A DNA stretch of 45,376 nucleotides, taken from Pseudanabaena biceps PCC 7429 (GTDB lineage: Bacteria; Cyanobacteriota; Cyanobacteriia; Pseudanabaenales; Pseudanabaenaceae). The notes under the pieces were generated by a model. The model worked only from the letters and a program-made list of their open reading frames with translations. It was not told the DNA's origin and searched no databases. Below, in pieces: positions 1 to 45,376 of the stretch (positions are counted from its first letter, which is position 1; each line of letters opens with the position of its first letter). The stretch covers positions 1-45,376 of the forward strand of contig NZ_ALWB01000010.1 in NCBI RefSeq assembly GCF_000332215.1, written 5' to 3'. Both the position numbers and the translations under genes were made by a program.

Positions 1-76
1 TTTCATCTACTTTAGGCAGTTTGTATCTCTTTTACTCTGCCTTTTTTTCCTTTTTTAGTCTAAACTCCAGTAAATG

Positions 77-180
77 AACGTCAGTTCGGGTTAAGCTGGC
101 AAATTTTAAAAGTTAAAAAGTAAAAGCCTTGCTACGCAAGGCTTTTACTTTTTAACTTTGATAAAGGGTTTGCGGCTTTA
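77..180. repeat. Partial family C foldback element
   Basis: The left part carries the family C end (AACGTCAGTTCGGGTTAAGC) also found near 7740-7765 and 40395-40420 in the opposite orientation. Inside it is a perfect 22-bp stem (111-132 with 136-157) with a TAC loop, giving the tip GC-TAC-GC. The other end is degenerate: only a fragment similar to the first C hairpin (AAAGGGTTTGCGG) remains near 163-176. It may also act as a transcription end for the Crp/Fnr gene, which reads towards it. Confidence 0.7.
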
Positions 181-216
181 AAAAGAAAAAAGCGATCGCA
201 AGGCAATCTGTAGATT

Positions 217-900
217 TTAACGAAAAGTAGCTAACTGCGACATTTGTTTTTCATTGGCGATACTCATTACCTGTCGCTTAGGATCGACTACGATCCAACC
301 CTTTTCCTTGAGTTTATCCAATACTTTAGTCGTATCTTCAGGGCTAACTTCAGATAAATCAGCAATATCTTGCACAGGAATATTGAAAATATCAATTCCC
401 GACTCATTCTTATTCCCATAAGCATCAGCTAATCCAGTCAAAACCGTAGCAATTCTGACCGCAGGCACTTGCTGGCGCAATTGGGTACGCTGATTAGTTT
501 TGCGTAGTCGGCGTACCATTAATTGCAACATCCGATGATGCAATTGTGGATCTTTGAACAGAAACTGAATAAACTTCTGGGCGGGAATACTCAGAACGCG
601 CACGGGCGTAAAAGCGACTACATCCGTAGAGCGAGGTGATTCATCTAAAATCGCCATTTCTCCAAAAAAGTCGCCGTTGCCAAGTATCGCTAGTGTTGTC
701 GCATCCTGACTTCTTAAGAATCTAACCTTTAACCAGCCTGAAAGAATGAAATATACAGCATTGCCCCAAGCATCCTCCATTAGCACAGCCCTTCCTGAAG
801 GATAGTCGCGTTCTACTGCTTCAGCGAGGAGCCATTCCAAAGTTTCAGCGCTAGCAGCGTCAAATAATGGAAAAAGCTCTTTGAAGATATCCGTTTGCAT
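217..900 (-). CDS. Crp/Fnr-family transcriptional regulator with cyclic nucleotide-binding domain
   Basis: A 227-residue cytoplasmic regulator of Crp/Fnr size. Residues about 12-115 form the cyclic nucleotide-binding beta-barrel, with the phosphate-binding stretch FGEMAILDESPRSTD (79-93). It contains the Glu and the Arg-Ser pair typical of proteins that can bind cAMP or a similar ligand. Residues about 125-140 look like the long dimer helix, and 173-215 a winged helix-turn-helix DNA-binding domain. There is no cysteine cluster for an Fe-S centre, so an FNR-type oxygen sensor is unlikely. It lies 77 bp downstream of fabI in the same direction and could be cotranscribed with it. The target genes cannot be read from the sequence. 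Confidence 0.88.
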   Translation of the reverse strand: MQTDIFKELFPLFDAASAETLEWLLAEAVERDYPSGRAVLMEDAWGNAVYFILSGWLKVRFLRSQDATTLAILGNGDFFGEMAILDESPRSTDVVAFTPVRVLSIPAQKFIQFLFKDPQLHHRMLQLMVRRLRKTNQRTQLRQQVPAVRIATVLTGLADAYGNKNESGIDIFNIPVQDIADLSEVSPEDTTKVLDKLKEKGWIVVDPKRQVMSIANEKQMSQLATFR

Positions 901-977
901 GGGAATTTTTTAAAAGACTGAATCTTGTAAGCAAGAGATGAGCGATCGCCATTGTTAGCTACTAAAGTTACGGGGAA

Positions 978-1763
978 TTAAACACCCATAACCTCATAGC
1001 CAGAATCTACATAGATAATTTGCCCAGTTATGGCACTGGATAAATCGCTACCCAAAAAAGCTGCGGCATTGCCCACATCTTCCGTTGTAACGAGGCGACG
1101 TAAAGGGGAACTTTCTTCATAATGATGTAACATTTTGTGAATATCACCGATCGCCGAAGAAGCAAGCGTGCGAATTGTGCCCGAAGAGATGCCGTTGACC
1201 CGAATATTGTCAGGTCCCATATCTGAAGCTAAATAACGCACATTCATTTCCAGAGCTGCTTTGGCTATTCCCATCACATTATAATTAGGAATAACCTTGA
1301 CACCGCCAATGTAGGTGAGGGTGATTACGCTACCACCATTTTTCATTAAAGGTCTGGCGGCGCGGCATAGGTGGATTAAGGAATAAGCGCTTACATCCAA
1401 AGCTAACTGAAATCCCGCACGGGATATATCGGTAAAACTTCCAGATAAATCTTCTTTATTTGCAAATGCCAGACAATGCACCAGAATATCAATTTTTTCC
1501 CATTTTTCGGCAACGGCGGTAAAAAGATCGTCAACCTGAGCATCATCCTGAACATTGCAAGGTAACAAGAAGTCTGGTGCTAAGGGCTCGGTCAACTCGG
1601 CAACTTTACCTTTATTGCGATCACGATCGTCTGGTAAATAGGTGATACCGAGCTTAGCACCAGCCTGATGTAACTTCTGGGCAATACCCCAAGCGATCGA
1701 ACGATTGTTGGCAATCCCAGTCACAAGAGCGGTTTTCCCACTCAAATCTAACAAACCCGTCAT
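978..1763 (-). CDS. Enoyl-[acyl-carrier-protein] reductase (NADH), FabI
   Basis: A 261-residue short-chain dehydrogenase fold that catalyses the last reduction of each fatty acid elongation cycle (type II FAS, cytoplasm). The N-terminal nucleotide-binding stretch reads GIANNRSIAWGIA (16-28), the FabI variant of the Gly-rich loop. The catalytic Tyr and Lys are in YNVMGIAKAA (Tyr161, Lys168; Y-x6-K spacing), which separates FabI from ordinary SDRs with Y-x3-K. The length is normal for FabI. It precedes the Crp/Fnr gene on the same strand. Other lipid genes in the window (accD, fabZ) are far away. Confidence 0.95.
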   Translation of the reverse strand: MTGLLDLSGKTALVTGIANNRSIAWGIAQKLHQAGAKLGITYLPDDRDRNKGKVAELTEPLAPDFLLPCNVQDDAQVDDLFTAVAEKWEKIDILVHCLAFANKEDLSGSFTDISRAGFQLALDVSAYSLIHLCRAARPLMKNGGSVITLTYIGGVKVIPNYNVMGIAKAALEMNVRYLASDMGPDNIRVNGISSGTIRTLASSAIGDIHKMLHHYEESSPLRRLVTTEDVGNAAAFLGSDLSSAITGQIIYVDSGYEVMGV

Positions 1764-1815
1764 GTATATTTCCTAACGTGAACCCAGCATAAACAAGCTT
1801 TATTTAAAGCTTACA

Positions 1816-2091
1816 TTAAAAGCCCATACTCGCGCTTGTTGCTAAAGGCGCAAGGGCTCTTTGAAGAAAACTGAGTGCCAGAAAAGCCAACATTGGCGAA
1901 AAATCCATGCCCCCAAGTGGCGGGATAATCGAGCGAAATATATTGAGGTAGGGATCGGTAATCTGACTAAGGGCGGCAAAGGGCTGGTTGTACCAATCAA
2001 TATTGGGAAACCAAGTTAGCAACACCCGAATAAACAGTAAGCCTAGGTAGATCGAGATAAAAGTGCTGACTGAACTAATAATAACTGCCAT
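1816..2091 (-). CDS. YggT family membrane protein
   Basis: A 91-residue protein with two hydrophobic segments (about 5-25 and 63-85) around the conserved loop TWFPNIDWYNQPF and the PYLNIFRSIIPP motif of the YggT (YCF19-like) family. In cyanobacteria and chloroplasts relatives are linked to membrane organisation, cytochrome assembly and nucleoid or division phenotypes; the biochemical role is unsettled. The gene ends 52 bp upstream of fabI on the same strand, so the two may be cotranscribed. Confidence 0.85.
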   Translation of the reverse strand: MAVIISSVSTFISIYLGLLFIRVLLTWFPNIDWYNQPFAALSQITDPYLNIFRSIIPPLGGMDFSPMLAFLALSFLQRALAPLATSASMGF

Positions 2092-2205
2092 AGGATGTGG
2101 TGAGGTTGTAGGTGGGGATGTAGAACAATGAGAATGAATTAGTAATGAATATAAAAATAGCTACCATTATTCTACTGAATAGAGCAGAAATCAGGATTAC
2201 GATCG

Positions 2206-2523
2206 TTACTTATCATCGCCATTTATATCTCGCAATGATTCAAGCGATGTTTGCTTGCGACCATTTTTCCCTTCAGCCGTAGCCAATTCTTGGCTAACTG
2301 AGTCGATCGCTGCATTCAATTGGGCAATTTTCTTTTCGAGGTTGCGACGGGCAAATTCGCTAGAAGTCTGAGGCTTGTCTAGGATTCTCTCGCCATCGGA
2401 TTGGCGATTCAGCATCTCATCTTCTGGCTCACTGAGTTTAATTGCCACCAATGCTCCAACTACGCCGCCTATGGCAGCCCCGAAGAGAAAGCCTCCCCAA
2501 AAATTACCTGAATTATCTGCCAT
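2206..2523 (-). CDS. Small membrane-anchored coiled-coil protein (YtxH-like)
   Basis: A 105-residue protein. Residues about 9-30 form one glycine- and alanine-rich hydrophobic segment (FWGGFLFGAAIGGVVGALVA), followed by a charged helical region (50-90) with heptad-like spacing. The arrangement resembles YtxH/gas-vesicle-like small membrane proteins conserved in cyanobacteria, but I cannot assign a function. The downstream yggT gene starts 114 bp after its stop on the same strand. The start is the ATG before ADNSGNF, the only one giving a complete N-terminus. Confidence 0.72.
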   Translation of the reverse strand: MADNSGNFWGGFLFGAAIGGVVGALVAIKLSEPEDEMLNRQSDGERILDKPQTSSEFARRNLEKKIAQLNAAIDSVSQELATAEGKNGRKQTSLESLRDINGDDK

Positions 2524-2620
2524 AGCTTTGCCTGCCTTAACGATCTCAACAACCTTGAATATTGTTTAAACAATGCTTAAACAGTAGGACTTTTGGCACA
2601 TCATATCATTTTGACTGGCG

Positions 2621-2730
2621 TTATAGCGATGGGCATAATTAAAACCTAGAATCAAAACCTGTAGCGCACGCGGCGCGTGCGCTACAGGTTTTGATTCTAG
2701 GTTTTATATTTAATTGCGCCTAGCGACTTA
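2621..2730. repeat. Family A foldback element
   Basis: The ends resemble other family A copies (GGGCATAATTAAAACC on the left; ATTTAATTGCGCCTAGCGAC on the right). The core is an essentially perfect 31-bp stem (2641-2671 with 2675-2705) with a GGC loop and a GC-rich tip. No reading frame or transposase is associated. It sits upstream of the coiled-coil gene that starts at 2523. Confidence 0.8.
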
Positions 2731-2747
2731 ACATCTAAATGATCTAA

Positions 2748-2843
2748 TTTCAAGTTAAGAAATGGCTAGCCATTTCTTAACTTGAAAACCCTTACTAGGT
2801 TTAGTTTTTAATTCACAAAAGTGTGACAACACTTTTGTGAATT
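2748..2843. repeat. Family D two-hairpin element
   Basis: A perfect 40-bp palindrome (2748-2787, centre GGCTAGCC) is followed by a conserved linker (AAAACCCTTACTAGGTTTAG) and a second hairpin (2810-2824 with 2829-2843, loop GACA). The same two-hairpin-plus-linker plan recurs at 7504-7601, 11905-11990 and 30013-30104. It lies between two family A elements in the 434-bp spacer 2524-2957, which otherwise holds no gene. Confidence 0.78.
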
Positions 2844-2848
2844 AGTAC

Positions 2849-2952
2849 TAAGTATCTAGGTGCAATCAAATATAAAAGAACAAAAGCCGTAGCGTACGCT
2901 GCGCGTGCGTTATGGCTTTTGGGGCTGGGTTTTAATTATGCCCAACTACTTA
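2849..2952. repeat. Family A foldback element abutting the DUF928 stop
   Basis: The ends are TAAGTATCTAGGTGCAAT and TTTTAATTATGCCCAACTAC followed by TTA, both family A. The core hairpin (about 2882-2920) is imperfect. The element ends 5 bp from the stop codon of the DUF928 gene (TTA at 2958-2960), so it could serve as that gene's transcription terminator. Confidence 0.75.
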
Positions 2953-2957
2953 TTCAC

Positions 2958-3767
2958 TTATTGCAGAATTTTAGGATACAAGACAATAGCGATCGCCTTT
3001 TGGGTCTCTTCCAGCGTATGTATCAACGTCGTTAAACTGCTCTGTCTTTCTTTGCTAAAAGCAGTGTTATCCTTCATTCCCACTTTTAATAAATCATTGC
3101 GTTCGGCACGCGCCACTTCATCTTGAGGATTTTGAGATAACCAATTGGTATAGGTATCAATCGCATCATACCAATATGCATTTTTTACATAGATCCTTGC
3201 CTTTTCCAGATCGTTTTGGGCTGAGGCAATTTCTTTTAACCGCACTGTATCGTCATCGCGACGAATCGTGGTACTGACATTAATTAGATTGTTTGGCGAT
3301 TCTAGACGAATCTGTAATCGATAGATTTTTCCTTTGACAAGTTCGGGAGCATTCTCAGGCAATGTTAATTTATATAGCCCTGAATCTTCACCCTTTCCCA
3401 AGGCTGTGAAAATTGATTTTGAGGATATTTCATTGCCATCACGCAAAAATACAGTTATTTTGAACGGAATTTTAGCCGCAACATTAGGAACGATAGCTGA
3501 TTCAGATGAAGAATTGTCGGAGGCGATCGTCGGAGGTGCAATATACCAGTAAAATGTCGGACGAGCCGCCACAGTCCTTGCCCCATCTTCAGGAACGAGC
3601 ATTGTTATTTGTGGTAAATTACCCCTAGTTGCCCCACCAGTACCTGCGGATTTTGACAAGCCTAAGCCATACTGGGCAAAGGCTGAAGGCACAAAGATCG
3701 TTGAGCCTGCAAGAGCAGCTACCGTAATTGTACCAAGCGCAATCTTTTTGATCCCAGATAAAATCAT
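2958..3767 (-). CDS. Secreted DUF928 domain protein
   Basis: A 269-residue protein with a clear signal peptide (about 1-31: KK start, hydrophobic core, cleavage after PSAFA). The mature part opens with a Gly/Ser/Thr-rich stretch, then a PTFYWYIAP segment and a beta-rich region typical of DUF928. A helical C-terminal part with WYDAIDTYTNWLSQNPQD (around 200-220) resembles a TPR-like helix pair. DUF928 proteins are common in filamentous cyanobacteria, often next to CHAT or TPR proteins; their function is unknown. Here the gene stands alone, with a repeat right after the stop. Confidence 0.8.
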   Translation of the reverse strand: MILSGIKKIALGTITVAALAGSTIFVPSAFAQYGLGLSKSAGTGGATRGNLPQITMLVPEDGARTVAARPTFYWYIAPPTIASDNSSSESAIVPNVAAKIPFKITVFLRDGNEISSKSIFTALGKGEDSGLYKLTLPENAPELVKGKIYRLQIRLESPNNLINVSTTIRRDDDTVRLKEIASAQNDLEKARIYVKNAYWYDAIDTYTNWLSQNPQDEVARAERNDLLKVGMKDNTAFSKERQSSLTTLIHTLEETQKAIAIVLYPKILQ

Positions 3768-3959
3768 TGTTGAATAATCCTAGTTGAATGATCCTAGTTA
3801 CTTTTCTCAGTTTTCCCAGTTTTGTATAGAGTACCCACCCTATTAAAAACTGATTCTAATTAACTGATTCTAATTTTCAGATCGAATAATTGTCCTCAGA
3901 AGTTCCCAAACTAGTCAAACTTTAATATTTTAGAAACATTTCATATCTTTGAATCTAAA

Positions 3960-4029
3960 TTAACCTCAGTTTGGGTTAAGCTAGCAAATTTAAAAATCCC
4001 AAAAGTAAATTATCCCGAACTCATGTTAA
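3960..4029. repeat. Minimal family C element with no hairpins
   Basis: Both family C ends are present (TTAACCTCAGTTTGGGTTAA at the left, TATCCCGAACTCATGTTAA at the right), but the two internal hairpins seen at 7652-7730 and 40286-40371 are missing. Only about 30 bp, including CCCAAAAGTAAA, separate the ends. It looks like an internal deletion derivative that kept its terminal inverted repeats. Confidence 0.7.
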
Positions 4030-4165
4030 TTAGCTGGGCATAATTAAAACCCAGAATCAAAACCTGTAGCGCAAGCTGCGTGTGCGCTACAGGTTTTGGG
4101 GTTTGATATTTAATTGCGCCTAGCTACTTAGGACACTTGGGGACAGCTCTTGGCGACAGCTATAG
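4026..4165. repeat. Family A foldback element followed by a family B end
   Basis: The left end is TAGCTGGGCATAATTAAAAC and the right end ATATTTAATTGCGCCTAGCT, both family A. The core stem pairs 4058-4073 with 4083-4098. Immediately after it comes a stretch (about 4129-4165) ending in TTGGCGACAGCTATA, the right end of family B, with no B core. The two ends are adjacent and suggest insertion of one element beside or into another. Confidence 0.7.
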
Positions 4166-5021
4166 ATGCTTTGCTACCCAGTGGGTTAACGATGCCTTTT
4201 TGACTTCAGCGTTATTAATTATTCTTAGTTCTTGAATTTCTATATATTTTATGGTTAGTAGTTACAGAATTTTGCGTAGCTACTACTAATTTTGATCTCT
4301 ATAAAATAGTTCACAATCAAATCTCGATAGATTACTTTCATGGCATCAAGGTAACTAGATGGGGCTCGTTCGTTTTAATGTTTGACTTCATCCAAATGAG
4401 TGATTGCATTTTGCGACTTTCCTCTCACAATAAAGATTAGTAGTCTATGCGATCGCACAAATGCAGTTTTTGCGACAATTAATCCTAGTCTTCACCCATA
4501 GAATTTATTACTCGTAAGGATCGGCTTAATTAACTTTCTTAAACAAAATTAAAGATAAAAAAAAGCCCACACAGGGAATAATTACTTTGGTGTTGGTGTT
4601 GAGAAATTCACACGTAAGCAAAAGTTTATAGTTAATTCTAAAGAAGTAATTATAGGGAACCTCTGGTTTCTAACATTCGTCTTTTGCATTCTAGCAGTCA
4701 GTCTAATCAAGTATGGCATTCATCTCTATCAGCTAAGACTGTTCTGATTTTGGATGTGACTTAACCATCACAATTCAAGTTTAGCGATCCGAGATTCAGT
4801 TTTCCTTTCTCATTTTTCTGCCAAATTGACATCTAAATAACCTCTCTAAAAATAATCCCTCTAAAGAATAGTAGTCTTGGAAACTTTCTAAATCCAAACT
4901 AGGGCTTACATACGTAATTTTATTATCGATTGATTCTTTTGAGGATGTCTAGATTTTAGGAATGGCTTCTATCGGTAAGGCTTTGTAGTCATATCAATAA
5001 CAATTAGGTGAGCAACTTGAT

Positions 5022-5125
5022 AATTTAAAAGAGCAATTTAATAGGCAATTTAAAAGATCAATTTAATAGGTGTAAATACTTAGTCAAAATTCAAGTCAAA
5101 ATTCGCACCAAAATTCAAGTCAAAA
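5022..5125. repeat. Two short direct repeats in the sigma factor leader region
   Basis: A 24-bp unit, AATTTAAAAGANCAATTTAA plus TAGG, occurs twice (5022-5045, 5047-5070) with one difference. A second unit, CAAAATTCAAGTCAAAA, occurs twice (5085-5101, 5109-5125). Both pairs lie just upstream of the likely promoter at 5164 and could be regulator-binding repeats; this is inference. Confidence 0.6.
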
Positions 5126-5163
5126 CCCAACTAAATCTTGAGATAGATAGTAATATCCACCCT

Positions 5164-5193
5164 TTGACTTTTTTAGTTAATTTGTAATAATAT
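5164..5193 (+). promoter_or_regulatory. Likely promoter of the group 2 sigma factor gene
   Basis: A TTGACT box (5164-5169) and a TAATAT box (5188-5193) are separated by 18 bp, a good match to a housekeeping-type promoter. Transcription would begin near 5200 and leave a leader of about 220 nt before the ATG at 5420. The long leader leaves room for post-transcriptional control. Confidence 0.5.
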
Positions 5194-5419
5194 GTAACTC
5201 CAGACGCAAGAGATTAAAAGGTTAACCCTGTATTATACAAATCAACCTTGGAGCATTTGACGCATTTATAGACCGAATTTATAAAACTTAAAGATTATGA
5301 TTTTTAGCTATTAAGCTATTAGGTTTAAATTTTAAAGTTATGAGGTCTTCTTTGTTTCAGACTTCTAGTCTTGGAGAAGCACTCTTGAAAACGCTTAGTT
5401 TAAAAATTTGAGGAGCGAT

Positions 5420-6430
5420 ATGTCTGAAGAACCATTGACCCAACCCACACCAAAGACAGTGGATAGGCAAGCTAACAAGCAGGTCGGTCTGTCTGCTGAC
5501 ATGGTTCGCACGTATTTGCATGAAATTGGCAAAATCCCTCTACTCAGCAATGAGGAGGAGATTGTGTACGGTAAGCAAGTGCAGCAGATGATGTTACTGT
5601 TTGAGGTGCAAGAAAAAATTGCCCATAACAGCGATCGCTTACCAACTGAGCAAGAGTGGGCGGAAGCGGTTGGTCTTGAGCCAGAGATTTTGCATAGCAA
5701 TATTCGGATTGGGACAAGAGCTAAACGCAAAATGATTGAGGCGAATCTCCGCCTAGTTGTCTCCGTTGCGAAGAAATATCAAAAGCGGAACTTAGAACTT
5801 CTGGACTTAGTACAGGAAGGAACTCTTGGATTAGAACGTGCTGTAGATAAATTCGACCCAACTAAAGGCTTTAAATTCTCTACCTATGCCTATTGGTGGA
5901 TTCGTCAAGCGATTACCCGCGCGATCGCTCAGCAAGCGCGAACAATTCGCTTACCAGTGCATATTACCGAAAAGCTTAACAAGATCAAAAAAGCCCAACG
6001 TCAACTGTCACAGGATCTAGGACGAGTTGCCACTGTAGCGGAAATCGCCCATGAGTTGAAGATAAAAACCGATCAAGTTCGTGAATGTTTATCGTTATCG
6101 CGGCAGCCCATTTCCCTTGACCTGCGCATTGGTGATAACCAAGATACTGAGCTTGCTGAGCTTTTAGAAGATACTGGACGTTCTCCTGATAACTATGTCG
6201 AGCGAGAGTCTCTACGCACCGATATTCAAAGCTTACTCAAGGAATTGCCTGAAAAGCAGCGCCAAGTCATGGTGTTACGCTATGGCTTAGAAGATGGTCA
6301 AGAGATGTCCCTCGCTAGTATTAGTAAGCGCATGGATCTCAGTCGTGAGCAGGTAAGGCAATTAGAACGCCAAGCGATGGATTATCTCCGTAAACGGAAA
6401 GCCCGTATGCAGGAATATTTAGCTAGCTAA
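5420..6430 (+). CDS. RNA polymerase sigma factor, RpoD-like group 2
   Basis: A 336-residue sigma-70 protein that directs RNA polymerase to a promoter subset. Region 1.2 spans about 24-60 (VRTYLHEIGKIPLL), region 2 about 100-172 with the -10 recognition stretch FSTYAYWWIRQAITRAI, region 3 about 175-250 and region 4 about 268-330 with an HTH (LASISKRMDLSREQVRQLE). It lacks the long acidic N-terminus of the principal sigma and matches cyanobacterial group 2 factors (SigB/C/D/E size). I cannot fix the subgroup. The ATG at 5420 is preferred over an in-frame TTG at 5408 because GAGGAG lies just upstream. A strong terminator follows. Group 2 factors usually respond to light, nutrient or heat stress. 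Confidence 0.93.
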   Translation: MSEEPLTQPTPKTVDRQANKQVGLSADMVRTYLHEIGKIPLLSNEEEIVYGKQVQQMMLLFEVQEKIAHNSDRLPTEQEWAEAVGLEPEILHSNIRIGTRAKRKMIEANLRLVVSVAKKYQKRNLELLDLVQEGTLGLERAVDKFDPTKGFKFSTYAYWWIRQAITRAIAQQARTIRLPVHITEKLNKIKKAQRQLSQDLGRVATVAEIAHELKIKTDQVRECLSLSRQPISLDLRIGDNQDTELAELLEDTGRSPDNYVERESLRTDIQSLLKELPEKQRQVMVLRYGLEDGQEMSLASISKRMDLSREQVRQLERQAMDYLRKRKARMQEYLAS

Positions 6431-6439
6431 AAAACCAAC

Positions 6440-6464
6440 AGAGGAGATGCATTGCGTCTCCTCT
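6440..6464 (+). terminator. Rho-independent terminator after the sigma factor gene
   Basis: A 10-bp stem (GAGGAGATGC with GCGTCTCCTC, one G-T pair, ATT loop) followed by a short T-rich stretch, 10 bp after the stop codon. Confidence 0.7.
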
Positions 6465-6565
6465 TTCCATATGTATAGAGAAATTGTTTGGTTTGGGATC
6501 TCTAAAAATTTGCAATAATCTATTGTTAGTTCTTCGATACCCACTCACCAAATTTACAAACCTCT

Positions 6566-6916
6566 ATGCCGCTCAAATCTACAACCCGTCATATTCAGAT
6601 TTATGCTGCCATCATTGAAGAGCAGAATGATGAACTGATCGACAGCGAGAATATGCTTACATTAGATGTCGATCCTGATAATGAGCTGAACTGGACAGAG
6701 GCGGCTCTCCAAAAGGTGTATCGCAAGTTCGATCTGTTAGTGGCTGACTATAAAGGGGCTGACCTGACTGATTACAATTTGCGACGGATTGGTTCTGATC
6801 TAGAGCATTTTGTGCGATCGCTATTGCAGGAGGGTGAAGTTACCTATAATCTCAATCACCGATCGCTTAACTACAGCATGGGCTTACCTCAGATTATTAA
6901 TACCGAAGCCCAATAG
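6566..6916 (+). CDS. NAD(P)H-quinone oxidoreductase subunit M, NdhM
   Basis: A 116-residue subunit of the cyanobacterial NDH-1 complex, which moves electrons from reduced ferredoxin to plastoquinone at the thylakoid membrane. The opening LKSTTRHIQIYAA, the LTLDVDPDNELNW block, ALQKVYRKFD and YNLRRIGSDLEHFVRSLL, and the ending LNYSMGLPQ are all NdhM signatures. It has no membrane segment, as expected for a peripheral oxygenic-photosynthesis-specific subunit. It lies between the sigma factor and a DUF2996 gene on the same strand. Confidence 0.93.
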   Translation: MPLKSTTRHIQIYAAIIEEQNDELIDSENMLTLDVDPDNELNWTEAALQKVYRKFDLLVADYKGADLTDYNLRRIGSDLEHFVRSLLQEGEVTYNLNHRSLNYSMGLPQIINTEAQ

Positions 6917-6979
6917 TGGGCATGGTATTGCTGACTCTCATCTCTCCCAATTATTTTGCAATGCAATATTTTCAAAACT

Positions 6980-7387
6980 ATGTCTGAAACCGTACCAACC
7001 TCTGAAGAGCCCAAGGTAAAACCTGCCGCTAAGCCTAAAGCTGAAAAGCCCCCTGCGATCGAGGAGTTACCCTTTGAAGAATTTATCAATATTCACTACC
7101 TGCCAGCTTTAACCAAAGCCTTTGGTAAAAATGGAGTCACGGATTTGCAGTTGGAGTTTGCTAATTTTCAAGTGCGTGGAACTTGGGCGCAAGGCTTACG
7201 CCAGTTTACAGTTTATTTTTCTAAAGCAGATCTTAATGCTCAGAAGGCTTTTTCCTGTGCTGATGCTGGGCGATCACCTAGTACAATCGAGCCGTTTTTG
7301 ATCGATGAGCGTAAGGCTCCTTTAGATTTATTGGTATTTGGTGTAATTCAGCGTCTAACCGCTCAGAAATGGCTACAACCAAATTAA
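6980..7387 (+). CDS. DUF2996 family protein (cyanobacterial)
   Basis: A 135-residue protein. The N-terminal 30 residues are Lys/Pro/Ala-rich and probably disordered; the rest matches the DUF2996 pattern (EFINIHYLPALTKAFGKNG, then QFTVYFSKADLNAQKAFS and FLIDERKAPLDLLVFGVIQR). No catalytic motif is recognisable and its role is unknown. The ATG at 6980 is preferred to an in-frame upstream TTG at 6956 because homologues begin with a short Lys/Pro-rich tail and the extra residues (QCNIFK) are atypical. It starts 63 bp after ndhM and may share its transcript. Confidence 0.82.
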   Translation: MSETVPTSEEPKVKPAAKPKAEKPPAIEELPFEEFINIHYLPALTKAFGKNGVTDLQLEFANFQVRGTWAQGLRQFTVYFSKADLNAQKAFSCADAGRSPSTIEPFLIDERKAPLDLLVFGVIQRLTAQKWLQPN

Positions 7388-7398
7388 ATTCCCTCAGT

Positions 7399-7503
7399 TA
7401 TAGCTACAGTCACTTGACTTAACCCCAAGAATTGAATGGCGGTGCTTCGCGCCGCCATTCAATTCTTGGGGTTTATGTCCTATTACACTTGGCGACAGCT
7501 ATA
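7399..7503. repeat. Family B foldback element
   Basis: It starts TATAGCT and ends AGCTATA, with the right-end block TTGGCGACAGCTATA found at 4165 and, varied, at 20784 and 36334. The core is a 25-bp stem with one wobble pair (7421-7445 with 7449-7473), loop TTC and tip GC-TTC-GC. It begins 12 bp after the DUF2996 stop codon and could double as a terminator. Confidence 0.8.
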
Positions 7504-7605
7504 ATACCAATCCCCAAAATGGCGTTGCCATTTTGGGAATCTCAAAACCTTACTGGGTTTGTTTTTTAATTCACTGAAGCGTTGGCTCACTTCAGTGAAT
7601 TGTTA
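7504..7605. repeat. Family D two-hairpin element
   Basis: The first hairpin pairs 7513-7523 with 7527-7537 (tip GGC-GTT-GCC). After the linker CAAAACCTTACTGGGTTTG a second hairpin pairs 7568-7579 with 7590-7601. A family A end fragment (TTAATTATGCCCAGTAA) follows at about 7606-7624. Elements B, D and C lie head to tail, so the 375-bp spacer 7388-7762 is almost entirely repeats. Confidence 0.78.
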
Positions 7606-7623
7606 TTAATTATGCCCAGTAAT

Positions 7624-7765
7624 TAACGTGAGTTCGGGATGATTTGAAACTGGCTTTGAGAGAGGGTTTGCTACACAAACCCTTTCTCAAAGCCCAAAAG
7701 TAAAAGCCTTGCGGCTTTTACTTTTGGGCTTTTAAAATTTACCAGCTTAACCCGAACTCACGTTA
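7624..7765. repeat. Complete family C composite element (142 bp)
   Basis: The terminal inverted repeats are TAACGTGAGTTCGGG and CCCGAACTCACGTTA, a perfect 15-bp match. Inside are two hairpins sharing arm sequence: 7652-7670 with 7676-7694 (one mismatch) and 7691-7708 with 7713-7730 (perfect, TTGC loop). The right end TTA (7763-7765) is also the stop codon of the minus-strand gene that begins at 8554. Confidence 0.85.
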
Positions 7766-8554
7766 TTTACGGACTATGGTTTGTGCGCCATTTACAATCT
7801 CGATTTTCATGCCCAGCTTATCGAGTTCTTGGGCAACGATTTGGACAGTTTTTTTGTCCATAGCGTTTTGCAAAACAAGTGACCAAGCGCCAATCTGGGC
7901 CTTAGTCAGATCGCGTTTTTCCTCGAGCCATTGCGCTGATTGGCGGGAAAATTCCGCAGCTAGTTTGGGATCTTCGAGCGTTTTTTTGCCAGATAAACTT
8001 GCCTTGTCTGCCCATTCCGCCGCTTTGAGGTAGGATTCTCTTGCTCCTTTAGCATCACCTAAAAACAAAAGTTGATCGGTTGCTCGGTATCGCCAAACTA
8101 TATAGGCATTGGGTTGTTGTTCGGGATCTAGCGATCGCAGTCCCTTCGCGTATATTTCGTTGGCTTCCCTAGGAACCCCTGCAAACATCGATACGCTAGC
8201 TGACAAATATATATAGCTACTCAGAAATCGCGGGTCGCGTTCGATAATATTTTCAAAGTAGTGTGGGCTTAGGCTATATCCAGTTTGAAAATTGTTTCTC
8301 GCAATATCATCGCCAAAGTACTGCAAAAATTGCAAAAATGTAAAATTGGCAATCATATTATTAAACCCCAGTCCTCTTGGGGGCAACTGCCGAATCAATT
8401 TCAGCCTTGCTTCTTCTTCTCTAACTGCTTTACGAGTTTCTTCTAGGGTTTGTCCGCCCAATCTTTGATTTAATTTGGGGATTTGAAAACTGAGGGCGAT
8501 CGCTCCAAAAAGGGCGATCGCACCCAAATTAATCGCAAGGTTACGAAACCGCAT
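7763..8554 (-). CDS. Conserved cyanobacterial TPR-like membrane-anchored protein
   Basis: A 263-residue protein with one N-terminal hydrophobic segment (about 8-25, signal anchor). The region after it is helical, with the conserved blocks FNNMIANFTFLQFLQYFGDD, GYSLSPHYFENIIERDPRF and YIVWRYRATDQLLFLGDA, which resemble TPR helices. I recognise this layout from cyanobacterial proteins of unknown function. The start ATG lies 5 bp after the stop of the peptidoglycan-binding gene, so the two are probably one operon and may act together at the cell envelope. The stop codon is supplied by the end of a family C repeat. Confidence 0.75.
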   Translation of the reverse strand: MRFRNLAINLGAIALFGAIALSFQIPKLNQRLGGQTLEETRKAVREEEARLKLIRQLPPRGLGFNNMIANFTFLQFLQYFGDDIARNNFQTGYSLSPHYFENIIERDPRFLSSYIYLSASVSMFAGVPREANEIYAKGLRSLDPEQQPNAYIVWRYRATDQLLFLGDAKGARESYLKAAEWADKASLSGKKTLEDPKLAAEFSRQSAQWLEEKRDLTKAQIGAWSLVLQNAMDKKTVQIVAQELDKLGMKIEIVNGAQTIVRK

Positions 8555-8559
8555 CTGAC

Positions 8560-10380
8560 TTACTTGCCTTCGGAAATAAATGTATCTTTACTCAGACTAT
8601 CAATCAGTTTATTACTTGGCGAACCGTCAGCGGGCGTAATTGTATAAAAGTTTTGCGCTCTGACGATCGCATTACGAGTTTCAGCAGACAATACGCCATC
8701 AGCCTTCCCATTATAGAAGCCCCTCTGGGTTAATAAGCGTTGTAGTTCCGTAATTTGAGGATTACCTGTATTGCTAGCGGCGGGTGTTGGCGCGGTAGTT
8801 GCGGCAGGTGTTGTGGGTTGGACTTGAGGGGTTACTTGAGGATTAGCTGTGGGGGCAGGAGTAGCTTGGGTGGTTGGCTGAGGAGTTGCTTGAGCCGAAG
8901 GGGTAGCTGCTGCCTGCGGCTGAACGCGAATTTGTGGTTGCAACTGGGGTTGAGGAGTAGCTTGGGGCTTAGGTTCTACACGAACGCTGGGTGTCGGAGC
9001 GGTATTTACCGAGACTTGCTTCTTCGGCGCACCAGATTCTAAAGCTGCGATCGTCCTCGCTCCAGCAATACCATCTGGGGTTAAACCATAGGCTTTTTGA
9101 GCGGCAACAATTGCTTCTTTTGTACGAGAACCTAGAAAACCTGTAATTGGACCATTATAAAATCCCCGATCGGTCAGTAAGTTTTGTAAGTTAGCCACTC
9201 CACCATCATTGATATCTGGTGTGGTTTTAGTTGCTTGATTATTGCTTGTCGATGGATTGACCTTAGGAGCAGTAGGTCTTGCATCTTTTTGCAATGCGGC
9301 AATGGTCTGAGCACCAGCAATACCATCGGTTGTCAAGCCATAGGCTTTTTGCGCAGCAGCGATCGCGGCGTTAGTTTGCGCTCCTTTGACTCCATCGATC
9401 GCGCCATTGTAAAAACCACGCTTAGCTAATAGCTCTTGTAATGCGGCTACATCTTTATCATTACCTTTATCATTGGTAGCTGCGGATTTAGTTTCAGGAT
9501 TCTTGCTAGCAATATTGACGGTGCTACTACCAGATTCTAAAGCAGCAATAGTTTGCGAACCTGCGATGCCATCAGCAGCTAAACCATAGTTTTTCTGAGC
9601 AGCCACGATCGCTAAACGCGTTTGTGGTCCCATAATGCCATCGACAGCACCATTATAAAAACCACGCTTACTTAGCAATGCTTGTACGTTAGAGACTTCA
9701 TCACTTTTTGTCGTAGTACTGCTAATGGGAGTTACGGCAGATTTACTCCCACCATCGGTTTCTAAAGCAGCTAGGGTTTGAGGACCAGCCACACCATCGG
9801 GCGTGAGATTATAAGCCTTTTGGGCTGCTACGATCGCAGTGCGAGTCTGAGATCCCATAATGCCATCGACAGCACCATTATAAAAACCACGGTCAGCAAG
9901 CAATTTCTGAAGATTCATCACCGCTGATGAGCCACGGCTATTCGTTTCGCCAATGGCAACGGTGGTATCGGCAACATCAGCTTTGGGGGCGATTGCTTCT
10001 TTTCCATTCTCAAGGGCCGCAATGGTTTGACTACCCACAATGCCGTCGGGGGTAAGCCCGTAAGCCTTTTGAGCGCGAAGGATAGCATTTTTAGTTGTTG
10101 ATCCAGCAACTCCATCGATCGCTCCTGGATCGAAGCCATTTTTAGATAGGAGGGACTGGATGTACTTCACATCCGAGGAAGGTGCTTCGGCAGCTAGAGC
10201 ATTGAGGGTCGAACCTAAACCAACTAGTAGAGCACTACCCGTTAAAAGCACACTAAAACTCAGCTTGGCTGATTTAGTCGTTAATTTTTTAGACCATGCA
10301 GCAAAAGATTCGGGGATCTCGCTAGTGATTGCATCGTCGGTATAAGTAAATTCTTCTTGGATATAAGCTAGAAGTTCCAT
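8560..10380 (-). CDS. Peptidoglycan-binding protein with six PG_binding_1 repeats
   Basis: A 606-residue protein. Residues 1-40 are probably cytoplasmic and begin MELLAYIQEEFTYTD; a membrane segment spans about 41-63. Six PG_binding_1 repeats follow at about 73-128, 153-208, 227-283, 309-364, 392-447 and 543-600, each with the pattern LLxxRGFYNGxxDGxxGxxT and AQKAYGLTxDGIAG. A Pro/Gln/Thr-rich linker (about 450-540) precedes the last, divergent copy. No catalytic domain (amidase, lytic or L,D-transpeptidase) is present, so it is probably a wall-anchoring protein. It shares its N-terminal motif with the upstream gene and is followed 5 bp later by a TPR-like protein. Confidence 0.88.
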   Translation of the reverse strand: MELLAYIQEEFTYTDDAITSEIPESFAAWSKKLTTKSAKLSFSVLLTGSALLVGLGSTLNALAAEAPSSDVKYIQSLLSKNGFDPGAIDGVAGSTTKNAILRAQKAYGLTPDGIVGSQTIAALENGKEAIAPKADVADTTVAIGETNSRGSSAVMNLQKLLADRGFYNGAVDGIMGSQTRTAIVAAQKAYNLTPDGVAGPQTLAALETDGGSKSAVTPISSTTTKSDEVSNVQALLSKRGFYNGAVDGIMGPQTRLAIVAAQKNYGLAADGIAGSQTIAALESGSSTVNIASKNPETKSAATNDKGNDKDVAALQELLAKRGFYNGAIDGVKGAQTNAAIAAAQKAYGLTTDGIAGAQTIAALQKDARPTAPKVNPSTSNNQATKTTPDINDGGVANLQNLLTDRGFYNGPITGFLGSRTKEAIVAAQKAYGLTPDGIAGARTIAALESGAPKKQVSVNTAPTPSVRVEPKPQATPQPQLQPQIRVQPQAAATPSAQATPQPTTQATPAPTANPQVTPQVQPTTPAATTAPTPAASNTGNPQITELQRLLTQRGFYNGKADGVLSAETRNAIVRAQNFYTITPADGSPSNKLIDSLSKDTFISEGK

Positions 10381-10475
10381 AATTAGACCTTTTGGAGATT
10401 GTGGATTGAGAGTCTTAAAACTGAGAAATATGTCGAGCTAGAAATAAGATTTGGAAGATTTGGAATATTTGTTAA

Positions 10476-11699
10476 TTAGGTAGAGTTAGAACTTTTGGCG
10501 GCGGGGACAGGAGCATTTTGACTGGAGCTAGGTGCTTGCTGTGTATTTTTTAAGGGCACATTGCCACTAGACTGAGCATTTGGATTACTTTGGGGGCTAT
10601 TGGGAGCAGATTGGGCAACATTTTGATTTTGAGAGCTATTTTGAGACTTTAGCGCTGTAAGCAATTCAGGGCTCAATTCGCCAGTTGCGGGTTGCCCGTA
10701 GGCAAGTTGCGCTTTTAAAATACTGTCCTTGGTACGAAGATCGTATTGACCGTTAAGTTCAGCCCCATAAAAACCACGCTCTTTGAGGAATAATTGAGCA
10801 TCTACCACTTCTTGGGGAGTTGGCGATCGCGGTAAAGCTGGCTGGGATAGAGGCACATTATTTCCACCCGCTAGTAAGGAACGCGTCGTCAAGGGTCCCA
10901 CAAACCCATCTGGGGTTAAGGCGTAGGCTCGCTGGGCTTTCATGATTGCCTCAGTCGTGGATTGACCTATTTGCCCATCAATTTCACCTTGATAAAAGCC
11001 CCTTTGCTTTAGCAATAACTGTAAATTGCCAATCTCGCTTAACGCTGAACGCTGGGAATTAGGTGTTTGAGAATTAGGTATCTGGGAATTAGGCGTTTGA
11101 GAATTAGGCGTTTGAGGAGTATCCGATCGCACGATCGTAATTGTCTGATTGGGACTTTGGCTCGAACCCTGATTTTGGGAGGTGTTACTATTTTTCTCTG
11201 TCGGTGTGACTTGTTTCTGGGGGACAGTGTTGGTTGGTGATGAATTTCTTAGCATGACCAAGGTTTTCTCCCCAGGAATACCGTCGGCAATTAGATTGGG
11301 TTGTGTCTTTTGAAAATCAATCACAGCTTGTTTGGTAGCACCGCCATAGACCCCATCAATATCGCCCACTGCAAAGCCACGCTGAGCTAATAAAGTCTGT
11401 ACCTCCAACATATAACTTGTATCGCAAAGATATAGGTTGGTGCACCAAGGGGCTACATTAACCGAAGGCTCTAGGATGAAAGCCGATGCAGGCGCAGAGT
11501 TATAACCCCACCCACCAAGACTGGTAAGGGCGATCGCCGATAGCACATAGGCTTGCCATCTAATCGCAGCAAAGCTCCAATCAAGCCCATTGCGATCGCC
11601 ATCGGTAAACTCAACGGAAATGAGCAGTTGGCGATCAGATGCCCCCTGATTGGTTTGTTCGTACGCCCATGCATCATATATATATGCTGCAAGTTCCAT
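10476..11699 (-). CDS. Peptidoglycan-binding protein with three PG_binding_1 repeats
   Basis: A 407-residue protein related to its downstream neighbour. It opens MELAAYIYDAWAYEQ, close to the start of the 606-residue protein, then has a hydrophobic stretch at about 47-75 that may be a membrane anchor. Three PG_binding_1 repeats follow (MLEVQTLLAQRGFAVGDIDG..., IGNLQLLLKQRGFYQGEIDG..., VVDAQLFLKERGFYGAELNG...). Ser/Gln/Asn/Thr-rich linkers separate them, one with a repeated TPNSQ pentapeptide coded near 11041-11120. No catalytic domain is seen. The ATG at 11699 gives the shared N-terminal motif; an in-frame TTG at 11711 is less likely. Confidence 0.85.
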   Translation of the reverse strand: MELAAYIYDAWAYEQTNQGASDRQLLISVEFTDGDRNGLDWSFAAIRWQAYVLSAIALTSLGGWGYNSAPASAFILEPSVNVAPWCTNLYLCDTSYMLEVQTLLAQRGFAVGDIDGVYGGATKQAVIDFQKTQPNLIADGIPGEKTLVMLRNSSPTNTVPQKQVTPTEKNSNTSQNQGSSQSPNQTITIVRSDTPQTPNSQTPNSQIPNSQTPNSQRSALSEIGNLQLLLKQRGFYQGEIDGQIGQSTTEAIMKAQRAYALTPDGFVGPLTTRSLLAGGNNVPLSQPALPRSPTPQEVVDAQLFLKERGFYGAELNGQYDLRTKDSILKAQLAYGQPATGELSPELLTALKSQNSSQNQNVAQSAPNSPQSNPNAQSSGNVPLKNTQQAPSSSQNAPVPAAKSSNST

Positions 11700-11774
11700 A
11701 GGTGCTACCAAAATAATTGAGGTATACCTTATTTTAAACGATTTTTTCTGGCTTCTTATGTCAAAAAATGTATA

Positions 11775-11887
11775 TAAGTAGCTAGGCGCAAATAAATATA
11801 AAACGCAAAAACCTGTAATGCAAGCGCAGCGTGCATTACAGGTTTTTGCGTTTTAATTATGCCCAGTTATTTATGCCCAGTTACTTA
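11775..11887. repeat. Family A foldback element
   Basis: The ends are TAAGTAGCTAGGCGCAAATA and TTTTAATTATGCCCAGTTA, the latter partly duplicated (TTATGCCCAGTTACTTA). The core is a perfect 23-bp stem (11800-11822 with 11832-11854). It lies upstream of the peptidoglycan-binding gene in the spacer 11700-12012, which holds repeats only. Confidence 0.8.
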
Positions 11888-11888
11888 G

Positions 11889-11992
11889 GTTTAGTTTTTA
11901 ATACCAATTCCCAAAAGTGTAGCTACACTTTTGGGAATTGAAAACCAAACCCAATAAGGGTTTTAAAATCACAAAATGGCTACGCCATTTGG
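11889..11992. repeat. Family D element, second hairpin truncated
   Basis: A perfect 36-bp palindrome (11905-11940, centre GTAGCTAC) is followed by the family D linker (AAAACCAAACCCAATAAGGG) and a shortened second hairpin (11974-11980 with 11984-11990, tip GGC-TAC-GCC). The right part is cut off just before the small gene at 12013. Confidence 0.72.
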
Positions 11993-12012
11993 CACTGGTC
12001 AGTTAATGGGGG

Positions 12013-12237
12013 ATGGATTCTGAAATGCCCATTTCATGCCAACAAAAAAGGTGCAAATATGTCGATCACGTTTTAGATGACCAGTGCCCACTATCTGCTT
12101 ATTTGGCGGATAAGTATATGTTGGGTGAAGTTAATGAAGGTTGGGAGCAGGTTGAAAAAATTTACCAAGAAAGCGATCGCGAAGAATTTTTTGCTTCTTT
12201 GGAAAAGCTGCTTTACAGTACGGGCTACATACATTAA
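12013..12237 (+). CDS. Small hypothetical protein, 74 residues
   Basis: An open frame with three Cys residues, two of them close together (CQQKRC at 9-14). The charged helical second half includes EGWEQVEKIYQESDREEFFASLEKLL. I do not recognise a family. A run of Gs (12008-12012) touches the first ATG, so the in-frame ATG at 12025, about 12 bp after that run, may be the true start. A HIP1 site inside the frame fits native DNA. A truncated family D element lies right upstream, so promoter and start may have been altered by it. Confidence 0.5.
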   Translation: MDSEMPISCQQKRCKYVDHVLDDQCPLSAYLADKYMLGEVNEGWEQVEKIYQESDREEFFASLEKLLYSTGYIH

Positions 12238-12380
12238 CCGCATGGCAATCGCCTCAACTGCGATCGCATCCCGACGAGTTTAGAAATCTAAAATAAAAAC
12301 AATATCTTAAGTAACACGTTAGGCTGAGAAAATTATTAAGGTCTATACGTGGACTCAGATAAAGAGTAAAATCGAAATGA

Positions 12381-12397
12381 CTGACAAAAAACGTCAG
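12381..12397. promoter_or_regulatory. Inverted repeat upstream of grpE
   Basis: CTGAC (12381-12385) and GTCAG (12393-12397) form an inverted repeat 72 bp before the grpE start, next to a TTGACA box (12400-12405). It could be an operator. It is not a CIRCE element (no TTAGCACTC-N9-GAGTGCTAA). No good -10 box at the right distance is visible, so this is weak. Confidence 0.3.
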
Positions 12398-12468
12398 AAT
12401 TGACACTTAAATTTTAACTCTTAGCAATTTACTGCTAGTCTAAAAAGCGCTAAAAGAGTATCACCGTA

Positions 12469-13227
12469 ATGATCGAAGAAGAAAACCAACTAAATTCTGA
12501 TGACCTCATTGATGAAGATGATGAGGTTCTTGAGTCACGGCTGCAACAACTGGCAACCGAAGAGTTAAATCAAAACTCAAGTCCCGAAGTATCTCAAACA
12601 GAAGTTAGTCCTGCTTCTGCGGCAGCTAGCGAAACAAAGTCTGAAGCAAGCAAAGCAAATGCGGCGGCAGCAGCCACGCTAGAAAAAATTAATAACCTAA
12701 TTGCCGAATCAACATCTCTAAGAGAGCAACTAGACGATCGCAAGCAACAGTACTTGCGGCTATACGCTGACTTCGAGAATTTTCGTAAGCGCACAGAGCG
12801 CGATAAAGAAGAGCAAGAAGGCACGATTACAGGTAAAATTCTCAAGAAAATCTTGCCTGTAGTCGATGATTTCGAGCGCGCACAGTTGCAGATTTCACCT
12901 AAGACTGACGGTGAAGCCTCAATTCATAAAAGTTACCAGTCGGTATATAAGCAATTGCTTAAGTGCCTCAAGGAAACTGGTGTGGCAAGAATGGAATGTA
13001 TCGGACAAGATTTCGATCCCAATTTCCACGAAGCTATCATGCAGGAGCCATCCCCTGACTACGAAGAGGGATTAATTACTGAAGAGTTACGTCCTGGATA
13101 TTTAGTCAGCGACGATCGCGTTTTGCGTCATGCTCTCGTCAAAGTTTCTTCGGGCAAAATTGGCGGTGATGGCAATCCAGCATCCGCAGATAATGCTCCC
13201 GAAAATGCATCTAGTGAAGCCAGCTAG
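12469..13227 (+). CDS. GrpE, nucleotide exchange factor for DnaK
   Basis: A 252-residue cochaperone that releases ADP from DnaK. The first 60 residues are acidic and Ser/Ala-rich, typical of cyanobacterial GrpE. A long helix with heptad pattern follows (about 64-115, including LREQLDDRKQQYLRLYADFE and NFRKRTERDKEE). The C-terminal beta domain ends with MECIGQDFDPNFHEAIMQ and GYLVSDDRVLRHALVKVS, the GrpE signature. It sits 116 bp upstream of dnaK on the same strand, the usual order. Confidence 0.95.
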   Translation: MIEEENQLNSDDLIDEDDEVLESRLQQLATEELNQNSSPEVSQTEVSPASAAASETKSEASKANAAAAATLEKINNLIAESTSLREQLDDRKQQYLRLYADFENFRKRTERDKEEQEGTITGKILKKILPVVDDFERAQLQISPKTDGEASIHKSYQSVYKQLLKCLKETGVARMECIGQDFDPNFHEAIMQEPSPDYEEGLITEELRPGYLVSDDRVLRHALVKVSSGKIGGDGNPASADNAPENASSEAS

Positions 13228-13343
13228 ATTAAATATTTCAAGATGCGATCGCCATTGCATCTTGAAAGGCATTCTTAGGGTACATTATTCAGAAATTCAT
13301 TAAGCTAGACTTTTAAAAAAGCTTTGTAACGGAACTGACGATT

Positions 13344-15209
13344 ATGTCGAAAGTAATTGGGATCGACCTTGGTACGACAAACAGTTGTGTTTCGGTTTTA
13401 GAGGGTGGTAAACCCGTTGTCATCTCCAGCGCTGAGGGTGGACGCACCACACCGAGTATTGTTGCATTTGTCAAAGATAGCAACGAGCGCATTGTAGGAC
13501 AGGTAGCGAAGCGACAATCTGTTACCAACTCCGTAAATACGGTCTATAGTATTAAGCGTTTCATTGGGCGTGGCTGGGGCGAGACCGAAGAGGAGCGTCG
13601 GCGAGTTCCCTATAAGGCAGTCAAAGGTAAAGATGAAACTGTCGATGTCCAAATTGGCGAAAAGACCTATACCCCTCAAGAAATTTCGGCAATGATCCTG
13701 CAAAAGTTAAAGCAGGATGCCGAAAACTATCTGGGCGAAGAAGTGACTCAGGCGGTCATTACGGTTCCTGCATACTTCACCGATACTCAGCGTCAAGCAA
13801 CAAAAGATGCTGGAGCAATTTCGGGGATGGAAGTATTGCGGATTGTCAATGAGCCTACCGCCGCAGCCCTTGCCTATGGGTTAGATAAACAAGATCAAGA
13901 TCAAATTGTTTTAGTATTTGACCTTGGTGGCGGTACGTTTGATGTGTCCGTACTGCAACTAGGCGATGGTATTTTTGAAGTCAAAGCAACTTCTGGCAAT
14001 AATCACCTTGGAGGTGATGACTTTGACGCAGCGATCGTTGATTGGCTATTGGCTGATTTCAAACAAAAAGAAGGCATTGATTTAGCTGCCGATAAGACAG
14101 CCTTACAGCGGCTCAAGGAAGCCGCCGAAAAAGCAAAGATTGAACTTTCTAGCGCCCCTTCCACCTTAATCAGTTTGCCATTTATTGCCGCTGATGCTAA
14201 CGGTCCCAAGACAATCGAGCTAGACTTCACCCGCTCTAAGTTTGATGAAATTACCGCACCTCTTGTCAAAGCAACCCTCGAACCTACTGCCCAAGCTTTG
14301 AAAGATGCAGGGCTATTGCCTAAGGAAATCAATCGCATTATTTTGGTTGGTGGTTCGACCCGCATTCCTTCAGTACAGGAAGCCATATCGAAATTTTTCG
14401 ATGGTAAAAAGCCAGACCAATCCGTTAATCCCGATGAAGCCGTAGCGATCGGAGCCGCTGTTCAAGCTGGCATTCTCGGTGGTGAAGTCAAGGATTTATT
14501 GTTATTAGATGTAATTCCCCTGTCGATCGGGTTGGAAACTCAAGGCGGCGTATTTACCAAGAACCTAGAACGCAATACCACCATCCCTACAAGTAAGTCG
14601 CAGATTTTCTCTACAGCTGTTGACAACCAATCAGCGGTAGAAATCCACGTCCTTCAGGGCGAACGCGCCATGGCAAAAGACAATAAAAGCCTTGGTAAAT
14701 TTGAGTTAGAAGGTATTCGCCCTGCACCAAGGGGAATTCCTCAGATTGAAGTTTCCTTTGATATCGATGCTAATGGCATTCTTAAGGTATCTGCCCGCGA
14801 TATTGATACTGGGGTCGAGCAGAGTATCAGCATCACTAATACTGGCGGCCTAAGCCCTAGTGAAATTGAGAGAATGCGGATGGAAGCTGAAGTATATTCC
14901 GAAGAAGATGAGGCTCGTCGCGAGCTTGCCAATATGCGCAACCAATCTTCTAACCTCATTCGTACTGTCGAAGAAATCCTTAGAGACAATGGTCCTACCG
15001 TAATCAGTCAAAGTATGCGTGAGACTCCACTCAAAAATGTGGAAACCCTCAAAAATCTCTACGAATCTGAAGATGCTACCTACGAGGATCTTCAAATTGC
15101 CATTAAACCCTTACAGCAATCATTGTTTGAATTAACTCAAGCCGTTGAAAAATACTCTCAAGTCGAGCGGGTTAAGCAAAAGCCCAGCAATAGTGACACC
15201 TTAGAATAA
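13344..15209 (+). CDS. Molecular chaperone DnaK (Hsp70), DnaK1-like
   Basis: A 621-residue Hsp70 with the ATPase domain at about 1-385 ([59 protein letters not shown]), the substrate domain at about 390-505 and a helical lid to the end. The C-terminus stops at [11 protein letters not shown] and lacks the conserved acidic tail of the major bacterial DnaK. The insert [20 protein letters not shown] and the pairing with grpE match the DnaK1 subgroup (as in Synechocystis grpE-dnaK1). The exact subgroup is inference. No dnaJ is next to it. Confidence 0.95.
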
Positions 15210-15212
15210 AGC

Positions 15213-15244
15213 AGAAGGGAGATGTTCGGCATCCCCTCTGTTTT
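15213..15244 (+). terminator. Terminator after dnaK
   Basis: A stem AGAAGGGAGATG with CATCCCCTCT (one bulge, loop TTCGG) and a following TTTT, beginning just after the dnaK stop codon. Confidence 0.6.
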
Positions 15245-15352
15245 ACTGAGAGCGCAAAGCACTGTATGATGACAGAGTTATCCTCGTATTTTTAGCTACA
15301 GTTATTATTACTATTAATGACTGTAAGCTTGTTCTGTAAACCGTGAGCCGCT

Positions 15353-16327
15353 ATGTCACTGTTTGATTGGTTTGCCGAAACGCGTTCGCGCGCAAGTGAA
15401 GCATATCGCCGCAAAAGTCCTAATCTCAATCAAGACTCTCAAGAACGTGAAATTCCTGATGGGTTGTGGCACAAATGTTCTAGTTGTGGTGCTTTGACCT
15501 ACGTTAAGGATTTAAAAACCAATTTGATGGTTTGTCCCGAATGCGGTCATCACAATCAAGTTAATGCCTACGAACGCATAGCTCAATTGATCGATGCGGG
15601 GACATGGCAAGAGATGGATGCAGATTTAACTTCCTGCGATCCTCTAGGATTTAAAGATCGTAAGCCCTATATCGATCGCATCAAAGAATATCGACAAAAA
15701 ACAGGCTTAAGTGATGGGGTGATCACTGGCACTGGCAAGATCGATGGTTGTGACGCAGCCCTTGCGGTAATGGATTTCCGCTTTATGGGTGGCAGTATGG
15801 GATCGGTCGTTGGCGAAAAGATTACCCGTATGTTGGAAACTGCGACAGCAAAGCGTTATCCTGCTTTGATATTTTGTGCTTCTGGTGGGGCGCGGATGCA
15901 GGAAGGGATTTTGAGCTTAATGCAAATGGCAAAGACTTCGGCGGCTCTTGAGCGTCACCGTCAGGCAAATTTGCTGTATATCCCCATTTTGACTAATCCG
16001 ACAACTGGCGGTGTAACCGCAAGTTTTGCGATGCTTGGAGATCTGATCTTAGCCGAACCTAAAGCTTTGATCGGTTTTACGGGACGACGGGTCATTGAGC
16101 AGACTCTGAAGCAAAAAATTCCTGAAGGCTTCCAGTCTTCTGAGTATTTACTTGATCATGGGTTTGTGGATGCGGTTGTACCAAGAACTAAGCTCAAGCA
16201 AAGTTTGTCGATGATTTTAAAAATGCATCAACCACAAACAGATATTGATAGCGATCGCCATCTTAACGGTGCTGTTAAGTCTGGAATTGATATTTTGTCC
16301 GAGGTAAACTTAGCTTCTGAGGTTTAA
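15353..16327 (+). CDS. Acetyl-CoA carboxylase carboxyltransferase subunit beta, AccD
   Basis: A 324-residue subunit that, with AccA, transfers the carboxyl group from carboxybiotin to acetyl-CoA to make malonyl-CoA. An N-terminal C4 zinc ribbon (Cys42, Cys45, Cys61, Cys64; CSSCG...CPECGHH) is diagnostic. The carboxyltransferase core contains [37 protein letters not shown] and [16 protein letters not shown], and the acyl-CoA binding region [11 protein letters not shown]. The length is normal. It follows dnaK after a terminator, so is probably transcribed separately. Confidence 0.96.
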
Positions 16328-16332
16328 CTCTA

Positions 16333-17406
16333 TCAATTAACTTCACAAGCCCAAGAAGTATGGACGGATTTAAAATTGGGTGGAGCAAATTCGGCAGACC
16401 TATTATAAGAGAACGAGTAGCTGCACCAAGTGAGCCTCTGAGGTGCATTTTGATCGATCGCTAGATTCATGGCAAGTCGTGGAGCTTCGATCGCTAATTT
16501 AATAGCATTTTCTGGAGCATTTTCTGGCTCACAAACTCCCCACTCGATCAGATTATTAACTGCGTTGATTAAGGGCAATGTCGTACCTGATAGCGTGCCA
16601 TCGGGTAATCTTGCTGTGCCATTTTGAATCGTAATCTGGCGATCGTCCCAAGGATAAGTGCCATCGGGTAAACCTAGAGGCGCAAGGGCATCACTGACCA
16701 GAAAAATTTGTTTTTTCATCCGATAGAGCAGCTTGATCATTTCGGGCGAAACATGAACGCCATCAGCGATTAGTCCGCACCAAACCCGATCGCTTAATAT
16801 TGCTGCGCCCAATAGCCCCACATCGCGATGATGCAAACTCGGCATGGCATTAAAGGCATGGGTGACCATCGTTGCCCCTTGAGCGATCGCTGTTCTTGTT
16901 TGTTCTGCATTAGCCGTAGAGTGACCTAGACTAACGATGATTTGATGATCGCGTAAATATTGAATCGTTTCTCCTGAAGGATCGAGTTCGGGCGCAAGAG
17001 TAACTAATTTAATAATGTCGGTGTAATCACCTAATACCTGCCGTAATGTATCGAAATTAAGCGGTAATAGATGTTGTTGCGGATGTGCGCCCCGCTTATC
17101 GGGATGTAGAAACGGTCCTTCGAGATGGACTCCTAAAATTTTGGCTTCATGGGGATCGGGATGTTGATTTTGATAGGCGATCGCTTCGGCTAGGAAAAAT
17201 AGCGATCGATGAAACTGCTCAATAGAGGCAGTAACGAGCGTAGGCAAAAATCCATCTAGTCCCTGTTGATATAAAAATCGACAAATTTCTGGTAACTTAG
17301 CGGCGCGATCGCGATTTAAATCGTTAAAAGGAATTCCTAATGCTCCATTAATTTGAAGATCAATTGCTCCTTGGGTAGAACAGATAATTTCACGTAAACC
17401 TGTCAT
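16333..17406 (-). CDS. N-acetylglucosamine-6-phosphate deacetylase, NagA
   Basis: A 357-residue amidohydrolase that removes the acetyl group from GlcNAc-6-phosphate in amino sugar recycling. Metal and substrate motifs are present: GVHLEGPFLHPDKRGAH (metal-binding Glu), SLGHSTANAEQT and THAFNAMPSLHHRD (His ligands), and LVSDALAPLGLPDG (catalytic Asp). It is slightly shorter than the usual 370-390 residues, and the last 25 residues (CSYSFSYNRSAEFAPPNFKS...) do not look like a standard C-terminus, so the tail may be altered. It is convergent with accD (5 bp between stops) and divergent from the Uma2 gene. Confidence 0.9.
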   Translation of the reverse strand: MTGLREIICSTQGAIDLQINGALGIPFNDLNRDRAAKLPEICRFLYQQGLDGFLPTLVTASIEQFHRSLFFLAEAIAYQNQHPDPHEAKILGVHLEGPFLHPDKRGAHPQQHLLPLNFDTLRQVLGDYTDIIKLVTLAPELDPSGETIQYLRDHQIIVSLGHSTANAEQTRTAIAQGATMVTHAFNAMPSLHHRDVGLLGAAILSDRVWCGLIADGVHVSPEMIKLLYRMKKQIFLVSDALAPLGLPDGTYPWDDRQITIQNGTARLPDGTLSGTTLPLINAVNNLIEWGVCEPENAPENAIKLAIEAPRLAMNLAIDQNAPQRLTWCSYSFSYNRSAEFAPPNFKSVHTSWACEVN

Positions 17407-17444
17407 GATTTCTGGCGATCGCTAATTATTTTCATCGAACTAAG

Positions 17445-17471
17445 AGAGTGCGTCCCAAAGGGGCGCACTCT
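17445..17471. repeat. Hairpin in a divergent spacer
   Basis: A 12-bp stem with one wobble pair (AGAGTGCGTCCC with GGGGCGCACTCT) and an AAA loop. It lies between the divergently transcribed nagA and Uma2 genes, where no terminator is needed. The loop resembles the repeat cores elsewhere, but the family ends are not visible. Confidence 0.6.
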
Positions 17472-17538
17472 TTAGAATTGCTATAGGCTGAGCTATGATG
17501 ATCGTAGATATCACTCCAACCTACCTAATTCTAAGCTT

Positions 17539-18123
17539 ATGACAGTTCAATTGCTTACGCAAAACCAGAATAAGTTGGCGAATAAGTTCCTATTGACGAC
17601 CCAGCAATATCATCTCATGCACGAAGTTGGTGTTTTCCAAGAGGGCGATCGCCTCGAACTAATTAACGGAGAAATTACAACCATGTCACCAATTGGCAGA
17701 AAACACGCTACTTGTGTTGCTCGACTGAATGCAATATTTACTACTCGTCTTTTTGGCAAGGCTATCATCTGGCCGCAAAACTCAATTCGTCTAAATGATA
17801 ACTCTGAGCCACAGCCAGATATTGCCATCTTAAAATTTCGTGATGATTTTTATGAAGAGGGATTACCAACCCCAGAAGATATTTTGTTAATTATCGAAGT
17901 TGCTGATAGTTCCATTGACTATGATCGCGAAGTAAAAGCACCTCTATATGCGGCGGCGGGGATTCCTGAAATGTGGTTGTTTGATGTAAATAAAAAAGAG
18001 ATCGAGGGATATTCGCAACCATCGGCAAATGGATATAAGTTAATCAGACGCTACGATGAGAATGATACTCTATCAATTCTTGCTTTTCCTAATGTGACTT
18101 TCAATTGGAATGAATTGTTTTAA
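17539..18123 (+). CDS. Uma2 family endonuclease (DUF820)
   Basis: A 194-residue protein of the very common cyanobacterial Uma2 family, which has a PD-(D/E)XK nuclease fold. The expected core is present: QPDIAIL (Asp), then LIIEVADSSIDYDREVKAPLYAAAGIPE with Glu and Lys, and MWLFDVNKKEIEGY. The N-terminal YHLMHEVGVFQEGDRLELING is also typical. The substrate is unknown; such genes occur in many copies per genome, often near mobile DNA. Here it opens a small patch of accessory genes between nagA and ycf23. Confidence 0.88.
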   Translation: MTVQLLTQNQNKLANKFLLTTQQYHLMHEVGVFQEGDRLELINGEITTMSPIGRKHATCVARLNAIFTTRLFGKAIIWPQNSIRLNDNSEPQPDIAILKFRDDFYEEGLPTPEDILLIIEVADSSIDYDREVKAPLYAAAGIPEMWLFDVNKKEIEGYSQPSANGYKLIRRYDENDTLSILAFPNVTFNWNELF

Positions 18124-18184
18124 ATTCTAGTGAGAATCTCGCTGACTAATTTTCTAAGTTTAGAGAAGACATATCTCTTACTCA

Positions 18185-18463
18185 TTAAGACTGCTGTAGC
18201 TTAATCAGGGCTTGGGTTTTGGCAAGGCGTACTAAATGCTCGATAAATTCATAATGCTCCCATAGTAGGCGATCGCTTTCATTAAAGCTTTGAGCACGAT
18301 TTTTTTCTAATAGATTATCAATTTCTTGCTGTGCGTCTGGTGCAAGGAGTAAATTCAAGACTTCTTGAGGGGATGGAAGTTCGGCTAAGAAGTGCAAGAT
18401 GTCTGCCAATCCAGAAAAGCCATTATTGGGATTAGGGTTCATTTCTCGCAATCCTAGCGACAT
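18185..18463 (-). CDS. Small antitoxin-like cyanobacterial protein, 92 residues
   Basis: A helical, acidic protein with the pattern LPSPQEVLNLLLAPDAQQEI, then LLEKNRAQSFNESDRLLWEH and YEFIEHLVRLAKTQAL. I recall this pattern from abundant small cyanobacterial proteins that often sit next to nucleases or toxins and behave like antitoxins; the role here is inference. The frame starts MSLGLREM, and the Met at residue 8 is another possible start. It is convergent with the Uma2 gene (61 bp between stops). Confidence 0.65.
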   Translation of the reverse strand: MSLGLREMNPNPNNGFSGLADILHFLAELPSPQEVLNLLLAPDAQQEIDNLLEKNRAQSFNESDRLLWEHYEFIEHLVRLAKTQALIKLQQS

Positions 18464-18604
18464 TAAAGGTCACACAAAAAATGAATCAACTCTACTCTTT
18501 ACTAAAGTAAAAATTGATCTGTTTTGAGTAAGTTTGACAATAAAAGGAATGCTCTCTCAAAACTAGGAAATCTATATATCCATAAAACATTTTTTCCATT
18601 ATTT

Positions 18605-19624
18605 CTATGAACTAATATTCCTATATAGAATCCTTCGACCTCCTTTTTCTGTAGACTCATCCGAAAACTCAAACAAATTGCTTGCTATCATTAAATCTTT
18701 TAATTTCTTAAATCCAAATTTTTGCTTTAGAGAATTCAACTCTTCTGGAGATTGCTTTTTGATCTTACTAATTGCTACATCTAGGGAAATCCATCCATTG
18801 GGACGCAGTTGTTGTCTAGCAATATCAGAAAGCAAGTAGATAAGCGAGCTATTTACTAGAAAATCATGTTTTAATTTGTCAACTAATTCTTGTGTATATT
18901 CTTGAAGGCTTTCTTGTAGCATTTCGGTATATGCTTTCAAACATTGAAATGTCGGCTTTATCTGATTGTCATATTGATAATCAAGTTCTTTACACGCCAA
19001 CTCACACCCTTCAATTGAATTTAAATAATCCCAATTTGGCAAGGAATTATGTACAAGTAAGTTTCTATTTATCCTCAGCAAATCAAAAGATTCTTGACTC
19101 TTCTTTTTTAGATTGCTATTTTTTTCAAACCTAACATCAATAGAAACCCAAATTCCTGTGAGACTTTCTGGTGTTTTATCTTGATCAGATGAAGTGCTTT
19201 CTTTGAAAAAATCTTCAATTAACTGACCCATATTTTTATTGCCGTAATACTCTAATTTTTTGTCTGCAAGTATCTTTAGTTCATTGCTATATCCTGAAAT
19301 ATATCTACGAGATAACAAGTATTTTAATTGTATCTCTATCTTTTGTAAGAGCATAATGTTTCTACCAATTTTGCAATATACATTACTCTTAAATTGTTCT
19401 AAATCTATTCCTGCTTTCTGGACTCTATCTGAAACATCTTTTTCAGTGGAAGCACCCAAACCTACTATTGACAGTAAAAAACTGTTGTAAGGGGTATCTG
19501 TTTTTATGTCAACAGTCTTGTAGCGAAGGTAGCCAATAAAATTGATAAGCTCAGAGAAAGCATCCTCTGGCAAGTTATCAATTAACTCAATAATCTGCTG
19601 TCGCGTTGGAGTTAGAGTATTCAT
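18605..19624 (-). CDS. Three-part protein: DUF2281-like N-terminus, HEPN-like domain, OST-HTH/LOTUS domain
   Basis: A 339-residue protein not in any family I can name as a whole. Residues about 1-40 (QQIIELIDNLPEDAFSELIN) resemble DUF2281-type antitoxin N-termini. The middle (about 80-235) is helical and has RNLLVH (Arg187-x4-His192), the RX4-6H motif of HEPN ribonucleases. The C-terminal part (about 265-335: LLSDIARQQLRPNGWISLDV, FGFKKLKDLMIASNLFEF, then RILYRN) fits an OST-HTH/LOTUS RNA-binding domain. A HEPN-like plus LOTUS pairing exists in bacteria; the antitoxin-like head is unusual. No HIP1 site occurs in the gene and it is AT-rich, which suggests transfer. An upstream in-frame ATG at 19651 is possible; neither start has a clear ribosome site. 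Confidence 0.72.
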   Translation of the reverse strand: MNTLTPTRQQIIELIDNLPEDAFSELINFIGYLRYKTVDIKTDTPYNSFLLSIVGLGASTEKDVSDRVQKAGIDLEQFKSNVYCKIGRNIMLLQKIEIQLKYLLSRRYISGYSNELKILADKKLEYYGNKNMGQLIEDFFKESTSSDQDKTPESLTGIWVSIDVRFEKNSNLKKKSQESFDLLRINRNLLVHNSLPNWDYLNSIEGCELACKELDYQYDNQIKPTFQCLKAYTEMLQESLQEYTQELVDKLKHDFLVNSSLIYLLSDIARQQLRPNGWISLDVAISKIKKQSPEELNSLKQKFGFKKLKDLMIASNLFEFSDESTEKGGRRILYRNISS

Positions 19625-19703
19625 AAGCAAAATATGAAAGATACTCATCATATTTTAGCTGCAAGATTAGGCGATCGCGCTTTTGGCTAGCTGATTTTAT
19701 GAG

Positions 19704-19750
19704 AAAGGCGATCGCTTTGAATTTTCTAAAAGTTCAAAGCGATCGCCTTT
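19704..19750 (-). terminator. Hairpin terminator after ycf23
   Basis: An 18-bp perfect stem (19704-19721 with 19733-19750), each arm carrying a HIP1 palindrome. It lies about 50 bp past the ycf23 stop on the minus strand and before the LOTUS-domain gene. It may terminate ycf23 transcription. Confidence 0.5.
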
Positions 19751-19800
19751 TAGTTTATAGATTTTGCTAATTTGCTAACGTGAAATCAAGCAAATATTGG

Positions 19801-20565
19801 TTAGACAATTGCTTGGTTTGCAACATTGCTATTGATTGCTTCTCTGAGAGCGCGAACAGTCGCAATCATGGAAACCACATCATTCAATTGATTAACTGCG
19901 GAACCAACACCAACACCCGACGCACCCGCAGCGATCGCCATTGGTGCAGTGATATTGCTCAACCCAGAAGCGCACATTACGGGAATAGAAACGGCACGGC
20001 TAATCGCATGGGCAGCAGCGAGAGTAGGCGATGCTTTTTCGATCGCACCGAGTACACCTGCATGGGTTGGAGCGGAACTCGTACCACCTTCAGTTTGGAT
20101 GATGTCAGCGCCAATTGCCTCTAGTCTCTCCGCGAGGGTAACTTGCTCGTCTAGGGGCAAAGTGTGAGGAACCGTGACGGAAATTGCAGTATGAGGCAAC
20201 AATGCTCTGGTTTCTTGGGTAAGAGCAATAATTTCATCGGTGGTGAATACACGACCTTGAGCGTAGAAGCTGTCGTAGTTACCAATTTCTACGATATCTA
20301 CGCCATTAGCAACGGCTTCTACTAACTTGCTAGATTCAACTGCGGAAACACAAATAGGTAAAGAGCAATTAGCCTTAGCGATCGCAATGAGTTCAGCATC
20401 AGCAGCAATGTCAACGAATGTTGCGCCACCGCGATCGGCTGCTTGCACGACCATTTTCACGGAGTCGCGATCGAAGTTTTGCAAGCCACTAATGATTTTT
20501 AGAGCGCTACGACGGCTGAAAGCATTTGCCAAGGTAATAGGTAAACGTGACATAATCTGTGTCAT
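19801..20565 (-). CDS. Ycf23 family protein (DUF561)
   Basis: A 254-residue TIM-barrel-like protein conserved in cyanobacteria and plastids of algae. Typical blocks are FSRRSALKIISGLQNFDRDS, VDIAADAELIAIAKANCSLP, ICVSAVESSKLVEAVANG, ADIIQTEGGTSSAPTHAG and SIPVMCASGLSNITAPMAIA, followed by a glycine-rich phosphate-binding-like end (GASGVGVGSAVNQL). Its biochemical function is unknown. The gene stands alone on the minus strand. MSRLPITLANAF (Met at residue 5) is an alternative start. Confidence 0.88.
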   Translation of the reverse strand: MTQIMSRLPITLANAFSRRSALKIISGLQNFDRDSVKMVVQAADRGGATFVDIAADAELIAIAKANCSLPICVSAVESSKLVEAVANGVDIVEIGNYDSFYAQGRVFTTDEIIALTQETRALLPHTAISVTVPHTLPLDEQVTLAERLEAIGADIIQTEGGTSSAPTHAGVLGAIEKASPTLAAAHAISRAVSIPVMCASGLSNITAPMAIAAGASGVGVGSAVNQLNDVVSMIATVRALREAINSNVANQAIV

Positions 20566-20621
20566 CCTAGATAGACTAAATATTTAGATGTACGACTACT
20601 TTAACGCGATTTTGGGTAAAA

Positions 20622-20658
20622 CCCAAAGAGTGCAGGTCTGCATATCCTACTCTTTGGG
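20622..20658. repeat. Degenerate hairpin with a family A-like end
   Basis: A 10-bp stem (CCCAAAGAGT with ACTCTTTGGG) encloses a second small hairpin (GCAG with CTGC). TAAGTAGTTCGGCAT, a family A end, follows at about 20663. It is probably an eroded family A copy upstream of ycf23. Confidence 0.5.
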
Positions 20659-20689
20659 CTTCTAAGTAGTTCGGCATCGTTAAAAAAAC

Positions 20690-20784
20690 ATAGCAACCAT
20701 AAAAGCCAAAAGATGAGTGGCGGCGCTTCGCGCCACCACTCATCTTTTGGCTTTTATGTGCTGATACAGTTGACGGCAGCTATA
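20690..20784. repeat. Family B foldback element
   Basis: The left end ATAGCAACCATAAAAGCC and right end TTTATGTGCTGATACAGTTG...GGCAGCTATA match other B copies. The core stem pairs 20699-20720 with 20736-20757, and the tip is GC-TTC-GC. The core differs from the B copy at 7399, while the tip and the right end are shared. Confidence 0.8.
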
Positions 20785-20844
20785 GAATGCCAAAATGCAG
20801 AATGCCAAAATGCAGAATGCCAAAATGCAGAATGCCAAAATACA
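20785..20844. repeat. 15-bp tandem repeat, four copies
   Basis: The unit GAATGCCAAAATGCA occurs three times exactly and once with two changes, followed by a shorter GTGCCAAAAT remnant. It starts immediately after the right end of the family B element and lies just beyond the 3' end of the epimerase gene. Confidence 0.85.
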
Positions 20845-20860
20845 GTGCCAAAATCAATAT

Positions 20861-21730
20861 TTAAAAGAACTCTGCGGTGATACTCACAACAGCTTTACAA
20901 CTAGCATTAGGTTCTAGAACAGTTAAATATTCTTTGGTATTAAGAGCATTACGAGTTGCACTCCAAGGCTCTAGGCAATAGAAGTCCTTGCCCTTAACTG
21001 TCCAAAAGACAAGATAGGTATAGAAATCATCGTAATCGATCGCAATTTTGAGATTGCGATCGCGATCGATAATTGAGGTTGAGCGGCTAGAGAGATTACC
21101 AAATACGGAATCAATCTCATCTTGATCAAAGTCAAACTTACCATCAAAGGCAAAGTTCTCTTTGGTGCGATTATCCTCATAGCTAACCGAAGGAATATTA
21201 GCTTCGATTTGATTTTTGTCGCCACAGAGAAAGTAGGGATGGAACCCAGAAGAGAAAGGCATCGGCGTAGAAGAGAGATTTTTGTACTCCTGATGAATCT
21301 CTAAGGTATTTCCCTTTAGCACATAGGTAAAGGCTAAATGGAAGTCAAATGGATAGACAGCCTTAGTTTTTTCGTTACTAACTAGCTCAATCATTACACT
21401 TGCTGCGTCATCTGTCTGCTGCCCGACAGCGCTCCAAGAAGATTCACGGGCAAATCCATGCTGTTTGATCTTGTAGTCTATTCCGTCAATATCATAGGTA
21501 TCATTGGGCAAATTACCACAGAGAGGGAATAAGATCGGATTTCCGCCTCTAACACTCAAGTCAGGATGGGTAAATCGCTCAGTGTCAAGATAGAAAACCT
21601 CTTGTCCATTGATCCGCCAGCTTGTCACAATGCCACCGCGCTCTGGCACAACTTCTATTTGAGAACCTGCGCTCTCATCAGACAAGACATAGGTTTTGTA
21701 TTGCTTTTGCTCGATAGAAACTGTATACAC
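20861..21730 (-). CDS. Aldose 1-epimerase (galactose mutarotase) family protein
   Basis: A 289-residue beta-sandwich protein that interconverts alpha and beta anomers of sugars or acts on a sugar phosphate. The catalytic residues can be placed: His in KQHGFARESSW (about 90), His in FSSGFHPYFLCG, and Glu in FYCLEPWSA near the C-terminus. The N-terminal part (EVVPERGGIVTSWRINGQEV) is the usual start of the family. It matches the shorter YeaD/hypothetical-epimerase type rather than GalM. The substrate cannot be told from sequence. The gene is followed by a tandem repeat. Confidence 0.87.
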   Translation of the reverse strand: MYTVSIEQKQYKTYVLSDESAGSQIEVVPERGGIVTSWRINGQEVFYLDTERFTHPDLSVRGGNPILFPLCGNLPNDTYDIDGIDYKIKQHGFARESSWSAVGQQTDDAASVMIELVSNEKTKAVYPFDFHLAFTYVLKGNTLEIHQEYKNLSSTPMPFSSGFHPYFLCGDKNQIEANIPSVSYEDNRTKENFAFDGKFDFDQDEIDSVFGNLSSRSTSIIDRDRNLKIAIDYDDFYTYLVFWTVKGKDFYCLEPWSATRNALNTKEYLTVLEPNASCKAVVSITAEFF

Positions 21731-21778
21731 AAAATTTGCCTTGTAACATTTCAGAAATAATTATATAGCAAAGGAGAA

Positions 21779-22207
21779 TTATGGTTCGTTCCTATCTTGT
21801 TTTTTGACCGCACATCCAAACGGATAAGCTGTGTAATAGGTGCGATCGCGTTTGCCAAACAATTCATATCGAGTATCGCGAACTTGGATATAGGCTGAAT
21901 CCCCCAGATTTTTTAGGGGTGACATCGCGCGATATGCCCCAACTAAAGCCTTCCCCATGGGTAACAGTCGTACAATTTCTTCAGCCGCATCACTGCCTTG
22001 CCATCTGTGGGTTGGTTCCATTAGATCAATGAGGATCATTCCCATTTCACAATCCGCAGGGGTGACATTTAACTGTTGTAAGTTTTCCTCATCTTGCATC
22101 GGCACATAGCCGAACAATCTACCACGATCAAACTTCGATAAAAGTCTAACAAAGCTAACACAAAGATTACAATTACCATCATAGATTACGGCGTAGGACA
22201 TAGACAT
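21779..22207 (-). CDS. DCC family thiol-disulfide oxidoreductase-like protein (DUF393)
   Basis: A 142-residue protein with the family signature YDGNCNLC near the start (Cys13, Cys16), a predicted thiol-disulfide pair in a thioredoxin-like fold. The substrate is unknown. The gene is head-to-head with the GFA gene: the two ATGs are 2 bp apart (22205-22207 and 22210-22212). At least one must use a promoter inside the other gene or a leaderless transcript. Met3 is an alternative start. Confidence 0.85.
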   Translation of the reverse strand: MSMSYAVIYDGNCNLCVSFVRLLSKFDRGRLFGYVPMQDEENLQQLNVTPADCEMGMILIDLMEPTHRWQGSDAAEEIVRLLPMGKALVGAYRAMSPLKNLGDSAYIQVRDTRYELFGKRDRTYYTAYPFGCAVKKQDRNEP

Positions 22208-22209
22208 AT

Positions 22210-22596
22210 ATGACTATTACTTTGGCTCTTGGTGGTTGCCACTGTGGAGCAGTGAGATTTCGCGTGGCGATACGTAAATATGAGGCGATCGATTGTAATT
22301 GTTCGATCTGCCAAAAGAAAGGAATCCTGCATTTGATCGTACCACCTGAAGATTTTGAGTTACTACAGGGTGAGGATAATCTAGAGACCTATAGTTTTAA
22401 TACAGGTATTGCGAAGCATAATTTTTGTAAAACTTGCGGCATTCATCCCTTTTACCGTCCGCGATCGCATCCTGAGGATTACGACATTAATATTCGCTGC
22501 TTAGATGGTGATTCCATGGAGAAGTTTACCATTCAATATTTTGATGGAAAACATTGGGAAGATAATGTTTCGCAGATTCGAGCATCAGTTAGTTAA
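22210..22596 (+). CDS. GFA family protein (CENP-V/GFA fold)
   Basis: A 128-residue protein of the glutathione-dependent formaldehyde-activating enzyme fold. Zinc-binding cysteines occur in the expected places: GGCHCGAVRF, CNCSICQKKG and CKTCGIHPFYRP. Most family members have no proven activity, so the name is a fold assignment. It is divergent from the DCC gene with only 2 bp between start codons. A strong bidirectional hairpin follows. Confidence 0.9.
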   Translation: MTITLALGGCHCGAVRFRVAIRKYEAIDCNCSICQKKGILHLIVPPEDFELLQGEDNLETYSFNTGIAKHNFCKTCGIHPFYRPRSHPEDYDINIRCLDGDSMEKFTIQYFDGKHWEDNVSQIRASVS

Positions 22597-22598
22597 AT

Positions 22599-22639
22599 AA
22601 TAAAAAATGGGAAGTGCCCAGCACTTCCCATTTTTTATT
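22599..22639. terminator. Bidirectional terminator between GFA and IscA-type genes
   Basis: A perfect 19-bp stem (22599-22617 with 22621-22639), GC-rich towards the tip and flanked by A and T runs on both sides, loop CCA. It suits transcripts arriving from the convergent genes on both strands. Confidence 0.85.
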
Positions 22640-22649
22640 CTCGCTCAAG

Positions 22650-23003
22650 TTAGCTACAAGCGACAGGTGCGCCCAATTCTTTGGGTGTAGCAAAGGAAGT
22701 ACCACAACTGCAAGACTTGCTCGCGTTAGGATTGCGGAAACGGAATCCTCCTCCTAGCAAATCTTCGGTGTAGTCGAGTTCTAGTCCTTGCAACTGGGGC
22801 AAATTGCTATTGTTAATCACAATTTTTACACCATTGCATTCGTATTGATTGTCATCCGCTTCAAGTTGATCGGCAAAATCCATCAAATAAGATAAGCCTG
22901 AGCAACCACCTTGCTTAATGCCTAAACGCAGAGGTGCAGTGGTAGCGCGTTGGCTTTGGAGGTTTCTTACGCGAGCGATCGCTGCGTCAGTCAATGTAAT
23001 CAT
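22650..23003 (-). CDS. Iron-sulfur cluster assembly accessory protein (IscA/SufA/ErpA family)
   Basis: A 117-residue A-type carrier that holds or transfers Fe-S clusters. The three conserved cysteines are present: Cys34 in GGCSGLSYLMDF, and Cys98 and Cys100 in SCSCGTSF. An extra cysteine is the penultimate residue (Cys116). The specific type (IscA, SufA or ErpA) cannot be fixed. It follows a 70-residue hypothetical gene on the same strand after a 39-bp gap. Confidence 0.9.
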   Translation of the reverse strand: MITLTDAAIARVRNLQSQRATTAPLRLGIKQGGCSGLSYLMDFADQLEADDNQYECNGVKIVINNSNLPQLQGLELDYTEDLLGGGFRFRNPNASKSCSCGTSFATPKELGAPVACS

Positions 23004-23042
23004 GCGAAATTTTCCTATATACGAATCGTGCTAATGGCAATC

Positions 23043-23255
23043 TTAGTCTTCTAATAGGACAAGCGCAATACTAGCGAGGGAGACATTTGTATAGCCAGCT
23101 ACCTTGACTGCTTTGTAAAGGGGCTTAGTAAGCGGAAATTTATGTACACCCAGCAATCGCACACCTTGATCTAGCAATAGTCCAGACTTAAAGTGAAAAT
23201 TGCGATGTAACTTTATCGCTTTAGCAAGCTTAGATTTAGCTTTGCAGCAAACCAT
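23043..23255 (-). CDS. Small hypothetical protein, 70 residues
   Basis: An open frame rich in Lys, Leu and Val, with LLLDQGVRLLGVHKFPLTKP in the middle and an amphipathic C-terminal part (VSLASIALVLLED). It has no recognised domain. It lies directly upstream of the IscA-type gene, in the same direction, so could be its operon partner. Only the position and an uninterrupted frame support it. Confidence 0.5.
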   Translation of the reverse strand: MVCCKAKSKLAKAIKLHRNFHFKSGLLLDQGVRLLGVHKFPLTKPLYKAVKVAGYTNVSLASIALVLLED

Positions 23256-23338
23256 GGTTTTTTTCCAAATAATTTTGACGGCTATCTCTATGTTATCGCA
23301 AGTACCAAAAAGTGTGGGAGACGTAGTTAGGGACTTGC

Positions 23339-23452
23339 TATAGCAACGTAAGGTTTACTTAGGACATAAACTAAGGATGAGTGGCGGCGCTTCGCGCCGC
23401 TACTCAATCTTTGGGGTTTTGATTTGTCCTAGCGATCTCTTACGTTGCTATA
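23339..23452. repeat. Family B element with perfect 14-bp terminal inverted repeats
   Basis: The ends are TATAGCAACGTAAG (23339-23352) and CTTACGTTGCTATA (23439-23452). A second nested inverted repeat (TAGGACA, TGTCCTA) lies inside them. The core hairpin is imperfect, with tip GC-TTC-GC. If the outer TA at each end is a target duplication, the element has the layout of an IS630/Tc1-type MITE; that is inference. It fills most of the 300-bp spacer before the aminotransferase gene. Confidence 0.82.
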
Positions 23453-23555
23453 AAAATGCAACTAATTTTTTTAATTACGATTTCCTTCAAAGATGGTTAT
23501 TGGGTAGTTAGCGTAAAATTATCTGTATCTTCATTGACCTTTTATCTGTTAAGTT

Positions 23556-24731
23556 ATGCAATTTGCCGATCGCCTCAAGCCTCTACAATTTAATGTCTTT
23601 GCCGATATGGATCGGGCTAAAAGTGAGGTCAGAGCCACAGGTATGACCGTCATCGATCTATCCCTTGGTTCCTCCGATCTACCGACAGAGCCATTTATTT
23701 TAGAGGCGATCGCCAAATCTTTAAACGATCCCCATACCCATGGCTATTCTCTATTTGGAAGTACCTTAGACTTTAGGGAAGCAGTAGCCGCATGGATAAA
23801 ACAGCGCTTTAGCCTCACAATCGATCCAGAAACAGAAGTATTACCTCTCATTGGCTCACAGGAAGGTACAGCTCATTTACCCCTTGCGATCCTCAATCCT
23901 AACGATTTTGCACTTCTGCAAGATCCTGGCTATCCATCCCATTATGGCGGAATTCATCTAGCAGGTGGGCGCGTTTATGGAATGCCCCTATTAGCGGGAA
24001 ACAACTTTTTACCAGTATTTGCCGATATCCCCGCCGCAGTCCTCAGTCAAGCCAAAATGATGGTGTTAAGCTATCCCCACAATCCCACCACCGCTACCGC
24101 CACGCTGGAATTCTTAAAATCAGCAGTTCAGTTTTGTCAAGAGCATAATCTCGTATTAGTGCATGACTTCCCTTATCTCGATCTGATTTTTGATGGTTCA
24201 ACTCCACCCTCGATCTTGCAAGCCGATCGCGATCGCGGCGTTAGCATCGAATTTTTTACCATGTCCAAATCCTACAATATGGGCGGGTTTCGGGTAGGCT
24301 TTGCCGTCGGTAATCGTGAACTAATTCAAGCTTTGCGCCAAGTTAAAGCTGCGGTAGATTTCAATCAATATCAAGGTATCATGCGTGGTGCGATCGAGGC
24401 TTTGGCAAGCGATCGCGCATCGATTGATCGTGTAGTTAGCGCATTTCAAGAGCGGCGCGATGCGATGATTGATTCGCTCAAGGCGATCGGCTGGGCAATT
24501 CCCACACCTAAAGCCACCATGTATCTTTGGGCAAAATTACCCGATCGCCATGCCCATGATTCAGTTAAATTTTGTCTAGATCTAATTAGCTCAACTGGCA
24601 TAGCCCTATCTCCTGGCAAGGGTTTTGGTCAGCATGGTGAGGGTTATGTCAGATTTGCCTTAGTCCATCCACCAGAGATTTTGCGAGAAGCAGCCAAAAA
24701 AATCGGTACATTCTTACAACTGCAAAAATAA
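23556..24731 (+). CDS. Class I/II pyridoxal-phosphate aminotransferase (LL-diaminopimelate/aspartate aminotransferase-like)
   Basis: A 391-residue fold type I aminotransferase. The PLP lysine is Lys238 in TMSKSYNMGGFRVGF, and other family marks are SLGSSDLPTEPFI, SYPHNPTTATA (Asn for PLP) and VRFALVHPPEILREA (Arg for the carboxylate). In cyanobacteria, genes of this type are usually annotated as LL-diaminopimelate or aspartate aminotransferase. The length and motifs fit, but substrate preference cannot be decided here and dapL would be a second, longer gene. It is transcribed alone. Confidence 0.85.
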   Translation: MQFADRLKPLQFNVFADMDRAKSEVRATGMTVIDLSLGSSDLPTEPFILEAIAKSLNDPHTHGYSLFGSTLDFREAVAAWIKQRFSLTIDPETEVLPLIGSQEGTAHLPLAILNPNDFALLQDPGYPSHYGGIHLAGGRVYGMPLLAGNNFLPVFADIPAAVLSQAKMMVLSYPHNPTTATATLEFLKSAVQFCQEHNLVLVHDFPYLDLIFDGSTPPSILQADRDRGVSIEFFTMSKSYNMGGFRVGFAVGNRELIQALRQVKAAVDFNQYQGIMRGAIEALASDRASIDRVVSAFQERRDAMIDSLKAIGWAIPTPKATMYLWAKLPDRHAHDSVKFCLDLISSTGIALSPGKGFGQHGEGYVRFALVHPPEILREAAKKIGTFLQLQK

Positions 24732-25066
24732 AATTGGAATGAAAACATTCAGTGTAATGCGAATAGCGACAGATGCAGTATTACTTCCACTTTTGTAGGC
24801 TTTATTTGTTAAGATTAGCTTAAACCTTGTATACATTGAAATCACTACAGCTTGCCAAAGACTAAAATAAATCGCTTAATACCACTAGCCGATTGAAATT
24901 TGTCGATGAAAGTCGCTATTGTTAAAGTCACATTTACAATCCCATTTGTATTGTTGTAAAGCTATAATTTGCAGCGATTGATATGGTAGATAAACTACGA
25001 TCTTAAGGTAGCAAGCGCCAAGTGGTGCAAGTCAGAACATAATGCTGAGGATTTGAGGATTGATTC
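24732..25066. other. 335-bp spacer before the giant gene
   Basis: An AT-rich spacer with no ORF worth calling. A TATAAT box occurs at 24963-24968, but no convincing -35 box sits at the right distance. GAGGAT near 25047-25057 may be part of the ribosome site for the ATG at 25067. No repeat element is present. Confidence 0.5.
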
Positions 25067-28000
25067 ATGGCTTCCAACAAAAACAACCCAATCAAAGGTC
25101 AAGGTGTTAACGAACCAGATAAAAAGCAATCGCTCCAATCTGATGCTGCTGATGTCGATTGGATGATTATATCGGATCTCAGTACGCGAATTGGCGGAGT
25201 TCCTCAGCAAAAGGTAGAAGCAAAGCAAACCACCCCACCCCCATCCTCACAACCATCAAGCGCCCAAACGACTGAGAACGATCTCGAGGATCTTGAGTGG
25301 CTGCGATCGCTTGGTTTGGATGAGCCAATTGAGCGATCGTCCTCCCAAAGAAATACATCCTCAAATAGTCACGCTAACAAACCTCAGGCAAAAGAGTCTG
25401 ATAGCGATCTTGGGAATATCGATTGGTTAATTGTGACCGATCTCAAGACCAGAATGGATGAGCCTGAGCATAAGCCCCAAGCTGATTCTGCAAATCCAAG
25501 CATAGATCCAGTAAAAACGACACTCCAGCCCTTACAGGATATAAATATTGGTCTTGATGACGATTTCGGATTAGATGGATTAGACTTTTTGGGAAATGCA
25601 GATCTTGCCGAGCTAGATTCTCTAGGACTTGACGCTTCAGATTCCTTTAGCCTAGATTCCCTCCAAAGTATTGGTGACGAGGAAGGTAAAATCTCTGGAT
25701 TAGCGGAGTTATTAGAAGATAATGATGACTCAAGTTTTAATTTAAGTGCTGAGGGAAATGATCCTGATTGGGATAGTATCTCAGATTTATTAGAAGAGAA
25801 TTCCGAGGATATCCCTAGTCAACCTAGCCTTAATGTTGCCAGTGAATATGCAGTAACGGATGACCAAGACCTCAACATTTTCGAGGCTGATGGCAACAAT
25901 ACTGAAGATTACTATGTAAACAGTGAGTTAAATTTAAATCCTGATTTACCATCTAATCATCCCTACAATGATTATAGTGATGAATTTCAAGATGATTTAT
26001 TACCTGATGATTTAAACCTCTCTGATGAATTTCAAGATGATTTATTACCTGATGATTTAAATCTCTCTGATGAATTTCAAGATGATTTATTACCTGATAA
26101 TTTAGAAATTCCTGAGGATCTATCTGCCCAATTTCAAGAAGATCTGCTCATTGAAGATCTATCAATGAGTAACGATTTTCAAGACGAATTTCCATCAAAC
26201 CAATCTATAGATCAAGATCCACAAAACCTGTCTCTGGGAGAAGAAATTAGCAATCTATCTCCAGATATGGCTAGCAATCTAGACAATGGATTCGGCTCAG
26301 TGCAATCCTTAGAAGCTCTAGATGCTAGCATGACTGAAGACGAGATCTGGTCGAGCAATCCATCAGATCCAATGGCTATCTATGAGTCCACAGCAATTGA
26401 CAATGCTTTTGACAATGCTTTTGACAATGCTTTTACCAGTGATTGGGGACAGGGAATAGCACCAGAAATCGACAATGATGCGGTTTGGGATAGCGCTCCT
26501 AATGTAGCTGCCGCCGCAATTTCGGACACATCTATAAACAACGCTTTTGGCACATTTGACGATTGGCAGAACTTGCAATCATCAACCTCAATTGACTTGG
26601 AAGAGAATGCTGGATTTGATTTGAACACTCCCGCTCCCAACCTTGCCGATATTGACAATGAATTTGCTCCTGCGTCGAATTTAGGATTTGAATCAGCCCC
26701 CGAATTTCAATTTGAAGAATCTTTTGAACAGAGCAATCTACTTGAACAGAGCGATCTGAGTAATGATTATTTAGAATCTGCAATTGAAAACGAGACAAAC
26801 TGGAATGTAGAATTTGCCAATGACGCAATTGGTAATGAGTCAGATTGGAATACTCCATTAGAAAGTGCATTAGCAGATCCTGAAAATCAACTTATTGATA
26901 GTATTGAAAATGATGCTGACTGGAGTGCCACTCTTGAAGCCGAGATCGATGCTGGCAATGATGCTTGGCAAGAGGATCTAGTTGATGACTATTTGCCACC
27001 CATCGAAGAAACCTCAGAGATTTTTAACGATTCATTGTTAGGTACTGTTGATAGCGGTTTCTCGGAGAAGTCACTGGATACAAATAACTTCTCTGATAAC
27101 TTCTCAAGTAGCTTCTCAGAGAAGTTACTTGACGAGGACAACTTTGACTTTAGTGGCGAACTTAGCGATGATAACGCTAATGATAATGAATGGACGATTG
27201 CCAATAATCCCTATACCCTAGTCCAAAGCGACAGCATGGCAGAGGCTGTTAATTTAGAAGTTCCATCGGTTGCCTACGATCAGTTTGCCGCTCCATTAGG
27301 AGCAATAGAGCTAGATAATTCTGATCAAAACTTCGATCGCCAATTTACTGATTTTAATGAATTTGCTGATCGGTTCGATCAGTTCGATCAAATTGATGAA
27401 AATATCAGTGCTGAATTTGCAAATAATGCTTTAAGCCTCTCCGAACCTTCTCCCCCGCCCTTGTCAGATTGGGAAAATAACAATCCACCTAACAACGAAC
27501 AAATTACTGATTCCTATTATGCAGATGACGACTTTGCTAACTATGTTGATAATGTCGATAGTTTTTCTGCCGCAATACCATCAGGACAGGTCGAGCATTA
27601 TGACTTAAGAAGTGAGAATAGCAATGAAAAGATTTCTGAATCACTAATAGCCGAAAGAGCTAATGATTTAGAGATTATGCTGGATGAAAATTTTGATTTA
27701 GCTTCCTTTGATGAGGATAGTTTGCCAGAAATCCCTATAGCTGAATTTGGTCTTGGTACTGTTCCCACAACACTCACCCCCAATCGCGCCAACTCGCCAT
27801 ACTCAGAAGATTCCTTTACTAACTCATCGGCATTCCCCCCTCCTCCTTCCCTCAGTTCTGTCAGTATGCTTCCTCCAGATCCCTTTGAAGATGCTTTATT
27901 AAGTGAAAGTATTTTGGACAGCGATTTAATCAGTGGTAGTTATGAAGTAGATTTGCATGAAGAGGCTATGGCTAACGATTTACTCAATGGGTTTACTTCG

Positions 28001-29908
28001 CCATCAGGGGTATTTGAGGAGGCTACCTCGACTCCAGCAAGGGTTCCTTCGCCACCTACAAATTTTGGAGCATCCTCAAATTTTAATCTAGGTGCAGGTG
28101 ATAGTGACTTTTTAGACGATTTCGACTTAGATAGTATCGATCCTACGGGTGGCGACTTTGATTCTAGTTTTCGTACTTCGTCAATATCTACGGGGCTAAC
28201 GCCACCAATGCCTGCGCCGCCAAAGTCAGTTGCGCCAATGCCTACACCAATGCCTCCAAATCTTCCCCCTCTGGCAAAGCAAGAACCCACTTCTCCATCT
28301 CTCAATAATCCACCACCACCGCCTTTTTTACCCCCCTTACCGCCAAAAAGAAATCCCCATCAAGGTGTTAATCCTAAGCCTCCCTCAGCAGCCAATACCA
28401 GTCTTCCCCTACCTCCTACTAATCCTAGTCGAATGGCTAAGAAAAAGGAAGAAGATGACTTCGATCGCTTTCATGCTCAGCCAAATCCGCAAAGTCGCAA
28501 ACCAATCAATTCCATTGATGAAAGTTGGTCAGAGTTATTGGATGCTGATACAGTTCTATCTGGCGGCAGACCGACGACTGGCTCTTCTTACTCAGATACT
28601 AGCGGTAAGATGTCTTCGAGTGGAGGAAACTCGATGGGGAACCCTTCCTATGGTAGAGATAGAAACTCGGCTCATCCATCTAAGCGTAAAGATACTAGCT
28701 TGCCCGATTTTAACGACCTTGGGCTAGAAATCCATGATGACAATACTGATTGGTCTGGGTTACTGGATAGCGGCGATCTGTCAGATAACATCACAACGAT
28801 CGGACCTCAGGGTACGCAAATGCCTTCTCGTAGCCGAAACCTGCCTATATCTTCTCCTCGCACCGATGCAACAGGTATAAGTGAGACGCGAGAAATCCCC
28901 CGCGATCGCCGTAAACCAACCGCAAATTTCGGTGATTCGACGCAGGCGCGTATGGGTACGCCTCCCGATCAAATTGATTTCAACCGATTTACTGAGGAGA
29001 ATTACGGAGCCTATGGTTATGAGCCACCAGCACCGCCTCCAGCCCATAAGCCTGCTCCGATTAAAACTAAAATGTCGATGCCGAGTGTTAGCTTGGAATC
29101 GTTATGGCAAGATTATCTTAAAATACCGACAATTGGATTAGGCGCGATCGCTGTAGTGTTTTTAATCTATGGTTTAGTCAATAGACCCATCTTCGACTTA
29201 GGTTTACGGTGGGGGCTATTCAAAGATGCCAAAGGCAAAGACTTCACTAATGCGGACTTTAAGGGAGCCAAACTGGATAATGTCGATTTCAGTAAAGCGA
29301 CTCTCACAGGGGCAAAAATGCAAGATGCAAGTCTTGTCGGCGCAAATTTTCAAGAGGCAAACCTCGATGGCGTGAATTTCACCAATGCCAACTTAAATAG
29401 AGCCAGATTAATCCAATCCAGCGTAATTTGGTCAGAATTCAAAAATGCTCAAATGGTTCTTGTGGATTTGGGAGGTTCCGATTTAACTCGTTCTAATTTT
29501 ATTGGCGCTAAAATGGAGGGTGCGAACCTCAAGAATTCTAAAATTGGCCCTCAAGGCACGGAAAAAGCGACAAGATTTAGCCCGACAGTTCTTTTAGCTT
29601 GGCAAATCGTTAACGATCCTCGCGAAGGTCGAAATCTGGCAGAGCAAGATCTGTCGGGGTTGAATTTGAGCTTTACAAGTCTTAAGCGAGCTAATCTTTC
29701 TAACGTTAAGCTCAACTACACAGACATGACTAATACCGATCTGAGCGGAGCTAATCTCACTAGTGGTCAAGTAAATGGAGCCAACTGGAGTGGTGCGAAG
29801 CTGAATGGAATTAATTTAACAGGTGTTACTTTTGACAAGGCAAAACTTCCAAAAACCGATGAAGAGACAGTTTGTCCTAATGGAAAGAAAGGTCCCTGTA
29901 GCTTTTAA
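25067..29908 (+). CDS. Giant acidic scaffold-like protein with C-terminal membrane segment and pentapeptide repeats
   Basis: A 1613-residue protein. Residues about 1-1350 are low-complexity, acidic (Asp, Glu, Asn, Ser) and largely disordered, with a proline-rich part (about 1045-1130). Short related motifs recur: DVDWMIISDL, DLEWLRSLGL, NIDWLIVTDL, DPDWDSISDL, DNTDWSGLLD. A 15-residue block SDEFQDDLLPDDLNL occurs three times. One membrane segment lies at about 1355-1373 (TIGLGAIAVVFLIYGLV). The C-terminal part (about 1388-1595) has pentapeptide repeats of the A(D/N)Lxx type (LTGAKMQDASLVGANFQEAN). No enzyme domain is seen. I know no described protein with this whole plan; a tethered scaffold is my inference. 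Confidence 0.82.
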   Translation: MASNKNNPIKGQGVNEPDKKQSLQSDAADVDWMIISDLSTRIGGVPQQKVEAKQTTPPPSSQPSSAQTTENDLEDLEWLRSLGLDEPIERSSSQRNTSSNSHANKPQAKESDSDLGNIDWLIVTDLKTRMDEPEHKPQADSANPSIDPVKTTLQPLQDINIGLDDDFGLDGLDFLGNADLAELDSLGLDASDSFSLDSLQSIGDEEGKISGLAELLEDNDDSSFNLSAEGNDPDWDSISDLLEENSEDIPSQPSLNVASEYAVTDDQDLNIFEADGNNTEDYYVNSELNLNPDLPSNHPYNDYSDEFQDDLLPDDLNLSDEFQDDLLPDDLNLSDEFQDDLLPDNLEIPEDLSAQFQEDLLIEDLSMSNDFQDEFPSNQSIDQDPQNLSLGEEISNLSPDMASNLDNGFGSVQSLEALDASMTEDEIWSSNPSDPMAIYESTAIDNAFDNAFDNAFTSDWGQGIAPEIDNDAVWDSAPNVAAAAISDTSINNAFGTFDDWQNLQSSTSIDLEENAGFDLNTPAPNLADIDNEFAPASNLGFESAPEFQFEESFEQSNLLEQSDLSNDYLESAIENETNWNVEFANDAIGNESDWNTPLESALADPENQLIDSIENDADWSATLEAEIDAGNDAWQEDLVDDYLPPIEETSEIFNDSLLGTVDSGFSEKSLDTNNFSDNFSSSFSEKLLDEDNFDFSGELSDDNANDNEWTIANNPYTLVQSDSMAEAVNLEVPSVAYDQFAAPLGAIELDNSDQNFDRQFTDFNEFADRFDQFDQIDENISAEFANNALSLSEPSPPPLSDWENNNPPNNEQITDSYYADDDFANYVDNVDSFSAAIPSGQVEHYDLRSENSNEKISESLIAERANDLEIMLDENFDLASFDEDSLPEIPIAEFGLGTVPTTLTPNRANSPYSEDSFTNSSAFPPPPSLSSVSMLPPDPFEDALLSESILDSDLISGSYEVDLHEEAMANDLLNGFTSPSGVFEEATSTPARVPSPPTNFGASSNFNLGAGDSDFLDDFDLDSIDPTGGDFDSSFRTSSISTGLTPPMPAPPKSVAPMPTPMPPNLPPLAKQEPTSPSLNNPPPPPFLPPLPPKRNPHQGVNPKPPSAANTSLPLPPTNPSRMAKKKEEDDFDRFHAQPNPQSRKPINSIDESWSELLDADTVLSGGRPTTGSSYSDTSGKMSSSGGNSMGNPSYGRDRNSAHPSKRKDTSLPDFNDLGLEIHDDNTDWSGLLDSGDLSDNITTIGPQGTQMPSRSRNLPISSPRTDATGISETREIPRDRRKPTANFGDSTQARMGTPPDQIDFNRFTEENYGAYGYEPPAPPPAHKPAPIKTKMSMPSVSLESLWQDYLKIPTIGLGAIAVVFLIYGLVNRPIFDLGLRWGLFKDAKGKDFTNADFKGAKLDNVDFSKATLTGAKMQDASLVGANFQEANLDGVNFTNANLNRARLIQSSVIWSEFKNAQMVLVDLGGSDLTRSNFIGAKMEGANLKNSKIGPQGTEKATRFSPTVLLAWQIVNDPREGRNLAEQDLSGLNLSFTSLKRANLSNVKLNYTDMTNTDLSGANLTSGQVNGANWSGAKLNGINLTGVTFDKAKLPKTDEETVCPNGKKGPCSF
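25979..26113 (+). repeat. 45-bp in-frame tandem repeat in the giant gene
   Basis: Three copies of a 45-bp unit starting GATGAATTTCAAGATGATTT (25979, 26024, 26069), nearly identical at the DNA level. They encode DEFQDDLLPDDLNLS-type blocks and a degenerate fourth copy follows. The near identity suggests recent expansion. Confidence 0.88.
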
Positions 29909-29949
29909 GGGAAGTCTTGATAGGTGAAGTTTTGCCGCAAATAAACTTA

Positions 29950-30002
29950 AAAATCTAGAGGCTTGATCACTTGCAATGCAAGCGATCAAGTCTCTAGATT
30001 TT
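29950..30002 (+). terminator. Long hairpin after the giant gene
   Basis: A 25-bp stem with two wobble pairs (29950-29974 with 29978-30002), loop AAT, tip GC-AAT-GC. It lies 42 bp after the stop codon and ends in T-rich sequence, so it is a plausible terminator. Its tip matches the repeat families. Confidence 0.6.
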
Positions 30003-30009
30003 CTCTTAT

Positions 30010-30152
30010 ACCAATTCACTAAAGTGTTGGCTCACTTTTGTGAATTAAAAACTAAATCCAGTAAGGTTTTGAGATTTCCAAAATGGCAACGCCATTTTGG
30101 AAATTTGTAGTTATACCAAGTTAAGAAATGGCTACGCCATTTCTTAACTTGG
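30010..30152. repeat. Family D element with three hairpins
   Basis: Hairpins at 30013-30046, 30074-30104 (tip GGC-AAC-GCC) and 30116-30152 (perfect 17-bp stem, tip GGC-TAC-GCC) are joined by the linker AAAACTAAATCCAGTAAGG. The third hairpin has the same stem as the palindrome at 2748-2787. The spacer 29909-30333 is otherwise empty. Confidence 0.8.
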
Positions 30153-30256
30153 TAAGTAGCTAGGCATAAGTAAACTTAAAACCTAGAAGAGCATACCGCC
30201 CGCTACGCGGGCGGTATGCTCTCTGGTTTTGGTTTTTAATTATGCCGAACTACTTA
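30153..30256. repeat. Family A foldback element
   Basis: The ends are TAAGTAGCTAGGCATAAG and TAATTATGCCGAACTACTTA, an inverted repeat with few differences. The core has a perfect 16-bp GC-rich stem (30188-30203 with 30207-30222), tip CGC-TAC-GCG. It abuts the family D element with no gap. Confidence 0.83.
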
Positions 30257-30333
30257 TAACTACAAAATCGAACCGACATTGTGAGAAGATTTAGCAGTTA
30301 GAAATACAGTTATGTTTTCGGCTAAACAGATCA

Positions 30334-31989
30334 ATGAGATATTTGCTGCGTCGCTTGTTTACTTGGGTTGCGATCGCTCTGATTACAGTAACATCCCTAT
30401 TTGCCTGTACCAATGGCAAAATCATCAATAACCGCAACAGATTAGGAATAAGCGATCGCACTGACGAACGTATCGTTATCGGCACGACTAGCAAAATCCG
30501 TACCCTCGATCCTGCCGATGCCAACGAGTTTTTTATTAGTAATATCTTCTACAATACCCTAGAACGCCTTTACACCTACAAAGAAGGCTCTAACGAGATC
30601 GTGCCCCAACTAGCGGCAGATATGCCAAAAGTTAGCGATGATGGCTTAATTTATACTGTGCCAGTAAAGACGGGGATCAAATTCCACGATCGCACTAATT
30701 TTAATGCCTATACGATGAAATTTGCTTTGGAACGTTTCATGAACTCCAAAGGAACGCCAGCATATATCTTGGGAGATATCATCGAGGCTATCTCAGCTCC
30801 GAACGAAACAGAATTGATTTTCAAGCTCAAGGAACCTCTCCAGTTTTTCCCAAAATTCTTAGCCTTCACTGGTGCTGCCGCAATCTCACCACAGGTTTAC
30901 AAACATATCAAGGATGAGAAAACGGGCAAACTCTTGTTCTTACCCGATAAATTGGTCGGAACTGGTCCCTATCAAGTAACACAATTTGTTGAAGGGAGTT
31001 ACTTACGCTTAGATGCATTTCCCGATTACTGGGGCAAGAAACCCGTAAATAGAGGCATTGACATTCAATTTTTCTCTTCAAATGCCAACTTACTCAATGC
31101 TTTTAAGACGGGTGCGGTTGACATCGCTTTTCAAACACTCACACCAACTCAGGTTAAGAATATTGAAGCCAATGCAAAAGCCAATGGCTGGACGATCGCT
31201 TCTGGTCAAGGAGCCACTATTCTTTACATGGTGCTAAATACCCAGCAATCTCCACTCAATGATGTACGGGTGCGTCAAGCCCTAGCCGCAGCGATCGATC
31301 GCCCCCTATTAGAATCACGCATATTTTTCAATCAGCGATCGCCATTGTACAGTCTGATTCCCAGTGCTTTTGGCGAATCTAAGCCCGTATTCGAGCAAAA
31401 ATATGGTGATAATAATGGGAAACTGGCTCGACAATTACTGGAAACCGCAGGATATTCCAATGAAAAACCTGCACAAATTACAATTTGGTATTCCCCAAAA
31501 TATGGAGGCAATGGCGATCTCATTGCCAGCACTTTACGTGCTTCAATTCAAAAAAATGTTGGCAAAATCATCCAAATTAAAACCGAACGGGTCGAAAATA
31601 CCGTGGGCTACGCTTTCCTAGACAAGGGAGTTTACCCAGCATATTTACTCGATTGGGTACCTGATATTCTCGATCCCGATAACTACATCAAACCCTTTTT
31701 AGAATGTGAAGAAGCTGAAGGAGATCGTTGCAAAAAAGGTGGTAGCCAGTTTCAAGGCTCGTTTTACAATAATCCCCTAATAAACGATCTGATCGCCAAG
31801 GAGAGAAAAGAGCGAGATAGCGTTAAGCGATCGCAACTACTCCAAAAAATCCAAGAGATTTTGGCTCAGGATGTTCCATTCATTCCGCTATGGCAAAACA
31901 AAGAATATGCTTTTGCCCAAAAAGGAGTGGATGGAGTAAAGATCGAACCAAACCAGCAACTTCCCTATTGGAATATTTCTAAGCAATAA
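30334..31989 (+). CDS. ABC transporter substrate-binding lipoprotein (peptide/nickel type, SBP family 5)
   Basis: A 551-residue lipoprotein. The signal peptide ends in a lipobox (LFAC, Cys25), so the mature protein is probably anchored by lipid at the outer face of the cytoplasmic membrane. Residues about 45-545 show family 5 features: IVIGTTSKIRTLDPADANEF near the start, LPDKLVGTGPYQVTQF, DVRVRQALAAAIDRPLLES, and a C-terminal DVPFIPLWQNKEYAF. Such proteins deliver oligopeptides, nickel or similar ligands to a permease. No permease or ATPase gene is adjacent, so its partner must be elsewhere. A perfect foldback repeat follows 40 bp after the stop. Confidence 0.92.
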   Translation: MRYLLRRLFTWVAIALITVTSLFACTNGKIINNRNRLGISDRTDERIVIGTTSKIRTLDPADANEFFISNIFYNTLERLYTYKEGSNEIVPQLAADMPKVSDDGLIYTVPVKTGIKFHDRTNFNAYTMKFALERFMNSKGTPAYILGDIIEAISAPNETELIFKLKEPLQFFPKFLAFTGAAAISPQVYKHIKDEKTGKLLFLPDKLVGTGPYQVTQFVEGSYLRLDAFPDYWGKKPVNRGIDIQFFSSNANLLNAFKTGAVDIAFQTLTPTQVKNIEANAKANGWTIASGQGATILYMVLNTQQSPLNDVRVRQALAAAIDRPLLESRIFFNQRSPLYSLIPSAFGESKPVFEQKYGDNNGKLARQLLETAGYSNEKPAQITIWYSPKYGGNGDLIASTLRASIQKNVGKIIQIKTERVENTVGYAFLDKGVYPAYLLDWVPDILDPDNYIKPFLECEEAEGDRCKKGGSQFQGSFYNNPLINDLIAKERKERDSVKRSQLLQKIQEILAQDVPFIPLWQNKEYAFAQKGVDGVKIEPNQQLPYWNISKQ

Positions 31990-32012
31990 TCTAAGGGACT
32001 TGCTAAGCAAGT

Positions 32013-32082
32013 GGGCATTAAATATAAAACCAAGAAATAGAGGTGCGGGGCAAAGCCCCGCACCTCTATTTCTTGACTGGGA
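32013..32082. repeat. Foldback element with a perfect 21-bp stem
   Basis: The left flank (GGGCATTAAATATAAAACC) is family A-like. The stem pairs 32031-32051 with 32055-32075, loop AAA, tip GC-AAA-GC. The right flank reads CTTGACTGGG, found inverted beside the related hairpin at 33362-33404. It may act as the terminator of the lipoprotein gene. Confidence 0.8.
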
Positions 32083-32162
32083 TTGGTCATAGCATTTTAT
32101 GGCTTCTGATGTAAAACTAGAAATTAGCCCCCTCGTTGAAATCGACAAGCTCAGAATGCGAT

Positions 32163-32219
32163 CGATTCGTTCATTGATTCATTCATTGATTCGTTCATCG
32201 ATTCGTTCATTGATTCGTT
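32163..32219. repeat. 12-bp tandem repeat, almost five copies
   Basis: The unit CGATTCGTTCAT or TGATTCGTTCAT is repeated at 32163, 32175, 32187 and 32199, with a partial copy at 32211. The last five codons and the stop of the 150-residue secreted protein gene (minus strand) fall at its right edge, so repeat changes could alter that C-terminus. Confidence 0.88.
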
Positions 32220-32659
32220 TCGCTGATCGTCAGTTGGTAAGAGCTAGATTCTCCATTCATAGTACCAACCCAGATCTCATATTTTCCTGCCATCCAAGCA
32301 CCTGATAATTCGGGATTTTTGCCACTACGACAGTAAACTCCATCGGGTCCTTGGACGAGCAGAGAGAGATTGCGATCGCTAATTAACTTCAATGCTAAAA
32401 AACCAAAGTTTTTTTGTAATGTCAAAGAATGATTGGCAGACTGCTGTGTTAAACCTTGACATTGTCCGTTAGCTTTGCGGTTAGCCACTGACTGCAATGG
32501 TAAACCTCCACTTGCATTCCCAGAATAAACCTGAGGATCGGGAGTGAATTTCGGTGAGATCGGTCTTAAGACTTCCTGACTCATCGCAGGGGTCGCGGAT
32601 AGAAAAATTGCTATTAGGGAGTATCCCAATACAGCGATCGGTAATTTCAATAATTTCAT
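32207..32659 (-). CDS. Secreted hypothetical protein, second of a paralogous pair
   Basis: A 150-residue protein with a signal peptide (about 1-27, cleavage after AMS or SATPAMS). The mature part contains PDPQVYSGNASGG, a region with two Cys residues (QCQG and VYCRSG, possibly a disulfide) and the ending MAGKYEIWVGTMNGESSSYQ plus LTISE. The same plan occurs in the upstream 164-residue neighbour, so the two are paralogues. The fold resembles a small beta-sandwich like those in pre-peptidase C-terminal domains; that is inference. Its start overlaps the upstream stop by 4 bp (ATGA), indicating translational coupling. Confidence 0.75.
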   Translation of the reverse strand: MKLLKLPIAVLGYSLIAIFLSATPAMSQEVLRPISPKFTPDPQVYSGNASGGLPLQSVANRKANGQCQGLTQQSANHSLTLQKNFGFLALKLISDRNLSLLVQGPDGVYCRSGKNPELSGAWMAGKYEIWVGTMNGESSSYQLTISETNQ

Positions 32660-33150
32660 TTTTGACGTATTTCACTTAAAGACAATGTGTAATCAAAGGA
32701 GTGGTTAATATTTTTAGAACCAACCCAAACCTGATAAATCCCCTTAGGTAAACGGCGACTAGCTTGAGGATTGCGTCCACCAGCCTCACCGTTAGCACAA
32801 ATGACAATACCGTTTGGTCCCTTAACCAACATCGTGGGCTCATCATTAATATTGCCTGTATAAATTAAAAAATCCATTAAAGGAAAAGTTTCGGTCAAAG
32901 TAATCGTGTGATTGGGTTTAGCATTGGCAAAGCCGCGACAATTATCAGCAATCCCCGCAATGCTGGCAATACTGACCTTTCCCCCAGCATTTCCGTCTAA
33001 AGTGGCAGGATCAGGGCGAAAGTTACGCCCAAGATTGAGTGTACTTTGAGCAAAACTAGGTGTAACGTTCGTCAAAGTTATTGCAATACCTGCTAAGGCT
33101 CCCCAACCTAAATTAAAGATGTTGGAATGACCAATTTTAGAAACGTTCAT
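32656..33150 (-). CDS. Secreted hypothetical protein, first of a paralogous pair
   Basis: A 164-residue protein with a signal peptide (about 1-35, cleavage after SFA). The mature part has FRPDPATLDGNAGGKVSIAS, Cys in NCRGFAN and VICANGE, then LPKGIYQVWVGSKNINHSFD followed by YTLSLSEI. It matches the downstream paralogue block by block: FxPDPxxxxGNAxG, two Cys, GxYxxWVG and a beta ending. No known function. The gene is first in a two-gene unit and its promoter must lie in 33151-33522. Confidence 0.75.
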   Translation of the reverse strand: MNVSKIGHSNIFNLGWGALAGIAITLTNVTPSFAQSTLNLGRNFRPDPATLDGNAGGKVSIASIAGIADNCRGFANAKPNHTITLTETFPLMDFLIYTGNINDEPTMLVKGPNGIVICANGEAGGRNPQASRRLPKGIYQVWVGSKNINHSFDYTLSLSEIRQK

Positions 33151-33354
33151 AACTCACTCCATGTAGAATGCATTAGCAACGCAGATGCATTTCAAGTGTA
33201 TTGTTTGAGATTCATGTTGCTAAGGATCATGACCAAATTACTGCCAATCTTGTTCCTAAGGATAAGTTTATAGCGATTCTTGAATCTGGGTAAAGAGATT
33301 TTCGGCAATTCCTAAAATTTAGGCAAACAATAAACCAGAAGCATATACTCCTTT

Positions 33355-33404
33355 CCCAGTCAAGAAATAGCAGTGCGGGGCAAAGCCCCGCACCGCTATT
33401 TCTT
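33355..33404. repeat. Foldback element related to the one at 32031-32075
   Basis: A 20-bp stem with one mismatch (33362-33381 with 33385-33404), loop AAA. The left flank CCCAGTCAAG is the inverse of the right flank of the 32031-32075 hairpin, so this is a sibling in inverted orientation. The stems differ at two left-arm positions: one is compensated on the right arm and one leaves an A-C mismatch. Confidence 0.8.
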
Positions 33405-33457
33405 TAGCAGCAATGTAACGAACTATTAAGATATTACTGGCATAGCGGTATGATGTC

Positions 33458-33486
33458 TTGACAGCAGAATATTTCACCTGTACCTT
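33458..33486 (+). promoter_or_regulatory. Possible promoter of the RHH-ycf46 genes
   Basis: A consensus TTGACA box (33458-33463) is followed, after 17 bp, by TACCTT (33481-33486), a moderate -10 match. The leader to the ATG at 33523 would be about 30 nt. Confidence 0.4.
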
Positions 33487-33522
33487 AGATACATACCCGG
33501 GTATTCACAGTTCTTAACCACT

Positions 33523-33852
33523 ATGCAAGATAAGCAAAAGGTAACGCAAAAAGTTACGTTCTATCTCCCCGAACGACTACACCAGCAGCTTAAAATTCGT
33601 TCTGCGATTGATGGGGATTCGATGTCAGACTTGGCAGAAAAAGCAATTAGTTTTTATCTTGCCCATGCTGATATCGTCGATTCTTCTGGTGTCGGACATA
33701 CCCATCAAACCTACAGTTGTCCTAGCTGTTCCCAAACAGTTGTGATCCGTAATGGTGAATTACTAGCGATCGGGGGCAGTCGAAATCAACCTTCACCAGT
33801 CACCGTCAGTAAAGCTGATAGTCAAGATGAGGAACTGGTTTCTATTGGTTAA
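33523..33852 (+). CDS. Ribbon-helix-helix protein with a possible zinc site
   Basis: A 109-residue protein. Residues about 6-50 (KVTFYLPERLHQQLKIRSAI, then SMSDLAEKAISFYL) fit a ribbon-helix-helix DNA-binding domain. A short HTHQTYSCPSC stretch follows (His59, His61, Cys66, Cys69), which could bind zinc, then a polar tail. By size and position upstream of a ycf46 gene it corresponds to the small gene that precedes slr0374 in Synechocystis; that match rests on position and memory. It may regulate its own cluster. Confidence 0.78.
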   Translation: MQDKQKVTQKVTFYLPERLHQQLKIRSAIDGDSMSDLAEKAISFYLAHADIVDSSGVGHTHQTYSCPSCSQTVVIRNGELLAIGGSRNQPSPVTVSKADSQDEELVSIG

Positions 33853-33974
33853 ATCAGCTTGTCAGATCAGCTTGCTAAATCAGCCTTGAATTAGCCACTT
33901 ATATTCCCAGACTATTCCTAGACATTTTTCTGTAGACAAGGTGAGGACAGAGGCATAGACCTCAGTATTACTAT

Positions 33975-35498
33975 ATGCAAGAGCAACTTAGCATTTTAAT
34001 TCAAGCCCAATATCCCTTGATCTACCTCAATACGCCAGAGGAAGAAAGAGCAGAAAGGGCGATCGCTACTATTTCTCAGATAAAACCCGTACGTCGTATG
34101 TTTACGTGGACAGTTACCCATGGCATAGTCGAGTACGGACAAACAACAGGCACTGCCCAGCACAACACTGAGTCAGCCGAAGCGGCCCTCAAGTGGATCA
34201 CAAGAGCCGATCAAAAGGATCCAGCCATCTATGTTTTTAAGGATGCACATCCTTTTTTCGACCATCCAGTGATTGTTCGTTGCTTGCGTGATGCAGTAGC
34301 TAACTTTAAAGGCACTCAAAAAACTATTATTTTGATGTCGCCAATCCAAGTTATCCCTGTTGAATTAGAGAAAGAGATCGTTGTTCTCGACTTTCCTCTG
34401 CCAGATATTAAAGCGATCGAAGAGGTTCTCGATCAACAGCTCGGACAGGTTCGTACTAAAAAAGTATCGGCTGAAACTCGCGAAAAGTTGGTTAGAGCCA
34501 CCTTAGGCTTAACCCAAGATGAAGCTGAAAAGGTCTATCGCAAAGCTCAGGTTACCAATGGTAAATTAACTGAAGAAGAAGTCGATATCGTCCTTTCTGA
34601 AAAGAAACAATTGATTCGTCGAAATGGAATCCTCGAATATATCGAAGATGAAGAAGACCTAGAAGCAGTAGGGGGACTTGAAGAACTAAAACATTGGTTG
34701 CAACAACGTTCTAATGCTTTTAGTCAGAGAGCGCGCAACTATGGACTACCCCAACCTAAAGGGATGTTGATTCTCGGTGTCCCTGGATGTGGAAAGTCAC
34801 TAATTGCGAAGACGACAGCCAGACTTTGGTCATTACCCTTGATTCGTCTCGATATGGGACGGGTTTATGATGGTTCCACCGTTGGCAAGTCAGAAGCAAA
34901 TCTGCGCAATGCTTTAAAGGTTGCAGAATCAATCTCGCCAATGATCCTATTTATTGACGAACTTGACAAAGCTTTTGCTGGTGGGGCGGGTTCGGCGGAT
35001 TCAGATGGTGGCACATCATCACGAATATTTGGCACTTTCCTTACATGGATGCAAGAGAAAAAATCGCCTGTATTCGTTATGGCTACGGCAAATCGGATCG
35101 AAAAGCTGCCAGGAGAATTCTTACGCAAAGGTCGTTTTGACGAGCTGTTCTTTGTGGACTTACCCAATGGTGAGGAACGCAGAGATATCTTTAAAATTCA
35201 CCTTTGTAAGCGTCGTCCTGATGTTGAAAAGTTAGAAAGGTTTGATTTTGAACAGCTATCAAAGGTAAGCGATGGTTTTTCGGGGGCGGAAATTGAACAG
35301 GCGGTAATTGCCGCTATGTATGAAGCTTTTGCCCAAGATCGGGAGTTTACACAGCTAGATATCATTTCGGCTGTAAAATCGACAACTCCTCTCTCACGCA
35401 CGATGACTGAGCAGGTTGCTGCTCTGCGTGACTGGGCAAGAATGCGGGCAAGACCCGCAGCTACTTCAGTCGCTGAATATCAGCGTATGGAGTTTTAA
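33975..35498 (+). CDS. Ycf46 family AAA ATPase
   Basis: A 507-residue AAA protein. The N-terminal half (about 1-215: QEQLSILIQAQYPLIYLNTP, FKDAHPFFDHPVIVRCLRD) is the Ycf46-specific region. The AAA module has Walker A GVPGCGKS (268-275), Walker B ILFIDELDK (324-332), a second-region-of-homology part ATANRIEKLPGEFLRKGRFDE cut here as ATANRIEKLP and LRKGRFDELF with the Arg finger, and a lid domain (FDFEQLSKVSDGFSGAEIEQ). In cyanobacteria it is linked to stress and inorganic carbon responses. It lies between the RHH gene and ycf35. Confidence 0.92.
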   Translation: MQEQLSILIQAQYPLIYLNTPEEERAERAIATISQIKPVRRMFTWTVTHGIVEYGQTTGTAQHNTESAEAALKWITRADQKDPAIYVFKDAHPFFDHPVIVRCLRDAVANFKGTQKTIILMSPIQVIPVELEKEIVVLDFPLPDIKAIEEVLDQQLGQVRTKKVSAETREKLVRATLGLTQDEAEKVYRKAQVTNGKLTEEEVDIVLSEKKQLIRRNGILEYIEDEEDLEAVGGLEELKHWLQQRSNAFSQRARNYGLPQPKGMLILGVPGCGKSLIAKTTARLWSLPLIRLDMGRVYDGSTVGKSEANLRNALKVAESISPMILFIDELDKAFAGGAGSADSDGGTSSRIFGTFLTWMQEKKSPVFVMATANRIEKLPGEFLRKGRFDELFFVDLPNGEERRDIFKIHLCKRRPDVEKLERFDFEQLSKVSDGFSGAEIEQAVIAAMYEAFAQDREFTQLDIISAVKSTTPLSRTMTEQVAALRDWARMRARPAATSVAEYQRMEF

Positions 35499-35507
35499 AA
35501 AGCTTAT

Positions 35508-35530
35508 CCTGCTGTTTTGTCGGCAGCAGG
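35508..35530 (+). terminator. Hairpin after ycf46
   Basis: A 7-bp stem (CCTGCTG with CAGCAGG) with a 9-base loop, 10 bp after the stop codon. There is no T run after it, so it may be an attenuating or processing hairpin between ycf46 and ycf35 rather than a full terminator. Confidence 0.4.
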
Positions 35531-35672
35531 GTTAAGGCTAGATTCTAAAGAATGTCTTATTGAAAGGCAATCGATCTAGCAGCTAACATAGGAGTAAGAA
35601 CCACCAAAACTCTTATGTCTCTCGCCTGAGTTAACAGTTGAGTTCACATTTATTTACAGGAGCAAAACTATT

Positions 35673-36023
35673 ATGTCTCATTTCAGCACTCTTCGCACAA
35701 AAATTACTGATGCCGAAGTCCTCAAGTCGTCTTTGCGCGATCTGGGTATCACTGTCAAGACTGAAGCTGATGTTCGTGGTTATAACAGCCAACGCATCCG
35801 TGCCGACATTGTGGCTACTTTAGAAGGTGACTATGATTTGGGCTGGTCTCGTAATACTGATGGCTCTTTCGATCTGATCGCCGATCTCTGGGGCGTTGCC
35901 AAAAAGCACAACCAGACCGAGTTGATCAATTCGATCAATCAAAAGTATGCTGTGAACAAGGCTTTGACTGAAGTAAAGCGTCCTGGGCTAAGCAATGCCA
36001 ACGTTAAACTCGTCTTGCAGTAA
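35673..36023 (+). CDS. Ycf35 family protein (DUF1257)
   Basis: A 116-residue protein conserved in cyanobacteria and red-algal plastids. Recognisable blocks are MSHFSTLRTKITDAEVLKSS, VRGYNSQRIRADIVATLEGD and YDLGWSRNTDGSFDLIADLW. Its function is unknown. A clear ribosome site (CAGGAG, about 12 bp upstream of the ATG) supports the start. It follows ycf46 by 174 bp on the same strand, the same order as slr0374 and slr0376 in Synechocystis, and ends at a strong terminator. Confidence 0.9.
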   Translation: MSHFSTLRTKITDAEVLKSSLRDLGITVKTEADVRGYNSQRIRADIVATLEGDYDLGWSRNTDGSFDLIADLWGVAKKHNQTELINSINQKYAVNKALTEVKRPGLSNANVKLVLQ

Positions 36024-36057
36024 GAGGCATAATCTTGCTATTTAATTATGCAAATTA

Positions 36058-36084
36058 ACGGGCTAGTCACATAGACTAGTCCGT
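36058..36084 (+). terminator. Rho-independent terminator after ycf35
   Basis: An 11-bp stem with one wobble pair (ACGGGCTAGTC with GACTAGTCCGT), loop ACATA, followed by TTTTTC. Starts 35 bp after the stop. Confidence 0.88.
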
Positions 36085-36094
36085 TTTTTCATTA

Positions 36095-36175
36095 GCTATA
36101 ATATCTACGCTTCAAAACCCAATAAGAGAATGGTGACGCAAAGCGCCACCATTCTCTTATTGGGTTTTGATTTTG
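36095..36175. repeat. Family B-like foldback element
   Basis: The left part starts AGCTATAATATC and the core stem is a perfect 23 bp (36113-36135 with 36147-36169), tip GC-AAA-GC. The right end shows GCCCTGCATAATT rather than the usual B end, so it may be a partial copy or of mixed type. Confidence 0.7.
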
Positions 36176-36187
36176 CCCTGCATAATT

Positions 36188-36334
36188 TAACGTGAGTTGG
36201 AGATAATTTGAAACGGGTTTTAAGAAAGGGTTTGTGTAGAAAACCCTTTCTTAAAACCCAAAAGAGGGTTGCCGCGATCCGCGCGGCAACCCTCTTTTGG
36301 GCTTTATGTCCTGATACAGTTGGCGGCGGGTATA
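36188..36334. repeat. Chimeric element: family C left end, family B right end
   Basis: It opens like C (TAACGTGAGTTGGAGATAAT) with the first C hairpin (36215-36233 with 36241-36259). A different second hairpin (36257-36276 with 36282-36301) shares CCC with the first. It closes with the B right end (TTTATGTCCTGATACAGTTG then GCGGCGGGTATA). The spacer 36024-36428 holds only this, the preceding repeat and the terminator. Confidence 0.8.
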
Positions 36335-36428
36335 CAGTAAATCATCACTGGGCTGGGATTGCGGATCTTCACATTTCTTGCTTTTAAATGTAGGATAATG
36401 ATACATAACTTGAAATATTGTCGCCCTA

Positions 36429-37112
36429 ATGGAAATAGCGATCGCCCTTTTGCAGCATTATAGTTTCGATTTGGGTGGGTATACCATCAATGATTTGACT
36501 CGTGCTTGGGGGAATTTTCGACCTGAATGGGTTCGTCAGGCGGTAATTGAATCTCTATTCCAAGGAAGATATAAGGCTGTCTCTGTTAATCAAATTCTGC
36601 ATCTTTGGGAGCGTAAAGGGGAACCAAATTGTCGCTACAATCGCGAGTTCGAGCGCTTGGTTTGTGGTGATGTAGCTGTAATTTACGAAGATCGGATTTT
36701 TTATACGCCTCCAAGAACGGCAAATCGTGAAGCTGCAATTTCAGAAATCCCCCCATTTAAAACAACCGAAGCATCTGCCGAGCCTATGCCCTTTCCACGT
36801 CGGTCAATGCTGGGAGCAGTTAAAATCCAACCCACAACTCAATCTGCCCCGATCGCAGAACCTAATCCTCTAAGATACCCTAGTCGTTTAAGCTCTCCTT
36901 CAGGGACTTCTGAACCCGCCAAGGTCTATCCTGTAATTGCGGAATCTGAGTATTCTGAGGTTTATCGATCAGCTTACGAAAATATGACTTTGCTAGCTGA
37001 GACTTCACTGTTTGTTGATAAATTGCGATCTATGTGTGGCGATCGCACATTTCTAAACATTGCTGAAAACCTTCCCGATAGTAATGAAGTAAAAGTCCCG
37101 ATTGAAAATTAG
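36429..37112 (+). CDS. Conserved cyanobacterial hypothetical protein, 227 residues
   Basis: The N-terminal 75 residues are well ordered and match a pattern I know from many cyanobacteria (MEIAIALLQHYSFDLGGYTI, then RPEWVRQAVIESLFQGRYKA and VNQILHLWERKG). This is possibly a small helical nucleic-acid or protein-binding domain. The middle is Pro/Ser/Thr-rich and probably disordered. The end (about 185-227) has another helical stretch. No catalytic motif is visible and function is unknown. It lies upstream of rpsP on the same strand, 165 bp away. Confidence 0.75.
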   Translation: MEIAIALLQHYSFDLGGYTINDLTRAWGNFRPEWVRQAVIESLFQGRYKAVSVNQILHLWERKGEPNCRYNREFERLVCGDVAVIYEDRIFYTPPRTANREAAISEIPPFKTTEASAEPMPFPRRSMLGAVKIQPTTQSAPIAEPNPLRYPSRLSSPSGTSEPAKVYPVIAESEYSEVYRSAYENMTLLAETSLFVDKLRSMCGDRTFLNIAENLPDSNEVKVPIEN

Positions 37113-37165
37113 TACCTTGTTTAGTACCTTGTTTAGAACCTTGAAAAAAGAACCTTGAAAAAAGT
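37109..37165. repeat. Short tandem repeats upstream of rpsP
   Basis: TTAGTACCTTGT occurs twice and then as a variant, and GAACCTTGAAAAAA occurs twice. They begin at the stop codon of the 227-residue gene and cover part of the leader towards rpsP. They could be slipped-strand duplications. Confidence 0.6.
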
Positions 37166-37277
37166 TCTTCGTAAAAAGCTCTTAACCAAACGAGACAAGG
37201 TTATCTAAATAATGTTATATTAATAAGCCTGCTAAAATATTGAACTGGATCACCCCTAAAACTAGAGCCATAAACCC

Positions 37278-37526
37278 ATGATGAAGTTGAGACTAAAGCG
37301 ATTTGGCAAAAAATTTGAAGCCAGCTATCGTATCGTCGCCGTAAACAGCACCAGCCGCCGTGATGGTCGCCCCCTTGCTGAGCTTGGTTTCTATAACCCA
37401 CGCACCAAAGAAACCCAACTCGATGTACCTGAGATCGTTACTCGCATTAAGCAAGGCGCTCAGCCTACGGATACAGTACGTCGCATCCTTGAAAAAGCTA
37501 AGGTATTCGATCTCGTTACTGCCTAA
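37278..37526 (+). CDS. 30S ribosomal protein S16
   Basis: An 82-residue protein matching S16: [40 protein letters not shown] and a C-terminal [11 protein letters not shown]. It binds 16S rRNA in the small subunit body. ATG ATG at the start leaves two possible first codons. It is followed 26 bp later by the KH-domain gene, the usual bacterial order. Confidence 0.96.
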
Positions 37527-37552
37527 TTCTAAATATCTGCCAATTTAAACTT

Positions 37553-37930
37553 GTGCCAGACTACAATGCCTTAATTAGTTTTTTGCTGAAGCCATTACTA
37601 GCTCGTCCAGATGCCTTGCGGGTAGATTTTGAGTCAAATAGCAAAAGCGATCGCGTCTGGATTAGAGTTGCTTTCGATCCAGAAGATCGGGGGCGAATTT
37701 TTGGTAAAGGGGGACGAACGATCCAAGCAATTCGGACGGTGGTTATGACTGCTGCCGAAGAAGCTGGGCATAATGCCAGATTTGAAGTTTTCGATCCTAC
37801 CCCCAATGTAAATTCTGACGGCTATCAAGATCGCCAAACTGATCGTGATGGGCAAAGCGAACCCAAGGAAAAGGTTGAGCGTCCTCGGATCGACGTGGAA
37901 AAGCCAAAGCGGCGCGAGATAAATAATTAA
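37553..37930 (+). CDS. KH-domain RNA-binding protein (KhpA/YlqC type)
   Basis: A 125-residue RNA-binding protein. The single KH domain covers about 5-82, with the nucleic-acid loop GRIFGKGGRTIQAIRTVV (GxxG). The last 40 residues are charged and repetitive (Asp, Arg, Lys, Glu), probably disordered, making it longer than the 75-80-residue KhpA of other bacteria. It starts with GTG; there is no ATG in the right place. The gene lies between rpsP and a terminator, the conserved rpsP-khpA order. Confidence 0.9.
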   Translation: MPDYNALISFLLKPLLARPDALRVDFESNSKSDRVWIRVAFDPEDRGRIFGKGGRTIQAIRTVVMTAAEEAGHNARFEVFDPTPNVNSDGYQDRQTDRDGQSEPKEKVERPRIDVEKPKRREINN

Positions 37931-37967
37931 AATAAAGGGGGCGCTAAGCGCCCCCTTTATTTTAATT
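37925..37967 (+). terminator. Strong terminator after khpA
   Basis: A perfect 20-bp stem (37925-37944 with 37948-37967) with loop TAA, GC-rich top and T-rich lower arm. The left arm overlaps the khpA stop codon. It lies just before cinA. Confidence 0.85.
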
Positions 37968-37995
37968 TGTGCAATTTATGATTGGGAGCGAACCT

Positions 37996-39255
37996 ATGAA
38001 TGTCGGTGCAGAAGTTCTTTGTATTGGTACCGAGCTACTGCTCGGAGAAATACTCAATAGTAATGCTCAGTACTTAGCACAGCAACTAGCTTTACTGGGA
38101 GTCCCTCATTTTTATCAAACAGTGGTCGGGGATAATCCCGATCGCATTCATCAGGCTTTAGCGATCGCCGCTAGTCGCTCTAATTTAATTATTACTACGG
38201 GTGGGCTGGGACCTACGCCTGACGATCTCACTACGGAAGCGATCGCGAATTTTTTTGATGCTCCCCTAGAAGAACGTCCTGAGATCTGGGAACGTATTCA
38301 AGAAATGGCAGCCCAAACGGGTCGAACGCTTACCGCCAACAATCGCAAACAAGCCTTGCTACCTAAGGGAGCAGATATTTTACCGAATCCTGTGGGCACA
38401 GCTCCCGGCATGGTCTGGGAAGCTCGACCAAATTTGTTGATTTTGACTTTTCCAGGGGTTCCCAGCGAGCTTTATCCCATGTGGCAGCAAACCGCTTCTC
38501 CACTGTTAAAAGCACGTAACTACGGAAATGGCACGTTTCATTCCAAAGTGTTGTTGTATTGGGGAATTGCTGAGTCAGCGCTTGCTACGAAAGTTAATCA
38601 CTTATTCGCGCTTCAAAATCCTACCGTTGCTCCCTATGCCAATTACGGACAGGCAAGACTAAGAATTACGGCAAGGGCAAATTCTCAGGAGGAAGCGATC
38701 GCTTTAATTGCTCCCGTTGAAGCTGAAATTCTCAGACTGACAGGTGAGTTTTGCTATGGTGCTGATGAAGATACGCTAGCGACGGTTGCTGGTAGACTTT
38801 TGCAAACATCTGGTCAGACTTTAGCGGTAGCTGAGTCCTGCACGGGTGGATGGCTTGGGGAAACTTTAACCGAAGTCTCAGGCAGTTCAAGTTACTTCCT
38901 TGGCGGTGTAATCAGTTATAGCAATGATGTCAAAGTTGATTTACTCAATGTCGAGCGTCAAGCACTCGATCAATATGGGGCGGTAAGTGAGATCGTTGCC
39001 CAGCAAATGGCGATCGGTGTTAAAACCAAACTGCATTCTGATTGGGGAATTAGTATCACGGGGATCGCGGGACCAAGTGGGGGGACAGACGCTAAACCTG
39101 TAGGCTTAGTTTATGTGGGGATCGCCCACCCCGATGGCAAAGTCGAGGCGATCGAGTTGCGTTTTAGTCCCTCTAGAGGTAGAAATTGGATTAGAAAAGC
39201 AACTGTAATGTCAGCTTTAGATTTGTTTAGGAAAAGATTTGTTATGATTGGGTAA
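37996..39255 (+). CDS. CinA family protein (nicotinamide-nucleotide amidohydrolase, competence/damage-inducible)
   Basis: A 419-residue two-domain protein. The N-terminal part (about 1-170, VGAEVLCIGTELLLGEILNS, ITTGGLGPTPDDLTTEAIA) is the molybdopterin-binding-like COG1058 domain. The C-terminal part (about 255-415, LAVAESCTGGWLGETLTEVS, ITGIAGPSGGTDAKPVGLVY) is the CinA deamidase domain that converts NMN to nicotinate mononucleotide, with the catalytic Ser region. The ATG at 37996 is preferred to GTG at 37969 or ATG at 37978 because GGGAG lies about 10 bp upstream and homologues start with this sequence. Confidence 0.92.
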   Translation: MNVGAEVLCIGTELLLGEILNSNAQYLAQQLALLGVPHFYQTVVGDNPDRIHQALAIAASRSNLIITTGGLGPTPDDLTTEAIANFFDAPLEERPEIWERIQEMAAQTGRTLTANNRKQALLPKGADILPNPVGTAPGMVWEARPNLLILTFPGVPSELYPMWQQTASPLLKARNYGNGTFHSKVLLYWGIAESALATKVNHLFALQNPTVAPYANYGQARLRITARANSQEEAIALIAPVEAEILRLTGEFCYGADEDTLATVAGRLLQTSGQTLAVAESCTGGWLGETLTEVSGSSSYFLGGVISYSNDVKVDLLNVERQALDQYGAVSEIVAQQMAIGVKTKLHSDWGISITGIAGPSGGTDAKPVGLVYVGIAHPDGKVEAIELRFSPSRGRNWIRKATVMSALDLFRKRFVMIG

Positions 39256-39288
39256 ATAAACCTAGACGATGATAGGGAGCCAAGTATA

Positions 39289-39432
39289 GTGAAAGCGATC
39301 AAGAAAGCACTGAAAGAGATCGGCGAAATTCTAAATCGCGTTCTGGAAGCCCTATTGGGTCAAAATCAACCCCAACCAGAGTTGATTCCTATACCCGTAA
39401 GAAGTAACTCAAGACGCAACCATCGCCGTTAA
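39289..39432 (+). CDS. Possible small basic protein, 47 residues
   Basis: A GTG-started frame encoding MKAIKKALKEIGEILNRVLE, then LLGQNQPQPELIPIPVRSNS and an Arg-rich end (RRNHRR). GGGAG lies about 10 bp upstream. The first half is a clear amphipathic helix. It sits 33 bp after cinA and is followed by a hairpin terminator, which supports a real transcript end. I do not recognise it. Confidence 0.5.
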   Translation: MKAIKKALKEIGEILNRVLEALLGQNQPQPELIPIPVRSNSRRNHRR

Positions 39433-39436
39433 GGTC

Positions 39437-39461
39437 ATAAGACTCGCAATGCGGGTCTTAT
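39437..39461 (+). terminator. Terminator after the 47-residue gene
   Basis: An 11-bp stem with one wobble (ATAAGACTCGC with GCGGGTCTTAT), loop AAT, followed by ATTTTG. It starts 5 bp after the small gene's stop. Confidence 0.7.
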
Positions 39462-39507
39462 ATTTTGCTGGGGGAATATGTAGAGATCGCTCGTTGCATT
39501 TAGTCAT

Positions 39508-40175
39508 ATGGCGTTTGAACTTGACCATTTTTTTATCTGTACTGATATAAATGCTTGGGAAGCAGATCGTTTAGTATCCTTTGGATTCACAGAAGGGTCG
39601 GCTAGCATACATTCAGGACAAGGCACAGCCAACCGTCGTTTTTTTTTCGCAATGCGATGATAGAAATGCTGTGGGTGCATAATTTAAAGGAGGCTGAATC
39701 TGAATCAATTCGACGCACTGGGCTTGGAGAAAGATGGGCAAATCGTCACTCTGCCTGTCCTTTTGGAATTTGCTTGCGGTCAGTAACAGCAAACAATAGA
39801 ACCGTACCATTTTCTCATTGGGCATATCGTCCACCCTATTTGCCTGAGACTATGAGTATTGCTGTAGGCACAAACAGTAACTTATTAAATGAGCCCTTGC
39901 TTTTCCAGACTCCATTTGGGAAACGCCCAGATCAATATCCTCTCGAAAAAGCCCAACCCCTAGAGCACCGCAATGGTTTGCGTGAAATAACTCGGTTAGA
40001 AATGGTTAGTCCTACGGCAAATAATATTTCACCAGAATTTCAAGCGGTGATTAATAGCAATATTCTCACCATAAGAGAAGGCAAAGATTATTGTATGGAG
40101 ATTGGTTTTGATGGAGAGTTACAAGGTAACCAATTAGACTTTTGTCCTGAATTACCCATCCGCGTATTTTGGTAG
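39508..40175 (+). pseudogene. VOC (glyoxalase-like) family gene, frameshifted in a poly-T run
   Basis: The first 50 codons from the ATG at 39508 read MAFELDHFFICTDINAWEAD and GQGTANRRFFF, then end at TGA (39658-39660). In the next frame an intact reading continues from 39657 to 40175 (MIEMLWVHNLKEAESESIRR, CPFGICLRSV, YRPPYLPETMSIAVGTNSN, LEHRNGLREITRLE, GFDGELQGNQLDF). Both halves match one VOC-family protein of about 220 residues. The break lies in a run of nine T (39639-39647); a tenth T would restore RRFFFRNAMIEM. No other defect is visible. It may be a real frameshift, a sequencing error, or a gene expressed by transcriptional slippage. Confidence 0.85.
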
Positions 40176-40181
40176 TCCATT

Positions 40182-40247
40182 TATAGCTAAAACCCAAGAA
40201 GTGATTGGCGGCGCTGAGCACCGCCAATCACTTCTTGGGTTTTATAC
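40182..40247. repeat. Family B-like foldback element after the VOC gene
   Basis: It begins TATAGCTAAAACCC 5-6 bp after the VOC stop. The stem is a perfect 23 bp (40189-40211 with 40221-40243), tip GC-TGA-GC. The right end is short (GGGTTTTATACC). It could terminate the upstream gene. Confidence 0.78.
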
Positions 40248-40258
40248 CAAGTTAAGAA

Positions 40259-40420
40259 AACGTGAGTTCGAGATAATTTGAAACTGGCTTTGAGAAAGGG
40301 TTTGCGTAGCAAACTCTTTCTCAAAGCCCAAAAGTAAAAGCCTTGCGTAGCAAGGCTTTTACTTTTGGGCTTTTAATTTGGGCTTTTAAAAATTTGCCAA
40401 CTTAACCTGAACTGACGTTA
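40259..40420. repeat. Complete family C composite element (162 bp)
   Basis: The ends AACGTGAGTTCGAG and CTGAACTGACGTTA are inverted repeats with few differences. The first hairpin pairs 40286-40305 with 40309-40328 (tip GC-GTA-GC) and the second pairs 40325-40346 with 40350-40371 (perfect 22 bp, tip GC-GTA-GC). The two share AGCC. It is a close relative of 7624-7765, but with longer hairpins. Confidence 0.85.
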
Positions 40421-40491
40421 CTTAGCAACGATCGCCTAAGACCATGAATAACCATGAATCATGAAGATCCATCCACGTTCGGCTCTACAGG

Positions 40492-40545
40492 ATTCATGCA
40501 GGATTTATGCAGGATTTATGCAGGAGCCCTGCATGAATTTTTTGT
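40492..40545 (+). terminator. Terminator-like hairpin with competing left arms
   Basis: CCTGCAT (40528-40534), followed by GAATTTTTTTG, can pair with three upstream ATGCAGG copies (about 40496, 40507 and 40518). The nearest gives a 7-bp stem with a 3-base loop; the farthest gives an 11-bp stem (ATTCATGCAGG with CCTGCATGAAT). The T run makes it a likely transcription end upstream of the Omp85 promoter. Confidence 0.5.
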
Positions 40546-40628
40546 TTCTGGCAATCTTAGACAACATAAAACAATAAAAAAACAATAAAATTCACTTTTA
40601 GCAAATTACTGCTAGCTATATGTCGGTG

Positions 40629-40658
40629 TTGAAAGTTATAGTAATTTATTACTATTCT
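40629..40658 (+). promoter_or_regulatory. Possible Omp85 promoter with an internal palindrome
   Basis: TTGAAA (40629-40634) and TATTCT (40653-40658) are 18 bp apart. The palindrome ATAGTAA-TTTA-TTACTAT (40638-40655) lies between and overlaps them, the position of a repressor operator. The start codon is about 80 bp downstream of the expected transcription start. Confidence 0.4.
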
Positions 40659-40743
40659 CAGAAACTTTCTGTTTATCTCTGTTCGTCAATAGTTTCCTGT
40701 TAAGTATTCTGTTTAAATATTCTGTAGGTGTTTGGAAGACTTT

Positions 40744-42825
40744 ATGCGTATAAACTTGCTCGTATTCACAGCCATTGCCGCATCCAGCACGTTACTGACA
40801 AATCCTTTGCTGGCAAAGGCGAGTCCTGCAAAGCAAGAGATTGCTCAAGCCCCGACCCCACAGTCAACAACCCCTCCTGCCTCAGCCCAAACTGCTCCCC
40901 AGTCGAGTACGATCGCTCAAACCCCTCAACCTACTACAACTCCCACTCAGCCCCCTCAGTCTAGTCCCTCCGTCCCCCCCAATACTCCTACACCACAAAA
41001 TACCAACCCCACTTTTAACCTCCCTTCCACTGCTCCTGCACCAGCAACTACCAATGAAATTCAAGTATTAGTAGGAGAAGTCGCGATCAAGACTCCAGAA
41101 GGTCAGCCTCCCCTACCTCCTGAGCTAGAACAAAGAATTTATGACGCAATCTCAACCAAGCCTGGACGCACGGTAACGCGCACGCAGCTCCAATCCGACA
41201 TCAACGCAGTATTTGCGACGGGCTTCTTCTCCAATGTCCAAGCTGAGCCAGAAGACACCGATATTGGCGTACGTGTAACATTCTTTGTACTCCCCAATCC
41301 CGTCCTCAAATCAGTTAATGCCGATGGTACTAAAGTTCTCGAAGATGGCGTAATTAATCGAATTTTTGGTTCGCAGATCGGTAAAGTTACTAACCTCAAA
41401 GACATCCAAGCTGGGGTAAAGGAACTTGAGAAGTATTATCAAGATAAGGGCTATGTTTTAGCCCAAGTAGTCGATATCAAGGCTACGCCTGAAGGAAATA
41501 TTAATCTGGTGGTTTCCGAGGGGGCGATCGAGGCGATCAAAGTTGCTTTTATTAACGAAGATGGTAAAACTGTCGATAAAGACGGCAAGCCTGTGACTGG
41601 TACTACCCGTGATTTCATCATCACCCGCGAATTGACAATTAAAGAAGGGGAGATCTTTAATAAAAATACTGTTCAAAGCGATCTCCAAAAGGTCTATGGT
41701 TTAGGGCTATTTGACGATCTCAATATTGGGCTTGCCCCAGGTACCGATCCCCGTAAAGTAGTCGTGACAGTTAATGTCAAAGAAAGAAATACAGGCTCCA
41801 TCTCCGCAGGTGCTGGGATAAGCTCCTCTACAGGTTTATTCGGTACTGTCAGTTTCCAACAGCAAAACCTTGGAGGCAACAACCAAAAGCTCGGATTAGA
41901 TGTTCAGGTTGGTACAACTTCGTTGTTATTTGACCTCAACTTTACCGATCCTTGGTTGGCTGGCGACCCCTATCACACTTCATTTTCGGCAAATATTTTC
42001 AATCAACGGGCCTATAGCTATATCTTCGATGGCAGTGTGGGCATCGGGAGCAATAACGATCAGCCAGTTATAAATCGTCTGGGACTTGGGTTTAGTTTTT
42101 CGCGCCCATTGAGTTCTCGTGATACAGCATCCCTTGGTTTCCGCTATCAGCGCGTTAGTGTTCTGAACAATACAAACAATGCGATCGCCGCCACTGACTC
42201 GTTAGGCAATCAGCTCAGTACTAGTGGCACTGGACAGGATGATTTACTATTACTGCAACTTGCCTATGCTAGCGATCAGAGAGATAATCCGATTAAACCC
42301 TCTTCAGGCTCTGTATTTCGGATTGCTACCGAACAGTCTATCCCCATTGGATTAGGTTCGATTTTCTTAAATCGGGTTCGCGCCAGTTATAGTTTTTATA
42401 TGCCAGTTAATTTCCTGAATTTTTCAGAAGGAACACAAGCCCTCGCCTTTAACATTCAGGCAGGAACTGTCATCGGCACATTACCACCCTATGAAGCATT
42501 CCAACTCGGCGGCAGCAACTCAGTACGCGGTTGGGATGAAGGTAAAATTGGTAGCGGTCGCAGCTTTGGCATCTTCTCCGCAGAATATCGTTTCCCCGTA
42601 TTTAACATTGTTGGTGGGGTCTTGTTCTTCGATTATGGTACCGATTTAGGTTCGGCCTCAGCCGTACCAGGCAACCCTGCGGGTGTGAGAAACAAACCAG
42701 GCAATGGCGCTGGTTATGGCATTGGGGTACGGGTACAATCACCGCTCGGTTCGATCAGAGTGGATTACGGTCTATCCTCCAATGGTGGTAACCAGTTTAG
42801 CTTTGGTCTAGGAGAGAAATTCTAG
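40744..42825 (+). CDS. Omp85/BamA family outer membrane assembly protein
   Basis: A 693-residue outer membrane beta-barrel that inserts other barrels. A signal peptide spans about 1-26 (MRINLLVFTAIAASSTLLTN). A Pro/Thr/Gln-rich linker (about 35-98) is typical of cyanobacterial Omp85. POTRA domains follow at about 105-340 (EIQVLVGEVAIKTPEG, NPVLKSVNADGTKVLEDGVI, GNINLVVSEGAIEAIKVAFI). The barrel occupies about 350-693, with the characteristic FQLGGSNSVRGWDEGKIGSG loop and a C-terminal Phe. The ATG at 40744 is preferred to TTG at 40732 because GGAAGA precedes it and the signal peptide then starts correctly. lpxC begins 2 bp after the stop. Confidence 0.93.
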   Translation: MRINLLVFTAIAASSTLLTNPLLAKASPAKQEIAQAPTPQSTTPPASAQTAPQSSTIAQTPQPTTTPTQPPQSSPSVPPNTPTPQNTNPTFNLPSTAPAPATTNEIQVLVGEVAIKTPEGQPPLPPELEQRIYDAISTKPGRTVTRTQLQSDINAVFATGFFSNVQAEPEDTDIGVRVTFFVLPNPVLKSVNADGTKVLEDGVINRIFGSQIGKVTNLKDIQAGVKELEKYYQDKGYVLAQVVDIKATPEGNINLVVSEGAIEAIKVAFINEDGKTVDKDGKPVTGTTRDFIITRELTIKEGEIFNKNTVQSDLQKVYGLGLFDDLNIGLAPGTDPRKVVVTVNVKERNTGSISAGAGISSSTGLFGTVSFQQQNLGGNNQKLGLDVQVGTTSLLFDLNFTDPWLAGDPYHTSFSANIFNQRAYSYIFDGSVGIGSNNDQPVINRLGLGFSFSRPLSSRDTASLGFRYQRVSVLNNTNNAIAATDSLGNQLSTSGTGQDDLLLLQLAYASDQRDNPIKPSSGSVFRIATEQSIPIGLGSIFLNRVRASYSFYMPVNFLNFSEGTQALAFNIQAGTVIGTLPPYEAFQLGGSNSVRGWDEGKIGSGRSFGIFSAEYRFPVFNIVGGVLFFDYGTDLGSASAVPGNPAGVRNKPGNGAGYGIGVRVQSPLGSIRVDYGLSSNGGNQFSFGLGEKF

Positions 42826-42827
42826 TC

Positions 42828-43667
42828 ATGCTCTACCAACAGACGATCGCCTCTCCTTTTTCTTTATCGGGGATTGGATTGCATAGTGGCGAGCAAGTTT
42901 CTGTGACCGTCAGTCCTGCCCCTATCGACTCAGGTCGCTACTTTATTTATAACGGTACAAAAATATCTGCGGATACTAATGTAGTTTCTGCCTCGCAGCT
43001 ATCCACGGAATTACGGCACAATGGCACTGGTGTGCGTACGGTTGAGCACCTGTTATCGGCATTGTTTGGAATGGGCATACATAATGCCTGTATTGAGCTT
43101 GATCGCCCCGAACTACCAATCCTTGATGGTTCGGCGATGCCTTGGGTAGAGGCGATCGCCCAAGTCGGGGTCGAAACGCAGGTTGAAGGCGACTGCTTGG
43201 TATCCCTAGCCGAACCTGTCACAGTTTTTAAAGGAGATGGATTTGTCACGGCAATTCCTGCCGATACCTTACGGTTTACCTATGGCATTGCTTTTCCCAC
43301 GAAGGCGATCGGCGAGCAGTGGTTTAGTTGGTCGCCCCCAATTGCCGAATTCCCCCAAAAATTTGCCACCGAAATCGCCCCTGCGCGAACTTTTACCCTC
43401 GCCGCCTATATCGACCAAGCGAGAGCCGCAGGGCTGATCAAAGGTGGCAGTTTAGAAAATGCGATCGTCTGCGATGCCGACCGTTGGATCAATCCACCCC
43501 TGCGTTTTGAGAATGAGCCATGTCGTCATAAACTTTTAGATCTCATTGGTGACCTAAGCTTGCTAGGATTTTTACCGAGAGCGCATATTCTTGCCTACAA
43601 AGCTAGTCATAACCTTCATGCCGAATTTGCGATCGCCTTAGCGACCAAGCAAGTCTCTAGAAGTTAG
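42828..43667 (+). CDS. UDP-3-O-acyl-N-acetylglucosamine deacetylase, LpxC
   Basis: A 279-residue zinc amidase that commits UDP-acyl-GlcNAc to lipid A synthesis. Zinc ligands are in the expected places: His in RTVEHLLSALFGMGI, and His and Asp in CRHKLLDLIGDLSLLG. A catalytic His near the end is in SHNLHAEFAIA. SLSGIGLHSGEQVSV is the usual N-terminus. The start is 2 bp after the Omp85 stop, so coupled translation is likely. Confidence 0.95.
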   Translation: MLYQQTIASPFSLSGIGLHSGEQVSVTVSPAPIDSGRYFIYNGTKISADTNVVSASQLSTELRHNGTGVRTVEHLLSALFGMGIHNACIELDRPELPILDGSAMPWVEAIAQVGVETQVEGDCLVSLAEPVTVFKGDGFVTAIPADTLRFTYGIAFPTKAIGEQWFSWSPPIAEFPQKFATEIAPARTFTLAAYIDQARAAGLIKGGSLENAIVCDADRWINPPLRFENEPCRHKLLDLIGDLSLLGFLPRAHILAYKASHNLHAEFAIALATKQVSRS

Positions 43668-43728
43668 CAAGGTCAATGCGTTGCATCGTCCGACCTAGCT
43701 CTAAAACACCGCAAACTTAATACTTAAT

Positions 43729-44235
43729 ATGTCAACTTTGACCGAAGAAAACACCATAAATAGTACCGAAATTAAGACTGAACTGGAAAACACCCCTCCT
43801 AGTCCAGTCTTAATGATCGAAGATATTCAGAAACTTTTACCTCACCGCTATCCATTTTTGTTGGTAGATCGCATCATTGATTTTGTGCCAAACAAATCTG
43901 CGACAGGGATTAAGAATGTAACCTTTAATGAGCCATTTTTTCAGGGGCATTTTCCTGAGCGTCCGATCATGCCAGGGGTATTAATTGTTGAAGCGATGGC
44001 GCAAGTAGGCGGTATTGTACTAAGACATTTACCTGGCATGGAAGATCAACTTTCACTATTTGCGGGAATCGATAAAGTTCGATTTCGTCGCCCTGTCGTC
44101 CCTGGAGATCGCTTAACGATCACCACCAAATTGCTTGTATCGCGCAAGCGCTTTGGTAAGATGCATGGGCGCGCAGAAGTTGATGGTCAATTAGTCTGCG
44201 AAGGTGAATTGATGTTTTCCTTAGTTAATCTTTAG
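43729..44235 (+). CDS. 3-hydroxyacyl-[acyl-carrier-protein] dehydratase, FabZ
   Basis: A 168-residue hot-dog fold dehydratase of fatty acid elongation. The active-site helix and loop are in [11 protein letters not shown] and [18 protein letters not shown], with the catalytic His and Glu. The N-terminal 25 residues are Glu/Thr-rich and longer than in E. coli, as in other cyanobacteria. It lies between lpxC and lpxA, the usual lipid A order. Confidence 0.95.
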
Positions 44236-44364
44236 AAAATATTTTTTAGAGTCCTTCTTAACTCTAGAAAAAATCTTGTAAAGCATTACTTTATTCGTCA
44301 TCTGGCGATCCAAGCGATCGCAAACAAAGCGATCTATCTTAGTATCAAGCGAGCCAAACTTTTT

Positions 44365-45183
44365 ATGCCTGTGTCTCATGCGCCTGTGTCTGAATTTATT
44401 CACCCGACAGCCATAGTGCATCCTGATGCCCAACTACATCCGACTGTCAAAGTTGGAGCTTATGCTGTCATCGGTGAGCAGGTGAAAATTGGCGCTCATA
44501 CTGTCATTGGACATCATGCTATTGTCGAAGGACGAACCGAAATTGGCGATCGCAACCAAATTTATCCAGGAGCGGCGATCGGGTTAGATTCACAAGATTT
44601 GAAATATGCGGGTGCTAATAGTCTTGTCCGAATCGGTAATGATAACCGCATTCGTGAATATGTGACGATTAATCGAGCCAATGAAGCCGATGAAGTTACC
44701 TATATTGGCAACGGAAATTTGCTGATGGCCTATGTTCATGTAGGGCATAACTGTGAAATTGAAGATCGAGTGATTATAGCCAACGGAGTCGCCTTGGCGG
44801 GTCATGTCTACATCGAGTCCCATGCCAGAATCAGTGGCGTTCTGGGGGTGCACCAGTTTGTGCGTATTGGTCGTCTATCCATGGTAGGTGGCATGAGTCG
44901 GATTGAGCGGGATGTCCCTCCCTATACCTTAGTTGAAGGCAATCCCTCCCGCGTACGTACTCTAAATCGAGTCGGCATCGATCGCGCGGGACTTGATGGG
45001 GAAACTCAACAAGCCCTGAAGTCGGCATTTCGTTTGCTTTACCATCAAGATCTCACTCTAGTGGAAGCCCTCGAAAAACTAGTTACCTTCGCTGATAATG
45101 CTCATGTTCAGCATTTGCGCCAATTTTTACAAGATTCGATCACTGTTTCTCATCGGCGTGGACCAATTCCCAGCCGCGCCTAA
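44365..45183 (+). CDS. Acyl-[ACP]-UDP-N-acetylglucosamine O-acyltransferase, LpxA
   Basis: A 272-residue left-handed beta-helix acyltransferase of the first lipid A step. Hexapeptide repeats run from about 15 to 180 (IHPTAIVHPDAQLHPTVKVG, VHVGHNCEIEDRVIIANGVA), with the catalytic His in this region. A helical C-terminal part (about 195-265) is normal. It is the last complete gene of the operon; lpxB would be expected beyond the window or elsewhere. The gap from fabZ is 129 bp. Confidence 0.95.
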   Translation: MPVSHAPVSEFIHPTAIVHPDAQLHPTVKVGAYAVIGEQVKIGAHTVIGHHAIVEGRTEIGDRNQIYPGAAIGLDSQDLKYAGANSLVRIGNDNRIREYVTINRANEADEVTYIGNGNLLMAYVHVGHNCEIEDRVIIANGVALAGHVYIESHARISGVLGVHQFVRIGRLSMVGGMSRIERDVPPYTLVEGNPSRVRTLNRVGIDRAGLDGETQQALKSAFRLLYHQDLTLVEALEKLVTFADNAHVQHLRQFLQDSITVSHRRGPIPSRA

Positions 45184-45207
45184 TCCGCTAACAAGAAATA
45201 CCTCTTA

Positions 45208-45249
45208 TCTTTTGGGGCAATTCTTTTGGGGCGATTCTTTTGGGGTGAT
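45208..45249. repeat. 14-bp tandem repeat, three copies
   Basis: The unit TCTTTTGGGGCAAT occurs at 45208, 45222 and 45236 with small changes, just after lpxA. Confidence 0.75.
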
Positions 45250-45273
45250 AGTCGTCTATCTCATCCAGCTTCA

Positions 45274-45325
45274 AAATCTTTGAAAGGCTATTAAATCAAG
45301 CTTTTCAAAGATTTATTTGTTTTTT
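45274..45325 (+). terminator. Terminator after lpxA
   Basis: A 15-bp stem with one mismatch (45274-45288 with 45300-45314), followed by ATTTGTTTTTT. It is about 90 bp after the lpxA stop and probably ends the operon transcript. Confidence 0.7.
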
Positions 45326-45326
45326 C

Positions 45327-45376
45327 TATAGCAACAAAATATAAAGCCCAAAATACAAGTGGCGGCGCGAAGCGCC
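45327..45376. repeat. Partial family B element at the window edge
   Basis: TATAGCAAC, the B terminal repeat seen at 23339, is followed by TATAAAGCCC and the start of a GC-rich core with GCGAAGCGCC. The window ends inside the hairpin. Confidence 0.7.

Follow-up and report, generated by a model that had tools for sequence, protein, structure and literature searches.

On the reverse strand of the window, by which the whole analyzed stretch of 45,376 nucleotides of Pseudanabaena biceps PCC 7429 DNA is meant, a chimeric gene encoding 339 amino acids occupies positions 18605–19624. Its product combines a DUF2281-antitoxin head, a HEPN-like domain and an OST-HTH/LOTUS domain. The gene is real, and all three parts named in a preliminary description of the locus were confirmed, the antitoxin-type head, the HEPN motif and the LOTUS tail each being borne out by sequence comparison. 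The probable start is the ATG at 19624, which is common to the related antitoxins, all of which begin at the MNTL/MNSL methionine; for this reason a longer frame from 19651 was considered unlikely as the start. A full-length match, with the head and the body (residues 70–339) joined, was obtained only in the organism's own genome, 1 of the 26 genomes of the genus.

HEPN-like and LOTUS domains of the body

A HEPN-like helical domain was placed at about residues 76–257 (18854–19399, reverse strand) on the basis of homologues, a helical model and sub-threshold HEPN matches of relatives. The HEPN active site is an Rx4-6H motif with a polar residue after the arginine, aided by a second motif, Ex3[KR] (PMC3710099). 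Family conservation identified the first as R187-N188-L-L-V-H192 (19049–19066, reverse strand), exactly where RNLLVH had been reported in the preliminary description. The second, E97xxxK101 (19322–19336, reverse strand), was assigned from family conservation together with the definition in PMC3710099. The preliminary description had let its HEPN reading hinge on conservation of the motif in homologues, and RNx3H was indeed kept in 39 of 39 family members, some of which are near-identical copies. Ex3K stands at the same place in all 37 members that include the N-terminal region.

Single relatives gave sub-threshold Pfam matches to HEPN_RiboL-PSP, DUF3644 and HepT-like families; the window protein alone matched no HEPN family in the Pfam search. 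Profile alignment to HEPN_RiboL-PSP placed RNxxxH on RNxxxH with a weak E value of 0.007, compared with 0.07 for the reversed control. An AlphaFold model of the HEPN region (nine sequences) was mainly helical, with a mean pLDDT of 83. Foldseek returned no significant solved relative for this model (best E 0.53; HEPN toxin 7bxo at E 2.2), and the fold search with the whole-protein model gave no significant HEPN match. Judged from the motifs and their conservation, the domain is very probably HEPN, and a HEPN fold may be expected from the motif.

LOTUS domains are mainly studied in animal germ cells. In the window protein, PF12872 was matched at residues 265–324 (18653–18832, reverse strand) with 24.4 bits (cut-off 23.8), and with 26.8 bits in a six-frame search. 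Seven of nine family members matched the same profile, with a best E value of 4.9e-9. The LOTUS assignment in the window protein is weak but significant, and the earlier claim of such a tail holds, narrowly above the cut-off here and strongly in relatives. Almost all bacterial LOTUS proteins carry DUF88 in front of the domain according to a 2010 survey (PMC2848206). These LK-nuclease (DUF88/NYN)-OST-HTH proteins resemble the window protein in joining a predicted RNase to a C-terminal LOTUS domain, but their nuclease is PIN/NYN-like, whereas that of the window is HEPN-like. A DUF88/NYN-LOTUS protein is also encoded in the organism's own genome, on contig 116.

Antitoxin head and cassette exchange

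Residues 1–69 (19418–19624, reverse strand) correspond to the N-terminal portion of a DUF2281-family antitoxin. With most of the intact antitoxins in the genus they share 73–81% identity (compared over codons 1–69 or 1–70), which substantiates the antitoxin-like N terminus described earlier. An intact copy in the organism's own genome, on contig 28, is 78% identical to the head and overlaps the gene for a 137-residue PIN toxin (PF01850). Against PF10047 (DUF2281) the head scored 19.3 bits, below the cut-off of 26.5. Because intact antitoxins of the same subfamily likewise remained below it (21.5 and 17.2 bits), the DUF2281 name is approximate; the relation to antitoxins is clear from the alignments. 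Validation in E. coli has been published for a VapC/DUF2281 pair (PMC12654330). As in DUF2281-VapC(PIN) pairs (PMC4963859, PMC12654330), the chimera has the first ~69 antitoxin residues and the upstream region; unlike them, it lacks the antitoxin tail and the PIN partner and carries an unrelated effector, covalently joined. The conserved tail DEEILxxEVxPIRGW is replaced in the window gene. At 25 loci where the partner of a related antitoxin could be read, the same small PIN protein, recognized by sequence likeness, was the partner in 15, DUF4238 in 3 and a PIN_8 protein in 1; a HEPN-LOTUS gene was the partner at none of the 25.

The gene lies downstream of a DUF561 gene, at a variable toxin-antitoxin site where in three relatives (G165, G124 and G076) a DUF4238 gene comes after an intact antitoxin gene. 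Relatives share ~86–90% DNA identity with the window from a point upstream of the start as far as codon 68, where the similarity stops. The upstream part of this similarity (19625–19715, reverse strand) is common to the antitoxin loci of relatives and would hold inherited expression signals. The junction falls at codons 68–69 within the antitoxin reading frame (19413–19423, reverse strand), the BLAST alignment ending at 19423; here the window reads gatgtttcagatagag followed by tccagaaagc, and a relative reads gatgtttcagagagagacgaagaga. Similarity resumes at ~18604, the first base after the stop codon of the chimera, inside what is left of the 5' portion of an HI0074-like (NTase_sub_bind) gene (18462–18604, reverse strand). 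This downstream flank is 76–77% identical to four related loci (L099, L100, L102 and L110), starting from the stop codon or at most 25 bases beyond it; the L099 counterpart of the remnant is PF08780. Gene order beyond the flank carries on alike in several relatives. The loss of similarity at codon 69 and its return directly after the stop codon show a cassette exchange: a foreign AT-rich cassette, coding for a nearly full HEPN-LOTUS protein, has replaced the last ~20 antitoxin codons and the partner gene, in frame at codon 69.

That two unrelated loci were joined during assembly is highly improbable. The draft genome (5.47 Mb) consists of 464 contigs and the chimera is present in one genome only, which would suit such an artifact, but the two flanks keep the order and orientation that they have in relatives, only the cassette between them differs, and the junction lies inside a single 45-kb contig.

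Composition agrees with an exchange. The gene has a G+C content of 32.3% compared with 42.9% for the window, so that its earlier description as AT-rich is correct. The body has 30.7% and the head 38%; only 0.02% of equal-length stretches elsewhere in the window match the value of the body. The preliminary description had proposed recent acquisition, also on the ground that the gene contains no HIP1 site. For the body the proposal is supported by composition and synteny, but the HIP1 argument does not hold: among 1020-bp stretches taken from the whole window, 27% are also without the site, which makes its absence uninformative. We rejected a translational restart between head and body, since no in-frame ATG, GTG or TTG occurs between codons 61 and 90. 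Translation of the body must therefore begin with the head or at a codon from 91 onward.

Selection on the head was assessed from codon comparisons. Window-private changes affect 6 of 67 codons (4 non-synonymous, 2 synonymous), no worse than in intact antitoxins. Pairwise dN/dS values were 0.26–0.62 against the window compared with 0.14–0.23 among the other antitoxins. Relaxed selection was not accepted as a conclusion from this, dN/dS being somewhat raised yet the private changes few. Judged from its codons, the head is not clearly decayed, and it may therefore serve some function itself.

A recent swap could also have left a chance in-frame chimera without function or useful expression, decaying in a graveyard of toxin-antitoxin genes. 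Such an origin would agree with the presence of the gene in 1 of 26 genomes and with neighbors that are remnants themselves (18462–18604 and the truncated 92-residue ORF at 18185–18463). It would also agree with the nearest relative in the genus, where only an N-terminally broken homologue of the body is found, at a contig edge. However, 339 codons have stayed open with all family motifs kept, the join is in frame, the other breakpoint coincides with the stop codon, and the start and upstream region are retained. We consider a functionless chimera rather unlikely, though a serious alternative.

Several further genes were noted at this and related sites. The ORF at 18185–18463 (reverse strand) corresponds to a 111-residue protein (MQITLDIPDDI...) but is truncated at the N terminus; the full-length protein precedes a PIN_3 toxin gene in L110, and the truncated copy is probably a broken second antitoxin. 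A gene of the Uma2 family (putative restriction endonuclease; 17539–18123, forward strand) adjoins the site and is kept in several relatives. At the same site in G172, an Abi_C (abortive infection) gene (L097, 2279–3097) lies beside a shortened DUF2281 antitoxin, and because of this gene, effectors at the site seem to be often exchanged. A DUF2281 antitoxin directly precedes or overlaps a DUF4238 gene in L099 (1254–2652), L110 (224–1637) and L100 (482–2046), possibly an undescribed toxin-antitoxin pairing.

Relatives of the body and their gene neighborhoods

Two kinds of headless relatives of residues 70–339 were found: proteins consisting of the HEPN region only, most of them cyanobacterial, and HEPN-LOTUS proteins from both cyanobacteria and proteobacteria, encoded on chromosomes, plasmids and integrative elements. 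Three genome samples showed the family to be rare, with members in 7 of 386, 3 of 369 and 11 of 399 genomes. The closest relatives of the body are only 20–31% identical, so that an activity could not be transferred from a tested protein; we know of no experimentally tested relative. A tree built from the helical domain groups the window protein with one from its own genus (G137), both on long branches whose joining is possibly false. The homologue of the body in the nearest genus relative is the broken one described above. For a pattern scan, an 11-row alignment offered no sufficiently conserved stretch, and a three-row alignment gave eight relatives. Scanning public genome contigs with the full protein and searching phages and viral contigs yielded no match. 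G303 carries near-identical HEPN-only genes at two places on one chromosome (L042 and L043), which suggests recent duplication or mobility.

The DUF2281 head is absent from every other family member found. Homologues with and without the head had been proposed as a check of the idea that a fused head restrains the RNase, and the outcome, with all others headless, argues against it. In that reading the head would block the HEPN RNase in cis, and proteolysis or a phage signal would set it free, as in CapRel. The head does come from a bona fide antitoxin family (PMC12654330) and is intact and conserved, and fused single-chain toxin-antitoxin proteins exist (PMC9712102; the HicA-HicB protein Slr1999 in Synechocystis, PMC4963859). 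However, the family from which it derives is partnered by PIN proteins or DUF4238 and by no HEPN-LOTUS gene, the DEEILxxEVxPIRGW tail is lost, the other HEPN-LOTUS proteins also have no constant partner, and in the model of the chimera the linker and part of the head (residues 1–12 and 36–65) remained under pLDDT 50. Because of the non-cognate antitoxin family, the lost tail and the headless relatives, restraint by the head is unlikely. The term toxin-antitoxin-like fusion, used in the preliminary description, therefore names the pieces rightly but misleads on how the chimera would work.

The neighborhoods of headless relatives were inspected for hints of function. One gene directly follows HsdM and HsdS (L061), one overlaps an MmeI-like enzyme (L035), two adjoin HsdR (L037 and L059) and one lies between Nmad2/Nmad3 and GmrSD (L058); five loci in all touch or are close to restriction-modification or related genes. 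In a Burkholderiales group (L132–L134), a gene for an ImmA/IrrE-type (M78) peptidase overlaps the start of the HEPN-LOTUS gene. An XRE-like HTH gene precedes the ImmA/IrrE gene in L133 and L134, and the gene set of the group looks like a regulated operon. Other members sit among recombinases, and many show no restriction-modification neighbor. No conserved partner gene was found in the neighborhoods of relatives. PADLOC models gave no match for the window protein and only weak single matches in relatives. The restriction-modification neighbors suggest a defense effector, with which they are compatible, but are no proof of it.

In this respect the body resembles the HEPN RNases of restriction-modification and defense loci (PF18735 HEPN_RiboL-PSP and EC042_2821/DUF3644, PF12358; PMC3710099), which are also helical, carry Ex3[KR] and RNx3H and lie near restriction-modification genes; there is weak sequence likeness around RNxxxH. 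It differs from them in passing no Pfam HEPN cut-off, and a LOTUS domain at the C terminus was not found among the HEPN architectures surveyed in PMC3710099.

The domains could alternatively form an RNA-binding regulator rather than a toxin, with a catalytically weak HEPN domain and the LOTUS domain binding particular RNAs. LOTUS is a predicted RNA-binding domain (PMC2848206), a non-catalytic, RNA-binding role is assumed for some HEPN domains (PMC3710099), and many family members are without defense neighbors. However, the full predicted catalytic set is invariant across distant members, whereas non-catalytic HEPN families have lost theirs (PMC3710099), and the scattered, mobile distribution is atypical for housekeeping regulators. 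A regulatory role is therefore unlikely.

Proposed function of the chimera

We favor, with somewhat better than even confidence, a LOTUS-targeted HEPN ribonuclease of defense type that is made via a captured antitoxin start and arose by cassette swap, with the head unlikely to be an inhibitor. The product would be a HEPN-type metal-independent endoribonuclease, probably a dimer, with R187, N188 and H192 as the active site together with E97 and K101. The LOTUS domain would bind and select RNA for cutting or sensing. Since relatives adjoin restriction-modification genes, the protein would most likely act as a growth-arresting effector of phage or mobile-element defense. The head would supply the signals for expression (start codon, ribosome-binding site, promoter) and might also act as a dimerizing or DNA-binding module. 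The RNase would be kept silent by low expression, by substrate choice or by some trigger. Like the single-chain toxin-antitoxins CapRel, EzeT and Slr1999 HicA-HicB, the chimera holds antitoxin-derived and toxin-like parts in one chain; unlike them, it arose by a strain-level cassette swap, and there is no sign that the head is cognate to the toxin part.

No description of HEPN joined to LOTUS was found in a literature search that covered mainly open-access papers. Within the literature searched, neither the HEPN-LOTUS architecture nor the antitoxin-stub chimera appears to have been described, each single piece being of a known kind. As a broader and more tentative proposal, HEPN-LOTUS proteins could be an undescribed group of RNA-targeted abortive-infection RNases on plasmids, integrative elements and restriction-modification loci, of which the window shows an effector captured by an unrelated antitoxin start, giving a single-chain toxin under new control. 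If true, a second, unrelated RNase-like partner of LOTUS would point to a repeated design of nuclease plus LOTUS. The body would offer a small protein with which target recognition by bacterial LOTUS domains can be tested, and the locus shows how a swap of partners inside the antitoxin gene can turn toxin-antitoxin sites into sources of new effector chimeras.
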